Of a stretch of 64,000 nt of DNA, positions 1 to 64,000 are shown one piece after another; the first letter of the stretch is position 1; the number at the start of each line of letters is the position of its first letter. Below the pieces are notes generated by a model. That model saw only the letters and a program-made list of their open reading frames with translations, did not search any database and was not told the DNA's origin. Source of the DNA: Albifimbria verrucaria (Eukaryota > Ascomycota > Sordariomycetes > Hypocreales > Stachybotryaceae). A program made the translations under genes and the position numbers. The stretch is from the NCBI GenBank assembly GCA_020081605.1, contig JAHREC010000016.1:744001-808000 (forward strand), read 5' to 3'.

Positions 1-178
1 GTACTAGTCGCTATCTATTACCTATAAGCGTCCCAACGACGCCCAACGACAGCGCATCTTCAATCCACATAAGTGAACAACCTCATCCAGCAATTACACG
101 CCGTGCTCTGCATAAGTGAACGGCCACAACCAGAATCTACAAGCACCACCCACTCAAGTGCATTGACAATTGGCAACA

Positions 179-723
179 ATGTGTCAAACTCAAACTCAAC
201 GTCGTTCTTCCATTAACTCCCTAGGGTTCTCAGAGAGCTTTCACTCATACGACAAACCAGTCTTCACGACCACCATGAGCAGCTACCAAGAGGACATCCC
301 CGAGGGTCTCCCCATGAGGGGCTTCGATCGTAGTCGCCAATCCAGCACTTGCTCTGAGCGCAGCTGCGAGGGCATGAGCACCGACGAGATGAGGTGTTTG
401 TGGAAGGTCATGTTGGAGCTGCAAGAGCGCTATGGCTGCTACAACTCTACGCGAGTCAGTCTGGCTGTCAGAGCTGGTGATGATGCAATTAGTCTGATGC
501 GTAAGTCCTCCTTGTTTCATAACATACCTGCAGAAGTCTGCAAACTATCAACATGAAACTAACAAGTTTAACAGCGAGTCGCTTCATCATCGACACGCTC
601 AACCACTCGCTAGTCGACCTTCCTGAAGAGGGATGGGAAATGCTTGAAAACTCATACCTCCGCCACGAACACGAGATATCGCCGCCGAAGCAGAAGCGCC
701 GGCTTTGGCACAGGCGATCATAG
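179..723 (+). CDS. small conserved-looking hypothetical protein, 156 aa, one intron
   Basis: Exons 179..500 and 575..723. The intron (501..574) has a GTAAGT donor, an AAACTAAC branch-like site and a TTTAACAG acceptor; splicing keeps frame and ends at TAG 721. I chose ATG 179; a TTG lies in frame nine bases upstream. The product is soluble, with no signal peptide or membrane segment. The N-terminal third is Ser/Thr/Gln-rich and probably disordered. The middle (about residues 65-110, around MSTDEMRCLWKVMLELQERY) is a compact amphipathic-helical block, and the tail is basic (PPKQKRRLWHRR). I do not recognise a named domain. The splice structure and the ordered centre make a real gene likely; function is unknown. 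It is one of the two multi-exon genes here with no frame break. Confidence 0.6.
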
Positions 724-1363
724 TGATTGCCTTCGTTCCCTACAAACTGACGGATCACTCCAGTCGTTATTTCCTGTTATTCAAGCATTGTTTTTATGTT
801 TGTGATTTATTCATTGCTAGCGGGCAGAGGAGTTTGGGCATTTGCTTGGCTAAGACCAGGGTCAATACCTATGAGGGTAGGAATGGAGTTAAAACAAAAA
901 ATGCCTGGTAAAACGGCACGGCGAGATACTCATAACAATTTGACATTATTTAAAATGGCTAAGCAAAGTCAATTATAGCATAACTGGAGCACTTCACACT
1001 GTATCTCATTGAATGCGCGAAGACCATATTTAGGTTGCGAGCCCATAGCTTACAGTGGAAGGACAAGGATTCCACATATTTCATGAAGACATCTCAACTA
1101 ATAGTCAAAATATGAAAGAACAAATGATAAAAAGAATAAGGAATTTATGATAATACGATCATGAATTCAAGAAACTATACGCATTTCCTAGAGCTTCTTT
1201 CCATAAGGTCCTGTATCCTGAAAGAAATCGCAAGGTAGGCGGAACTTCTGTTCTCATATTGTAGATATTCAATTCATTCAACACCTACATCATAAACACC
1301 ATACCGATCAAGGCCGGACAACGCAATGTGACCTTTGCACATTCAATGAGATACCTCCTTCTC
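724..1363. other. intergenic, AT-rich, contains MITE copy A
   Basis: No convincing coding sequence. The main structure is the inverted-repeat element at 1051..1263, described separately. The rest is the probable 3' flanks of the two convergent genes. Confidence 0.5.
1051..1263 (-). mobile_element. MITE-like element, copy A
   Basis: About 213 bp bounded by TA dinucleotides, with degenerate terminal inverted repeats. The left end reads TACAGTGGAAGGACAAGGAT; the right end, reverse-complemented, reads TACAATATGAGAACAGAAGT followed by TCCGCCTACC. The interior is AT-rich with no ORF. It shares the GTTCCGCCTACCT block, a GGATACAGG block and an AGACATCT block with copies B and D. TA flanks and CAGT-like termini suggest a non-autonomous Tc1/mariner-type element; that class is inference. 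Confidence 0.6.
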
Positions 1364-2274
1364 TCAAAGCGATTCACTTAGAAGTGCATGCTGCTGATGT
1401 CCCATATGCTCGACCTGGATCTTCATACTATCCAACACTCTCTTCTTGATGTTCACATCTTCAATATCAAACCCGTCAAACATTCCATGTGTTGCATGGA
1501 ACTCATACGGCTTGAGCGTCTTCCACATGCGCGTAACCTCTTCGGCGCTGAGCGGTATCATGTTCGGGATGCTCCACATGTACGCAAATGTAGTTGCGTT
1601 CTTGGGCCTTTCCCGTGGTGCCCAGTTCCCCAAGCCTGCTGGCGTCGTGACCAGGGTGTCTGCGTGGAACATCCGCCCGTCAAATATTGAGACGAGTGAG
1701 CCAGGAAAGTGCCCACCCAACTTGATAGCCTTGACCCCAGTACCCTCAATGTCTGTCTCTGTCGTGGTGAGAGCGACCTGATGATTCGACTTGAGCGCCG
1801 TCCAGGACATGTCCTCAGAGGAGAGGTATACAGGGCAGCGGAAGGCGCGTGCCCATTGGATATGTGTAGTATAGAAGTGTGGGTGGCTGATCACAATGGC
1901 TTTGAGCCCACCCGCTTTCTCGATATGGTCTATGGTCTCCTGATCCAAAAGCGTGATGCAATCCCAGAGCACATTGCCGTGGGGTGTCTTGATAAGAACG
2001 GGACGTTGACCAATCGCAAACTTGGGCGTCGTCTGGATGAAGGTGAGTCGTGAATCCTTCTCATAGGTCTTGAACTCGTTCCGGTGCGACTTTTGAACCT
2101 CTTCGAGTGTAGTGAATGCCTGGCCTGAAGAGGGGACGTACTGTCGCTCATCGTCGCAGATGTAGCACGTCTTGAGAGCCTCACGATCAGTTGTGGGAAC
2201 TGTGTTCCACAAGTGCAGCAAATAAGCAACTTCGCTGCCTTGTCAGCTTCATAAGGCTCCAGTTCGATACCCAT
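1364..2274 (-). CDS. metallo-beta-lactamase-fold hydrolase, about 303 aa, one frame break
   Basis: Intronless. ATG at 2274 opens a 27-residue N-terminus ending in a zinc-ribbon-like TCGTQFP motif. The reading then continues one frame over with TTDREALKTC-YICDD, giving a CxxC...CxxC pair. A single missing base in the GGG run near 2195..2197 explains the switch. The MBL fold shows a metal-ligand-like HPHFYTTH segment (a variant of HxHxDH), a following HADTLVTT strand and a C-terminal HATHGMF histidine. Fungal homologues of this type are mostly annotated only as MBL-fold hydrolases; the substrate is unknown. No signal peptide, so probably cytosolic. If the base is truly missing, translation from ATG would stop early and the gene would be dead. 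Confidence 0.75.
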
Positions 2275-3041
2275 TTTGCTAATTGGGAATGACTTTGTTA
2301 TAGGTGGAGTGATGTCACTTCAGCCTGAGGCTTCTTACACTAGGTTTGTTGGCTGTAGTGAATCACGGTATACGGATGAAGGAGTTGTGAATGGAAGTGA
2401 CTCACGAGAATTCCCTTATAGAGAAGCTATGGCTGTATCTGTATTTAATTATGGAATGTTGACGACAACCTGCTTGCAGGAGCCATGACGGCTTCGGCCC
2501 CGCTCTCAGCTACGCCGTATGACTAGATCGAAAGGTGGGGAAGCTGAACATTGGGTTCTAGCCTTCTGATTGTTAATCGTTGCTAGATGCTTCTGAATTT
2601 GGGGTTCTCCAATCAATTGTGGATAATACAGCATAAGCGAATAGCAGTAATGTTTGTTCGTATCCTGTTAGTTGACTATAGCGAACTCTTGAGGAGACGG
2701 GGAATTGAGCCCACGATACCAAGTATTGAACAAAGGAAGGAGGACTGTGCATAGCAGGCCTTGTATTTCTTTGATAATATTGACAGATGAAAATCAGAAA
2801 AGCAGTATAACATTGAAAAAGACTAATATAAAGTTGTTACAAGTTTAATATGAATTGAATATAATAATGATGCAAGATCAACAACAAACTAACAGAAAAT
2901 CAGCGGATATCTGACGGAAATTTAATGGCAGAATAAAAGAATAAAAATTAATGTTTATTCCGATTATACAATTATTTCACCAGAATATAGCTTAAAATTC
3001 ATCCTTTCTTGCTTGCACTTATCGGTGCTTGCCATCCTCGT
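2275..3041. other. intergenic, AT-rich
   Basis: Strongly AT-rich from about 2780 to 3000. It is promoter for the MBL gene and 3' flank of the NLR gene. No ORF, tRNA or repeat is supported. Confidence 0.4.
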
Positions 3042-6000
3042 TTAAACACCAAAATGAACATAAGCTGCCCAGCGATGGCTACTTTCAGAGACCATTTCTT
3101 CCCATGAAACAAGGTAAGCATCTCTTGTGTGCACTCTTCTACTTTGACTATCTTCTCTGCCGAGTCGATCACGTAGCATCCTAATAGCTCGGTGGAGCGA
3201 ACGACATACTGCCTGGTCGGTCAGCCCGTCGCGCGCCAATGCCTCGTAGAATATTTTTGCAACATCACATGAGATTTCGTCTTCTACATCGCACAGTGTC
3301 CCAATTACATGTCGAAATCCCGCAAGTTGACAAGCGCTGATGATGTGAATGCCTTCATCGATAAGTTTATCAACGCTGTTAGACCCGGTTGAGCAAGCGG
3401 CAAGATAAGCCAAAAACGGCTGATTATTGTGCAGCCGTAGGTCAAGCAAATCTCCTGCTGTCAGGGATCTTCTTTCCAGTCTTGTAGTACCAGGAGCTTT
3501 TCGAAGGCCCTGCTGGGCTTGAATATCCGTGGCCTGCAAAGTGAAACATGGTGCAGGTGTCTAGTTGTTCTAGAACACTTTTCTTCAAAGGCGATGGCAA
3601 CACAGCTCTTATTTGGAGCCGCTGACAAATATCTCTCACGATTTCTATCTCACGTTCCACGAAATGCAACGTTGGTAGACCTGATGTATGAGGCATGGCT
3701 ACCAAGCAAGCTTAGCCGGTTTGTTGCACACTGGAGTTTCGAGGAAGAGCTTGCCGCCCGTACACCAGACTCTTAACCGATGAGCTGTAAGATGAAATGA
3801 CTCTATCCAGTACCGTTTTGCCGGCATCTTCTATGCAATCTCCCGCAGCGTGTATGGGAAGACGTGTGAGAAGACCAGTCGGGATCCACCAAACGTGAGG
3901 CCATTCATCATCGGAAACTGGGTCATTGAAACCAAGCGCATCTAGTATTGGACAAGCGATAGTATCCCAAAGCCATTTTTGCATCATAGTCATATCATGA
4001 AAAGTTCCTCTAAACGTGGAATATTTTCGGATATCCTCCAGAGTTAGTGTCTGCAATCTGATGACACGAATCTGATTGTGCTGGATGAGGAACGCGTCGC
4101 AACGGTATTCACTTGCATTCAAGACGACAATTGGACCTGATACAGCTGCAGCCATCATCTCATTCGCGGTCAGCGGCATCAAGAAGTTCTCCAGTCCAGG
4201 TAGTGCTCGAATCTGTGCAATGAGCTTGTTCAGTCTCTGTTCTGTCCCAATCTGCCTTTCCATCTGTCGTCTTGATGGATTTAGAAACTCGAAGCTGTCT
4301 ATACCATCCAAGTTTCTTTGAAGGCACATATACGCGTCCGCCAAGGCGGGATGTCGCTGCGCGAGCTTAGAAACATCCACTCGCATTTCCATCAATGCAC
4401 CAGCGATGACGCCTCTGCCACTTTCAAGAAGTTCCAAAGCATAGTAGGCGCTCCTATTTGCATTCAAGGAGACTGCTGCTGCTATGGAGGCGAGGCCGGA
4501 GAATTCCGCGAGCAAACGCTCTTTATCCGACGGTTGAAGATATCGCAAACCTACAGAAGGGAGAAGCTTAATGACTTCCTCTAACAGGGAGCTTAGTTTC
4601 TGCCACTCTGATCGCGAGGTAAGAATCCTGCTTGATTCCAGGCATGCCCGTATACGATCTGATGGCTGAGCAGAACTGCAATCCCAGGCTTTCAGATAAG
4701 AATCTAATGCCCGGTCGAAGTCAACACTCGAATTGTTCCGTTCAGCTCGGTGGACAAGCCAAGTTCCATGGTTGCGCAGCCGAGCCGCCCGTGCAGGGTG
4801 GTCGAGAGGAGTGACATCCACAGCCAAACAGGTCACCTCTATAGCTCGATTCAGGCTCTCAGTAAAGCCATCACGTTCATATTGCTTGCCAAGCCAGGTT
4901 CCAAAACTATCCAACAGGCCAGCTCTTGCGGGGTGATCGAAAGGGTGGCACATAGGGCTATGTCAGTAAATATAATGGCTTGGTCAAGATCTTGCGGGAA
5001 TCCCTTTCTTCATACCGCCTAGCAAGCCAGGTGGCAAGAGAGGCGAACCAACGGGCTCGGTTGGGGTGGTCAAGCTGACCAGTCCATAGAACCTGATGCG
5101 TGATCCTAATAGCCTCGTTGAGATCATTAGTCGCCCCTGTCCTCTCGTACTGCTTTCCTATCCATTGCCCTAAGCTAATGGCTCGATCAGCAAAATCCGC
5201 ATGATTAGAAGGTGTACTATCTAAAGCTGCCCTAGTCACCTCGATCGCGCGATTGAGGTCCTCTGTTGCTCCGATGCATTTATATCGCGTACCGTACCAA
5301 TGACCAAGACTAGCTAGGCACTCAGCATGGCCCGGTTCCCCACTGTGAAGATATTGAGACTTCTTGTGATCATAGATATGGCCGTGTTGAGATGATCGAT
5401 TCTTCCAGTACCTTCATAGTACTTCCCCATCAAGACGCCATATTGTTTCAACAAATTCACTGCCTTAGCATCGCTAGGCTTATGCGTCTTGATAGCCTCA
5501 GTTGTCAGCTCGGCTGCTAAACCCAAATCCTCAATTTTCCCTGTTCGCTCATACCGCATTACAAGCAGTTTTACCAGGTCAATTGATCGATCGAATCGGT
5601 TCGGATCATCAGAAGATATGTTCTCTAACGCTGCTCGTACATCTTCAATGCTTGCATCCAGGCTTCTTCTGTCTACCGCTACGTCGAATCGCGCCTCGAA
5701 GTTAGCTGATTTGGTAGACCTTATGTCCGTTTTAGTGCCCATTGAAGTCAATAACCTAACAATAGACTCATGCCCTTTGAACGAAGCAGCCTGTAAAGCA
5801 TTGCCGTACCAGCCGCCGTATGCGTCCATGTCAGCTCCATTCTCTAGCAGAACTCGAACGATGGATTCATGACCTCTGACAGATGCTGCTTGAAGAGCAC
5901 TGCCATAAATGTGACCCTCGGCGTTGACATTGGCTCCTTGTTCCAGCAAACGCTCTACTGTGTGTTTTAGCCCCCAAATGACGCATAGTAAAGTGGAAGA

Positions 6001-8946
6001 GCTGGTGTACAGTACGAATAGGTTGGCTCATCGTTCCACGGCTGATCTGGACAATAAAGTCGATAGCAGGTAGTATAATGTTTATCAGACGAAAGGAAAA
6101 AGTCCAAAATCATCTTGAGGACGGTTTTGTCATCATTCTCGACTTCTGCCGCATAATCCATCCAATATCTAGCGCAGTACTGTGCTAGTGGAAAAGCCTG
6201 TCTAATCTCTGGGAGAGATAAATCTCTTTCTAAATTCAAGAGATATGAGAGACAAATCTTGGTGATGGACGCCTTGGCAGCGGCTAGGTGGAAGTACTGT
6301 AGGTAGTCTGTGTCAAGCCTGTCGGAAGTCAAATACTGCTTGACTGAGAAGTGTGCTAGTTGAAGCTCGGTCACCACTTCTATATCAGCGCTCCTTACCG
6401 GCCTAGCTATAACGGTAACCAAAGAGGCGTAGTAATGTGATATTTCTTTCGGTTCCGGCATTCTGTTCTGTGGGTCAAAAGCAGGGTTGCCTTTAGGGTC
6501 CACCGCCATTACCTCAACGGCTTCTTCTATTCGCAAAGGTCGTTCTGAAAAGGTCAGAAATTGTAGGAGCCTTATGGCCTTTTTCTTGTATCCATGAGGT
6601 ATATTTCTCAAAATCTGAGCATATGTTTTGTCCAGGGTATCAGGTAAGGAATCAAGGGCTACCTTGAGAGTCGGATAGTCAAGGCAGGCTTCTAGGGTGT
6701 TAATCTGGCATGCAACCCATCGAAACCTGTTATTGTCAGAATCACAGCACAAGTGAAAAAATGGTAGGTTTAGAACTTACATCCCGTCCGACTTTTCCAT
6801 CAACTTTGTCTCTATTTCCTTCTGGACCTTTGGCCGCTCTCGCCATCTCGAAAGTCCATCATCTTGCTGAACTCGAGTATGAACATAGGAGCGGATATCA
6901 TCAGTGATCAAATCACTCCCAATCGAAAGAATGGAGCTATTAGGAGCCCATTCCTTTAAAGACAACTCGATTTCACCTTCCAGGCGACTTGTTGCGAGAA
7001 TGTGGACATTAGTAAGCTTTGAAACCATCATGTTTTTATCCACGATAATACTCCCTCGGTTGGGGAACCTTTCCTAGTTGTACATTCATCGAGAGCATCA
7101 TGGATGATCCAAATTTCATCCAATTCTACCACCATATGCTGGAAAGTTATGCATAAGGATTTGGTACTTGGCTGTATGTGTCCGTCTTCGCAAGAAGAGA
7201 AAAGTAAATCCAGCGGCTTCCGAGCATTTTCGCGTCGCTTATATAGCTGATCAATCAATGAACGTATCATACCATCAATTGTTTGCTTAGTGATTTCGCC
7301 GAAATCGAAATAGAAGTAAATGACTGGGGAGGTTGGAAAAGCCTTGGTTACTTCCTCGATGATCGTAGAGCTGAGGACTGTTTTTCCACATCCAGGAATG
7401 CCATGCAACCATAAAATAGAATTCGGTTGAGACTTCCATCTAAAGAAGTCATCGCTCTGAAGAAACCAAGAGCCTGAGTCCTCATGGCGTTGTTCCAATG
7501 CTTTGTTGTGATTCCAAGAGGGGTCTGGAGGTTTCAGCCACTCTACGATTTTCTCATAGCTCCTGTCCATTTTCAGGTCTTCAACATTTTTGTTTATCGT
7601 TTTTACAACTGTTAGTCGTGTCAGTAGCTGAGAAACTTAGTGTGAACCACAAAATGGTGGGACTGCTTTATATTGAGCCCCGAAGGAAGACTAACTTGAT
7701 TGCAGACTCTCAATAGCTTTCTTGGTATTCTTCACTTGTCTGACGGGAACCACACCAAGAAGTTCCTTTGCATAAGCAGCTGCCGCCATGGCAGCATACT
7801 TTTGCCATCCATCGTTCTTATGGGAGTCAGCATAATCGCTAATCCCCGAATAACGAGGCAAGGGAATGCATTCATCAAGCCGGCTGCCTCCATTTCAAGA
7901 CATATGCATTCTCCTCCAGTCTTCTCATTCAAGGCAGTTACTAATTCGTCTCTCTCTTTGGCGTTCTTCATAACGGTATTTCCGGAAGCTATTAAGCCGT
8001 AATGGACATTTGGCACGACTGATGGCCTTACGCTGCGCTTTACCAAGTGCTTTGCGCCGGTTTTCTCGCACTCAGTACAGTCAGCTCTTCCTTTGTGGTC
8101 GAAGGATGCCTTAAATAATCTATCATTTTCTTGGCCTTGGTATGCAAAAGACAGGTCAGCCTTGGACATGCGTGACTGTAAGTCAACTATAATCCTCGAC
8201 AAATTTGATTTGCCAGCCATGTAATCTGATTTAACAGTCGTAACAGCCTTGAGAAGAACAGCTGGTGGTTTTGCGAGGAATCCAACTCGCTCAAAAGTGT
8301 GTGTCGTTCTTTTTCCAAGGTCATACTGAACAACACCACCACTAGTTCCTTTGGGATCACTGACAGCAACATCTCCCAGGCGAATATCTCTGCCTCTTTC
8401 TGGGGCCGGAATACCACCGCCAATGCCTACAAGAAGGCCGATACGTAGTGAAGGGATCGACGTAACCATAGAATTCGCCGTGATGGCTGCAGATGCAACG
8501 CCGTAGACGCCTGATTCGAACGCTGCAATAACCACATTGTGTTTGCCAATGCGACCCCAGGTATAGATATTATCGTCGGACTGCTGCTGTTCGAAATCAG
8601 ATGGCTCTTCATGCTGTTCGTCAAGTGCAGCCTTTGCAGCAGCCAACTCAATAGCGAGAACGGTAATCAACCCGACGGTATAGTCTTCACTCTCCAAGAC
8701 CTTCTTTGGGCGATCCACCTCATTGAACGATGGATCATTGACAGGTGACTGTCTTGCCACTTGATCAGACAGTGTGGTTTCGGCTGGCTTCGATGTTTCC
8801 AGTGTTCCTGTGATGTTTGTTGCAGAGCCACGCCTTGGAGTAGCAAGGGATGCATAAGATGAGAAGAAAAAGACATATGATAGAAGAGTGACAACGGTTA
8901 AAGCTGCTATGGCTCCAAAGTTCGAAGCCCAGATATCGAGAGTCAT
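3042..8946 (-). CDS. giant NLR-like protein: TM / PNP_UDP / NACHT / ankyrin / TPR / CHAT protease
   Basis: ATG at 8946; introns 7609..7695 and 6727..6780; stop at 3042; about 1,923 residues after frame correction. Order: hydrophobic helix (about 8-30); nucleoside-phosphorylase-like domain (about 88-400; GIGGGIP, EMEAAGLMN, and a RGISDYADSH motif in the restored frame); NACHT NTPase (Walker A GIPGCGKT near 487-494, Walker B IIHDALDEC near 588); winged-helix-like region; at least two ankyrin repeats (about 945-1010); a run of about 50-residue TPR units with the YERTG...DLNxAI pattern (about 1050-1420); CHAT domain with catalytic His in HFAGHG (about 1761) and Cys in AACSTG (about 1807). Ankyrins and TPRs share one unbroken frame (5314..5949), so the fusion does not depend on correction. 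One-base breaks lie near 7845, 7035, 5973, 5339, 5003, 4944, 3493 and 3465, all in short homopolymers. A TAA at 3712..3714 interrupts the CHAT domain in frame. Expected role: self/non-self or pathogen sensing with protease output (inference). Confidence 0.8.
3712..3714 (-). other. in-frame TAA inside the CHAT domain
   Basis: Frame on both sides is identical: SSVQQTG, stop, ACLVAMPHTSG. The second half is the strand leading to the catalytic-histidine motif. A single C-to-T change (CAA to TAA) would create it, as would two compensating indels (reading TGLSLLVAMP). Unlike the other breaks it is not explained by one short homopolymer. If real, it removes both catalytic residues. Confidence 0.6.
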
Positions 8947-9557
8947 TTTGTAAGGTTTGCCGGAAACAACAAGAAGCTATTCGGTGATAAATTAATCCAG
9001 AACATATGGTGAAAAAGATAAACGGCTCATTCCTCTAATCATGGAAGAATCAACGTATATTGGGTCATGAAATTAAGAGATCCATTGTCCATGTTTTCCG
9101 CTGCCTGATTTTGCTCCGCCCACTTTTGCAAGGTGAGGCTGGCAAGCTATTCTCAGCTCTACAGGAGCAAGACACAGCCTGATCGAGGAGGATCGAGGCA
9201 AAGCGCACGTGACGTTACATTGGTTTTAAGGCTTCGAGTTCTACCATGCTATTCGTAGAAAACGTTGCAGCCTATCTGTGTTGAAATTGTCTGTCATATA
9301 ATGGACAAACTGACATATTGCCAATCCAGTTGCTTATGTTAGCAATAGTTTTATGGATAGCTTCTTAGTGGAGGCATATCTCAGTAGGTCGTGTTCATCA
9401 ACACAACTTTATTATGTGCTGAAATTGTATGATATTATTTTACAAAGTAAAATCGGCGAAATAATTATTTTTTTATAATTATTTAAAACTGGTATCTTGT
9501 TCTAATCGTGTGTATGCGTACAATCATTATTCTCTTTCCTGCACAACTTGGCGTTGC
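8947..9557. other. intergenic, promoter of the NLR gene
   Basis: About 600 bp with no supported gene. AT-rich around 9420..9510. Nothing else seen. Confidence 0.4.
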
Positions 9558-11738
9558 CTACCACAGCTCCCACATTTGATTGCCAATGGCAATGAGTCGA
9601 TTGAACAACTCATCACGCATTGAGATGGCTGTGAGATGGAAGGTCTTTCCTGTCTTGGTCGTCACTATGAGACCGTCCATAATCTCCTTCTCCAAGGCCC
9701 ATCCTACTACGATCTTGGACTTCCACCCAAGGCCACCGACCTTGGTCAGCTCATCAATGTCCTGAATAAGAATAGTCCAAGCTGGGTTTACGTCGTCGAT
9801 ATTCGATGTCCAGCTCAAAGCAGGCGTGGTGGCCGTTTCTGTGAGGTATGCGTGGCCCTTCTGACCCTTGTATCTGGCTGGGAAGCGGATCGGCCCAGTG
9901 ACTGGGTTGGGCGACCTCTTGACGACGCCTAAGCGGTCTCTTGCGTGTCTCGCACCAGCAGCAGCTTTGGCCTTGTCGGCAGTAAGTGCTGTTTGGATAC
10001 CGCCTTTTGTAACGCCTTTGATTGCGTTGAGGATTCGCTTTGCCTTCTTTGGTTTTTCCTTGGGCTCTTCTGCCGTCAGATCCATGTCGGGGTTCGGTTG
10101 AATGGCGTCCTGAATCTCCGCGTCGGAGGCTCCTTCTGTATTCATTAGGCCTCAAACCACACTACAACGTTGAAGAGTTCTGACTCACCTAGATGCTCCA
10201 AATCTTGGCCGGCAGTTGCATGTGGCTTTACTGGAGGGGGCGCCTGAAAATGGCGGAGGCGGGATCGGCGCCCTGTTCCTCTCCCCGATTCTCAAGAGCG
10301 TAACAGCAAGCTGTGCATTCGTAGGAACACCACGTAGGATGGTATGGCGAAGCTCAACATATTTCTCCCAGCGAGGATAGGTTCTGTTGATTAAGGAAAT
10401 GGCGCGCGAAATAATAGGGTCGCCGAAGAAGCCAAAGCCTACGCCAAATCCCAAGCCCTTTGTGACCATATATGACGTCGTGAAGCAAGATAAGATGAAC
10501 ATTGGTACCAAGCAAGAAGCAAGAACAAATCGAGGTCGGTCCTGCGGGAAGGGAGGCGTCGGGCTAAGCGCGTTGCTGAATCGTTCCCAGGTATCCACGA
10601 ACTGCGACAACGAACGCAATGCCGGGCCAGCCTTGTTCCACACTGCACGAGAGACAGGCACCTTTGTTCGATCGTGCTCAACAGTCGATTCGTGGCCCTT
10701 GCTCTTGTCTCGTGCCGACGATACGCCTGCAGTCATCTCCGTGGGATCGGGCGCAATCGTGTCTGCGTGGGGATCGCCTTGTGGGTGCTTTCCTGCAGCT
10801 GTGCTTACGACAAGCTGTTGAGAGTTACGTTAGCCTCGAGGGATTCTATTTCTGCAAAATCATTAAAATCATCGCTTACACCTGAACATACCGTAGATAT
10901 GCTGTTGACAAAGCTATGAGCCTCCTGCTCCACGGCCTCTCCTTCGTGCTTCTCAGGCGCTCCTGTGATGGAATCCTCAGATGCCAGCACTCCCGCTGCT
11001 GGTTTCTTAACGCCTCCCGTCGAAGGGTCGATGAGCGATGCCGGTGCGGGAGGAAACAGTAAGTGCGTGATTCCGGATAGACAATGAGGACGATACCAAA
11101 GGCAACCAAAGTTGGGATAACCAAATCCAACAGCCAGGCTGCTGTGTAGACGGCTAAGAAGCCCGAAGTTCGCTGCCACTCCCTCCACGATCGAAGCCGC
11201 ACAATATGTTTCCAAAATGAAAAGAGGCTGACGGCGACAACGATGTAGAATCGCTCGAGCTGGGCACGTAGTTTATCGGGGAGAACTCCTCGTTATCGGC
11301 GACGTTCATGTCGAGATTAGCAAGAGGCGTCTCCTCGATGCTCTTGACATGGAAGGAGTGTTTGTTGAATCGTCGTATCAGCGTCCATAGTTCCTCGTTC
11401 TTCATGCCGCCTACAAGCGGCTGTGGAACTTCTTCAGGGCCATCGTTCCACCCCAGGTCATTGACCTCTGTTCCTACATGTTGGACTTGGCTGGCGCCTT
11501 TATCCTCAGGGTCTGCTTCGAGGCTCTCGTCGGCGAGGGCGTGGCTGGCTGTAGGCTGCTCTTCTTCGTGCTTCTCGACCAGCACAGGCTCGCTAGTTGC
11601 TGGAGATGCGTCCGCGGTGCCAGGTTGAGGGTCCGCAGGCAATGGCACAGACCCGTCTTGAGGAATAGCTACTGGTATGGCGTCGTCTTGGTCAACTGGC
11701 ACTGCCACGGTGCCGCCTTGGCCGACTGGCACTGACAT
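9558..11738 (-). CDS. DUF3292 family membrane protein, about 683 aa, two introns
   Basis: Exons 11738..10892, 10814..10189 and 10135..9558; introns have GTATGT and GTGAGT donors and CTAAC/CCTAATG-type branch sites. The N-terminus is an acidic Pro/Ala/Val-rich low-complexity stretch. It is followed by DEEFSP/LRAQLERFYIVV and a paired hydrophobic region (WREWQRTSGFLAVY then a long membrane segment), a second hydrophobic segment around VLASCLVPMFILSCFTTSYM, and a C-terminal lipid-binding-like beta domain (WTILIQDIDELTKVGGLGWK). This order matches fungal DUF3292 proteins, whose role is not established. Frame breaks: one base short near 11279 and 11055, one base long (or two short) in the run at 10236..10240. 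Membrane location is predicted from the hydrophobic segments. Confidence 0.8.
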
Positions 11739-13307
11739 GATTGCGGTTCAAGCTAGTGTACTGTACAGTGCTATACAATAAACGAAAAGTCTCAAAATAC
11801 TGCACCAAATGAAAGAGATCAAGCAGCAATTAATAGACCGAAGCTGAAAGAAGATGCGAGGAGAAGGGTTCTGCTTCTTTAAGACGAAGCCACAGACGTA
11901 AGGCATGTGAAGCTACCCAAAGCGGAAACTCAAGGCTTGACGTCATTCGCCCATCCCTGCACCAAGACGCAGGCAAAATTCCAATTCCCCAAAATATCCC
12001 TTCACCAGCACTTCGTCTCTTGCTCAGCTACAAGGATGAGGTAGATCCGATCGATCTGATTGATTCAGCCGCAAGCAAATGGAGTTTCTGGATCGTCATA
12101 ACCCCAGCGAACTGGCTGACGCGGCCCGCCATGTCCAGCAAGAAACAGCACCCGGCTTAGCCCTGGTCGACAGTGGACCGCCAAGCTCGGCATGTCGGCC
12201 GTTTGTGTTTTTTTATCATTGGAGCTACCGGTAGGCTTCTGGGCAGTAGATGGGCTTGCATAGAAAGGCATCTAGAGTGTGGTATTTCTCGTCTGTTTAA
12301 AGTCGTGGCAGGTGACCTTCTAACGGGCACTAGGCCCAAGCCTCCATGACGCCCAGCAAACTGTCTTGCTCATAATGATCCGTCGATAAATCCTCACTAA
12401 GGTAAAGTGTGTCTGATCCCGCCGGGGATTGGACAGAAGAACCGGCTTATTCCCCTAGCTCGTAGCTGCAAGCTAATAGCTTCGTCCGATGACCTCAAGC
12501 CTGAGGATCATGCCCTGGCAAGCCTGGTCAGTGGGATTGCTGGGACTAGTGGCTGGCTAAAGACCTTTCTCCATGAGGATCGCAGTCACAATCTGTTGCA
12601 AACATACGTAATATTCGGCATGTCTGGTCGGTTTATGTCGGTTACCGGTACTGGATTTTTTTGCAATTGATTTACTGTATTCGGTTGAACTAATGCTGCA
12701 TCCGAGGAACAATTTCAAACATAGCCGTGCTGTCTTCAAAGTTCTTTGTTGAGCTGCGAACAAAGCACGCAGCTTGCGAGGTGTAGTGCCAGCATTCGTT
12801 TAGGGTGCCTCGTAGGGTGCAATTAATCGCCTGGAATTTGTCTTGCCAAGAAGCATGTCGCTGCAGTCATGGCTCAAGTATTGTAGTATATTACTTTGCC
12901 TCAACCTCTCGACAGGCATGGTGGTTGGTCAGTTTGTGTACAAAGACTCCCCTTACCCTCCCAAAATATCTACACTAAATGTCAAGTCAAGTCACCCCTA
13001 GTTGAGAAATTAGTAAACGCGTTTTTCGCATTTTGATTCTCGAGAAAACTATCTCCTTTGCTACTCATCACTCAACATTATTGGACTCTGCTCAGGCCAC
13101 TCCATCATGACTCTGAGACGCATCCTGCAGTCGCCATTCAACGTCATTGGACTCTGCTCAGGCCACCTATTGTAGCCCCGAGACGCATCCGTAACACAAA
13201 CCTGGGTATATCCAGCTCATTATGAAAGCAAGAGGTGCCTTGGAATAACAGGCCAACAAGAACAATCATCACCACTCTCTGTATCCATCCCTCTCCCCTT
13301 CAACCCC
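11739..13307. other. intergenic, contains a 2-copy direct repeat
   Basis: No supported gene on either strand. Short ORFs here have no recognisable content. The one structure is the direct repeat at 13080..13190. Confidence 0.4.
13080..13190. repeat. two-unit direct repeat, about 66 bp period
   Basis: ATTGGACTCTGCTCAGGCCA occurs at 13080 and 13146, each followed about 35 bp later by GAGACGCATCC (13115 and 13180). It lies upstream of nothing obvious, between two genes that converge or read away. Confidence 0.7.
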
Positions 13308-14790
13308 TTATTCAATAACCTCATCCACCCATCCCTTCCAGCTCCGCTCCGTGAGCATAATTTCCATTGAGCCAACATCCAGCGTCACCAAGACTTCGAA
13401 TTTCTCGCTGTCCTGTCTACCTGGCAGCAGTAAGGCAGCGCCCATATTCCACTGGCCCTGCACTCTGCGAATAGCATCCGGTCGGATCCCATCGGTACCT
13501 TTGTCCTCCTTGTCGCCTAATCCTGGCATCTTCCAGCGCAAGTCGGCCCCAAACTGACGCCAGGTGTTGAAACAGAAGCTATAAGCATCGCGTGGATCGT
13601 CATCGAGTCCGACAAGTCGCGGGTCGGGGCCTTGCGAAAGAGAGCTGTGCGAACAGCGACGAAATCTTCGTCAACATTCAGTATAGCGCCATTGATGTCC
13701 TGGATTATGGCACCTAAGGCTGGGTAGGCGATATCTGGGTCGATGTTGCATGCTGCCATTATGGTATTGATGTCGATTTTGATCTTGGGAAGGGCGACCA
13801 CGTTGCCGGCACTCGCCCCCATGACATCCGTGTACGCACGACGTCTCCAGTTAAGACAGATCGTGAGGCATGCGTTCTTGGTAGATGCCATCTCATCTAG
13901 CGGTGAGCCCAGATAGTCGGTGGGGTTGTAGAGGCGGGCTTTGGTGACATGGGCCCAAGTGATTGCCGCTAGGCAAGTAAAGGTGGAAGGTAGACGACCG
14001 CCAGAAGAATTGCCGAATTTTCGCAAAAGAAACAGTTTGAGGTCGTTGATCTTCTGAGTGCCAATGACAAAGATGCGGCCGGTCTTCTCGATGGCCTCCA
14101 AAGGCGTGCCTGTGAGCTGGACAGGGTAGCTAGTTGGGCCAGTGGGCGAGGGGAGGAGGCGAAACTCATCACAAAGTCCAAGGAGATGGTCGAAAGTGGC
14201 GAAAGCATACTTTGGCTGAACGGGCGCGTTGAACTTGTCAACAATGTCACGGTGAATATCGTCCGGATCTTGGCAGTTAACAGTTCCGGTCGGGTCCCGT
14301 GTCAAATCAGCAAAGGCGCTGATGTAGTCGTGGATGCCACAGCCATCGGAGATAGAGTGATGGCTGTAGATGCAGAGGAGCAAGCCACCGTCGATCACTC
14401 TGGCCTGGACTTGGAGGACTGGGATGCCTCGCTGGTCCTCGAGCAGCTTGCAGGGAAGGTCGAACGAAGGGTCGACAAATGCCTTTGCGGGGAATCCTTC
14501 AGCCTTCAGCTGCGAATAAGTCCAGCCAAAGGTGTCTCGCTGGTCGAGGACTTGGAGTGTGATTTTGGATTGGATATCAATGGCGACATAAACGCGACCC
14601 TTAGGCTTGGACGGAAGAAAAACTGTACCTGCGAGGTGTGGGAGATGGTTCGACAGTCTGTCGAGGGCCATACCAAGGTGCCTTTTGAGGGCTCCGAGGT
14701 CTCCGTCTTGTTGGAAGGGAAAGCAATGCCACTGACGGACATAGACCCTGGGGCTGCCTGATTCCAGGTACTCAAGATTCGAGTCTCCAT
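13308..14790 (-). CDS. BAHD / trichothecene 3-O-acetyltransferase-like acyltransferase, about 494 aa
   Basis: Intronless. ATG at 14790. A one-base break in the CC at 14787 leads into the family's N-terminus (SGSPRVYVRQWHCFPF), then HLPHLAGTVFLP and the catalytic HHSISDGCG (HxxxD) motif near residue 165. The C-terminal lobe NTWRQFGADLRW and the end GWVDEVIE lie one frame over; a second one-base shortage in the GGGG run at 13626..13629 explains this. The DFGWG-like second motif is not clearly seen, as in other fungal Tri101/Tri3-like members. Expected activity is CoA-dependent acyl transfer to a hydroxyl or amine of a small molecule, in the cytosol. No PKS, NRPS or terpene synthase lies nearby, so there is no evidence of a biosynthetic cluster. 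Confidence 0.8.
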
Positions 14791-15656
14791 GGTAGCGACA
14801 AGCCCGAGTTCATTTAGGCAAGAGACTCAAAAAGAGAAAACGGGAAGAATGAAACTCTGTCGCGTGGTGGAGTGTGTCGGTCACTGGAGGTGTATGTTGA
14901 TGATGTGTGGGGATCGAAGGCTTTGCGGTGTATCAGCACTTGGGCTTCAAGGATTACATTTCTCCGATTTCATATCCAGGATTGAAAACTGCGGGGTGCT
15001 CCTGTGGCCAATCACTAATCGGTTTTTCTATTATTGTCTTCGGCTGTTTTGCAAGGGTCTGTCGCCCATGCTATCAAACCAGCTACTGGACCACGAACAG
15101 CAGAACTACTATGCGATCGCCCACACGACAACGCTGAGGATCCTGTTTTGTTTCGCCATTGTGAAGGATTCAAAAGGACGATAGTGGTGAGATGAGGTGG
15201 GCTCTACGAGATGTTTTCATAATGGAATGATAACATTGTTCACTAAGATAATGATGTTATTCACAATGCACGACGTTACCTGGGTCTGCAAGGCAACAGA
15301 GCCACATTTAGAAAGCGGTCACGCACAACTTTGGTACAGCAGCAAAATTCCAATTTCTGTTCAAAATTATTGTGCTCTTCATCGAATTGCCCAGGGTGTG
15401 TAAGTGAGGCGTTGCTGGGGTGCTTTGTTGGCCAAGGTGAGGTGAAAGCGATGCTGCCAGCTGTAAGTGTAAGTGGCAGCTGTCGGTTTAAGCAGCCCAT
15501 CCCCTTCTTATTCTCTGCTCGTTTCTTTCATCCGTTCCCCCTTCTCCTTTTCCATCATTCGTTCCCACTTCTCTTCCTCCATCGCCTATTCCCACCTCTC
15601 TTTCTCAGTTACCCAAACCTTCATTTCCTCTATCATTCGCTCTCTTAATCGACAAC
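14791..15656. promoter_or_regulatory. intergenic, CT-rich core promoter near 15490-15650
   Basis: The stretch 15490..15650 of the + strand is strongly pyrimidine-rich (runs such as CTTCTCCTTTTCCATC), the usual look of a highly used filamentous-fungal transcription start. It leads directly to the ATG of the mini-gene at 15657. Nothing else is recognised. Confidence 0.4.
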
Positions 15657-15827
15657 ATGGATCGTTATGATGTGCCAAGAGACGTTCGGGTCTCTAACCC
15701 AAGAGCAAAACCGTAAGCATTTTTCATCTCTTCTCCTCTTGCCGCAACACTCAACTAACTCTATCCCAGATTCGTGTTCACACGAGGTACGCCATTCGTG
15801 AAACCAAAAGCCAGACACTTTCCATGA
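15657..15827 (+). CDS. spliced mini-gene, 37 aa, unknown
   Basis: Exons 15657..15712 and 15770..15827. The intron has a GTAAGC donor, an AACTAAC branch site and a CCCAG acceptor; splicing keeps frame and gives a basic 37-residue product starting MDRYDVPRDVRVSNPRAKP and ending at TGA 15825. Support is the strong promoter-like pyrimidine tract immediately upstream and the well-formed intron. An alternative second splice (donor near 15786, acceptor near 15863) would give a slightly different C-terminus. No homologue is recognised. It could also be the 5' end of a non-coding transcript. Confidence 0.35.
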
Positions 15828-18469
15828 TGGTTACCATGTATTGCTCTTATGCTGACTTGAAGATGTACGCGAGTAGACTGGGGCCTTGGCAAACCGATCA
15901 TTGACCAGGTCGAAGCCGTAGTCAACAAGCGAGTAGAGCAGGGCTAGGAACCAGCTGAACTCTTGCGACGGGCTAAGTCTATGAAGCTGTTCATAATCCC
16001 AATGAGTATAGAGGATTGTTGGACCTATTGCTTGGTCTACGTTCTTGAGCGTCGGGGTAAGTGGCTTCCTCTCACTATACAGTTACGAAGACTGACGATA
16101 TAAGTCCCCGCCCACCACCCACCGGTTCCAAAGCGCCTCGTGCGCTGCTTACCAGCCATGCAGGAATAGCTTGGAACACAACGAGCATTTTCCGTACACC
16201 CTAGAGTCCCGGCTTTGAGGGACTGAATTCTGGTTTCGGTCTGCCACTTATAAGGCTCGCATATCGCCTAGTCACTACTATTTTGAATTTCGTTCGGTAT
16301 TTTGTTTTGCTTCCAAGTCTGCCCAAACGTGCGCTCTTGTTCTTACGTTCTTGCTGGATGGGCTTTGCTTGGTCAAGACGATCCGATTTGCTTTTGCTGA
16401 GGTTGGTCAGTTTGGATCAGGGCTATTGTCTCTAGAAGCTCACGCTGGGCATCAAACAGCGGCTTAGAGTCAGAGGCGAAATGGGTATTATTGTACCAAA
16501 AGGATAGTCTCCAAATCCAAGTAGGGTACGCTAGCTGCCGCGTGAGTCTCATCTCATTCTCATCATTGCGTCTACAATGTGTATCATTGCCTCTGAATGT
16601 CTCCCATACTCGGAACCTTAACAACAGTAGGACATTACCCTTAGAAACCAGCACCTCCCCAAAGGCCAGTTTTGTATTTGTGGACAGTGTCAGAAGTTAG
16701 CTGGAACAGCGCCTCTAGTAGTAGTCCTGCGGCTGACTGTCATGAAGTAGATAATTATAATTGACTCGACGCTGGAAAAGCAGCCGAGATAATCACAATT
16801 TGGCCGGCAGACGCGAGGCACAGAAGGTGTATGACATTCATATCAAGTAATTTAAGACCTACTAGGAAAATAAACAAGTCAAATACTGTAGATAATATCT
16901 GCTTGGATGGGACAAACCCACAGATATATAGATGGATAATTTGGTTTGGTCATACCAGATGAAAAAAATTGATGTTACCGATCAAGACTGCTTGCATGTG
17001 GTGCGAATTTCTTTGTTATTTTGCAGCTTTTTCAATTGGCCAGATTGCCTGTCACTTGGCTTGGTATTATTTCCAACCTCTCTTTCGTCCTCACTACCCC
17101 AGACTAATTTGCAGTATAGTACTCTACCGGCACACAATAATATTGATTTTTTCCACTACTTCTCACTCTCAGATGACTGTCCAATCTCTTTATTTCAGTG
17201 TTCGTTCGTGCTACTTACAATACCGTACCGTCCTACCGATATCCAGTGGCTTCAACGGGCTTTGTCTGTGCATCTTCTGGAGCTAGGAAGGTGGCGTTTG
17301 CCGCCTCTGATTTAGCCAGTTCAAGTTTCTTTGTTCAGCATAACACGAGCAAGCTTACAGAAGCGTAAGTCATTCTACTCACTATCTCGTGCGCAATCCC
17401 TGGCGCTGTTCAGGAACGCGGGTTGGGTGCTCTCCCGTTACATATCACTCGTTAACCCTGCATTGTACAGTAGCCCTTGACAGAAGGTATTCATGCTTTG
17501 ATGCCTCGCATGAACGACGATTCCGATTCTGTGGCATCCGATTATAACGCTAAATCATGATCACAGACACCCTCTTCGTGCTACGAACCCACAGAACCTG
17601 GTCCGACGTACTTGTTATCTCCAGGGCCACGATCAACGATCTGAGACAGACCCTACAATGCCCCAGGCAACCCGAATCCCCAAGTCCCGAGACTGGGAAT
17701 GCGAATTTCTCCCTCTCCATATGTCTAAGCACCGAATATGGGGTCTCCCAAGATCGAAGGAGGCTCTGAGACACGGTTCGTCCTTGGCGTCCCTCTACCC
17801 TAGAAGAGCGTGTCGGCACGGATCGCGGTTTAATCAGGCGATTTGCTGCGTGGGCGCATGCTAGCAAGTCGCGCCGGGAGCCTGGCCCTTCCCTCCGACA
17901 TCGTGTCGCCGCATTCCCCACACTTGGGCGCCAGCCTGGCGCACAATGCAAATACCTTCTCAACCTCTCGGCCCAGAGATCGTCCTCGACATTCCCAAGA
18001 TGGGCTCCCTTTGGAGTAAGGCGAAAGCTGAAGAGATATGAGGCGCTCCCTGTCTGAGATCCTACCAAATTTCGGTTTTGAATGTGTTTGAAGCGCACCA
18101 ACGATATATCAATCGCGGATATTGGGCAGCGTCCGACAACTCGCTTCGATTCGTACTCAAACATCCGGAGCAAAGATCGCGACGCCTTCAGGCCAACCAA
18201 TATGAGTTAAGAAGCCCAATCTACATTCCACATCTATCCCTTCTAGAGGGACGCAGAAAGGCTAGACAAAATATCTGTCTCAGCATACATCCGGCGCCAG
18301 ACGTTGATGTAACAGCCTCATCATCAAACATGGATCCTTAGACATATATAAGTCCTTTCCAGCACCTTTGACAGGCAGGGAATGCGGTGACTGTATGTCA
18401 CTCAGGACTGATCTCACTACCATTAGTGCGTGCTTTCACTTGTAGCAGATCCCCAAAAAGTACGTCAAG
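15828..18469. other. intergenic, no recognised gene
   Basis: About 2.6 kb. Several short ORFs are present on both strands, the longest about 216 codons on the - strand near 17550..18200, but none has a recognisable motif or codon pattern. The part 17560..18300 is more GC-rich than its surroundings. The end is the promoter of the esterase gene. Confidence 0.35.
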
Positions 18470-20229
18470 ATGATGGCTCTGCAAACTGCCATCCTGGCGT
18501 TATCGCTGGTGGTTGGCACGCTGGCCGAGGACATCAAGCAACAAGCAGCCAATGTTACATTCAAAAACTCCATGTCCAACATCAACTTCGCCGTCGTAAG
18601 CTACCCTGGTGGTACTGTCATTGGTGCGGCGTCGACGATCGAATCGTTCAATGGCATCCCCTACGCAGATCCTCCCGTTGGGGACCTGCGTTTCAGGCCT
18701 CCTCGAAAGCTTTCCAAGCACCTGGGGCATTTGATGGCACGGGAACCGCTGCTGCTTGCCCTCAGATGCCAGCGTATGCTGATCCGGCTACTCTGGAGGT
18801 CCTCAGAGCGGGTTCGCCCCTCGTTGTCGACAACCAAGCGATCATTCCTCCCGCTGACTCCGGTCAGGAAGATTGCCTTACAATCACGATTCATCGCTCA
18901 CTTAATACCAAGACTGGCGACAATCTCCCAGTGCTCTTTTGGATTTATGGTGACGGCTTTGCGTTCGGCTCTACGAGGCAGGTCAACGCTACCCGCCTGT
19001 TGCACTTTGCCGAACGCCGTGGTCAAAAATCATTTTTGTCGCTGTCAACTATCGAGTTAACGGGTTTGGCTTCATGGGTGGCTCCGAGATTCTCAAAGAG
19101 GGCAGCGCCAATGCCGGTCTTCTCGATCAACGCATGGGGCTCGAGTGGGTGGCCGACAACATTAAAGCTTTCGGTGGTGACCCCGACAAGGTCACCCTCG
19201 CAGGCGAGTCCGCCGGTGCAATTTCCGCCTTTAACCAGATGGTCTTGTTCAACGGCAGTGCTGCCGATTACAACGGCAAGCCCCTCTTTCGCTCTGCTTA
19301 TTTGAGCTCTGGTAGCATAACGCCCACAGATCCTGTTGACTCTCCCAAGGCTCAGTCTGTCTTCAATACAGTCACCAGGAAAGCTGGCTGTGTTCCTAAC
19401 ACGAGCGACACCCTTCCCTGCCTTCGTCGCAAGTCTTTCAAGGCTTTGTGGGAGGCCATCAACTCAGTCCCCGACAGCTTTCATATAACTCCCTTGCTCT
19501 ATCATACCTACCCCGGCCAGATGGGCATGTCCTGCCAGCAAGTCCCGATGTTCTCGTTCAAGAAGGCAAGATACATGCTGTGCCCATGATCCTCGGGAAT
19601 CAAGAGGATGAAGGAACCATTTTCGCTACCGCGCAGAAAGACATTACATCAACAGACATGCTCATCAAGTATCTCGAAGACAGTTATTTCACTCATGCGA
19701 CGCCAGAGACCATCCGAAAATTTGTTGACACCTACCCTCTCACTTCTACAGCGGGAAGTCCGTTCCGAACCGGCTATTTCTGGGACACTATATATGGAGT
19801 CCTCAAGCCTGGCTACAAGCGACTCGCGGCGCTTCTGGGGACGTTACCTTTACACTTACCCGTCGCCTCGCCATCGAGAAGGTCCTGGAGTCCAAACCAG
19901 AAACCCCAATCTGGTCGTACTTCAATTCATACTACTACGGGCAGTGGCAGCTCGGCACGCATCACGGTTCCGGCCTTGACAAGCTGTTCAAAATGGAGGA
20001 CTTCGGGTCCAACAGCACTCGTACATACCTCCTAAACTTCGTCTATAACCTAGATCCTAATGTCGGCGGCGGCGGTGTTGGCGGCAGGATATTCCCAAAG
20101 TGGCCCCAGTGGGCAGAGGACAGGCAACTCCTTTGGACCAACGCAACCAGAATCGGATTCTTGCGTGACGACTTCAGAAACGCCAGCTACAACTTCTTCA
20201 AGGATAATATTAAGAAACTATACTACTAA
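18470..20229 (+). CDS. secreted type-B carboxylesterase / lipase, about 587 aa, four frame breaks
   Basis: Intronless; ATG 18470 (a second ATG follows directly). Signal peptide: MMALQTAILALSLVVGTLAE. Family marks in order: FNGIPYADPPVGDLRFRPP; EDCLTITI; oxyanion-hole strand VLFWIYGDGFAFG; VNYRVNGFGFM; the nucleophile motif GESAG (about residue 245); RSAYLSSGS; and the C-terminal THHGS segment expected to hold the catalytic histidine. Breaks, each one base short in a homopolymer, are at 18724..18727 (G), 19025..19029 (A), 19479..19481 (T) and 19837..19840 (G). All four restore family motifs. An alpha/beta hydrolase secreted to hydrolyse esters; the substrate cannot be told. Stop TAA 20227. Confidence 0.85.
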
Positions 20230-20506
20230 TGTGTCGGGGCGTCGATCAGCAGCTACGAGTTTATGATTTCTGTATTGGAATTATGTGATTGAGCAGTTTT
20301 CCGCCTTCGAGCGAAGATATGTAATGACAAGACTTATGTTTAACGATGATACAAATACACGATGTTTGCGCAAGTGTCACACACTTCTCAGTATTATATG
20401 ATAATAATTCATTCAAGACGTAATACAGCCAATTTCTGTAGAGTCATTAGTGGTGGCAGAAACACCCTCCAAATCACAACATACCCCGTCTAACTGTTAA
20501 ATGGAT

Positions 20507-21902
20507 CTACCCTGACTTAGTCGCTGACGCAGTGCTAGGCCTTGGGCCCAGTCCTGATTCTTCGTAGATGGCATCGATGGTGCGCATCTGGCTGATACTG
20601 TCCTCAGCATCGACCCAATGCACGGGCTCCTTTCCTTCAACATTGTCCACAAACGCCTCAAGCTGGTATCTGCCCTGCTGTCAGTACAATTCCTTGTCTA
20701 CTAGCAACAAAACGTACCTGTATGTGCTCCACCAAGGCTCTGATCGAGGACCCCAAGATGGGCCGAACGAGTAGTGCTTCTGGGTATGAGTTTGGCCGGT
20801 TCTCTTGTCTGTGATCTGGATGTAGTGGTAGATGTGAGGCATCATAAAGCTAGGCTCGTTAGTTAGAATATGAACTTGTTTTCTGGTTGAGTTTAGTGTT
20901 CATATCTTACTTGTAATAGTAAATCGTTGCATGCTCCAGGTCAATGCGGATAGAAGGCAACTCCCAAACTTTAGGAATGATAGAACCCTGGAACGCCTGG
21001 TTCATATCGGTCAAGATTTCACTCTCGACAACACCATGTCGCGTCTCGAAGCGCATACGAGCTTCCATCGCCTCGTCCACTCGTGGGTCTTCCGAGAATT
21101 GCCTGGCCTTCGCGTACTCAATATCCATCGGAATATCCGCATCCAGGAAGTATCGCGTTGCCGAGATTGTGTATGTCATGTCCATTAAGCTACCGCCGCC
21201 CAGATCCCACTTCCATCGGATATCAGATTTGGGCACCGTGCCGGCAGGGCTGGTCATGCGCGCAAAGGTTGACTTCACTCGACCGTAGCGGCCACTGGTG
21301 ATGAGAGACTTGACGACATGTGCCGCGGGATGGAATCGCCAGTGGAAGGCCTCGACGGCGATGCGGTTGTGCTTCTTGGCGCACTCAAAGATGGTGGTGG
21401 CTTCGGTAGCGTTCGAAGATACGGGCTTCTCAATCAGCACGTGCTTACCAGCAACAATGGCTTTCTGGGCCCATTCTAGAATATGGACTATTAGTAAATT
21501 CGGATGGAGAGTGGCTAATCGACCTACTAACCAGCGTGTAGCCCATTAGGCAAAGAGATGTAGACAGCATCGATGCTACGATCAGCAAGAAGCTCATCGT
21601 AAGATCCATATGCCTTTTCGATATTGTATGACTTTGCGGCTTTCTGCGCAGTTCGCAGATCACGCGACGCGATCGCCGTGATGACGGCGCCAGGGTGAGT
21701 CTCAACAGGATGGATCAATCCCGCCGGGTTAATCATAGCCGTGGAGATAATGCCAAACTTGACTGGGTTTTCGTTCTTTCGCCCAGCCTTGACGCTTGGT
21801 CTAGACTCCAGCCATTGCTGGAGGAACGTGGTGATCTGCTGGAGGTTAGACTGTTGTTGTATCCCACGCAGGAAGAAGACGAACCTGTAATACCATAGCC
21901 AT
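20507..21902 (-). CDS. Gfo/Idh/MocA NAD(P)-dependent oxidoreductase, 394 aa, four introns
   Basis: Exons 21902..21885, 21838..21532, 21475..20911, 20849..20718 and 20669..20507; all junctions keep frame with no base correction. A six-codon first exon (MAMVLQ) precedes the Rossmann domain (VKFGIISTAMINPAGL, then ITAIASRDLRTAQKAA and AVYISLPNGLHAEW). The family's EKPVSSNATEA motif (about residue 150) and the C-terminal alpha/beta domain (GRVKSTFARM, WDLGGGSLMDMTYT) follow. Length and motifs match dimeric dihydrodiol / D-xylose dehydrogenase-like proteins: NAD(P)-linked oxidation of a sugar or diol in the cytosol. Exact substrate unknown. The acceptor of the last intron could also be eight bases upstream; I chose the one giving YRYQLEAF. 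Confidence 0.85.
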
Positions 21903-24900
21903 TTTGTCTGATGTTTGGTGAACTGTTCAATTCAGGATAATTATTTTGCTTTCATGTGCTCAATCAATAATATCAGCGATTTATCGTGTTTAGCACGACG
22001 CAATGAGTGCTCTTATCTCGAGTGACGTCTATGATGTGTCTTGCACGTCACCACTGGCTCACTCTTAAGACACCATTGGAGCCCAGCGAGCATTAGAAAG
22101 CACGTAATCCATATATCGTAATCAGGTTTATTGAGTGTAATTATTGATTTCACAGTATGTATCTGCGCCTGCTGTACTAGGGAAGTATCTCCATCCTTGC
22201 TGCCAAAGTGCCACGATATCACGATCAGAGGTTTGCTCAGATGTTTCTGTACATAACCGACAGGTACAGCTGATTTTTAAGAAGCCACAGTACTGCCTAG
22301 TTTGAAACAATTTCTATTTCGCTACAGATTTAGCTCCTTTAGTCAAAGTTTCTGTATTGAGACCTCTGTTTGCATCCATCCTAATTGCGACCATTCCCAA
22401 CCTCTCACTGCCTAACCTATACCATACCTTCACGAAGATGTTCATTCGAAAGGCATGCCAGAACTCGACAAGACGTTCAATTGCATGGCAGAAGATAAGT
22501 AAATTGTTCACGTAACCCGAAGTAATTGATTCACCCAAATCATATTACGTGTTGTGATGCCCATCCTCGGAAATCCTTACAAACTAGGCATTTTGGAAAA
22601 CCATTTTCAATCATGACTGACGATACCCAGCGATAGGTTCTCAGTTTCAGCATTCTCCACATTGCAGCACCATCACTGCCATGAACCTAGCAGTGTATGT
22701 ATGCATGTCATGTCTGACATCAGAAGCCAGAGGAATGAAGGATCATGCCCGTCATCCAGTTCACAGAGAGGATCACTTCAAGGCTGTCACATCGACACCA
22801 CCTCTCCAATAAGCACTCGCCGAGTTGAATCACACCCAAAGACAATTATAGACACGTACATTCTTTGAAACAAGAAATGCCGTTGCTACGTACATATCAA
22901 AACCCAAGGATTCACACAAGGCATTCAGACTTGCTCAAAGGAGCTCGAGTGTGCCTCGGGTACCGCACTGCCACAACCGAGACCAAGGCCCGAACAGACA
23001 GCACCCTCTACGGTTTCATCGGCATGAAGAACTTCCCCGCGCATAGGATGAGTTCGCCGTGCAGGATGGGAGAAGCACTGACTTCCTCGTGATCCTACCA
23101 GTGGCGAGAGGGGCACGTTCCCAGTGCAACAATACGGGCTTACCATTGAGAAGTGCTGCGCGCGAACTACATACCGACCAGAGAGCGATTCAAGTTCACG
23201 GGCCATGTCGCAACCCGTACTCTGCCCAGTCAACAGTCAGGGCGTTCTGGGCGCATCGTTGACTTTCACGGCAGCATCCTCCTCCCTCTCGGCCGGAATG
23301 GCAACACCACCGCTCACGTCCCCACACACATCCCCGTTCGCGAGAGGAAAAAGCGTAGCGAGGCGACCCTTCAGATGCACAATCGCACAGTTGAAACGCA
23401 GCGGCCGCTAGCCGACCTGCCATCGTCGCTATCGTCGCAGCCAACGTGTGCGGCCACATGGGCGTTGGCTCTCCCGTGACTCCGCTGCGTGTAACTCTGT
23501 CCCTTGTCGACCGCATCTATTGCCCACGTGTTACCTGCCTAGGTCAGCTTTCCCCTCAGGCGACGGAAGGATGCATTCTTGGAGTGGAACAATCCTGAAG
23601 TGTACTCGAAGGATTCGAGAATGACCCCTCGCTTGAAAGAATGGACTGTCCCCACGCTGTTGTCTTTCCATTTCTGGGGTAAACCTGTGTCTCGTTAACG
23701 TGCCGATCCCAGGGTCGGCGCAAGCTGCAATGTCCATCTCCCGCTCACCTCGGCTGTCGCAGGTCACGTTGAGAACCACAAGCCCAAGTGGGATAATGCA
23801 CTGTGAGCGCATACAATGTTGCGCTCGTACGCGGGAGCTGGCCAGCGCCAGTTTCAGGGCACGGTAACTTCGACGCTTGCAGCACAATCGGTGTACGCAT
23901 CCATCGACTGCCACTCCCGTACACCGACCTTCATCTCCACGTTGACGGGCAGAGCAGCCACCCACGCGAGCACGCGTACCTCAGATCCGCCCACGAGGTG
24001 AAGACCTAGGGCCTGGGCCAATGAGTGGGCGCCACACTCGCGGCAGCCCACATCTCAACTCCGCCAGCCCTCGTGGCTTTTTTTTCTGGGCTGAGGATGG
24101 GAAATTATCACGGCAAGCCATTGACGTGAAACCCGCGTGCTGGTCTGAACTTTGAGTCGACTGCAAGGGGCGGTGACAATGATCAGCTCGAGAAACGGAA
24201 GCAGGACTGAAAAATTTTCATGTCAGCCTCCTTGGTTCATGACGGATCACTACAGAACCATCATAGCTGCTCGCTGACACTGCTCAGAGGTGGGTAACAC
24301 ACACCGTACAGTGTCATAGTTGGATCACCAGCCACGAAACCATGTTAGACGTTACTCCAACGCGCAAGTAACTCAATGCCTCTATGCTTGATCTGGTGTC
24401 CTCGGCGTCCTACGGCTATGTCGAAGCCAACCTCGAGACTGTGGCAACCGTACCTAGAGCAGCCCACGACGTCAAACTGGCGTAATATCATCGAAGGTGC
24501 TGGAATACTTCAATCCAAGACCCAGCTTTCGCAGGATCTAGCCATTTACGTTGATGCTCGCCAACACTCCCCGGCCCGTTGGCTGGCTTGTTTCATGAGG
24601 AAAAAAGCTTTTCCCCGAACCAACCCTTGCAAGATCAATTCCGCTCCGCTCCTCGGGAAGTGGTTTTTTCGCGCGAGAACAAGACTAACAGGTGCTCTCC
24701 CAATCTACCTTGTCATCATTGAGCATGGGGGCTATGTTGAAACCTTGAAAGAAGAAATTACAATTGTCGATCATCTGCTTCTCAAACCCGCCAAACAAGA
24801 TAACTTTAGCGAAACCCTGGTTATCCCAGGTCTGTGGGACAGGAAGCGAAATACCAGCGGGTTGGGAAGTCGACGTCACGTCGCGGCTCTGCCTTGGCTG

Positions 24901-27900
24901 TGTTAGAATACAGCCAAACCCAAAGAGAAAAAAATCTCGTGTGGAAACGGAGCAGAGACTCGATAGGGATCCAGTAACTAAAATTTTGGCTAAGCCGTTG
25001 TTCAACTTTGCTCCAGTTGGCAAACTAGCAACAACCAGTGGCGAAGCATCATAGGCCGACGGCTAAAGGGCCTTCTTCTCCTAGTGGACCGATCGCGCAC
25101 CTCTCGGGGATCTCTCGTAAGTGATCTCTCATCCGTCACAAACGACGGAATTTTATTGCTCCCTCCGATGTTCTTGACTGCTGCATCAGTGGAAAAATTT
25201 TCTGGGGCCTTGGGCCTCGCCAAAGAATCCATCCATGCTGGTGATTCATCACCGGAGGGGCGCTCACTGGCGAGGTCCCCATGCTCCGGGACCGGTTTCC
25301 GGCCTACTAAACGAGCCGTTGAGGGTGTCCTCACTAATGCAAGGTACGGGATCCGAAAAATTGCCTCAGGCGTTCTGGAAAGGCATCGTGTGAGGGGATG
25401 TGCCACCGTGGTGGTACCGAAATGGTGTGCTCTATCCGGATTTGTGTGCTCGCATAATGGTCTTTGGAGCCATTGCGCATTCAATCGTTCATGTGCCTCA
25501 TATCGAGAGGGCTTGGAAAAAGAGGGATCTCAGTCACGGGCGCACAAAACGTGAGCTTGTCTGCTAGGAACACCCTAGCGGTCCCCGGATTTCACGGAGT
25601 TTCGCATCACAGACTCGACGTCGTCTCCATCGTCTCCTCTCTGTGATCGAGATGCGCGCTGAAATTCCGTAGACTAGCCAGCGCACCGTAATAGGCAGTA
25701 GTTGTCGACAGGAAGCTCTGTTGGGAAAATGACCGGGGACACCCGACTGTCGGGGCCATTCCAGCGATGATCATTGCGATTGGTAAACTCTATGAGCTTG
25801 GAACGGGAGCTGTACCTGAATATCCCATGCCGAAAATGCAATGTTTCCATGAGGGGAAGAGTAAGCGACATGCAATGATTGAGTTTCGTCCCGTCGATCG
25901 GCAGTTATCCTAGCCTGGATCTTTTCAGGTAGAGCCGGTGAGACGCTGTTTGGTTGATTGGAAGACCCATGGTACACGTCAAGTTGATCTGTAAGCGGAC
26001 CACGATATCAGGCCATTTCGCGAAGCAGGTCCGAAGGATACCCCAAGGGATTCTTGGGTAGCACTAGCACTTAGCACGAGAGTTACAATATTGGTCAACA
26101 TCGGTCAGCGAAGTTGACTCCCAACCTCATCCTAGGAGGGGCCCATAACGCGCTGGGTGTCATCTCGAAAGGCCGTCCAGACGGCCTGACAAAGCAGGAT
26201 GGCAAGTCGGTCAGGAAATCAAACACTGTGACTCGTCCACGTTCGCCCCTCGAGTGACAGACAGAGACGCTCCGTCGGGAACTGACAGCCATGTGGGCGC
26301 ACGACAGCGCGTCCAGTAGCGCGGCGGACATCCTTATCACTCTGATCGAGCGAACGGGTTACTTCCAGCCTGTGACCCAACTGATGGGAATCAATATTGA
26401 TCCCCAACGGCTTTATGATGCACTGCATATTGGACAACTGACGGCGGTTTGATATAGTTGAATGGCTCTGATTAGTCCCAATCTTCACCGGTACCTGCCG
26501 TTCCTGGCAACGTGCCAACCAATTCCGCAGCGAGGAAACGACTCTAGGGGTTTAAAGTTGGAGGCGTAACACAGCATGTGGCTTCATGTAGGCAAACCGC
26601 GTCCCGATGGCGACAACGGGTTGTCAGTCAGCATCGATTCCATGGTTCTCGCGAGCAGAACCGTCCAGTAGGACATGGATAAGGGTTCGATATCTGCGCA
26701 AGTCAGCCACGACGGCTGCACTGTCGCAAACGGCAAGACGTCCGCAGGGCGGAGGCTTGCTCAGCGAGCCAACCACGAGGCATAGGGCAAAGGTGAGGGT
26801 GGGGGAGGGCAAGGTTGGCTCGGGTGGGAGCTAGCATCATCCCCGGGCACCTTTCCCTTCTGAGCGGTGGAATTGGTGCCTGACAGGATACATTACATGT
26901 ACTGTACTGTACCTACATGTGCTGATGGGTGCGGTGACGCGACAGACGGTTATGCTGACGAGAGCGCACGGTGGCCCAACAGCTCAAAGCGACAACGTGG
27001 AAATTAGATATGACGTGGTGAAGCCAGGTCCCATGCATTCTCCCGAATGGAAGCCGCCGGCCATGTGGCAGAAGAACAATTGGTTGATACTTGGAGCCGA
27101 GGCAGGATTGAGCTAAGGCTAAGCGATGGCGAAGAAGCAATCTAGATGGATTGGAGGCGTCAGGCTTTCAGAAGGAGGCCAGCGCACAGCCTCGTCGAAG
27201 GCGACCAGAAGAACTCAAATCCAGCACGCTACCAGGCATCTGGCAGGCCCGGGTAAATTGGCGATGGAGAACGACAGCAGGGGGATGATCTCGATGACAT
27301 TGAGCAGAGTTTGATCCTCGGTGGCTTTCCTTGGGCGGTAGCAGGTGATGCACAAGACCTGTCACGGAGGGCCTGTCACCGACTCGCAGCGTTGAAATCG
27401 ATGCTACGGGTGCGATCCAATGAGCTGCGATCGATTTCGCCATAGTAGGGCGGACGGGGGTGACGATTGAGCATGAAGATTAATTTTGCAGCAAAAGCAA
27501 CGCTTTTCATGCGTTGGTACAGTATCAGTGTCATTCCGGCGGGCAGTCGCCTGCATTCCCACTTATCGGAGATGGGTGGTTGCGATGCATGGCAGCACAG
27601 ACGGCCACCACGCCGGTAAACAAAACAATTGAGTAAAACCACGCCGATTGCTAGGCAACGAAAACTGTTTACATGGCTCTTGCTGGAGCGCTAAGAGGCT
27701 GCGAAACTTAACTAGGCTTTTTGGTGTCGTTGTTATGGAGCTTTCCCATGTGGATGTTGGGCAGAGTGGTACCTCAGTAATCTAGTCCCGTTCGCAAGTC
27801 TTCGCACAGGTTAGCATGACGCCGGGCCACCCGGGAGACGACAAGGACGAAGACGACTGTGCGAAACCAACCGGCCATGTTGCTACAACGATCGCCTGTG

Positions 27901-28100
27901 CTGGGATGCCGGGGTTTCAGAGTTTAGAGTCGCGAGAGGGATAATGGCGGCACATGTCCCTGCATTTTTGTGATCTGGGAAACAAGAGACTGTCCCGCCG
28001 AGCTGGCCTTTCCGGAGACGGTATCGTCGCGAGGGCTAAGAGTTGAAGCGGCCTGCGGGTTAAAGTGGCATCCACTTGGATCCAGCCAGGAAGATCCCTC
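21903..28100. other. long gene-poor region, part 1
   Basis: No gene is supported on either strand. Many medium ORFs occur because the DNA is moderately GC-rich, but they overlap one another on all frames and have no domain, splice pattern or low-complexity signature of real protein. Near 26894..26920 there is a short imperfect palindrome with TACATGT/ACATGTA arms. Nothing else is visible. Confidence 0.35.
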
Positions 28101-30888
28101 GAGCGAACAGTATGTCGTCAGCGTCGAGTAGTGCTTCCACCAAAGGCGTCAGACTCCGGCTGGAAGGGGCAGAGCGTCGGCGATTGGGAGAGGACATAGT
28201 GACGTATAGAAAAGTGCCGGCAGTGATTTTGGTTACGAGACTTGCAGCACGCGCGCAAAGCTAACGTTGAGTGCCGAGGACAAAAGAAAGAAAAAAAAAA
28301 ACGACCCGCGTTGCGAACGAGAAGTGACGAGTCTTGCTGAATGGTCAATTGGACTCTTCCCCAAACGGCCACACACTGTAGGGGGCATTACGTCAGCGTT
28401 ACAGAACAAGGTCGGGCCTTTGACGATCCAAGTCGAAAACGAACAAACCCAAGCACCAACAAGGGCGAGATGCCAAAACGGTGCGACGTCATCCGGCAGT
28501 TTCGCATTGGACAATTGCAATTGGACGCTGCGCAATGACGGGTGGCTGAGAAGCTGCACTCGGGATACGGGCTGGCGTTACCGGCAAAGGCATGTCATTG
28601 GCAGCACCGACGAGGCCAGGAAGAAGAGGGTGTCGACCATTTGGGAACGTCAGCACCAACCACCGCCTGGAGAAATGCAGGGCAGGGTGGCCGACCAAGG
28701 TTACTGCCTACCTACGTACGCATTTGTTGGAATCCTACTTGGCAGGAAAAACGAGAAGGCCATGGCCGAGAGCGAGGGGAAAAAGATGGGGAAAGGCAGA
28801 AGTGGTCTCACTTGTGCTGTGCTGACTGATTCTGGACCCTCGCTGACCCAGACATTGCTGCACTGCCCTTCGGCGACGCCCTCGACGAGTCCAATAGTCG
28901 GCTGGAGACCCAGCGAGGGTGCTCTCTGTTTTGAGAATTTCCCATTGGACAATGCAGCTAGCTCCTGGGTTTGCCGTCTCTGTGCCTTGTCCTGTCAGCC
29001 AACTATGCCGAGAAGCATACAAGCCTCCATCTCGGACTTCCTCCACAACACCGCTCTCTCTCACATGCCTGCCTTTTTGTTTTCTCTCGTTCTTCTTTTC
29101 CGCCCTTGTCAATCGTGCCTCTGGTTCGGCGTCACCCGGAAAACCCTTCCCCGTCTCCCTCCCTAACCATTCTAGGGATGGGTGGGCGACCCAGGACGCT
29201 AAAATAAACCTGCCCTTGCCCATACCATGGCTCCCATCCTTGGTGGGTGGGACGGGAGGACGGGGAGGGGAGGAACAGGCACGAGAATGACAGCAGCCTG
29301 GGAGCCGTCGTGGTTGGATAGATGGCCGGGTTCGGTACCATCCCATGCCTTGGTTGGATTGTTCTCTTTTCGGGGTCCCGTCATCGGTCGGCATCCTACA
29401 GCGAATCCAAGGGCCTGTTCTAGACGACGCTGTCTCCGCCAACAGCAGGTAATCACGTAGACTTGTGGATTCTATCTTTTTTGCTTTCGTGTCTTTGACT
29501 CCTTCTTGGGAGGAGTGTCTGACACATGGCCGTAGTGCGGTGCCCCAGGGGCGAAAGAGGAAAAAAGTCCCCATGGCGAGACTTGAGTCGAGAATCTGCA
29601 GCCCATGACTCTGGCTCCGATAGGGAACAGTGGTTTGAGTCGCATGGCTCGCTGTCCTATCACACACTGGGAACGCCCCAGCAGTCCCAGTTGTCCCGCT
29701 GGCTCGGAACCGTCCCGGTGGTTTGTACCCGCCAGCTAAACCAGCGCCTTTCTCTCTCACTTTTCTCTGCCTTTTGGTACTGGTCTGCTAGCGTCGCGCC
29801 CATGGACAATCAACGGTCAACCATCTGGGGCAAAGATGCAATCCCGGTTTGGAGCTACCAACGGCACTGCATTGGTTCCGGGGTCGGTCGCTTGCTAACT
29901 CGCTGGTTACAGCGGACAGTTTCCTCCCTGGAACTTTCGGGGAATGTTGACTAACGAAAGCAGGCATCGAGGTGGGTTTTCCCGACCTCGCCGACGGGAT
30001 TCTTAACAATGGGCTCTTTTGCTCCCGGTTCCAGGTAGAGACCGGGGCAGGGGATTGGTTACGCAACAGTGACCTTTCAGACACGCCATATCTTCGTAGA
30101 CCCTTTTTCTGTGCCCCAACCTCCACATGTCTCTGAACGACCCGGGCACGAGAGGGAACTGAGCTAGAGGAAGCAGGGGAGGTGAAGGGTGACAGTCACG
30201 GTTGGGCCTTTGCGGAGGGCACCAATGGCGAGCGGGTGCCCAGTCCCCAACGTATGGCTTGCTCGCGAGCATATACCGGCGTCACGATGCAATGCTGGCG
30301 CCGTAGAGTCCCCTGGTGCGTCACGGGTTGGGGAGGGTGGTGATTGGCGGTAGAGGGCCCAGTGCCAACGTCTAGGTCACGTCGAAGCGCTCGCCAACCA
30401 GCCAGCGCGCATAGAGAAGAGGAAACTGTGCCCGCGCCCAACCTGCAAACACGTGGACGTCGTATAGTGAGTGCATCGTGCATTCTACCGAGGAACCCAA
30501 CATGGCAGCCCGCCATTTGGGGACGTACTATGCAGAGGAGCCGTTCCTCGCTGCACGGTATGGTATATAGATAAGTAGTCGGCCGAGGACGTTTCGATAA
30601 GAGACGCCGAGTCAACTCGAGAATCACAAGCCACCAACACTGTGCTTCTGCTGGATCTGGCTCTCCGCTCTCCCCACTATTGCGTGAGCACGATTGCTCG
30701 TATCCTTCCCTTTTGCATTAAGCAAGAAAGCCTTTCTCGGTAAAGGGCCTCACGGATCGAAACGACACAGTCAGTTTCATCTCACTCTCTGGAGATCGAG
30801 AGCGCTGTGGAATTGAGGGCAGGACATCACCTACTCAACTACGGATCTTCAAAGCGTCATAAGCATAAACAACAACAATAAACAAAGA
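28101..30888. other. long gene-poor region, part 2
   Basis: GC-rich, with open frames of about 300-340 codons on both strands over the same bases (about 28267..29166 + and 28735..29760 -). Neither starts with a plausible N-terminus nor shows a domain, and mutual overlap argues against both. Likely upstream regulatory DNA of the gene at 32051, or an unannotated long non-coding transcript. Confidence 0.3.
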
Positions 30889-32050
30889 AGCACACACACA
30901 CAAGCTTCTGGGCTAAGCGGTTCGGACCAAGTGCCCAAATCACACCAAGCGTCAACCGTCAGCGCGCGGCAAAGCAGAGCGAATCCTGGCCGTGGCCCTT
31001 GCTTTGCTGGCAACCTGAGCGAGCCCCATCAGCCAGTGCATTGCATTCATCCCCATCCCCATCCGCATCCGCATCCCCATCCCATCCGCCCGCCAGAGGC
31101 AACGCACGAGCGCCAGGCAGGCGAGCAAGCCAGACAGCACCGCGCAGGGGCCTTCAGCGCCTGTCTCTGTCAGTTCCTGGTCCGGCCGGCGCCTTTTGGG
31201 ACCTTTGGGGGCCTGCTGGGCTTGGACAGGTTGGGATTGGACTGGTTTGGATTTGGGTCCGCAGTGACACTGGCTGCTTTGCCCACCGTCCAGTCCCCAC
31301 TTGTTTTTTCCTCGTCTTTTTTTTTCCTTTTCTCTTTTTGTTGCTTTGCCTCTTTGGGCAGAGGACCGAGCACGGACCAGACCGCAAGGGTACGTACACC
31401 TTGCGCTGTCTTTTTGGGTCCTCTCCACTTTCTTACTGGCCCTGGCCTGTCACCCTCATCCTCGCTCGCTCTTACAGTAACCCTCGCCCACCGGCGAAGG
31501 CGTTTGTACCCTTGTACTGCCCGGTGGAGGTACCCTTGTACCTTTGTACCTTTGTACCATTGTACCTCTGTACCTTTCCCAACCCAGCCCAGCCCAGCCC
31601 AGCTTCCCACCCTGGTCTGGCCTGGCCTCTTTTTTGCTCCTGGTCAAGTCACTGCGCGGCGCTGTGCTGTTCTGCGCTGTGCGGGTGCTGTGCTGTGCTG
31701 GCCTGCCTTGCTCTGGGCTTCTGCTCTACTGCAGCCACCCCAGCGTTTCCCTCAACACCGGCAACCACCAGCCAAAACAACAACAAGCAACCTGGGCAGC
31801 AACACCCACCCCCATCTCCTCCAATCACTTCCCTGGCCCGCTGCCACCCCTCCAAGCAAACAAGCAAAGCCTCCATCCACCCAAGCCAAACCCATATTTC
31901 CCATCCGCCTCCCACTATCAACCGCCGTCTCTTTTTCCTTCTCTTCCTCCAGGCGCACACGATCTTCTGTTGCTTTACTTATCCTTTCACTCACTACTCG
32001 TTCGCTCGTGGTCGTGAGAGAGGCAAGTAGCAGTCTTCGTGCCAGCAGCC
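30889..32050 (+). promoter_or_regulatory. long CT/CA-rich leader with microsatellites upstream of the Ser/Pro gene
   Basis: A CA repeat (30889..30903), a CCCCAT/CCGCAT hexanucleotide repeat (about 31047..31088), a TTGTACC heptamer array (about 31510..31573), a CAGCC pentamer run (about 31580..31605) and several T/C tracts. The region is open in two frames for over 1 kb, but the composition is that of a long 5' leader: no ATG in a good context begins either frame, and the downstream ATG at 32051 starts the recognisable protein. Confidence 0.45.
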
Positions 32051-33818
32051 ATGTCGCCCAAGCTCAAGCCGCTGCTGCTCCCCAGCTGGTCGAGCAGCGC
32101 CGCAGCAAACAGTACGCCTACGACCAGGAATACGTCTATTACACCACCAACTCTTCCTCCTCCGATATCACCTCGCCCGTCACGCCCACCTTCTCCAACA
32201 GAGGCCACCAGCGCTACTCCAGTTCTACCTCGTCTCTCGACCTGCCCCTGCAGCTGCAGGACTCCCCGTCCTCGCCTCTCCCGCCTACCAGCGCCGGCAA
32301 CAACACCAAGTCGACCCTTCGCCAGCTGCCAGATGTCCAGGAGGAACCAATGGAGCGTGACTATGACACCGCAACTATCGATACCATCGACGAGGATGAT
32401 GATCACTTTGGACTTTACAGCTGTCTCTGTAAGTTAAAACCTGAGCTGACTTGCCTGCTTTACTATCAAGCATGTGACTAATACGGCATCCTCTCTCCAG
32501 GTGATGAGCCCTGCCAGCACCGACGCGGCTCCGAGGGCATGCTACCTGGCAGCCCCGTCGCCGACTTTGACAGCTACTATGACTTGGGTTTCATGAGTGA
32601 CTGCGATTACACCGTCGCACCTAACCACTACGGCAAGAAGCGCTCCGGTATCGAATCGCCTCTCCACGGCCTCACTGCTCGCTTCAACAACCGATTCGCC
32701 GGCATCAAGCCCTGGAAGTCGAGCAGGCGGAGCAACCTCATGTCCTCCCCACCATTGACATGAGCTTCGAAAACGTCCTGTCTCGCCCTCCCTCCAGTCG
32801 CGACTCCTCCATGTCTGCCCCGCGCCGCCACTTTTACGATCGCGCCAATGAGCCCGCCCTGCCGCCCACGCCCGCCATGTCGTACCACGCCAGCACCGAG
32901 AGCATCCCTATCATGGTCGACATCGAGCTGCCCAAAGAGCGTGCCAGCCTTGAGCGCGAACGTGCTATGGCCACCACGCCTCTCCTGCCCCCGCTGTTGA
33001 CTGATCCCTTGGCAAGCCCGCCCCCGAGGAGCTATCCCTCTCCAGTCCCCGTCTGTGGCACCCTCGCCGGCTACTCCTGGAGTCACCTCGCCCATCTACG
33101 GTTCTACGCAGTTCCCGAGGCCTCCTCTCAGCACCAAGCCATCCGTTTCATCTTTCCGTCACATCTCTGGTAGCACGGAGCTGCCCTTCCCTCCCGGCTA
33201 TCCTGCAGGAACACGATGAGTGGTCGGATCGCTTGGGCCACGCCAACTTTACCATCACCCCTCTGCCTTACGAGCTGGACAGCATCAACGCTGAGACGGT
33301 CGGCAAGTTCTGCCAGGACTGGGACGCGGCGCGCATCAACTACACCAAGCACCTGGTGCGTACCGGCGAGAACTATGGGCAGACCAGCAAGATCTACGCT
33401 CTTACTGAGGCCAAGTGGGCTGAGACTGAAAGGCGCTGGAGGAGCATTTACGAGGGTCTTATCTCCCAGACCATGGCGGCCAACCGGTCCATGCCTGGCT
33501 CAGCTAGGCAATCCCGCAGCCGCAGCAGAGGCCGTGGTCGTGGTCGTGCTGGTAGCGCCGGTACCAGCGTCATCGGTCGCCCCCAACTGACGACATCTTT
33601 GCCAACATGCAATGGCGGCGTCTCGAGGACGCGCTCCCCAGCGCTGTCCCTCAGATGCTGGAGGCCCTTGACGCTGATGGAAAGTTCCTAACCGAGGTGA
33701 CGAGGACATTGTCGGTCCCATGCACCGTGATGAGGTGATGATTCGCGCGGAGAGCGAAGAGAGGAAGAGCTCTCGTTTCTGGAGGCACTTGGCCGACAAG
33801 GTTGGCCTCCGAAAGTAA
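32051..33818 (+). CDS. Ser/Pro-rich fungal protein of unknown function, about 566 aa, one intron
   Basis: Starts MSPKLKPLLLPQ at ATG 32051. Exon 1 to 32428; intron 32429..32500 (GTAAGT...CCAG); exon 2 to TAA 33816. The N-terminal half is disordered and rich in Ser, Pro and Thr, with an acidic EDDDHFGLYSCLCDEPC block spanning the splice site. The C-terminal third is ordered (QEHDEWSDRLGHANFTI, FCQDWDAARINYTKH, KWAETERRWRSIYEGL), with an Arg-rich SRSRSRGRGRGR linker and an end WRHLADKVGLRK. I recognise the family only as a conserved Pezizomycotina hypothetical. Breaks: one base short near 32082, 32749, 33011, 33048, 33582 and 33696, and one base long near 33194. Possibly nuclear or signalling-related; not demonstrable. 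Confidence 0.7.
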
Positions 33819-35298
33819 AGTGCCCTCACCCTCGTGGTGTTGGGTAATGATCGACGATTCGGTTTCACGACACGATTCACGACGACATAGACATAGCGCC
33901 TTGCCAACGACTCTGTTTTTTTCTGCAGGTGTTTTTACAAGATACCCACTACAGTCACTCCTTCATTTTTCTACGACTACGCAGCCTCAACGGCATCGAA
34001 GCGCAACGCAGCAGATAATCATCCTGCCGCTTGCTAATTCCCTTTTCTTTCCTTTTCCAGCCCTGTAATACGGTGGATTGGCGTTAGGATGAACAAGTTC
34101 CACTTTGGAACGAAACAAAAACAACAGAAAATCGGATAGACTTGGCTCGGATTTGACAGCCTTAGGAGTTGGAGTTTGGACGACACGGACCCGGGGGCAG
34201 CTCGACCTTTTGGTCGGTTGTCTCGCGGCACGGGTCCTCGGCGAAACCAAAAATTTCCTTTTTTTCTCTCTTGCTCTGCTCTGGGGTCACCTGGAGACCC
34301 TTAGAAGTAGAGGGGTTCGGACCCGATGTTACATACCTGTACTACGATGTGTATCTACGAACCACGAATTGTATTTGATTGGGCGGCGGAGGCGGGAAGA
34401 CATCACGGCCGTTGGTTGATGCCAAACGGCTCTCCGGTCTTGGTCACGAAGCCAAGGCGTCGAGGAGATATCGCAGAGTAGACCACACTACATCATCCGG
34501 GACTTGATCCTGCGATGCAAGTAATTTATAAAAATAGTTAAATCTTCTACAATCTGTGCAATGATGCGATGTGAAGGACATGCAAGTGTCTGTTGTATGT
34601 GTCAATCTTTACCATTGACTTGGTACTATAGCATGGCTTGCCTGTCAAGTCTAGTCTCCAAAGTAAGCCATTTATATCCAACCCATTTACACTAGTGTTG
34701 TGAAATCATAATTCTCAAGGGTCCAATTCATGTTAAGAGATTATTCCCTGTCTATTCCTTTGCTCTCTTTTCAAGTCGAATCACATCTGTTGACTCTCAG
34801 GCTCTCACCCCACGGTATCCTCCGCACTCAGCGTCTCCCTCCTTACCTTTGCCCACATAGTAAGCTTAAGACTGAAACAAGCCGGTTCTCTCACCCACGA
34901 CTCAGTGCGCTCAACCCAAAAGCCCCAATGTTAAACCAGGAGCGCGGGCCGCGTCTGTGCAACGGAAGCCACAGACGCAGCGATCTTCTAGCCTCAAGCT
35001 TCGCGCCAAGGGACCCTTAGATCGGGGTCACGCCATTCCCGCCTTAGCCACGAAGGTAGATGGCCTTGGGACTAGAGGGTCAAGCGGGGAGCAGAGGATA
35101 GGGACGGAGGGAATGGCTGGAATGAGACTTGAAGATTGTACGCGTTTTGTTCGGGAATAAATGCGAAAATGATTGGAGCAGTGTGTACTCGCTCGTATTG
35201 ACCAGCTGAAGCACTGCCGTTTACTGAATTTTATCAGGATCATATTCGTATGAATATCTAACATGTGTCATTGTATCACGAATCCACTTTCCAAACCC
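33819..35298. other. intergenic, no recognised gene
   Basis: 3' flank of the Ser/Pro gene, then about 1 kb with only short unconvincing ORFs. Nothing else seen. Confidence 0.35.
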
Positions 35299-35418
35299 TC
35301 AAGTGTTTCCAAATTCTCTGGCGCGGTAGTCAATTAGCTCTTGCTCTTGCGGGATTCGGCGTTTCTGTGCGGCGATCCGGAGTGATGAGGTAGAAAAGAC
35401 GGAGGTGGATCGGGCCAT
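35299..35418 (-). CDS. possible small basic protein, 39 aa or longer
   Basis: From ATG 35418 the frame reads MARSTSVFSTSSLRIAAQKR and ends EFGNT, TGA at 35299. The same frame is open upstream for about 38 more codons (HLHDRIIRAHAGRKTAVKRL) to a TAA near 35530 with no ATG, so the true start may lie across an intron or a miscalled base. Composition (basic, Ser/Ala/Arg-rich, then RIPQEQELIDYRAREFG) looks like a mitochondrial-type N-terminus on a small protein. A CT-rich promoter-like tract lies upstream on the - strand near 35550..35650. Unrecognised family. Confidence 0.3.
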   Translation of the reverse strand: MARSTSVFSTSSLRIAAQKRRIPQEQELIDYRAREFGNT

Positions 35419-36209
35419 GGCGGTAAGGCGCTTTACGGCCGTCTTGCGACCCGCGTGCGCACGGATAATGCGATCATGTAGATGAGACGGGGCAGATGGT
35501 GGGATGGTGGGATGGTTGGATTATGGTGAGACGTGTTGTTGTCGGAGTAACTGCTGAAAAAGAGTTGGTATTCGGATGGGCCTGGATGAGTTGGGAGACG
35601 ACGTGTGGTGGAGTGAGAGGAAAGCTTCTTGGGTGCATGGCGAGTTTATGAAGATGGTTGGCGAGTGCAGAAATGGCGGATATGTATGCTAAGAAAAGAG
35701 AGACTTCTACTTGACGTATAGCAGTCTACGAGTGTAAGTGGTTAGAATAGCAGATGAAGCCATCACAAGATGTGGCAGCATCTGCTAAAAATGGAGGACG
35801 TATCGTCCTCAACATCCGATACATTGACGAGGACTTGAAGAGTTGGCTTAGATACACCAAGTAGATCAATTGCAACACCTCTTTAGAACTTTCTTTGAAA
35901 TCAAGCCTTCGGATATGTTATAGCCAAGTCATCCTGAACTCTACATCACCACGACATGAACTACATCGCGACACGACCTTTCAAGCACAACACGCGATGC
36001 CGTCAAACTCATCACTTGCAAGAGTTGCATGCAGCTCACATAAATCTAAAACGGTGAATCTTGATATCTATCCAAAACAAAGGTTCCTCAAGACCTATGA
36101 TGCTAAACGCCTGCGCGAGAAATGCTATTCCAGACTCCCTCCCCGTCAACGGATTTTCCTACACATAATAAACACAACAAACACGAGCTTGGCAAAGCAG
36201 CTTTCTGAT
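35419..36209. other. intergenic
   Basis: Contains the CT-rich tract (on the - strand) upstream of the possible small gene and a GGGATGGT triplication near 35501..35520. Nothing else recognised. Confidence 0.35.
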
Positions 36210-37817
36210 TTACGCCTTGCACGCCCAGCCCTTGAGTCGCTCGGGCAGCCACCCGCTCGTATGCATGAGGGCTGTCTTGCGCTCGCTCATGCTCGGCGCG
36301 TAGCCCTGGCCCAGGATCATCTTGTCGTCCATGCGGCACAGGTCCTCAACGTAGCTCCACTGCATGCAGCTCTCCCACGTCCGGCACGCTGCCTCGCACG
36401 CGTCGGGAGACTCCCAGCCCCTCTTCCAGGCCTCGGAGCTGTACGCGTCTGGTGGGCCGGGGGTCCCTCCTTGTTGGCCGAGGTGATCTCGTAGAGGCCG
36501 GACATGTTGTCCCACCATTCTACGCGCTTTTGGATGCGTGGTAGGACCATCTCGCTGAAGAAGTCTTGGTGAAGAAGAGGTTTCTGTTGAGTCGATTAGT
36601 AATGGTTCTGATAGAGAAGTGATGAGGTGGTATAGCCAGGGAAACCTGTCTTTCAACCAGGTTATATGGGAATGTACTCACATCAAAATTCCATTTCTTC
36701 TCCAGCTCATAGTACTGCGCAACGTCTCGGCTATGGACCTTGTGCCACGACATGAGCGGACTGCACCAGTTATACCGGCTGAAGCCAAAAGTCCAGTGCA
36801 CGACCGGGTTGAAGCCCCAGGTAAACTTGCCGTCGCCGCCGTTCTCGCCGAAGCGCACGCCGTTCTTGCGCATCGCATGCGCGAGGACCTGATCGCCGCA
36901 GCAGTGGTCTGCCGTGTACTTGTTGTAGTCCTCAGCGAGGCTTCCAGACGTGCGCTTCTTGCCGAACGTCTTCTCCCAGGCACCACGAGACAGCGCGAAG
37001 CCAGCTCCGCCGTGAGCGAAGACGACGTCGGATTTGGCTGCGTAACTGCCTAGGTAGTGCGGTGCGCTGGAGTCGAACTTGGAAAGGTAGGATAGGACGT
37101 TGGGGAGGAACAAGTATGAGTCGTCCTCCATGTAGATGTACCAGCGTGCATTTGGCCAGTTCTCGCCCGCGTGTTGCATCAGGGGATGAACTTCCACTTG
37201 TCCACGATCCATCCGCCTGTAGGACCCCATGTATCTCCTCCTACACCGGCAGCCTCGACATAATAGTTGTTGTCCATGTATTCGGGTTGTTGGCGGTAGA
37301 CGTCGAACTCAGGGCTGTCCTTGACGCTCTGCGTCAAGTTGACGAGGGCATCAACGGTAGTGATGCTGCCAACGGTTTCGACAAGGTCCGAGTAGACGAC
37401 AATGTTGTCCGGGTTGATGCGTTCGCGGTCGAGCGAGGTGGTGAGGTGGACAAGCATGCGCTTCCACATGGTAGTGCCACCCGTCTTGACAATGAGCAGC
37501 ACATCGTTCGGAGTAAGATCTTGCGCATCGTCCTCGACGCCATTGGCGAGCTTCGAGTCCGGTCTGGGCGCCGCAGTCGACGAGGGCGGGTCGACAAAGG
37601 GATCGAGGACCTCGCTCACGCCCGCCTTCAGCTTGGGGATGACCTTGCCGTAGTTTTCAACGGCCGGGTTCAGCAGCATGTAAAACACCAGCATGCACAT
37701 CATGATGATGGCCGCCGGCACCAACCGGTTGTTCCTATACGTGACGAGGCTCATCCTGACTGTAGAGCGCCGCTTGAGGCCAGCAGCAGAGCGATTGAGT
37801 CGAGAAGTCACCTTCAT
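36210..37817 (-). CDS. GT31 (Fringe-like) glycosyltransferase with C-terminal Cys-rich domain, about 503 aa
   Basis: ATG 37817; exon 1 to 36682; intron 36584..36681 (GTGAGT, CAACAG); exon 2 to TAA 36210. Type II membrane topology: short basic cytosolic tail, then a signal-anchor around residues 32-50 (LVPAAIIMMCMLVFYMLL), pointing to the Golgi. The catalytic part has NDVLLIVKTGGTTMWKR, a WYIYMEDDSYLF DxD-type motif, GGAGFALSRGAW and CCGDQVLAHAM, typical of fungal GT31/DUF604 proteins. After the intron comes a PAN/Apple-like cysteine block (DACEAACRTWESCMQWSYVEDLCR). Breaks: one base short at 37192..37195 and at 36459..36463. Expected role: transfer of a sugar to a cell-surface or secreted glycan; donor and acceptor unknown. 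Confidence 0.8.
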
Positions 37818-40009
37818 GACGAGAAGAAGCGGAAGACTCTGCTATTATGAGCTCCTGTGCTACGCAAGGGTATCCTCACCTCCACAGCGTGGACACGCGG
37901 CTAAGTGCCCGTGTTGACCCAGGTCGGTCAGCCTCAGAGGACCCCTACCCTTCACATGCACATGAAAAGGGAAGGCGTTCTCGGTTGTGGCTCTCGCTCC
38001 AAGGTTGCCTAAGAGCAAAGGAGAACTAGGCCGTTAAGAAAATGGGTCACGGTTGTTCATGGTCTCCTGAGTGGGCCAGTTACGGCTCCGCGTTGGAGCT
38101 TGTACGACTCGACATTTTTATTATACGGCGCTTTTGGCTCAAGCAGCCGCAGGAGGCAGGTCAGCCCTGTCAGACGCGCATTGCTGGCCACGCGGCGCAG
38201 TGCAGCATACGTTGGAGAAGCTGAACTGGCTGGTCGGATGAGGCAGGCTGTCTGTTGAACCGTTAGAGGAGGCGAGGCAGGCCATGGTTGCACAAACCAC
38301 AAACGGCCCCTATTTTAAGACATGAAGAATTGGCCAGGCCGTGTGCGCGACAGAGCATGGATTCGTGTTAAAGGAAATTCGCAGGGGCCGCCTGGGATAG
38401 TAAGATAAAGTGGGACAAAAGTTCCGCCTACCTGTGATTTCTGGTAGGATACAGGGTCTTGTTGTTGAAAGAGCCCTTTAAAATCTCTTCCATTTTTATT
38501 TTTATTCCCATATTATTCCAAATTTCTACCTGATTCTTATAATCTCCTCGTATTTCAAGTTATCTATTCTGCAATATCTTGTGAATTATTGGTTCAGACA
38601 TCTGCGCTGGGCATGCAAAATTTCGGCCCTCCCTTACAGGAAGAGTCATTTCGCCAGAGGCGCAGCATCCCCGTTCGTTATGCAAGCGGCCTAGCCGAGC
38701 AGCGCAAGTTCGGATCCTCGAGTGGTCAAGGCAGCATCTTCGATTTCATTATACTGATTCTTCATCGCACAGATGTCCGGAAGATCCGAGTTCTCCATAA
38801 GGCATCTTTGTAGTCGAGGATCTGCACTACTAAGGACATCCGCTCGATCACTAAGACATGTTAGTTCCCTGTAGTTCTGAGCCAGCACTGCTGCAACTCC
38901 AAGGAGATGCCTCCGTTCTCCGAGGTTCTTTCGGATTGTGAACGCCAAGTCACTCTCCTTAGATGACCTACTGATCCTTCGAGCCAAGAACCAAGTCGTA
39001 GATGGCCTCGCCCTCCGTTAGCGCTTTGCGACCGTAGAACAACCAAAGGGCCCCTCAATTCCGCCCTTCTAGCCTCCCACCGAGCGGGACGGCTGCCTGT
39101 CTAGCGCATAGGGCAAGGCTCCTTCGTCTTCTGGAGCTTGGGAGAGCAGGGATGGCACAGTCAGGACGGCCTCTCATTTGCTCGGATCCGTGGCTCATCC
39201 CCATTTGGTAGGTTATCTCCTGTTGCAGCCGCACATGTGCAAAGTAGGTAGGGCCGGCATTGCGGGTACCCATGCGTTGAAGAAAATTGCCCATGAGTCC
39301 TTGTCGATTCCGCATACCGGGATAGGGTTTCTAAGAATGTCGTCCTCGGGGCAGCCGCCCCATTCCCGTTACTACGCGAAGGCCGTGGCAGCGCATGTCC
39401 AAGGTAGCATGCCTGTGACTCAGAAAGATGCAATCCTGGAGAAGTAATTGTGAATACGAAACATTGAGCCTGCCGGGTCGTATTCATCTGACTGCATATA
39501 TGGGTGGTGTCTCGTACACTTCGAAAAATGGCGTCGAGCATGCAGCAGCAACCTGGTTCATCACTCTCTCAGCCTCATTCGGCACGCGCCGGGATGCGAA
39601 AAGGTTCTCACATCTCGGCATTACTTGGCGCAGAGCCTATAGGGATGCCAATACCCACCACACACCGACATGGCAAGGTATCTGAGTGTGCTCCGGTGTG
39701 TGCCGGGGCCCTACAGTTCCTTAGATGGGAGACTAGCCTGGTTCCTAATGCGCGTGCCGGAGTATAGGATGGCTTGAACATGGGCACCGTTGATTCACGT
39801 TTTTAAAGGAGTAAATTAAATACCCACGTATGTCTGCCTGGAGGCTGCTGAGGAGTAAAATGCAGAGTTGTGTCGGTCCTCTCGTTCTGCCGTTGTGTTA
39901 ATAATCCGTCTGGCTTGGTGTTTGTTTCTGCAGTCCTTCGCTTTTATTATCAGCAGAAGCACACCATAGTTCTTGTGTGGTCTCCCTCGTTGGGAGCCTA
40001 CCTACAGTC
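37818..40009. other. intergenic, contains MITE copy B
   Basis: About 2.2 kb. The only structure recognised is the element at 38401..38638. A pyrimidine-rich stretch and the promoter of the GT2 gene lie near 39900..40009. Confidence 0.4.
38401..38638 (+). mobile_element. MITE-like element, copy B
   Basis: About 238 bp. The left end has AGTGGGACAAAAGTTCCGCC followed by TACCT; the right end is TGCAAAATTTCGGCCCTCCC followed by TTACA. The interior matches copy D in the same order: GGATACAGGGTCTTGTT, a TCTTCCATT block and CAGACATCTGCGC. AT-rich, no ORF. Ends are less clear than in copies A, C and E. Confidence 0.6.
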
Positions 40010-41889
40010 ATGACCGTCTCCTCTTCTGAGCCACTGGGATTCCCGTGGCGAGCCCACCACATGTATCATGGTTTCGCAGATTCCTCAACATCATAGGATG
40101 CCTGATATCCTTACCTATTTATTGGATGATGACAGTACACTGCCATTATCCTGTGACATTGGACACGATCGTGACGATAGCTCTGGCTGAGCTGAACCGC
40201 TTCAACAATGAAGGTCGGCGCATGAAGTTTTACGAAAGCGAGACCCGCGTCCGTGAAAAAGCCGACCCTGAGAAGACCGCAAGCGATGTGCGATCAGCCA
40301 CACCCAAACTGCAATGTATGGCTGCGGTTGTGGGTTGGCGTGAGGATCCTGCCCTCTTTACTCGAGCTTTGGAGAGCTACAAGTCCGCCAAAGGCTGCAC
40401 TTTCGTGCTTGTTGGTATCGACGGCGACGAGGAAGCTGATCAGGACATGGTTGACGTCTTCGAGAAAGTAAGTTAATGCGACTCTTCAAATGAGTTTCGT
40501 AAATTAATCGCATCATAGGTCTATCCCCATCATTCCAAGGTCATCCATATCCCAGAGCCTATGGGTGAGGTGGCGCATCGCGTGAGAGATAAGCTCGTTT
40601 CAATGCGTCAGAGGCATGGCGAAAAGGTCAACGAGAAAGAGTGCGACGAGCTCGCTCTCCAGCACTGCATTCAGCTGGCCAGGATCATCCTCGAGCAGGA
40701 GAAGGTCCAATTCGGCGGACCTGATGGCATCCGACACATCTGCATCCGACAACGTCATATGCACAAGAAGGCCATCATGTTCACAGGTTTCATCTTCTCG
40801 CTCGTCATCTCCGACATTCTTGGCTTGGAGTTTTGTGGTCTTCTGACTCGGACACGATCGTGCTGCCAGACTCATTGGAGCGCACCGTCGACTCCATTGC
40901 CGTTGATCCCAAGATTGGCGGTGCCAGTTCCGGTCTCATCATTCACAACGAGGAGGAGACTGCAATCACCAACCTCGCAGCGACGGTTTATTGGGGCGAG
41001 CTGTACCTGACAAGGTCAACACCTGCCCCTACAGCAACAAGCGATTGCCAGAGTGGTCCGAGTACGGTGTTCCGGTTAGCTGCCCTGCCGCCAGTTCTCG
41101 TGCCATGGTACTTGCAGACCCTATTTGGAAAGCGAATGGTAAGAAATACAAGCCTGCGTCTCATGGTATGTACTGACATTGGCTTAGATCATCAACGAGG
41201 ATCGTCATCTTACAACAAACCTCCTATCTCGTGGTTGGGGTGTTGTCTTTGCCTCTGATGTCCTCACTGCCACAGACACACCGACAACCCTCGCACGATG
41301 GTTGAAGCAGCAGGTCAGATGGGCGCGAGCAACACACATCGAGTCCCTGTTACAACCGCGTGTTTACCTCATGAGTCATCCTCTTCTCTTCTGGGGCATG
41401 GCCAAGCGCGAGTTTGGTCCCGTCATCGGTGCTATTGCTATTCTATATTACTTCCTCACTTCTAAACAACTCGTTGTCGTCTCGATGCACGATCTAGCAT
41501 GGCGTGTACTCATCACCGCGATATACAACCTGCTGCGAAACCCTCATCGCCTGAGCAACAACTCCCTGCGCTGGGTGCTACCAGGCATCCTCTTCTACTA
41601 CGTGCCACTCCCAGCCGTACACGTATGGAGCTTGATGACGCTGACGGCGGACGGATGGGGCACCAGTATGCGTGCCAGCGGCGAGCGAGCCCGCAAGGAC
41701 AGCGTGCGTCAGGCCTGGTGGGAGACGGGCTTCTTCGTCATTTGGATGGGCGTCGTTGCCGGGTCAGTGGCCAGGCTTGCGTCGTGGCATTTCGAGTGGA
41801 CGTCAACGAGCGAATTGGTTGCAGTTTTCTTTAGTTCTTTGTTTGCGGCGTTTGCAGCATGGAGGGGCACCATACACAAGATATCCTAG
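40010..41889 (+). CDS. processive GT2 polysaccharide synthase (chitin/hyaluronan-synthase-like), about 593 aa
   Basis: Exons 40010..40467, 40519..41138 and 41188..41889; both introns are phase 0 with GTAAGT/GTAAGA donors. ATG 40010 (MTVSSSEPLGFP) is joined to the next frame by one missing base in the CCC at 40042..40044; another break is the TTTT at 40831..40834. N-terminal membrane helices (FLNIIGCLISLPIYWMM); GT-A domain with FVLVGIDGDEEAD, the DSDT DxD motif, NEDRHLT and the processivity motif QQVRW; at least four C-terminal helices. It resembles the fungal membrane GT2 group that includes Cps1-like synthases. Expected to polymerise a beta-linked cell-wall or capsule glycan at the plasma membrane; the donor sugar is not predictable. 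Confidence 0.85.
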
Positions 41890-43321
41890 ACAATTAGACC
41901 AGTATAAAGAAACACGATAATGAAAAGTCAAAGAATACACAAATAATATTCGAATTAAAGCCTCATATATGAAAAATAAATGCTGTACTCATTTGGAAAT
42001 GAATATAATACACGTAGATACTTCATTGAAGACTGGGGTAACATACCGAATACCCGATAACATTACATATTTATCCATGAATTTGTGGTAGTACAGGAAT
42101 AATTGAAGTATGCAAGCAAACAATCAAGGGATTGAGAACGAAAACACATACTGCGAAGGAGCTGCAGGGTTCTATTAGCATTACAGGCTGCCAACTAAGT
42201 GCTACCAGCAACATTAATGTTTTCCTCAGCAGTGAACGCATCGGACGTATCCGCTCTTGGCGAAGGAGGTAGAAATGCGTTCTTTGTTACATCTGCAGTC
42301 GCAGCAGCGCGGCATGGATGGCCTTTAGGCAGTAGTCTGCCGTATACGCAATATAGTTTCCAGCGAGATTTCTGGACACATACTTCTTGCCTTATGTCCT
42401 CTCCTAGATATCACGCCGTCGCACGAGGCTAGCTTTACTACAGACGAAGATAATATCGAACTTAGCTGTATGGATTCCGAGTTAACTAGGAGAGGTAAGA
42501 TACGATGTTGGGGAGGAACAGTTCTTGATTCAAGAATCTACTCGCAGCCAAGGTAGTTACTTGCCCGCCACATAACTATGAGAATTGCCACGATCGAGTT
42601 TTCAGACCGCTTTGAACCCCTATCTCTGCAACCTTTCATGTTTACTACATCATGGCAGAGTTCGTGTCGGACTGGCGCTTTCTCGCTGGTCTATGATATT
42701 GCTCTCAAGTATAACTCTATATTTCTCCAGCTGTCTGAAGATTAGCACGTAAGAAATGTGGCTTGTTGTTCAGATATGCTCGCCATTTGTGACGAGGGCA
42801 ATCCAGCTACAATTCCCTCCATACTCGCCAGCTTGTTGTCAGCTTCGTCCACACACAGACTTGAAATACGCTATGGGGCCCCAAACTCCCAGCAAACAAT
42901 GCTATATTGTATATAATGCACAGTAAAATGCGGTGATTCATACATTGGTGCTGCGTTACACAGCCTGTTCACCCTTGTGTTAGCGCAATGACCTCTAGAT
43001 ATACTATGTCAGTCTCAGTAGAGAAACAGATGTTGCATTAACAAGATCCCAGCATTCAGATATTGCATTTCAATGAGCCTAAGTTTTCTCACCGTGATAG
43101 CTTCGTCCATAAAACCATGACTCTACCCTACCTTAACGCCCATGAATGCCCGGAATAGGATTGATGATTCTTCCTAAAAAAGAAAATTAGCAAATGTAGC
43201 CTTTCTGTCTTAACAAACACCAAAATATCTTCCAAGTACATCCAAAAACTTGTCTCCGGTGCTTTTATTGCCATAATAATCACCGTCTCTACGCCAACGG
43301 TCAACTTAGACTCACCCTTGG
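41890..43321. other. intergenic, AT-rich
   Basis: About 1.4 kb between convergent genes. No supported gene, repeat or RNA. Confidence 0.4.
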
Positions 43322-46188
43322 TTACGCTGCATCACCCAGGTCCAGCAGAATATCCTGCAGCTCCCTAACCCTTCCGTGCGACGGACCGAACAGTTCTTCA
43401 AAGCCCTTGTGAGCGCGTTGAAAGTATACCCTGGCCTCTACTAGGCGGCCCTGGCTCCGTAATAATTGTCCCAAACCGCACGTAGCGTTGAGTGCCGGCT
43501 TGTATCTTGTGACAAGTTGTGGCCCGTGCATTTCCTCGTATCCTCGAAGTGCCCACTGATACATATCCTCGGCTTCTTGTAGCCTGCCATGCTCATTATT
43601 AAGATTTCCTAGGCTATTGAATATATGAAGTCTCAGTTCATGATCAGGTTCATAAGCTCTCTCAACCCCTTGAAGTGCCTGCTGAAACATATCCTCGGCT
43701 TTTTGTAGTTTGCCTTGGTTAAGATAAAGTTTCCCTAGGTTATTGATCGCATTAAGTGTTAACGTATGATCCGGCCCGTGGCTTTTATCATATCCTCGAA
43801 GTGCCCGCTGAAACATATCCTCGGCTTCTTGTAGTTTGCCTTGGTCAAGATAAAGACTCCTGAGGTTACTGAATGTATGAAGTGTCCATATATAATCCGG
43901 GCCGTGGTTTTCATCATATCCTCGGAGTGCCTTCCGAAACATATCCTCGGCTTCTTGTAGCTTGCCTTGGCTGATGTAAAGGTAACCTAGTTTAAAAAGA
44001 CCCAGGTTACGTTTTCGTCATTATATGGAATCGTGGTACAAGATTGGATCGCATGTGATAGAAGCCGCTTCTGAAGCAACCAGAACTGTGATTCGTCTCG
44101 TGATGGAATAAGTGTGGCCACATGCGCTGCTGCAAGCTTAGCTAGGTCCATATCCCAGTCTTTATTGACTACGTGAATGGTCCAAGCGTGTATGCAGCTG
44201 TGAATGCTGTATCCCCTTGACCCAGGAAGATCTGGAGTCATAGTATGTAGCTCGATGAACCCGTAGTCATGTAATATGCCCATAGCACTGTTGAATTTTA
44301 GTTCGTCGGCCAGCTCATGTGTCCAAGCCAGTGGCTGAGGGATTTCTGCATCTTCACGATCTGGGAGAGTGCTATTTGAGTCATTGGTCTCAGTATCCCA
44401 ATCGTCCTCACCGAGAGGCTGAAGAAGTTCAAACCATATATCTTCGTTATCAAAATATGCCCACCATCGCAGCAAATTAGCTGCAAGTTTGTTTTGCTTC
44501 TTGACTTGCTCATAGGACAGCTGCCACGTCGAGCAGAGTGTACGGTCTTTGTATGAACCTAGACTTGGTGTGCTCGCGTGAAGTGTTGCCCATGACTCTT
44601 TGTATATGCGAAGATAGTCATCGAAACCGATTGCAACGCGCCTTAAATATGCGCCGGCCGTGGCAAGAGCAAGGGAAGCCCGTCAAGTTCCTCCACAAGC
44701 TTTCTGGCATCGGTGTCTGCAATATTGATTAGACGGGGCCTCCTCCTGGTTGTAAATTCTTACCAGCTTGTAAGTCAACCCGACCCGAAGTTACTGAAAG
44801 GATCTCTAGGCTGTCATTTATCGACTCAAGCTTTTTCATTCGTATCGAATAACCAACATTGATCTGTGATGACCGTGATGTGATGATAATAAAGCCTTGA
44901 TATGCTTGAGGGAAGAAGTCTGTAATATCGATTCCGTCATGGTCTGTGGAGTCATCTGACTTCGGATTGTCATAGTTATCGTACACGAGAAGCCATCTGG
45001 TGTTGTCTGGTAGGCTTAGCCATGTCTTGACGGCTTCAACAATCTCTTGGGTGTTTTGCTGAAAGTCAAGTCCACTCAAATGACTGGCGTTAGGATATTG
45101 TTGCAAAATCTGTCTTGCGACTCTACTAAAGCTCTGTTGTATCGAGGCTTTATCTTTTATGTTGAACCAGAATATGGCGGAATATTCATTACGATACCGT
45201 TTAGTGTATGCAACAGCGAGCTGTGTCTTGCCAATGCCTCCCAGACCATGGAGGACAACGACGCGACGGCTTCCGTCCGAGCTTAGTTTTCTGCGCATAT
45301 CTGCCAGTTCGCCTTCCCTCGCGACAAAATATTGCGTTTCGGGCACGCCGAATAGACTGAAAGTAATAGAGAAATCTTCCTTTCGAGTTCCTAAATGTGC
45401 CAAGGCTCAGCAGACCGAGTGATCTAAATTTAAAACAATTCTTACCCTGAGTAGCCTTTTGGATCTCCTCTCGTAGTCGTTTTTGTGCATTGTCTCTCCC
45501 TTCGCCATAGATGAGTGGCATGTGTATGTTAAAGATCCCTAATAGCGAATACGCGATATCCTCTTCATATTTTGTTTGACGGTTACAAGTCCATGCCTCT
45601 CGCTCCGAGACTGTAAAGTCGGACAATGGGGCACCCGGAGAGCATTTATGGGAATATTGGTAACATCGTGAATTTGGAGCTCCAGCAATCTTTTATCTCC
45701 TAACCAAAACCCTTCCTTGGAGTAAAAGTCAATTATATGCGGCGCAATAAGCTCCTGTAGCGTCCACCCTCGAGTAAACCACCTGCTGTTTCGAAAGTCC
45801 GCCTCCCAAGGCGCCGGGTTTTGTTGTATACCTGACACTATAGTCTTGGAGACATCTGCGAGATAGACGTAGCATCGTTTCGCATCGCGATACCATCGAA
45901 ACATGCTATTGATCGCAGTCTGCAGCTCGATACTATCGGACTTGTCAATGCAGCAGGTATCAACCCAGAAGTATTGTATACCATGCTGTCTCGCTCGCTC
46001 AGCACAGAACTTGATCTTGTCGTAGCCGGACTTTCGCTGCCATATATCTTCTGCTTTCGCTAGGTCGCCGAAGACCACTTCGTCGGGTCCCCATGTGTGG
46101 GACAGGATTGCGTACGGGGTACATTGCCGGGAGGCAGGTCTGCAGTGAGGCTGTATTTGCCCCTTTCATCGCATTGTAGAAGCCGCAT
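43322..46188 (-). CDS. HET - NB-ARC - TPR NLR-like protein, about 922 aa, two introns
   Basis: ATG 46188; introns 45391..45445 and 44717..44763. HET domain (residues 1 to about 200): VPPYAILSHTWG, FWVDTCCIDKSDSIELQTAI, NSRWFTRGWTLQELIAP and EDIAYSLLGIFNIHMPLIYGEG. The NOD module follows: a VPET..FVARE linker, Walker A GLGGIGKT (297-304), WLLVYDNYDN as Walker B, FIIITSRS, and the GLPLALATAGAYLR motif in the restored frame. The C-terminus (about 715-922) has five TPR_10-type units of about 42 residues with near-identical QGKLQEAEDMFQ cores. One base short at 46116..46119, 45634..45636, 44670 and 43994..43998. Fungal HET-NLRs mediate vegetative incompatibility: ligand binding to repeats, NTP-driven oligomerisation, HET-triggered cell death. 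The trigger here is unknown. Confidence 0.88.
43330..43980 (-). repeat. coding TPR repeat array of the HET-NLR
   Basis: Tandem units of about 126 bp, the first three or four nearly identical in the segment TATCCTCGGCTTCTTGTAG (or TTTTTGTAG) CTTGCCTTGG on the + strand at roughly 43568, 43690, 43816 and 43942. High DNA identity between units fits the recent homogenisation described for fungal NLR repeats. Confidence 0.6.
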
Positions 46189-46976
46189 CTTGAGTTTTCG
46201 AAGTTGTTTGGAGCAGCGCCTATGGCCGCAAGACCTTGGCTAAGGGAGATGAAGGCAAGCATGGTTCGCCGTCACGACCTATTTTATTGACCGGTTAGCC
46301 TGGCATAAGGCTGTGCATGCGGGGTATAACTTCAGGCTCAGCCGTGACCTTGGGTCGCATTTGGAATAGAGGGTGGCTGGTGAAGCATGAGGTGCAATAG
46401 ATTGCCCTCAAAGAAGGATGTGGAAGCAAAGCTGGGTCTTTGTTCTGATGTAGACTGAAATGCACGCTTGCGAATCTGGCATCAAGTTCTGCCCTGTCTG
46501 TCGTTTGTTTTTCTTTGGCCTTATTGACCCCAATTTATTCATTCAAGCCCAAAAGGCATCACAGAAGCATGCAAGACTCAGCTTATTCCAATTTGCTACA
46601 GTGGGATAGCAAAAGTTTCGCCTACCTCGCGAGTTCTATTCAGCCAAAGGACATCTTGTATAAGAAGTTATGCTAAATATATATTAATTCATTAATTTAT
46701 TAGCATATTATTATAAGTTTATTGTATTTTTAGTCGTTTATTGTTAGGTGTCTAGTTGATTTTTTATCGAGATATCTACGCTACATATGCGGAATTTCTG
46801 CCTTCCCACTGTAGCTGATCTGTATCAACCGGCAGTCTACAATCTGTAGTCCTCTTTTTATTACTAGCCCTTCTTTTGTTACTCACCACTCGGTAGTGCT
46901 CTGGTTACGACCTCACGACACAGACATCATATGTGTGTTATGTGCGATTGATGCACTATTGGTTTTTATTTCTTCT
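46189..46976. other. intergenic, contains MITE copy C
   Basis: Promoter side of the HET-NLR gene and 3' flank of the DUF3176 gene. The element at 46597..46813 sits about 400 bp upstream of the HET-NLR start codon. Confidence 0.5.
46597..46813 (+). mobile_element. MITE-like element, copy C
   Basis: 217 bp, TA at both ends. Left terminus TACAGTGGGATAGCAAAAGT then TTCGCCTACC; right terminus reverse-complemented TACAGTGGGAAGGCAGAAAT. The terminal repeats match for about 10 bp exactly and extend imperfectly to 25 bp. The interior shares CGTTTATTGTTAGGTG, GTTGATTTTT and AGATATCT with copy E. No ORF. Confidence 0.75.
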
Positions 46977-49178
46977 TTATGGCTTTCCCAGAATTGCAGA
47001 CAGCTCACGGAGACTGACTTCGCCGTGGACACGGTCCAACTGTACCACAATCCTTTCGGCCTTATTCTCCATTTCTAATACAGTCTCGCCCTCGCCCTCG
47101 CCTTCTCCGTACACCCCGCTCCCATCCACTTGAACAAGAGGCCCTCTGAAAAGCAAAGGCAGGGGCTCGCCTTCCAGACGGGTACATCTCCGCGCGACGT
47201 GATCGCAATAGCGTAGCACAACACGGCTACCACGCCCAGCCACAGGGTTGCGGGCATTGCGATCCAGGGCCACCGGATATCGAGACAGACGGCGTAGTGC
47301 CATGTTGTACCCAGCTGCGGCTCGCTGTAATCCTGGTGGCCATGCGTGCGGACGTAGTTGGTGAGGCCGGTGGCGAGATCCTCAAAAGTGTCGCGCACGG
47401 TGTCAAAGCTGATAGCGCTGCGGTTGTACAGACGGAGCATCTCGCGCGGCCCGGTAGGGTATTGGGTGTAAAAGTAGAGCTTCAAGTCAGGGTCTCGTCT
47501 TGTGGTGGCTTTGACCTTGCCCCCAAGGAAGTTGTTGCCGTGAAGGAAGTCAAAAGGGATGTGTGCTGGCCTTTTGGCCACATGTAGGCGCAGTTCCGGT
47601 CGAAAAGAGAGGCTGGAAACGTGTCGAAGGTGGTGTTTTCGGGCTCGAATTCGGCATCGGAATAGTTCAGCGGCACCCAGCGTTTGTTAATGTCGAGGCC
47701 GCGCTCGACTAGCTGCTGTTTCTCGGAGGTAGATGCACACTCTGTATCAACGAGAAGATTCAGCGGCCCAGCTAGAGGGTTTAAGAAAGACTCGACGTCC
47801 TCTAAAGCTGTACGATCTATTGTTTTCTCGGTGACGACACCATTCCGGATCGATGCCTGATGTGTCCTCACGCAAGGGTAGAGCTGGCATCGGGCTGCGC
47901 CGTAGCCATTACACCGCCAGTTGCCTTCGTCTCTATCTTGATGCTCCGATCTGGCCTCACAGTTCTGGAGCCTCTGTCCCGTCATTGAGTCGAGACCCCG
48001 GACCGAAAAGGGCGTCTGTCCGACAATAATCTCGTACGTGAGAGTCTTGTCCCAACCTAACCATTTCGCCTTGACGAGGTTGAATTGCACATCTCTGACT
48101 GGGCGTGTGCCGCCATAGTCCCACATGTTGGAGTTGTCAGAGGACAGCCGCGTTTCGACGACATCATGGAGCACGGAGAAGGAGTCGTTGCACAGCGATG
48201 AGACGGAGGAGCTCATCTTGACAGAGAATTCTTCCTGGACATCTTCGCCGACAATTTCTCTGCTTGAGGTGTAATTGTAATCGCGACAGCCGTAATTGAA
48301 GAGCAACGAGGACGAGATGTCGTCGCAAGTGCTGCAGTAACCCACTGTTGAGAACTCGGGGAACGTGCAGTTGCCTGTGGGACATTGACCTCGTAAGGCC
48401 TCGGGTGTGCCGAACGCCGAATACACGATAGCATCCTGCAACTCCGGGAGTAGCTGATACTTATCTGGGAGCCCTATGCGGCTGTGGTCAAAATAGCTTG
48501 TCCTTGGAAGACTCGCCAGAGACTCAGCGCCGAAGCGTTCCTTTCGCAACCCCACGGATGCACGAGCTGCTGCATGAATGGATCCGTGAAAATGGTCAAT
48601 ATGGCCATAAGAGCACCGAGGCTGACGAGTGGTGTCTGGCGGGCGAGACGACGAGCAGGCCACAGCCAGGTCCAAGTATCCCACCCCCACTGCCGGCGCC
48701 TTGCAGGCGGACGAAGTCACGAAGGGAGCGCGGTGTGTCGCTGAAAAGAATCCACGCGAGCTGACCAAGGCTAGCCTGAATGACCCAGGCGAGGCAAGCT
48801 TTGAGAGCGGCAGCATAAATGGCGAGGAGGGCATTGATGGAGATAGAGATGGGCCACTGCGGGATGGGTTTGCCGTGGTGAGGAAGAAGAGTGGCAGGGA
48901 CGGACAAGAGAGCGATGAGGCCCAGGAGCAGGGCGAAGACTTCGCTCATCCACGGCCAGGACCAGCAACTACGACCATAGCCGCGAAGACGGTTTGTCTT
49001 GTGGGCGGGGGCACGATCTGGTCTGTGTTAGAAGAAGCAGAGCTGGGGACGAAACTGGTGGTGGAGTTTTAATGCAGGGAGCATCTATATGAGCACCGTG
49101 GATCCGGCTGGGCGCCCACGATGGTGAGGAAAGCATTGGATCGACCTTCTCTTTCGCGAGCGACTTTGTGTCTAGCAT
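46977..49178 (-). CDS. DUF3176 family membrane protein, about 734 aa
   Basis: No intron needed. Stop TAA at 46977. Marks in order: membrane helix after WSWPWMSEVFALLLGLIALL; GKPIPQWPISISINALLAIY; GQLAWILFSDTPRSLRDF; the signature LVSLGALMAILTIFTDPFMQQ (only in a third frame); a long N-glycosylatable, cysteine-rich outer region (GQCPTGNCTFPEFSTVGYCSTC); a C-terminal helix (IAMPATLWLGVVAVLCYAI) and a tail with WKASPLPLLF and MENKAERI. This is the fungal DUF3176 layout; function is not established, membrane or cell-surface role likely. Breaks: one base short near 48681, 48525, 47570 and 47163; one base long near 48995. Start is uncertain: ATG 49178 or, without N-terminal correction, ATG 48949. 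Confidence 0.75.
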
Positions 49179-51251
49179 AGGCCCAGAGGTTGAGAGAGGG
49201 AAAAGCAGACCAAAGTATATCTCGGCTAAAGAGAACAGCAACCAACTATTAATTAAATTACATGGTTATACATTATACGGAAACGGGAGGTGAGGTTGTA
49301 TTGGGGTTTCAGTATATGTTCGACAAAGGCGCAGTCAAATGTGGACGTAAATAGACGCGGCATTCCAGGGTTCCGGTTGGACAAGCCCCTTGCTCAAGCA
49401 TTTGGAGAGAGAGGTACACAGGACAGAAATTCCGTATATCAAGCGCAGATGTCTGGACCGATGATTAACAAAATATTAAAGAATAAGCAGCCAAAAATAA
49501 AAGAGACTTGTAATAACAAAGTAAAAAACTTAGAATAAGAAAAGAAGAAGAATGGAAGATAGTTCTAAGGCTCCTTTTAACAAGGCCCTGTTTCCTAAAA
49601 GATATGGTAAAGTAGGCGGCTTTTGTCCTCTCATTGTACCACCCTTTTTTTTTGCACTTTTCATGAAGATCATTTCCCCAAGCTGCGGTGTGTAGCTGTG
49701 GATGTGGATATCTGATTATTCTTTTATAAGTGGGTTTGCCTTGAATTGTCGAGATGTGTTCGTGAAAATGGGCTGGCTTCCGGATTTGGACCTTTGATGG
49801 CCCCCAACATGGCTTTGATCAGGCAAGGCTGAGCCTGGGTACGCGTCATTATCTGGGTTCTTATTCTCGGATGGGGTTACAGTGAATATACTAATAAAAT
49901 AATAACTGTGAACTGCAAATTTATTGCATAGCTAGGTAGAGTATTGTAGATCATTCACAATTACCCATTGGCGTTACAAGGCGCTTGTCAATAAGCAAAA
50001 AACCATCAATTGCCTTGCTAAATATTGATTTATATGCTTCAAGATTTAGATTATGCGTTTGCCGACCGTGAATAAGTCAAGACTGTTCAGTTCGGCTTAG
50101 GCTAGGCGCAAGTCCTAGTCCCAGGAGGAAAGGGAGTTACTCGTTGTCAAGGTTGGAGTCATTTAATGGGTGTAATGATGAACGAGGAGACTCACTCCAT
50201 TGCGCTTCCAACTACACTCGTATATCTTAATGGCAGACTATTCTTTCTTTGCTTTTATTTGTGCATTTTCCCCATATTTGTTTATTTATTTATTTGTTTC
50301 TTTTTCGCCGCCAAAGCTGCGCTTTTACCTCGGTAGTGCTTTACTGAATGTGTTGCCTAGTATTGTGCCAAGCTTTGAAGGCTCACAACCCACCTTGAGC
50401 TTGTGTGCCCTTATCCAGATGACACTGACATCATATCACGAGATTTCAAGCTAAACTTTACGTGTCAATTCCTCGGAAATCCTTGCCCTTGAGCAATAAT
50501 GAAGACGGCCGGCCGGTCCTAGTCCACCTGCTGCAGGTCGATACGGGTGGCCGGCTGAGAGCCATGGTCACCAATTGGCATCTGGGGCATTCCGGGCGGT
50601 ATCTCGTGCTCCTATATTTTAGTTAAAGCTGAAAAGCACGGTGCAGTGTGTTTTATCGAAGTATAATCCTGAGGGCGCAAAGCACCAACAGTATGCCGTC
50701 GTAAGCGCGCGTGGCGCTAATCCTATGCACAACAAAATTGCGAGCGGCTGCAACAAACCTGACCATACTCTGGTCATGATCATGAACTCATTTATGATGG
50801 AACGGAGAACCAATATTAATGCACTCGGAGGCGCGAGCCGTTACTAAGAATGCACTCGTGTCTCAAATTAACCGCCGCCAACTTCCAGCTACTTGACGCT
50901 ATAAACGAGGCAACCATTGAGAACACAGAAGGAAGCATAGTCCGATTTCGCAGCAAGCAAGGAATGTCTCCTAAAGCTGAGCGGCAATGTTGTGAATGCA
51001 AATCCTACGTTGGTGGCTTAAAGCTGAATTCTGACCGACCTGAAGCTTTGCTTCCAAATTTCTAGATGAGGATTCTTGCTTCAATATCGGTATATGGTGG
51101 TTTCTTTCCATGTATATTTGCTATATAATCGCTGTGAAAGCCGTCATGAGCAGTTCAATCCACACTCTGCAATCCCTCTCGTCACACTTACCGACCACAA
51201 CTGCATTACTCAACTGGCTACGAGCTTGAATCAAGCAAAATCTGGACAAAG
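49179..51251. other. intergenic, contains MITE copy D
   Basis: About 2 kb. Besides the element at 49415..49638 there is AT-rich DNA and, near 50515..50600, a short stretch on the - strand reading MPIGDH that recurs near 58670. No gene supported. Confidence 0.4.
49415..49638 (-). mobile_element. MITE-like element, copy D
   Basis: 224 bp, TA at both ends. One end TACACAGGACAGAAATTCCG; the other, reverse-complemented, TACAATGAGAGGACAAAAGC then CGCCTAC. The block AGCGCAGATGTCTG and the CAGGGCCTTGTT / TCTTCCATT blocks align with copy B in opposite orientation. AT-rich interior, no ORF. Confidence 0.65.
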
Positions 51252-53509
51252 ATGAGATCTGGCTTTCCTTTGAGACTCCTCAGCCACGTCAACGGCAGAT
51301 TCTTTCTTATTGACCCTAGACAACATCCTGAGGTTGATCATTTTGAGATCCTCTCTTACACCTGGGGGCCACAGTTGGATGAAAATCATGCGTGGGATTG
51401 CGGAATCCCCGGTGTTGACTGGGGCATTAAGCTTCACGAGCAAAAAATCAAGGACATCAAGCGTTTAATGGTGGAGGCTAAAATAAGATATCTATGGGTG
51501 GACAGCCTCTGCATAAAACAGAACGACAAAGCGGAGCAGAATTCGGAAATGGGCAAGATGTACCAGTACTACAAGAACGCCAACAGGTGCCATATCATGG
51601 TCGAGATGAAGGAAGCATGGCACCCACAGACTATTGTGGATGACTTGAAATTCCTAGATCATATTCTTGACCATATGCGTGGATCTGCCCTCGCTTCAGA
51701 AGCTGGACTAACCACACATTTGTCCCGGCGGCTCCTGGAATGGAAAAACGAGAAGACATGGTCATTTTTATGGATCTTCCGTTGGTTAGATCCGCGGCTA
51801 TCGAACCGGGGCTATTGAATTGTTATTCAACGTGCATCAACCACGTCAGATCGCTCTTTGATAACCAGTACTTTTCCAGAGTATGGACATTTCAGGAAAT
51901 GATTCTCGGAAAGAACATATCTATATGGGCGATGAGCCCCGGCAATGTTTCTGAACTTGGAGAACTTAGCGTCTGGATGGATTTGGCCACTGATGCTAAG
52001 GATAAAGCGGTCAAATTAAAGAATTGGATTACGAGATGGAGACATCTGAACACAACTACTGTGGATGCTATTCTAGCAGCCATTGGGAGCGACATCGCAT
52101 CCCTCACAAGCTTGCAGATCCAAGTTAATGGTATCAATAGCGCAAGGACCGACATCATCAATGGAGGCCCGTTCTGGTGGTGTGATAACTACAAGGGCGT
52201 CAGCAACATATTTTCCGCTATTTCCATAAGACCACGAGCATGCGGGCATAAACCGGATCTCTTCAAAGGCCTGCTCGGAATCTTCAGTGGCTTGTTCACA
52301 GACAATGAATTACAAACCGAGTTTGCCGGGGAAAATTTAGAACAGCTCTCGTTTGCCTTCTTTAAACAGTTATCCATCAGAACCGGCTTGGCATGGACGA
52401 AGCTAGCTATGAGTAGCGACGATAGAGATGATTGGAGCTGGATCCCTGTCGTAGGAAATCACGAACATGTCGAAACAACCAGTTGTTTTTCCGGCGTGAT
52501 AACGCTAGGACTTCTGAAGAAGAAAGGTAAAGCCGCGACCGAGGCAGTAACTGGTCTCTTCGGCAATCCGCGGAAGTACATGAGGATTCGCCTTACGCAA
52601 GGAAACGGGGATTTTCGATTTATATTCAAGGGTTGCAATTGCGGCAAGAAACTCAGAACCGGTGGCTTGTTCAGAAGCGAGCTTATACCCACTTACGATC
52701 AACCTGTCAACATTGTTCAAGACGAAACGGGAAGAAGACTGGTACAATGCGCAACAATTCTTGGCTACACCTTGGATCCTGGTTGCAATGACATCCTTGA
52801 ATATAGGCAAAGGTTTCTCAGGCGGCTAAACCCGTACTGGCGTTACAGTGACCCCAGTGCCAAACCTTTGGGCTGGATAGACAGATGCGTCAGCGGGACA
52901 TCTTGGCACAAGCCAGGTATCTCAAGCTTGCGAAGCCACAACATGTCAATGAACTACAATATGGTTGACCTGTATGGGTGCGGATCGCGACTAGCACAGG
53001 GTAGTACTGCGACTGTTATGTGCGAAGTCATGGTGAATTGTGGATGCTTCATCTATGCTCCATTTGCCCTGATTTTCGAAGCTCTGATCTCGGTGGAGGG
53101 AAGCTCTTTGGGCGGCATCTCGGCAGCGCTTGACGACGACGGCAGGATCAAGTTTTCAGACGGCTTAGGGCTAGTTCAAACTGGAGACATCGGGAGGACG
53201 TTCAGCCTTGTGGCTTTCGGAGGCGAGATCACTGCCCACAAGTCGTACGCTTCCAGTTGTAGAAGCACGAGAAGGGACCAGCCCGTGATTGCAAAGCTGC
53301 CCTGGCCTACAGGGAGGGCCTTGGTTCGCGACGAGTTCGACCATGATGTGGTAAATATTATGAGGGACTATGGATATATGAATACAGAGGGGCCTGGAAA
53401 TCTGTTGCTTTGTAGGAAACATGTAATCGATTCTTATAAGATAATCGGGGTATGCGTGGATGGCTTCATTCAGAGCAAGAATGGACCGGGCTTGGTTAAG
53501 ATTCGGTAG
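51252..53509 (+). CDS. HET domain protein, about 752 aa
   Basis: Intronless; ATG 51252. HET domain in the N-terminal 220 residues: HFEILSYTWGPQ, IRYLWVDSLCIKQNDKAEQN, KNANRCHIMVEM and FSRVWTFQEMILG. The frame breaks once, in the TTTTT at 51765..51769 (KTWSF to FMDLPLVRSA). The rest (about 230-752) has no NB-ARC or repeat domain. It holds a CNCGKKLRTGG cysteine pair, a hydrophobic stretch near VNCGCFIYAPFALIFEALI and a C-terminal ARLHRI-type strand ending VDGFIQSKNGPGLVKIR. This is the common architecture of stand-alone HET proteins, a family that triggers heterokaryon-incompatibility cell death. Whether this copy is an incompatibility locus is unknown. Confidence 0.85.
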
Positions 53510-54081
53510 GCTAGGGATTTCAAATTTGTGATGGGTGTTAGAGGAGCTCGAAGGATTCATTCTTGATCACAATAAGTCAGTTCAGCTAGGATAAAGTGAT
53601 CGATCTTCTTACATTGCGCGGTGTTGCGAAACGTCTCGAATGGCGTTCCTGGCAAAGGCTTCGTATTACTTCGCACAGTTGACCCACCTTGGCTTCCTGA
53701 TATTGCTTGACGCCCCAGCAGCACCGCCTTAGCTTCGGGCTTCCACAAGTAAACTCAACTTCGTATAGGCTCGCAATAGAATCTGATTCGTCCATCTACT
53801 CGGATGATCAACGTAAGGCTCTGTTCGTTTTCTGCGAACAGGCAAATCGCTGCTTCGCCCTCTATTCTCATTGTAATGGATTTTCCTATTCAGGTGGAAA
53901 CTAGGCCTGCAATTGTTCCCTTTCAAATTTTGACAGGGTCAAAACTGGATATCATATACTTGCACTGTACACAGACCCCTATCTTGACATGGCTACGGGC
54001 GTCATTGCGCCAACCTTTCAGCTCTCCTTCTATTCGCCCAATATACCGACATGTAAAACCAACTGAAGGCCCTGCCTTGTT
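53510..54081. other. intergenic between convergent genes
   Basis: About 570 bp, no supported feature. Confidence 0.4.
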
Positions 54082-55326
54082 TTATATCGTCTCACGCTTA
54101 GGAACCCACCCGATCTCCTGGATCGGCCATCTTATCCGAAAACGATGGATATCATCCAGAGCTGTGTATATGCGGTCAATCAAGTGTATGCCCCAACCTT
54201 TGAGCCACCAATTGTACTCCAGTCGGTGCAGTAGCACACAGAAGAAAGCCAATGTGCAAAGCGCTTGCTTGTTCCTATGCCGCAGCATGTTGATGTACCC
54301 ATCCGAGATCTTATACATCCAGGTAAAGATGCTGCGGAGCTTGGCATCGTTGCAGAGTTCCTCGCCATAGAAGCAATAGAAGGCTCGTTTGAGGTCTGCG
54401 AACGCGTCAAGTAAATGCTTCCGCATTTGTTCGTCCTCTAAAGCACTTGACTCGATGTAAGCCTGCAACTCTTTCAGGGCATCATGGTCCAGTTGCTTCG
54501 ATTCCCAATTGGTATTGACGTCCGGTCTGGGTTGGAAGAGGAAAGATATGGAAGATGATAGAACGGCACGATTGTTGGATTCTAATACTGTACGCACGCC
54601 GCGGAAGAGAGTGAGCCAGCTCGGTATGACATCGTCTGCATTAAAAAGAGATCTTCCTCTCCCTGAGAGTGGCGAAGGATATAAACATGGTCAAGATGCT
54701 GAGATAGTACATGGGGATTGCATTAGCAGCCGTAATTTCAGAGAGAAGAGTTGTAGCTATGGAAGTGGCCGCTGTATGGCGAGCTGTGGCCTCGGCGGAG
54801 TAGAATTGTCGCGACTCTGGCCGAAAGTGAGCCAGGTGCGATGCCGCCAGCGCCAAGATAGAATAGAGCACATAGGGATGTGAGAATCCTAACTGCGGTA
54901 CTTGCAAAAGGAAATAGTTTCGTGTGATTGGATCGGATGATAAGGTAAGATAGGTTGATGTGGTGTAGTGGTGTAGAAGCTCAAGATCTAGAACCGTGAT
55001 ATTTGTTATCCCTGTCCCCCATTGACATAGGATGGCGCTCCAGACGGTGGCAGGTCATTAGCAGGCCGCGTCGGAGCTGGAGATGAGACTGCAGCACGAA
55101 TCGCTGAAGCATTTGGGACGATAGGATCATCCAAAAGGTCACATAATTCGCCACGCCTTGAACAGTTCTGACAGGATGGATGCTCTTCGCCACACTATTG
55201 GACATTAGACGGAGGCTCTTAGGAGTTTGGTTGATCGTCTCGCACCTTGACTTTTCTTTTCTTGCAGTTCCGGCAGCCGCTCATCGACTTAATGTGGGAA
55301 CGTCGCGATCTCTTTGTTGGCGTCAT
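54082..55326 (-). CDS. Zn2Cys6 transcription factor, about 398 aa, one intron
   Basis: ATG 55326; exon 1 to 55246; intron 55195..55245 (GTGCGAG donor, CTAATG branch, AATAG acceptor) splits the zinc cluster: SGCRNCKKRKVK | CGEEHPSCQNCSRRGELC, the complete six-cysteine pattern. A Ser/Pro linker follows, then the regulatory domain with LDLELLHHYTTSTY, VPQLGFSHPYVLYSILALAA, FNADDVIPSWLTLFRGVR and a C-terminus near IGWVPKR. This layout is that of the fungal C6 regulators related to the Upc2 sterol-uptake group. Breaks: one base short at 55010..55012, 54661..54663 and 54643..54647. Targets unknown; the neighbouring, divergently transcribed FAD oxidoreductase (ATG 484 bp away) is a candidate (inference). 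Confidence 0.8.
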
Positions 55327-55809
55327 TGTTCGTTTTAGTGCCGACGATACGAAGACGCAAATGAGAGGAATCGACTCTGGTCCGAATACAACTCAATTAC
55401 GATTGTGGCTGTAAAGAATTGACTATCATTCGAATGGTATCGTACGAACATACGAAGATGCGACCGAGAGAAATCAGCTGTACTTCGGACAGCATCTGAC
55501 ACTGATACGAAGATGCGAATGGCAGGAATCGACTCGAGACGGAGCCGAGGTTTTTGCGGGGCTTATTCTCGCACTTGCTCGTACTTCGTACAAAAGAGCG
55601 AGGCGCCCTGCGCTACTAATAAGAAGCTTGTAAGCTGGTGGCCGCCACAACATGCACATCACCACCACTTTGGGCAAATGCTCACAACAAGCCTCATTTA
55701 CTATCACCAAATCCTCACAATGAGCCTCATTCTCAGTGACGTATGAATGCCAATTCTAGCTCTCAAATGGACATATATAGAGGCTCTATCGTAGGATTGA
55801 GCAGTCAAC
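55327..55809. promoter_or_regulatory. divergent promoter region, Zn2Cys6 regulator / FAD oxidoreductase
   Basis: About 480 bp shared by two genes reading apart. Contains short repeated words ACGAAGATGCGA (55440-55520 region, three related copies including ACGAAGACGCAA near 55348) and a CTCACAA..GCCTCATT duplication near 55680..55735. A bidirectional promoter is inference. Confidence 0.4.
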
Positions 55810-57537
55810 ATGGCAAGCAATCCACTCCAGAAAGCCTTCCATCCCCATCATTTCTACAATCATAATGCCACGTCTTCCCTTAACAAGTCAATTAGTACGG
55901 CTACTGCCTTACTATCACTGCTACATTTCGATGGTGCGCAAGGACAAGACACGTCAGGGCGCAACAACACCCAAGGCCTCACCGGCTTTGCACCAGTATG
56001 CCATCTCTCATCCATCAACCCTCTTGAGCACTTCTCACATTTCTCTAGTGTGACGCCCTGATAGCCGCCAATCTATCCAACGCCGTTCACCTCCCGTCTT
56101 CTCCTCTATTCAACCCTCGTTCTTGGCTCTTGGACTCTCGACACCCAAAGGACCCCTTGGTGCTTCGTTCTCCCGAGCAGTGCAGCTGAGGTTTCCCAAA
56201 CCCTTACCGCTCTCCAATCGGCCGGTGACGGCGCCGGAGATTGGCACGTAGCCATTCGCAGCGGCGGGCACGGATCCGATAACGCAAACAGCATCACCGA
56301 CGGCATCATTGTCGACTTAAGCCGCTTGAACGCCACGACTTACGATGCGACGACCAACATTGCAAGCGTCGGAACTGGAGCACGATGGGGGCATGTATAT
56401 GCCGATTTGGAAAAGTCTGGCGTCAGCGTGACGGGCGGAAGAGAGGGTGTAGTAGGCGTGGGCGGGCTTCTGCTTGGTGGCGGCGTCTCGTGGTACAATG
56501 CACGAACTGGCTTCGCCTGCGACAGCGTTGTCAATTACGAGATCGTACTGGCAAACGGGTTGATTATCAACGCAAATGCGACGAACCACTTTGATTTGTT
56601 CCGAGCGCTGAAAGGAGGCGGTAGCAATTTTGGCATCGTCACCAGGTTTGATCTTGAGGCATTCCCGGCCAAGAATTTGTCCATCCAACGAAGAACCATA
56701 GACGTGGAGCACGCAGAGGAATTTGTTGGCGCAGTCTCCGGCTTCACAAATCTGGACCGATTGTTTCGGGATAATGCCATGATTTCGGTCATGACCTACG
56801 ATCCAAGGACAGAGGATATCACCATAACGGTGACTGAGGTCAACACCATGAACAATGCCAACAGCACGGCGTTTGACGCCTTCAACCGTCTCCCAACATT
56901 GGCTGCACCGACCAAGGAATCGGTGAGTCTTGCGAGATCTGCCAACCGTACTCAGCTACCTGGAAATACACGGTAAGTTCTCCCATAACCGTGCGTAAAT
57001 TCACAATGACTGACCCTTTGTCGCCAGGAATGTTGGAGCTGGAGCCCTAACCATCGCCAACGACCCACGAGTTATGCGCTACTGCATCCAACAGCATGCC
57101 AGCCTTGTCGAACACTTGAAATCCACTATTGGGCCGCAAAACTTCAGCACAATACTTGATTTCCAACCGCTTCCTTCATACTTTGCAGACATTAGCGTAC
57201 AAAAGGGAGGCAACGTGCTTGGGCTCGAGAGAAACCCGCGTAACAGGCTCATTTTCGTATCCGGCGTCACTCTGCTGACCCCTGATAGCGTGAGCCAGTA
57301 CCCGCTGGTTTATCAACAGGTGGCGGCTATGATCCAAAGAATCACGGCGTTTGCGAAGTCGGTTGGAAGCTTCGAAGAATTCACGTATCTGCCCTACGCC
57401 GACGCAACCCAAAATCCCATTGGGACTTACGGTGCGGTCAATGTGAAGCGCATTAAAAGAGTTGCCGAAAAATACGATCCTCATGGTTTTTCCAGCACAG
57501 GGTACCAGGTGGCTTCAAGATCGACAGAGTTGATTGA
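55810..57537 (+). CDS. FAD-linked (PCMH/BBE) oxidoreductase, about 539 aa, two introns
   Basis: Exons 55810..55995, 56049..56972 and 57028..57537; introns GTATGC...TCTAG and GTAAGT...GCCAG. FAD-binding PCMH domain: TQRTPWCFVLPSSAAEVSQ, then VAIRSGGHGS whose His is the usual covalent flavin site, NIASVGTGARWGHVY, VTGGREGVVGVGGLLLGGG and RALKGGGSNFGIVTRFDL. The BBE C-terminus NPIGTYGAVNVKRIKRVAEK-YDPHGFFQHRV-PGGFK follows. Breaks: near 56093 two bases short in a CT repeat (or one long), and one base short at 57487..57491. The N-terminus has a weak hydrophobic segment (TATALLSLLHF), so secretion is possible. Reaction: flavin-dependent oxidation of an alcohol, sugar or secondary metabolite; substrate not predictable. 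Confidence 0.82.
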
Positions 57538-58127
57538 AAGACCTAGCTGTGTAGCTTCTCGATGGTTGGTTTCTTTCCTGTCTAGTTCTGATTACGGCAC
57601 TATACATCCCACTACAAGATACACATATCTTTTGCTTGGATAGTTTGTCTCTCCTCGCTTGAATATACCTTTTTCATCAGTGAACTAGGAGAATCAATTA
57701 CGACCCCCACATCCCGATTATACCAAGGGACGTAGTGTAGCTACGGGAAAAACTCAGATTTGATATGTTCAAAGCCAAGTCAGGGAAATACTAAGGTTCT
57801 ATGAAAAAACAAGTACGAAAAAATGCAAAATTTATTACAAAGAAATTCACAGTGTAGTAGAGACTCAGACATTTAATATTAGAACAAGATTATTTGTTCT
57901 GATCATCAATGTTTGTTTCGAACCTAGTAGACAAGTTCGTAAATTCCCGTTCTCATGTCTCTCGATGGCATTTTATTCCACTACTGTACTAAACAGTTCT
58001 CGAGCATACAAACCCAAGTGTGAATGTAGCCCTTTGCTATGAATACATTTAGAGAGAGCAATCTGCAAATGAGGTTCGACGGCAAGCAGTTAGGAGACCA
58101 TTAGGCCCTCCGAAGCCGGCAGCACGG

Positions 58128-58505
58128 ATGAGGAACGTAAGCTTCAATACCACATTTGTCAGAATCCAGCGGACAATTATCCTAGCTCCTATCCTGCTTA
58201 TATTCTCGTATCTTTGCTCAGCCAATGCCAGCACTCAAAACACTCTGCTCTCAAAGCTGGAGCTTGATGTGGAGGTCTTGCGGCCCCACGAAAAAATGGA
58301 GGAGTCCACCGTGATGAGGAGTAAACTATCGTGCGGGGAATGTATCAGGAGAATTCGGAGAAGCTGGAGACAAGATGGGATATTCTATACGGTTTGTTCC
58401 GTAGAACTACTCCTGTTGGCCTCGAACTGCATAGCCATCGACGAGTCAGAGCTCGTGTCTTCCATATCTTGTTCCCGCTTGGACAGTAACATCAAGCATG
58501 AATAA
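58128..58505 (+). CDS. doubtful ORF, 125 aa with N-terminal hydrophobic segment
   Basis: ATG-initiated, with a signal-peptide-like stretch (TIILAPILLIFSYLCSANAS) and six cysteines downstream, which is what small secreted fungal proteins look like. There is no recognisable motif, no promoter-like tract and no support other than length, so chance is the more likely explanation. Confidence 0.18.
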   Translation: MRNVSFNTTFVRIQRTIILAPILLIFSYLCSANASTQNTLLSKLELDVEVLRPHEKMEESTVMRSKLSCGECIRRIRRSWRQDGIFYTVCSVELLLLASNCIAIDESELVSSISCSRLDSNIKHE

Positions 58506-59351
58506 AACAATAGAAGCATGCATGGCCCCTGATCGTTGACGCCAGCAAACTCACACCGCAGCACTTTTGTCGATAGTGAATAGTTGGATGGGGTAGTAGC
58601 CCGCAATATTTGGGCCGGAAATCCTGCGAGTGCGGAGACCCATGGGGTCAATGATGTGGTGGGGATGGTCTCCAATTGGCATCTCGGTCAACTTCCGAGG
58701 GTGTTCTAGATAACGTCCCGGAACCACTAACGCTCTAACGACGAGTGGACTACGGTACCACACGGATGTTACCAACCTCCTGGTCTGAACTGAATCGCCG
58801 GAGCTATGTTATGCGAATTGAATTCAGTAGCCCTTTACGAAGCCTTGGGCTTTTGTCCATGTCACAGCACATGGGTCACACGCCTTGAAGAGACGCCAAC
58901 CTGCCGTCATTGCGTGAACGCCACTGAATATTATCAGCATCAATATGTCCGCTTTGGAGCCGCTCGACTACCAGGCATGCAGGGTTACGGAGCTTCGGTA
59001 CGTGAGACCCATTTCGGCCCCATCCTCAGGACTTGATTACCTCGTAGTGGGCCGTTTCCGAGCCGGTCCCGAAGCATGGGTTATGCTTATTTCCGATCTC
59101 CGTTGCAATCAGGCCATTCAGAGAGTTCTCGCTGCGGTGAAATCCCGTTGGGTTCTAGATTCGGGAAAAATCCGTCGGTTGATGCAACGCTTTACCTGTT
59201 ACCGCTTACCTATTACAGATCGCAAAGAATAGTGCTATTAGACTTGACACATAGTTTCAAGTCTTGAAATGGAAATCCGTGTTAGATCCAATTTGGCAAG
59301 ACCGCCGATATCAACCATGCAAATGCTTTTAGGGATCTTCATATTGGTTGC

Positions 59352-59530
59352 TACAGTAGGAGGGCAAAGAGTTTCGCCTACCTCACCATTCTTGTGAGGG
59401 TAATGAGCCTCGGTAAAAGAGGCCTGAAAAATGATCTATTATACATCTATTACAGTTTTAATCGTTCATTGTTAGGTATTTGGTTGATTTTTGGTTAAGA
59501 TATCTGCGGAATTTCTGCCCTTCTACTGTA
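59352..59530 (+). mobile_element. MITE-like element, copy E
   Basis: 179 bp, TA at both ends. Termini TACAGTAGGAGGGCAAAGAG and, reverse-complemented, TACAGTAGAAGGGCAGAAAT: 14 of the first 15 bases are identical. The interior shares CGTTCATTGTTAGGT and GTTGATTTTTGGTT with copy C. No ORF. This is the best preserved copy. Confidence 0.8.
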
Positions 59531-59684
59531 AATCTTAGAACAGTTACTACGATCACGATGTGTAGCGAGTATTGTATAAGTCATCAAATCATTGGTATTC
59601 TTGCTCCCTTACTGGGGTATCGTCTCGTAAAATCCAGTGAGTAAATATCTAGACACATCAAAATATACCATACTCCATCTTCAT

Positions 59685-61516
59685 CTAAACAACTTCACGC
59701 TTGTGCTCGACCTGGTGGGCGACACCGTGGGTCTCCTCAGCGGCCCGCTGCTTCTCATCGTGGACCATGTCCTGCTCCTCCGCATCCTTGTTTCCGTAAA
59801 GACCAATTCTGTACCAGGGAGGTCAAAGAGACGGTCCATGTTCTCCAGGCTACGACCACTGGTCTCGGGAACGGAGAACCAAACCCAGGCACCACCAATG
59901 ATAGTAACGGCCGCAAAGCACCAGAAAGTACCCTTGGGGGAGATACCGCCAGAGCCGCTAGGCAGAAGCATGTTTGGCACGGCTCGCGAATTGCCGTACT
60001 GGTTGGCAAAATGAAGGGTCATAGCCCAAGAGGTGGCGAGGGCACGGACTCGGAGAGGGAACAACTCGGCAGTAAGGAGGTACTGCATGGAGTTCCAGCC
60101 CAGGGCCCAACCGAAGCCAGAAACGTAAATCATAGCAATAGCACCTCGGCTAGCTCCCTTCTGGCTTTCGGGAAGGACGAAGCCCTCAACGACACCCAGC
60201 TCGGGGATAGCAGTGAGGAATGCTGCGACATAGATCATGGCAATGGACTGGAGAGTGATACCGGTAAGCAGCGCACGCTTTCGGCCAATAACATCGACCA
60301 AGAACAGAGCACACAGCAAGGCGGCAAACAGCTTCACAATACCGAAAACTGCGGTAACAAGCAGGCCCTCCTCGCTGCCGGTAATACCGAGAATCTTGAA
60401 CAGGTCAGGGGCGTACAGAGTGATGGAACCAGCACCGGACCATTGGCTGAGGAACTGAACCATAGAGGTGAGGTAAAGTCTGAAGAGGTTGGAAGGGACA
60501 AGGAAGAGCTCCTTAACCTTTCCGAGCCAGCCAACGCCGCGGCTGGCCTCAAGCTCGTGGTCGAGGGCGGCCTGGATTGTGGCAATCTCGCCAACGATGT
60601 AGTCGCTGTCTGCGGACTGGTTTCGGAGGTGAGCCATGACCTTGGCGGCCTCGACGGACTTGCCCTGCTTAAGCAAGTAACGGGGAGACTCAAACTGGAA
60701 GAAGCTGAGGATGAAAATGATGCCAGACATGATAATGTGCAGACTGGTTGGCACCAACCATTGGTTGCGCTCTGTGTCCGCCATATTGATGTGGCAGCCG
60801 TAATTGGTGAAATAAGCGAGCACAATGCCTAGGTATACTGCTCCGGTGAAGCAGCAAGTGCATAAACCTCGAATTGAAGCTGGGGCGATTTCAGCAAGAT
60901 AGATAGGGCTGTTTCAATGTCAGAGATATTGTGCGGATTCATGGTGTTTTGGGGTGTAAGTGAGGTACATGTGTAAGTACCTCAGCGTCACCACCCGAAC
61001 AGGAAACTCACCCTACAACAGGCGTCTGGCCAACGCCCAATCCGGCAATAAAGCGGCCAGCATAAATAGCACCCAAGTTGCCCTTTGTTCCGCCGACCAT
61101 GAAGATGGCGATACCGACAGCCCAGATCATGCAGAGGAGGCGGGTAGCCCAGATACGTCCGATGCGATCGCAGATCATGAAAGCGCTGTTGCCACCGTTA
61201 GTACCACGTATCCCTCGAGCTGGGTGTGTAAGACATACATCAGTGCGCCACCAACAGATCCAATCTGGACCATGGCTGCGACATTGGCCTTCAGGTCGGC
61301 CTGGTCCTTTTCGTTGTAAGTCTCATAGTGGATGCCGGCCTTGAAGTTCTTCGAGTTGAAAGCGCCAGAGATCAAACCCTCGTCGATACCTCGAGCAGCG
61401 CCCAGCAGACCGAAGGAGACGACGGCGAACCACAGACGCCAGTTGAAGACACCCTCAGGCTCGCCCAGGTCCTTCAACTTGAAGATGTTGACGGGCTTCT
61501 TGACACCACCGGCCAT
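59685..61516 (-). CDS. MFS sugar-porter family permease (quinate/sugar-type), about 558 aa, two introns
   Basis: ATG 61516; introns 61186..61238 (TACTAAC branch) and 60909..61011. Twelve-helix sugar-porter layout: FNWRLWFAVVSFGLLGAARGIDEGLI, ICDRIGRIWATRLL (the family's D/E-R-x-G-R loop), YAGRFIAGLGVGQTPVV, APASIRGLCTCCF, FFQFESPRYLLKQGKSVEA (PESPR-type), LVDVIGRKRALLTG, WNSMQYLLTAELFPLRVRAL and VPETSGRSLENMDRLFDL (PETKG-type). One base is missing in the GGG at 59817..59819; the corrected tail ends EVEHKREVV-like with TAG at 59685. Plasma-membrane proton-coupled uptake of a sugar or cyclic polyol such as quinate is expected; this subgroup is often labelled quinate permease but the substrate is unproven. 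Confidence 0.88.
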
Positions 61517-63094
61517 CTTGTATCGACTGTGTTGGCTAACGTAGTCGAAGGGAGGAAGGGAAAGATAGAAGATGAAGAGAACAAACCCTCAACTTCTGCT
61601 TGGGAAGACCAGTCTCTTATACCTACTCCAGAGCCCCAGGTTGTTCACATTGGGGTTTGGGGTTGGGGTCTGGAGCACCCCGGACTGGGGCCGAGGGGTG
61701 AACATGGGGTTGCAGCACCGCTGATCAAGTGATGAAGGTTATTCCTCATGAACCAGGATCAGCCGTCCAGTAGCATTGCTTCAATTTCTCAACCGCGCTG
61801 CGGCGAAGGCCGGTGGATGGAGTGTCATGTCGTTGAGGTATGAAGTCGAGCAGTAGCTGGCGCCACTGTGCTCCATCTTGGGATGGGCCTTGCTTCGTGT
61901 GGGTGCTGGTGTGACGATCGATATGGGGAATATCTCGGTCAACTTCCGACAGGGAAAATAGCTCGGTTTTTTTCTCAGCAAAATGAGAGGGTTGGAAAGG
62001 CAAACAAACATCTTGGGTCTTGTCCAAGTATTATTAGACAAAATTTAGATAAATAATAGCAGATAAATACGAAAATGTGCGATAAAGATGACACCTTTAA
62101 TAGGATCATGTTAATACGTGAATAGAAAAAAATTCGCATATCCATCGCTTCGCAGGTCTCCGTAGTGTGTGAGTGAGCTCTGGTGCTTACACAACAGCGG
62201 AGCCTCCGCACTCTAGACCTAGGGGTGTTCACCGCAGCGGCCGGGTTATTAGGTCAATGCTTTCAGAGTCAGACATTTCAGCGAGTGAAGAAAATACATG
62301 TGGGTGGCCTGCGCTGTATTGTGTCAGCTACCTCCTAAACCATGGCCGCTGAACCTTCTCCTATCCCGCTAACAAGAGGCGACATTGGAGCTGGTATGCC
62401 GGTTGTATCTTCTCCTTCGTCACTTCTACAGAGCTTCTAGTAAATACAAGGGCCTCCGGCTCGTGTGCGCCACGACGGCAAGTTCTGCTCCATCACGCGG
62501 CAGTGGAGAGAAGTCCGTAGATTTGCCATCCAGCTACTGTAGGACCATTGACACCGACGCCGTTCTCCAAATATCGGCAATACGGCACAAGCTAGTCGCA
62601 TCCACCACGATTCCATTAACCATACAGACCTGCTGTTTCGGCCCCACCATCCATCAAGTCCCTGCCAAGCCCCGCTCAATTGCACTCCCGACCTGGGACA
62701 TGGGGGTTCACCCGACGGAAACTTTTCGTTATGGTTATCAGAAACCGGCCAGGGCCCAGGTCATGAGGAGAAGGGCCTACCGTGCCATGCTAGCATTCGG
62801 TCCGTGTCCTCGAGCAAGTGCGGGGTGAGGCAGCGCGGAGAAGATAAAACCCTCAAAGGAAACAATAAAGTCTGCTTGATGCCTGCGGGGAAAGCCATGC
62901 CATGCCAGGATGCGTGAGACAACAGTACAGTATTGCTGTTGCCTATCCGTGAAACTGTCGTCAATGAACCGCGGAACATCCGTTTTGGGGGCCCAGGTCG
63001 GGGATTTGCGGAAGAGCGCGAGGATGCTGCAACCACTTTGAGTCTTGTAATAGCCATCCATCCCTTGCATGTTCACGGTTCATCCGGAGGCGTG
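61517..63094. other. intergenic, no recognised gene
   Basis: About 1.6 kb. ORFs up to about 147 codons occur on both strands with no recognisable content. The 61.5-61.75 kb part is the permease promoter. Confidence 0.35.
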
Positions 63095-64000
63095 TCACAC
63101 CCAGTAGCGACCCCATACGTCATAATCTTCCTTTGTGCCTCGAAAGTTGAATTGGACCTCAACCACGTCCTGGAAGCCCTCCCGGAGCTGAGGCTCCTTG
63201 TGTCGTGAAGCAAAGCCGGTAAAGGCCAGCTTGGGGAGCCCTTGCCTGTTCTCTGGGTTGTGAGATGTGTTGTTCGCACGAACGGCGTCGTTGTGTTCGC
63301 AAATGTGGAGCGGCGTCTTGAACCAGACGCATCGCACAGGGACTTTGAACTTTTTCCAAGCTCAATCCACACAGCTCGCGTCTCTGGATCAGCGTTCGTA
63401 TTGTCTGCTCGTAAGTTAGCCATCAACGGACGTCGTCAAAATCGGCGCCAAGCACGGAATACGGACCCACGGCGGCAGACTTCCCGTCTTGGAGAAATTC
63501 CTTGGCAGCCTGAATGCATTTTTCTCGGCTTTTCAGCGTGTCTTGATTGACCCTTTCGTAGCCAAGCGGCTTGAGATATGTCCAGAAAAATGTGCTTTTT
63601 CCTGCACCGGGCGGGCCGCAGAACAAAACAATGTCTTTTTCGTTCTTTTTCTCGAAAACGACGTTTTGCGCTTCACCATCCTCCCCGGCCGAAAATGGGT
63701 ATTTGGCCAGATCAAATTCACGAGCGAACGTCCTGGGCTTCTCGTCCAGGAAAAATTCCTCGGGCGTCTTGTAATCGATTCCAACATTGTGCGCGAAGTT
63801 CCGGTCGGAACAGCTAAAGTCTTTCGAAACCGCTTTGGCACCATTCGTGCCTTTGGTCAAACCAGCTGTCCTTCCTCCCGCATCGCCGACAAAGAAACTA
63901 CCGGCCAGGTCAATTTCGTCTGTCAGCCCGTAGTCTTTGCAAAGTTCTTCCCACATGCCCGTTCTGGGTTTTCTGTAGATGTCCTTCTCTGTAGCCGCAT
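63095..64000 (-). CDS. polynucleotide kinase 3'-phosphatase (PNKP family), C-terminal part, cut by window edge
   Basis: The gene enters from beyond 64000 in frame (ATEKDIYRKPRTGMWEEL) and ends at TGA 63095. Intron 63405..63466 has an unusual GTCCGT donor with a CTAAC branch and GAGCAG acceptor. Visible: end of the HAD phosphatase domain (SFFVGDAGGRTAG), linker with NFAHNVGIDYKTPEEFF, then the kinase P-loop GPPGAGKSTF, VNQDTLKSREKCI, DNTNADPETRAVWIELGKKF, CVWFKTPLHICEHND and the end YDVWGRYWV. The phosphatase catalytic DxDGT lies outside the window. One base is short in the TTTTT at 63351..63355. Role: repair of DNA strand-break ends (5' phosphorylation, 3' dephosphorylation) in the nucleus. 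Confidence 0.9.

Follow-up and report, generated by a model that had tools for sequence, protein, structure and literature searches.

An NLR-type receptor gene of Albifimbria verrucaria with a PNP-like module ahead of NACHT and a CHAT domain at its C-terminus

Introduction

NLR proteins are usually described as an effector, a switch and a sensor joined in one chain. Among fungal NLRs the assortment of these domains is combinatorial according to the available portion of one survey, which also describes P. anserina Pa_3_8560 as a PNP_UDP/NACHT/ANK protein (PMC4986451). Other fungal NLRs, in which a CHAT or S8 protease occupies the N-terminus, are reported in excerpts of three papers to adjoin gasdermin genes (PMC10197012, PMC12881547, PMC9815663). 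In A. fumigatus, hetA (PNP_UDP, with NB-ARC in one allele) and hetB (CHAT) are incompatibility genes, as given in the accessible part of PMC11138114. The literature also describes stand-alone TPR-CHAT proteins, and TPR-CHAT expansions are noted for corals in the available part of PMC12314368.

Here we describe a gene in a 64,000-nucleotide stretch of the A. verrucaria genome (contig JAHREC010000016.1, positions 744,001 to 808,000; hereafter the window), from an assembly of 48.4 Mb in 41 contigs. In the portions of the open-licence literature available to us we found no description of an NLR with PNP in front of and CHAT behind one NACHT.

Results

Organization of the gene

The gene is on the minus strand of the window and runs from 8946 to 3042, beginning with a hydrophobic N-terminus that is followed by PNP/MTAN-like, NACHT, winged-helix, ankyrin, TPR and CHAT modules. 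Its features are as follows, with P numbers denoting the homologues described below.

3042..8946, minus strand: whole gene (PNP-NACHT-ANK-TPR-CHAT), ATG at 8946-8944, stop at 3044-3042
8695..8946, minus strand: N-terminal extension, residues 1-84, 74/84 identical in P0236
7697..8694, minus strand: nucleosidase domain of PNP_UDP / MTAN-like type, residues 85-417, frame broken once near 7843
7609..7695, minus strand: intron 1, 87 nt, GT...AG, with a CTAAC-type branch sequence and an in-frame stop
6783..7477, minus strand: NACHT / NPHP3_N with P-loop GIPGCGKT, one frame break near 7034
6727..6780, minus strand: intron 2, 54 nt, GTAAGT...CAG, with an in-frame stop
5970..6725, minus strand: winged-helix / arm region of the NACHT module (window piece GPIID_WHD, E 0.081, below cut-off)
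5731..5970, minus strand: ankyrin repeats, residues 950-1029, frame break at the N-terminal edge near 5970
4681..5730, minus strand: linker and TPR array, frame breaks near 5350, 4999 and 4952
3048..3978, minus strand: protease domain CHAT (caspase/separase-like), frame broken near 3496 and 3466
3712..3714, minus strand: in-frame TAA, upstream of both the His and the Cys codon of CHAT, Gln in P0001 and P0002
3529..3531, minus strand: presumed catalytic His codon (HFAGHG), His in 33/34 aligned CHAT proteins
3393..3395, minus strand: presumed catalytic Cys codon (AACSTG), Cys in 34/34 aligned CHAT proteins

A sequence-only reading had proposed that PNP, NACHT, ankyrin, TPR and CHAT modules follow one another here, and Pfam matches each of the last four in that order. 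NACHT/NPHP3_N is recognised in the window pieces by PF24883 (E 1.1e-35) and PF05729 (31.1 bits, cut-off 26.7), the repeats C-terminal to the NTPase match ankyrins (PF00023, E 1.9e-12) and TPR_10 (E 1.2e-7), and the CHAT domain that the TPRs precede scores 55.4 bits in the window piece and 112.8 in P0002 (cut-off 24). The PNP module is reached less directly: the window piece matches nothing in Pfam at E<=1, presumably because the frame is broken there, the corresponding exon of an intact relative (P0236) matches PNP_UDP_1 (28.6 bits, cut-off 25.1), and in structure prediction the window piece models as an MTAN-type fold at low confidence. It contains the motifs EMEAAG and ISDYADSHKN, in which EMEAAG and DYADSH presumably correspond to MTAN catalytic residues. 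HFAGHG and AACSTG are likewise present in the window, as had been claimed, and we take their His and Cys to be the CHAT catalytic residues; the CHAT fold is taken from the predicted model of P0002. By sequence, the gene thus has the NACHT with P-loop, the C-terminal repeats and (via P0236) the N-terminal effector domain of a fungal NLR, together with a CHAT profile after TPRs with both His and Cys, albeit behind an in-frame TAA.

Both introns are canonical and were read directly from the sequence. The P0236 ORF terminates where intron 1 starts, and the P0001 ORF begins inside the 3' end of intron 2. Residues 10-28 (window 8919-8863, minus strand) form a hydrophobic segment with a Kyte-Doolittle mean of 2.17, a possible membrane anchor on the NLR. 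It is kept in P0236 and absent from P0237 (by eye) and P0003; among ten homologues scored, P0085 and P0086 alone exceed 1.6 in any stretch, and in these two the region scored is 115-175 residues long.

Relatives and distribution of the architecture

Homologues were sought with a full-gene query (a read-through translation with X at the breaks), with its PNP piece and in a further search, approximately 8000 candidates being scored per search and the best 120 of 190 (read-through query), 120 of 975 and 120 of 4867 (PNP piece) matches being listed. Only one listed homologue, P0003, carries the whole architecture. This hypothetical protein of Xylariaceae sp. AK1471 (HD806DRAFT_488009, 2032 aa) is 38% identical over 96% of the query and has PNP_UDP_1, NPHP3_N, NACHT, Ank, TPR_10 and CHAT, each above its own cut-off. 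The domain-architecture search that the sequence-only reading had recommended, for PNP, NACHT and CHAT together, therefore does return a protein. The accompanying remark that the architecture had not been described agrees with the open-licence literature as far as it was available, but a protein of the same order is already in the databases.

The closest relatives are partial and metagenomic. P0001 (1240 aa) and P0002 (1191 aa) align to 62-64% of the query at 85-86% identity, and in each of them a single ORF covers the winged helix and all that follows it (ANK-TPR-CHAT). P0236 (418 aa), found by the PNP-piece search, is 96% identical to that piece. We infer that P0236 and P0001 are on the same contig, the longest contig (29,608 bases) and the source being in agreement.

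When the 235 listed homologues were screened by BLAST, PNP and CHAT occurred together only in P0003, and 141 had CHAT with no PNP or NACHT match. P0003 was also the only protein in which the screen found NACHT with CHAT; it overlooked P0124 and P0135, both with NPHP3_N according to Pfam, and so under-counts, and its crude ankyrin pattern missed P0001. P0140 combines PF17100 (NACHT_N) with CHAT.

Pairwise identities suggest separate fusion origins for P0003 and the window gene: the C-terminal half of P0003 is 64% identical to the unfused P0135 versus 43% to the window, and its N-terminal half 45% to P0004 versus 36%. In a free quick tree of the C-half (the window and 55 of 140 C-half matches) P0003 falls among unfused TPR-CHAT proteins with 97 SH-aLRT, a tree that is biased because its rows came mostly from a P0003-seeded search. 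AU tests do not reject a single clade for the window and P0003 in both the C-half (p 0.629) and the N-half (p 0.553; the window, 45 of 84 N-half matches and P0003), and trees holding the two together have likelihoods above those of the quick-search trees. Either one origin or two would be compatible with the trees, which do not decide between them.

Conservation along the protein

The front half of the protein is conserved, with 328/332 residues of the PNP domain identical to P0236 (98.8%), 221/230 of the winged helix to P0001 (96%) and 204/214 to P0002, and 75/80 and 76/80 of the ankyrins to P0001 and P0002. The linker and TPR array is the part most diverged from these two close relatives (281/368 and 277/368 identical), falling to a minimum of 52% over 60 residues. 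In the first TPR segment P0001 and P0002 are 73-98% identical, closer to one another than either is to the window. A second variable stretch precedes CHAT (residues ~1471-1560), where identity of the window falls to 67% with P0002 and 82-88% with P0001, and these two are 63-65% identical to one another. Within CHAT, 189/223 residues are identical to P0001 and 213/223 to P0002 (95.5%). A recognition surface in the diverged first TPRs would fit the divergence there and the conserved front half; for fungal NLRs, positive selection on repeats of the TPR and ANK types is reported in the available part of PMC4986451. The likeness of P0001 and P0002 in that segment calls for caution, as does the second variable stretch, which shows that variation extends beyond the TPRs.

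The window, P0002 and P0003 all keep both His and Cys of CHAT. In P0001 the motif reads HFAGRG, with Arg replacing the presumed catalytic His, and the protease may for this reason be dispensable or non-catalytic in some alleles.

Frame breaks and their cause

That the modules form one gene, as had been claimed, is borne out by their order and linkage, but the gene is unreadable as sequenced, with eight frame changes and an in-frame TAA. The breaks were mapped by tblastn of P0002 and P0004 and from the reading frames of the window; none of the eight sites has room for an intron, and every one is net -1. At seven measured joins the room is -1 in six and -2 in one, the last resolving into two -1 steps. 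At least one break cuts each of the PNP, NACHT, TPR and CHAT domains, the TAA (3714-3712) is substitution-like with no indel, and the frames of the close relatives are intact.

Other genes of the same assembly are also broken. We found five breaks in CCT/Cpn60 genes (all -1), six in HSP70 genes (four of -1, two of +1 or -2) and three in DUF3292 genes (all -1, two of them in the receptor's neighbour). One-base losses in housekeeping genes are exemplified at three places.

C8:4817798-4819084: housekeeping (CCT, HSP70) example
C15:3571233-3572766: housekeeping (CCT, HSP70) example
C8:3625486-3627277: housekeeping (CCT, HSP70) example

An HSP70-like gene (L017) has an in-frame stop inside aligned sequence, so substitution-type stops seem to arise in this assembly too. 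Internal stops are listed for 11/46 CCT and HSP70 matches (7/24 and 4/22), some of which were inspected while others may be introns. Intron room in these controls was tested for pairs of neighbouring matches only, single-piece matches yielding no pair, and the count leaves out a CCT pair in a divergent region (C10:5072110-5073522) and a compensated HSP70 stretch (C10:5394000-5394164).

We conclude that the breaks are most likely base-level assembly errors, because CCT, HSP70 and DUF3292 genes share the one-base losses and the close relatives are intact; this is also the simplest account, since the CCT and HSP70 genes affected are housekeeping genes. Part of the damage may nonetheless be real, because the receptor has 8 breaks in 5,764 bases (1.39 per kb) versus 11 in 25,812 (0.43 per kb) for CCT/HSP70, an approximately threefold density (P 0.004 Poisson, 0.014 conditional) in which the profile-based count probably overlooks close pairs of breaks.

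A rather unlikely reading, in our judgement, is that the window holds a two-ended NLR whose copy here is a true pseudogene or null allele, with decay through small deletions and a nonsense change in the manner of het genes with presence/absence polymorphism. The eight net -1 breaks, the TAA and the threefold density would all follow, and there are precedents for loss in P0001, which lacks the CHAT His, and in A. fumigatus, where the available text describes a hetB idiomorph encoding only a short protein with no known domains (PMC11138114). However, net -1 breaks also strike the CCT, HSP70 and DUF3292 genes, and relaxed constraint is not seen in a PNP domain 98.8% identical to that of an intact relative or in a winged helix at 96%. 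Nor does the composition carry a RIP signature or the assembly hold a second full-length DNA match to the gene, the matches besides the gene itself being eight short partial ones of ~130-160 bases each. RIP was considered as the cause of decay and rejected; the gene's composition indices (0.68 and 1.41) resemble those of the remaining window.

The assembly thus seems rich in uncorrected base-level errors, and any claim of a broken gene from this genome needs a housekeeping control. The same CHAT match recurs with equal score at C12:292477, C17:40684, C18:40684 and C19:40684, with identical coordinates on three contigs, and C17-C19 look redundant.

One output or two

Either the PNP domain or the CHAT domain could be the only working output, with the other serving in regulation or as a scaffold. 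Receptor families often have pseudo-enzyme tails, and in P0001 Arg replaces the CHAT His, whereas P0236, the PNP exon that apparently lies on the same contig, matches the window's at 98.8% identity. We nevertheless think a single effector improbable, as neither His nor Cys is missing from the window, P0002 or P0003, and P0002 shows 95.5% identity to the window across CHAT.

That the five-module protein is an artefact of gene modelling or assembly, a PNP-NACHT-ANK gene read jointly with an adjacent TPR-CHAT gene, is very hard to credit: NACHT and CHAT do usually sit on separate proteins among the 235 homologues listed, P0003 is itself only a predicted protein, and the database model of P0135 (TPR-CHAT, then a truncated NACHT) looks like a mis-joined neighbouring gene, but ankyrins and TPRs share one open frame with no stop between them in P0001, P0002 and the window (6027-5317, as the sequence-only reading had noted), and P0003, from another fungus, has the identical module order.

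Neighbourhood of the gene

Fifteen ORFs around the gene (12 starting within 10 kb, part of those listed) were compared with Pfam only, in a search with no gasdermin profile or query, and nothing gasdermin-like was recognised among them. The results were DUF3292, acyltransferase, carboxylesterase, oxidoreductase, a sub-threshold glycosyltransferase or no match. The DUF3292 gene adjoins the receptor (9558-11738, minus strand) and contains two net -1 breaks, an intron-sized gap and two TGA codons in its main match. The gene next door at 1364-2274 (minus strand) is MBL-fold-like by eye and apparently consists of two frames joined near the N-terminus; its ORF 1364-2221 has no Pfam match at E<=0.1.

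Discussion

We consider it somewhat probable that the gene product is a fungal receptor of the NLR type (a STAND NTPase) with an enzyme at each end and a TPR recognition surface, and that the breaks are mostly assembly error. The modules, their order, their linkage in a single gene, the motifs, the intact relatives and the folds were observed, and from them we infer that the protein oligomerises, senses a ligand, has both activities and brings about cell death. The two-effector receptor put forward in the sequence-only reading accordingly stands as to modules, order, motifs and linkage, its two enzymatic activities being putative.

In the proposed mechanism NACHT would act as an ATP-dependent switch that oligomerises, and the ankyrin-TPR superhelix would hold the receptor closed and bear the recognition surface, most likely in the diverged first TPRs. 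A non-self or modified-self ligand would be the trigger, and assembly would cluster the N-terminal PNP and C-terminal CHAT domains. The PNP domains may then cleave a purine nucleoside or nucleotide, for which bacterial PNP effectors suggest ATP depletion as the result. The CHAT domains may cut the receptor itself or some host protein, gasdermin-like or otherwise. The predicted outcome is regulated death of an infected or incompatible cell. NLR logic and the incompatibility roles of hetA and hetB would therefore make this a two-output receptor for allorecognition or defence.

More tentatively, the gene could encode a membrane-tethered NLR with PNP and CHAT killers on one NACHT switch and a fast-changing TPR sensor, at a het-type locus with live and dead CHAT alleles. 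If the receptor is two-ended, one recognition event could drive both nucleotide depletion and proteolysis, or one end could control the other. PNP and CHAT, each tied to heterokaryon incompatibility in A. fumigatus in the accessible text of PMC11138114, are here joined in one polypeptide.

Among the systems to which the gene can be compared, P0004 (Sarcosagium) and P0007 (Cenococcum) share its PNP-NACHT-winged helix-ANK half at 48-50% identity, but P0004 stops after its ankyrins, without a TPR or CHAT match, and P0007 has no listed CHAT, whereas the window gene has both. In fungal TPR-CHAT proteins and in the TPR-CHAT protein of Craspase (Csx29) the CHAT domain is on a separate protein, whereas here it is joined to NACHT. 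The gasdermin-linked fungal NLRs resemble the window gene in placing an NLR and a caspase-like protease in one polypeptide; they differ in that their protease is reported to be the effector at the N-terminus, while the window gene has PNP at its N-terminus and CHAT at its C-terminus. P0124 (1731 aa, metagenomic) likewise has NACHT/NPHP3_N ahead of TPR-CHAT in one protein but, unlike the window gene, has no PNP or ankyrin match and begins mid-way through the NPHP3_N profile. P0003, which differs from the window gene in lacking the N-terminal hydrophobic segment, has the same module order in one protein.
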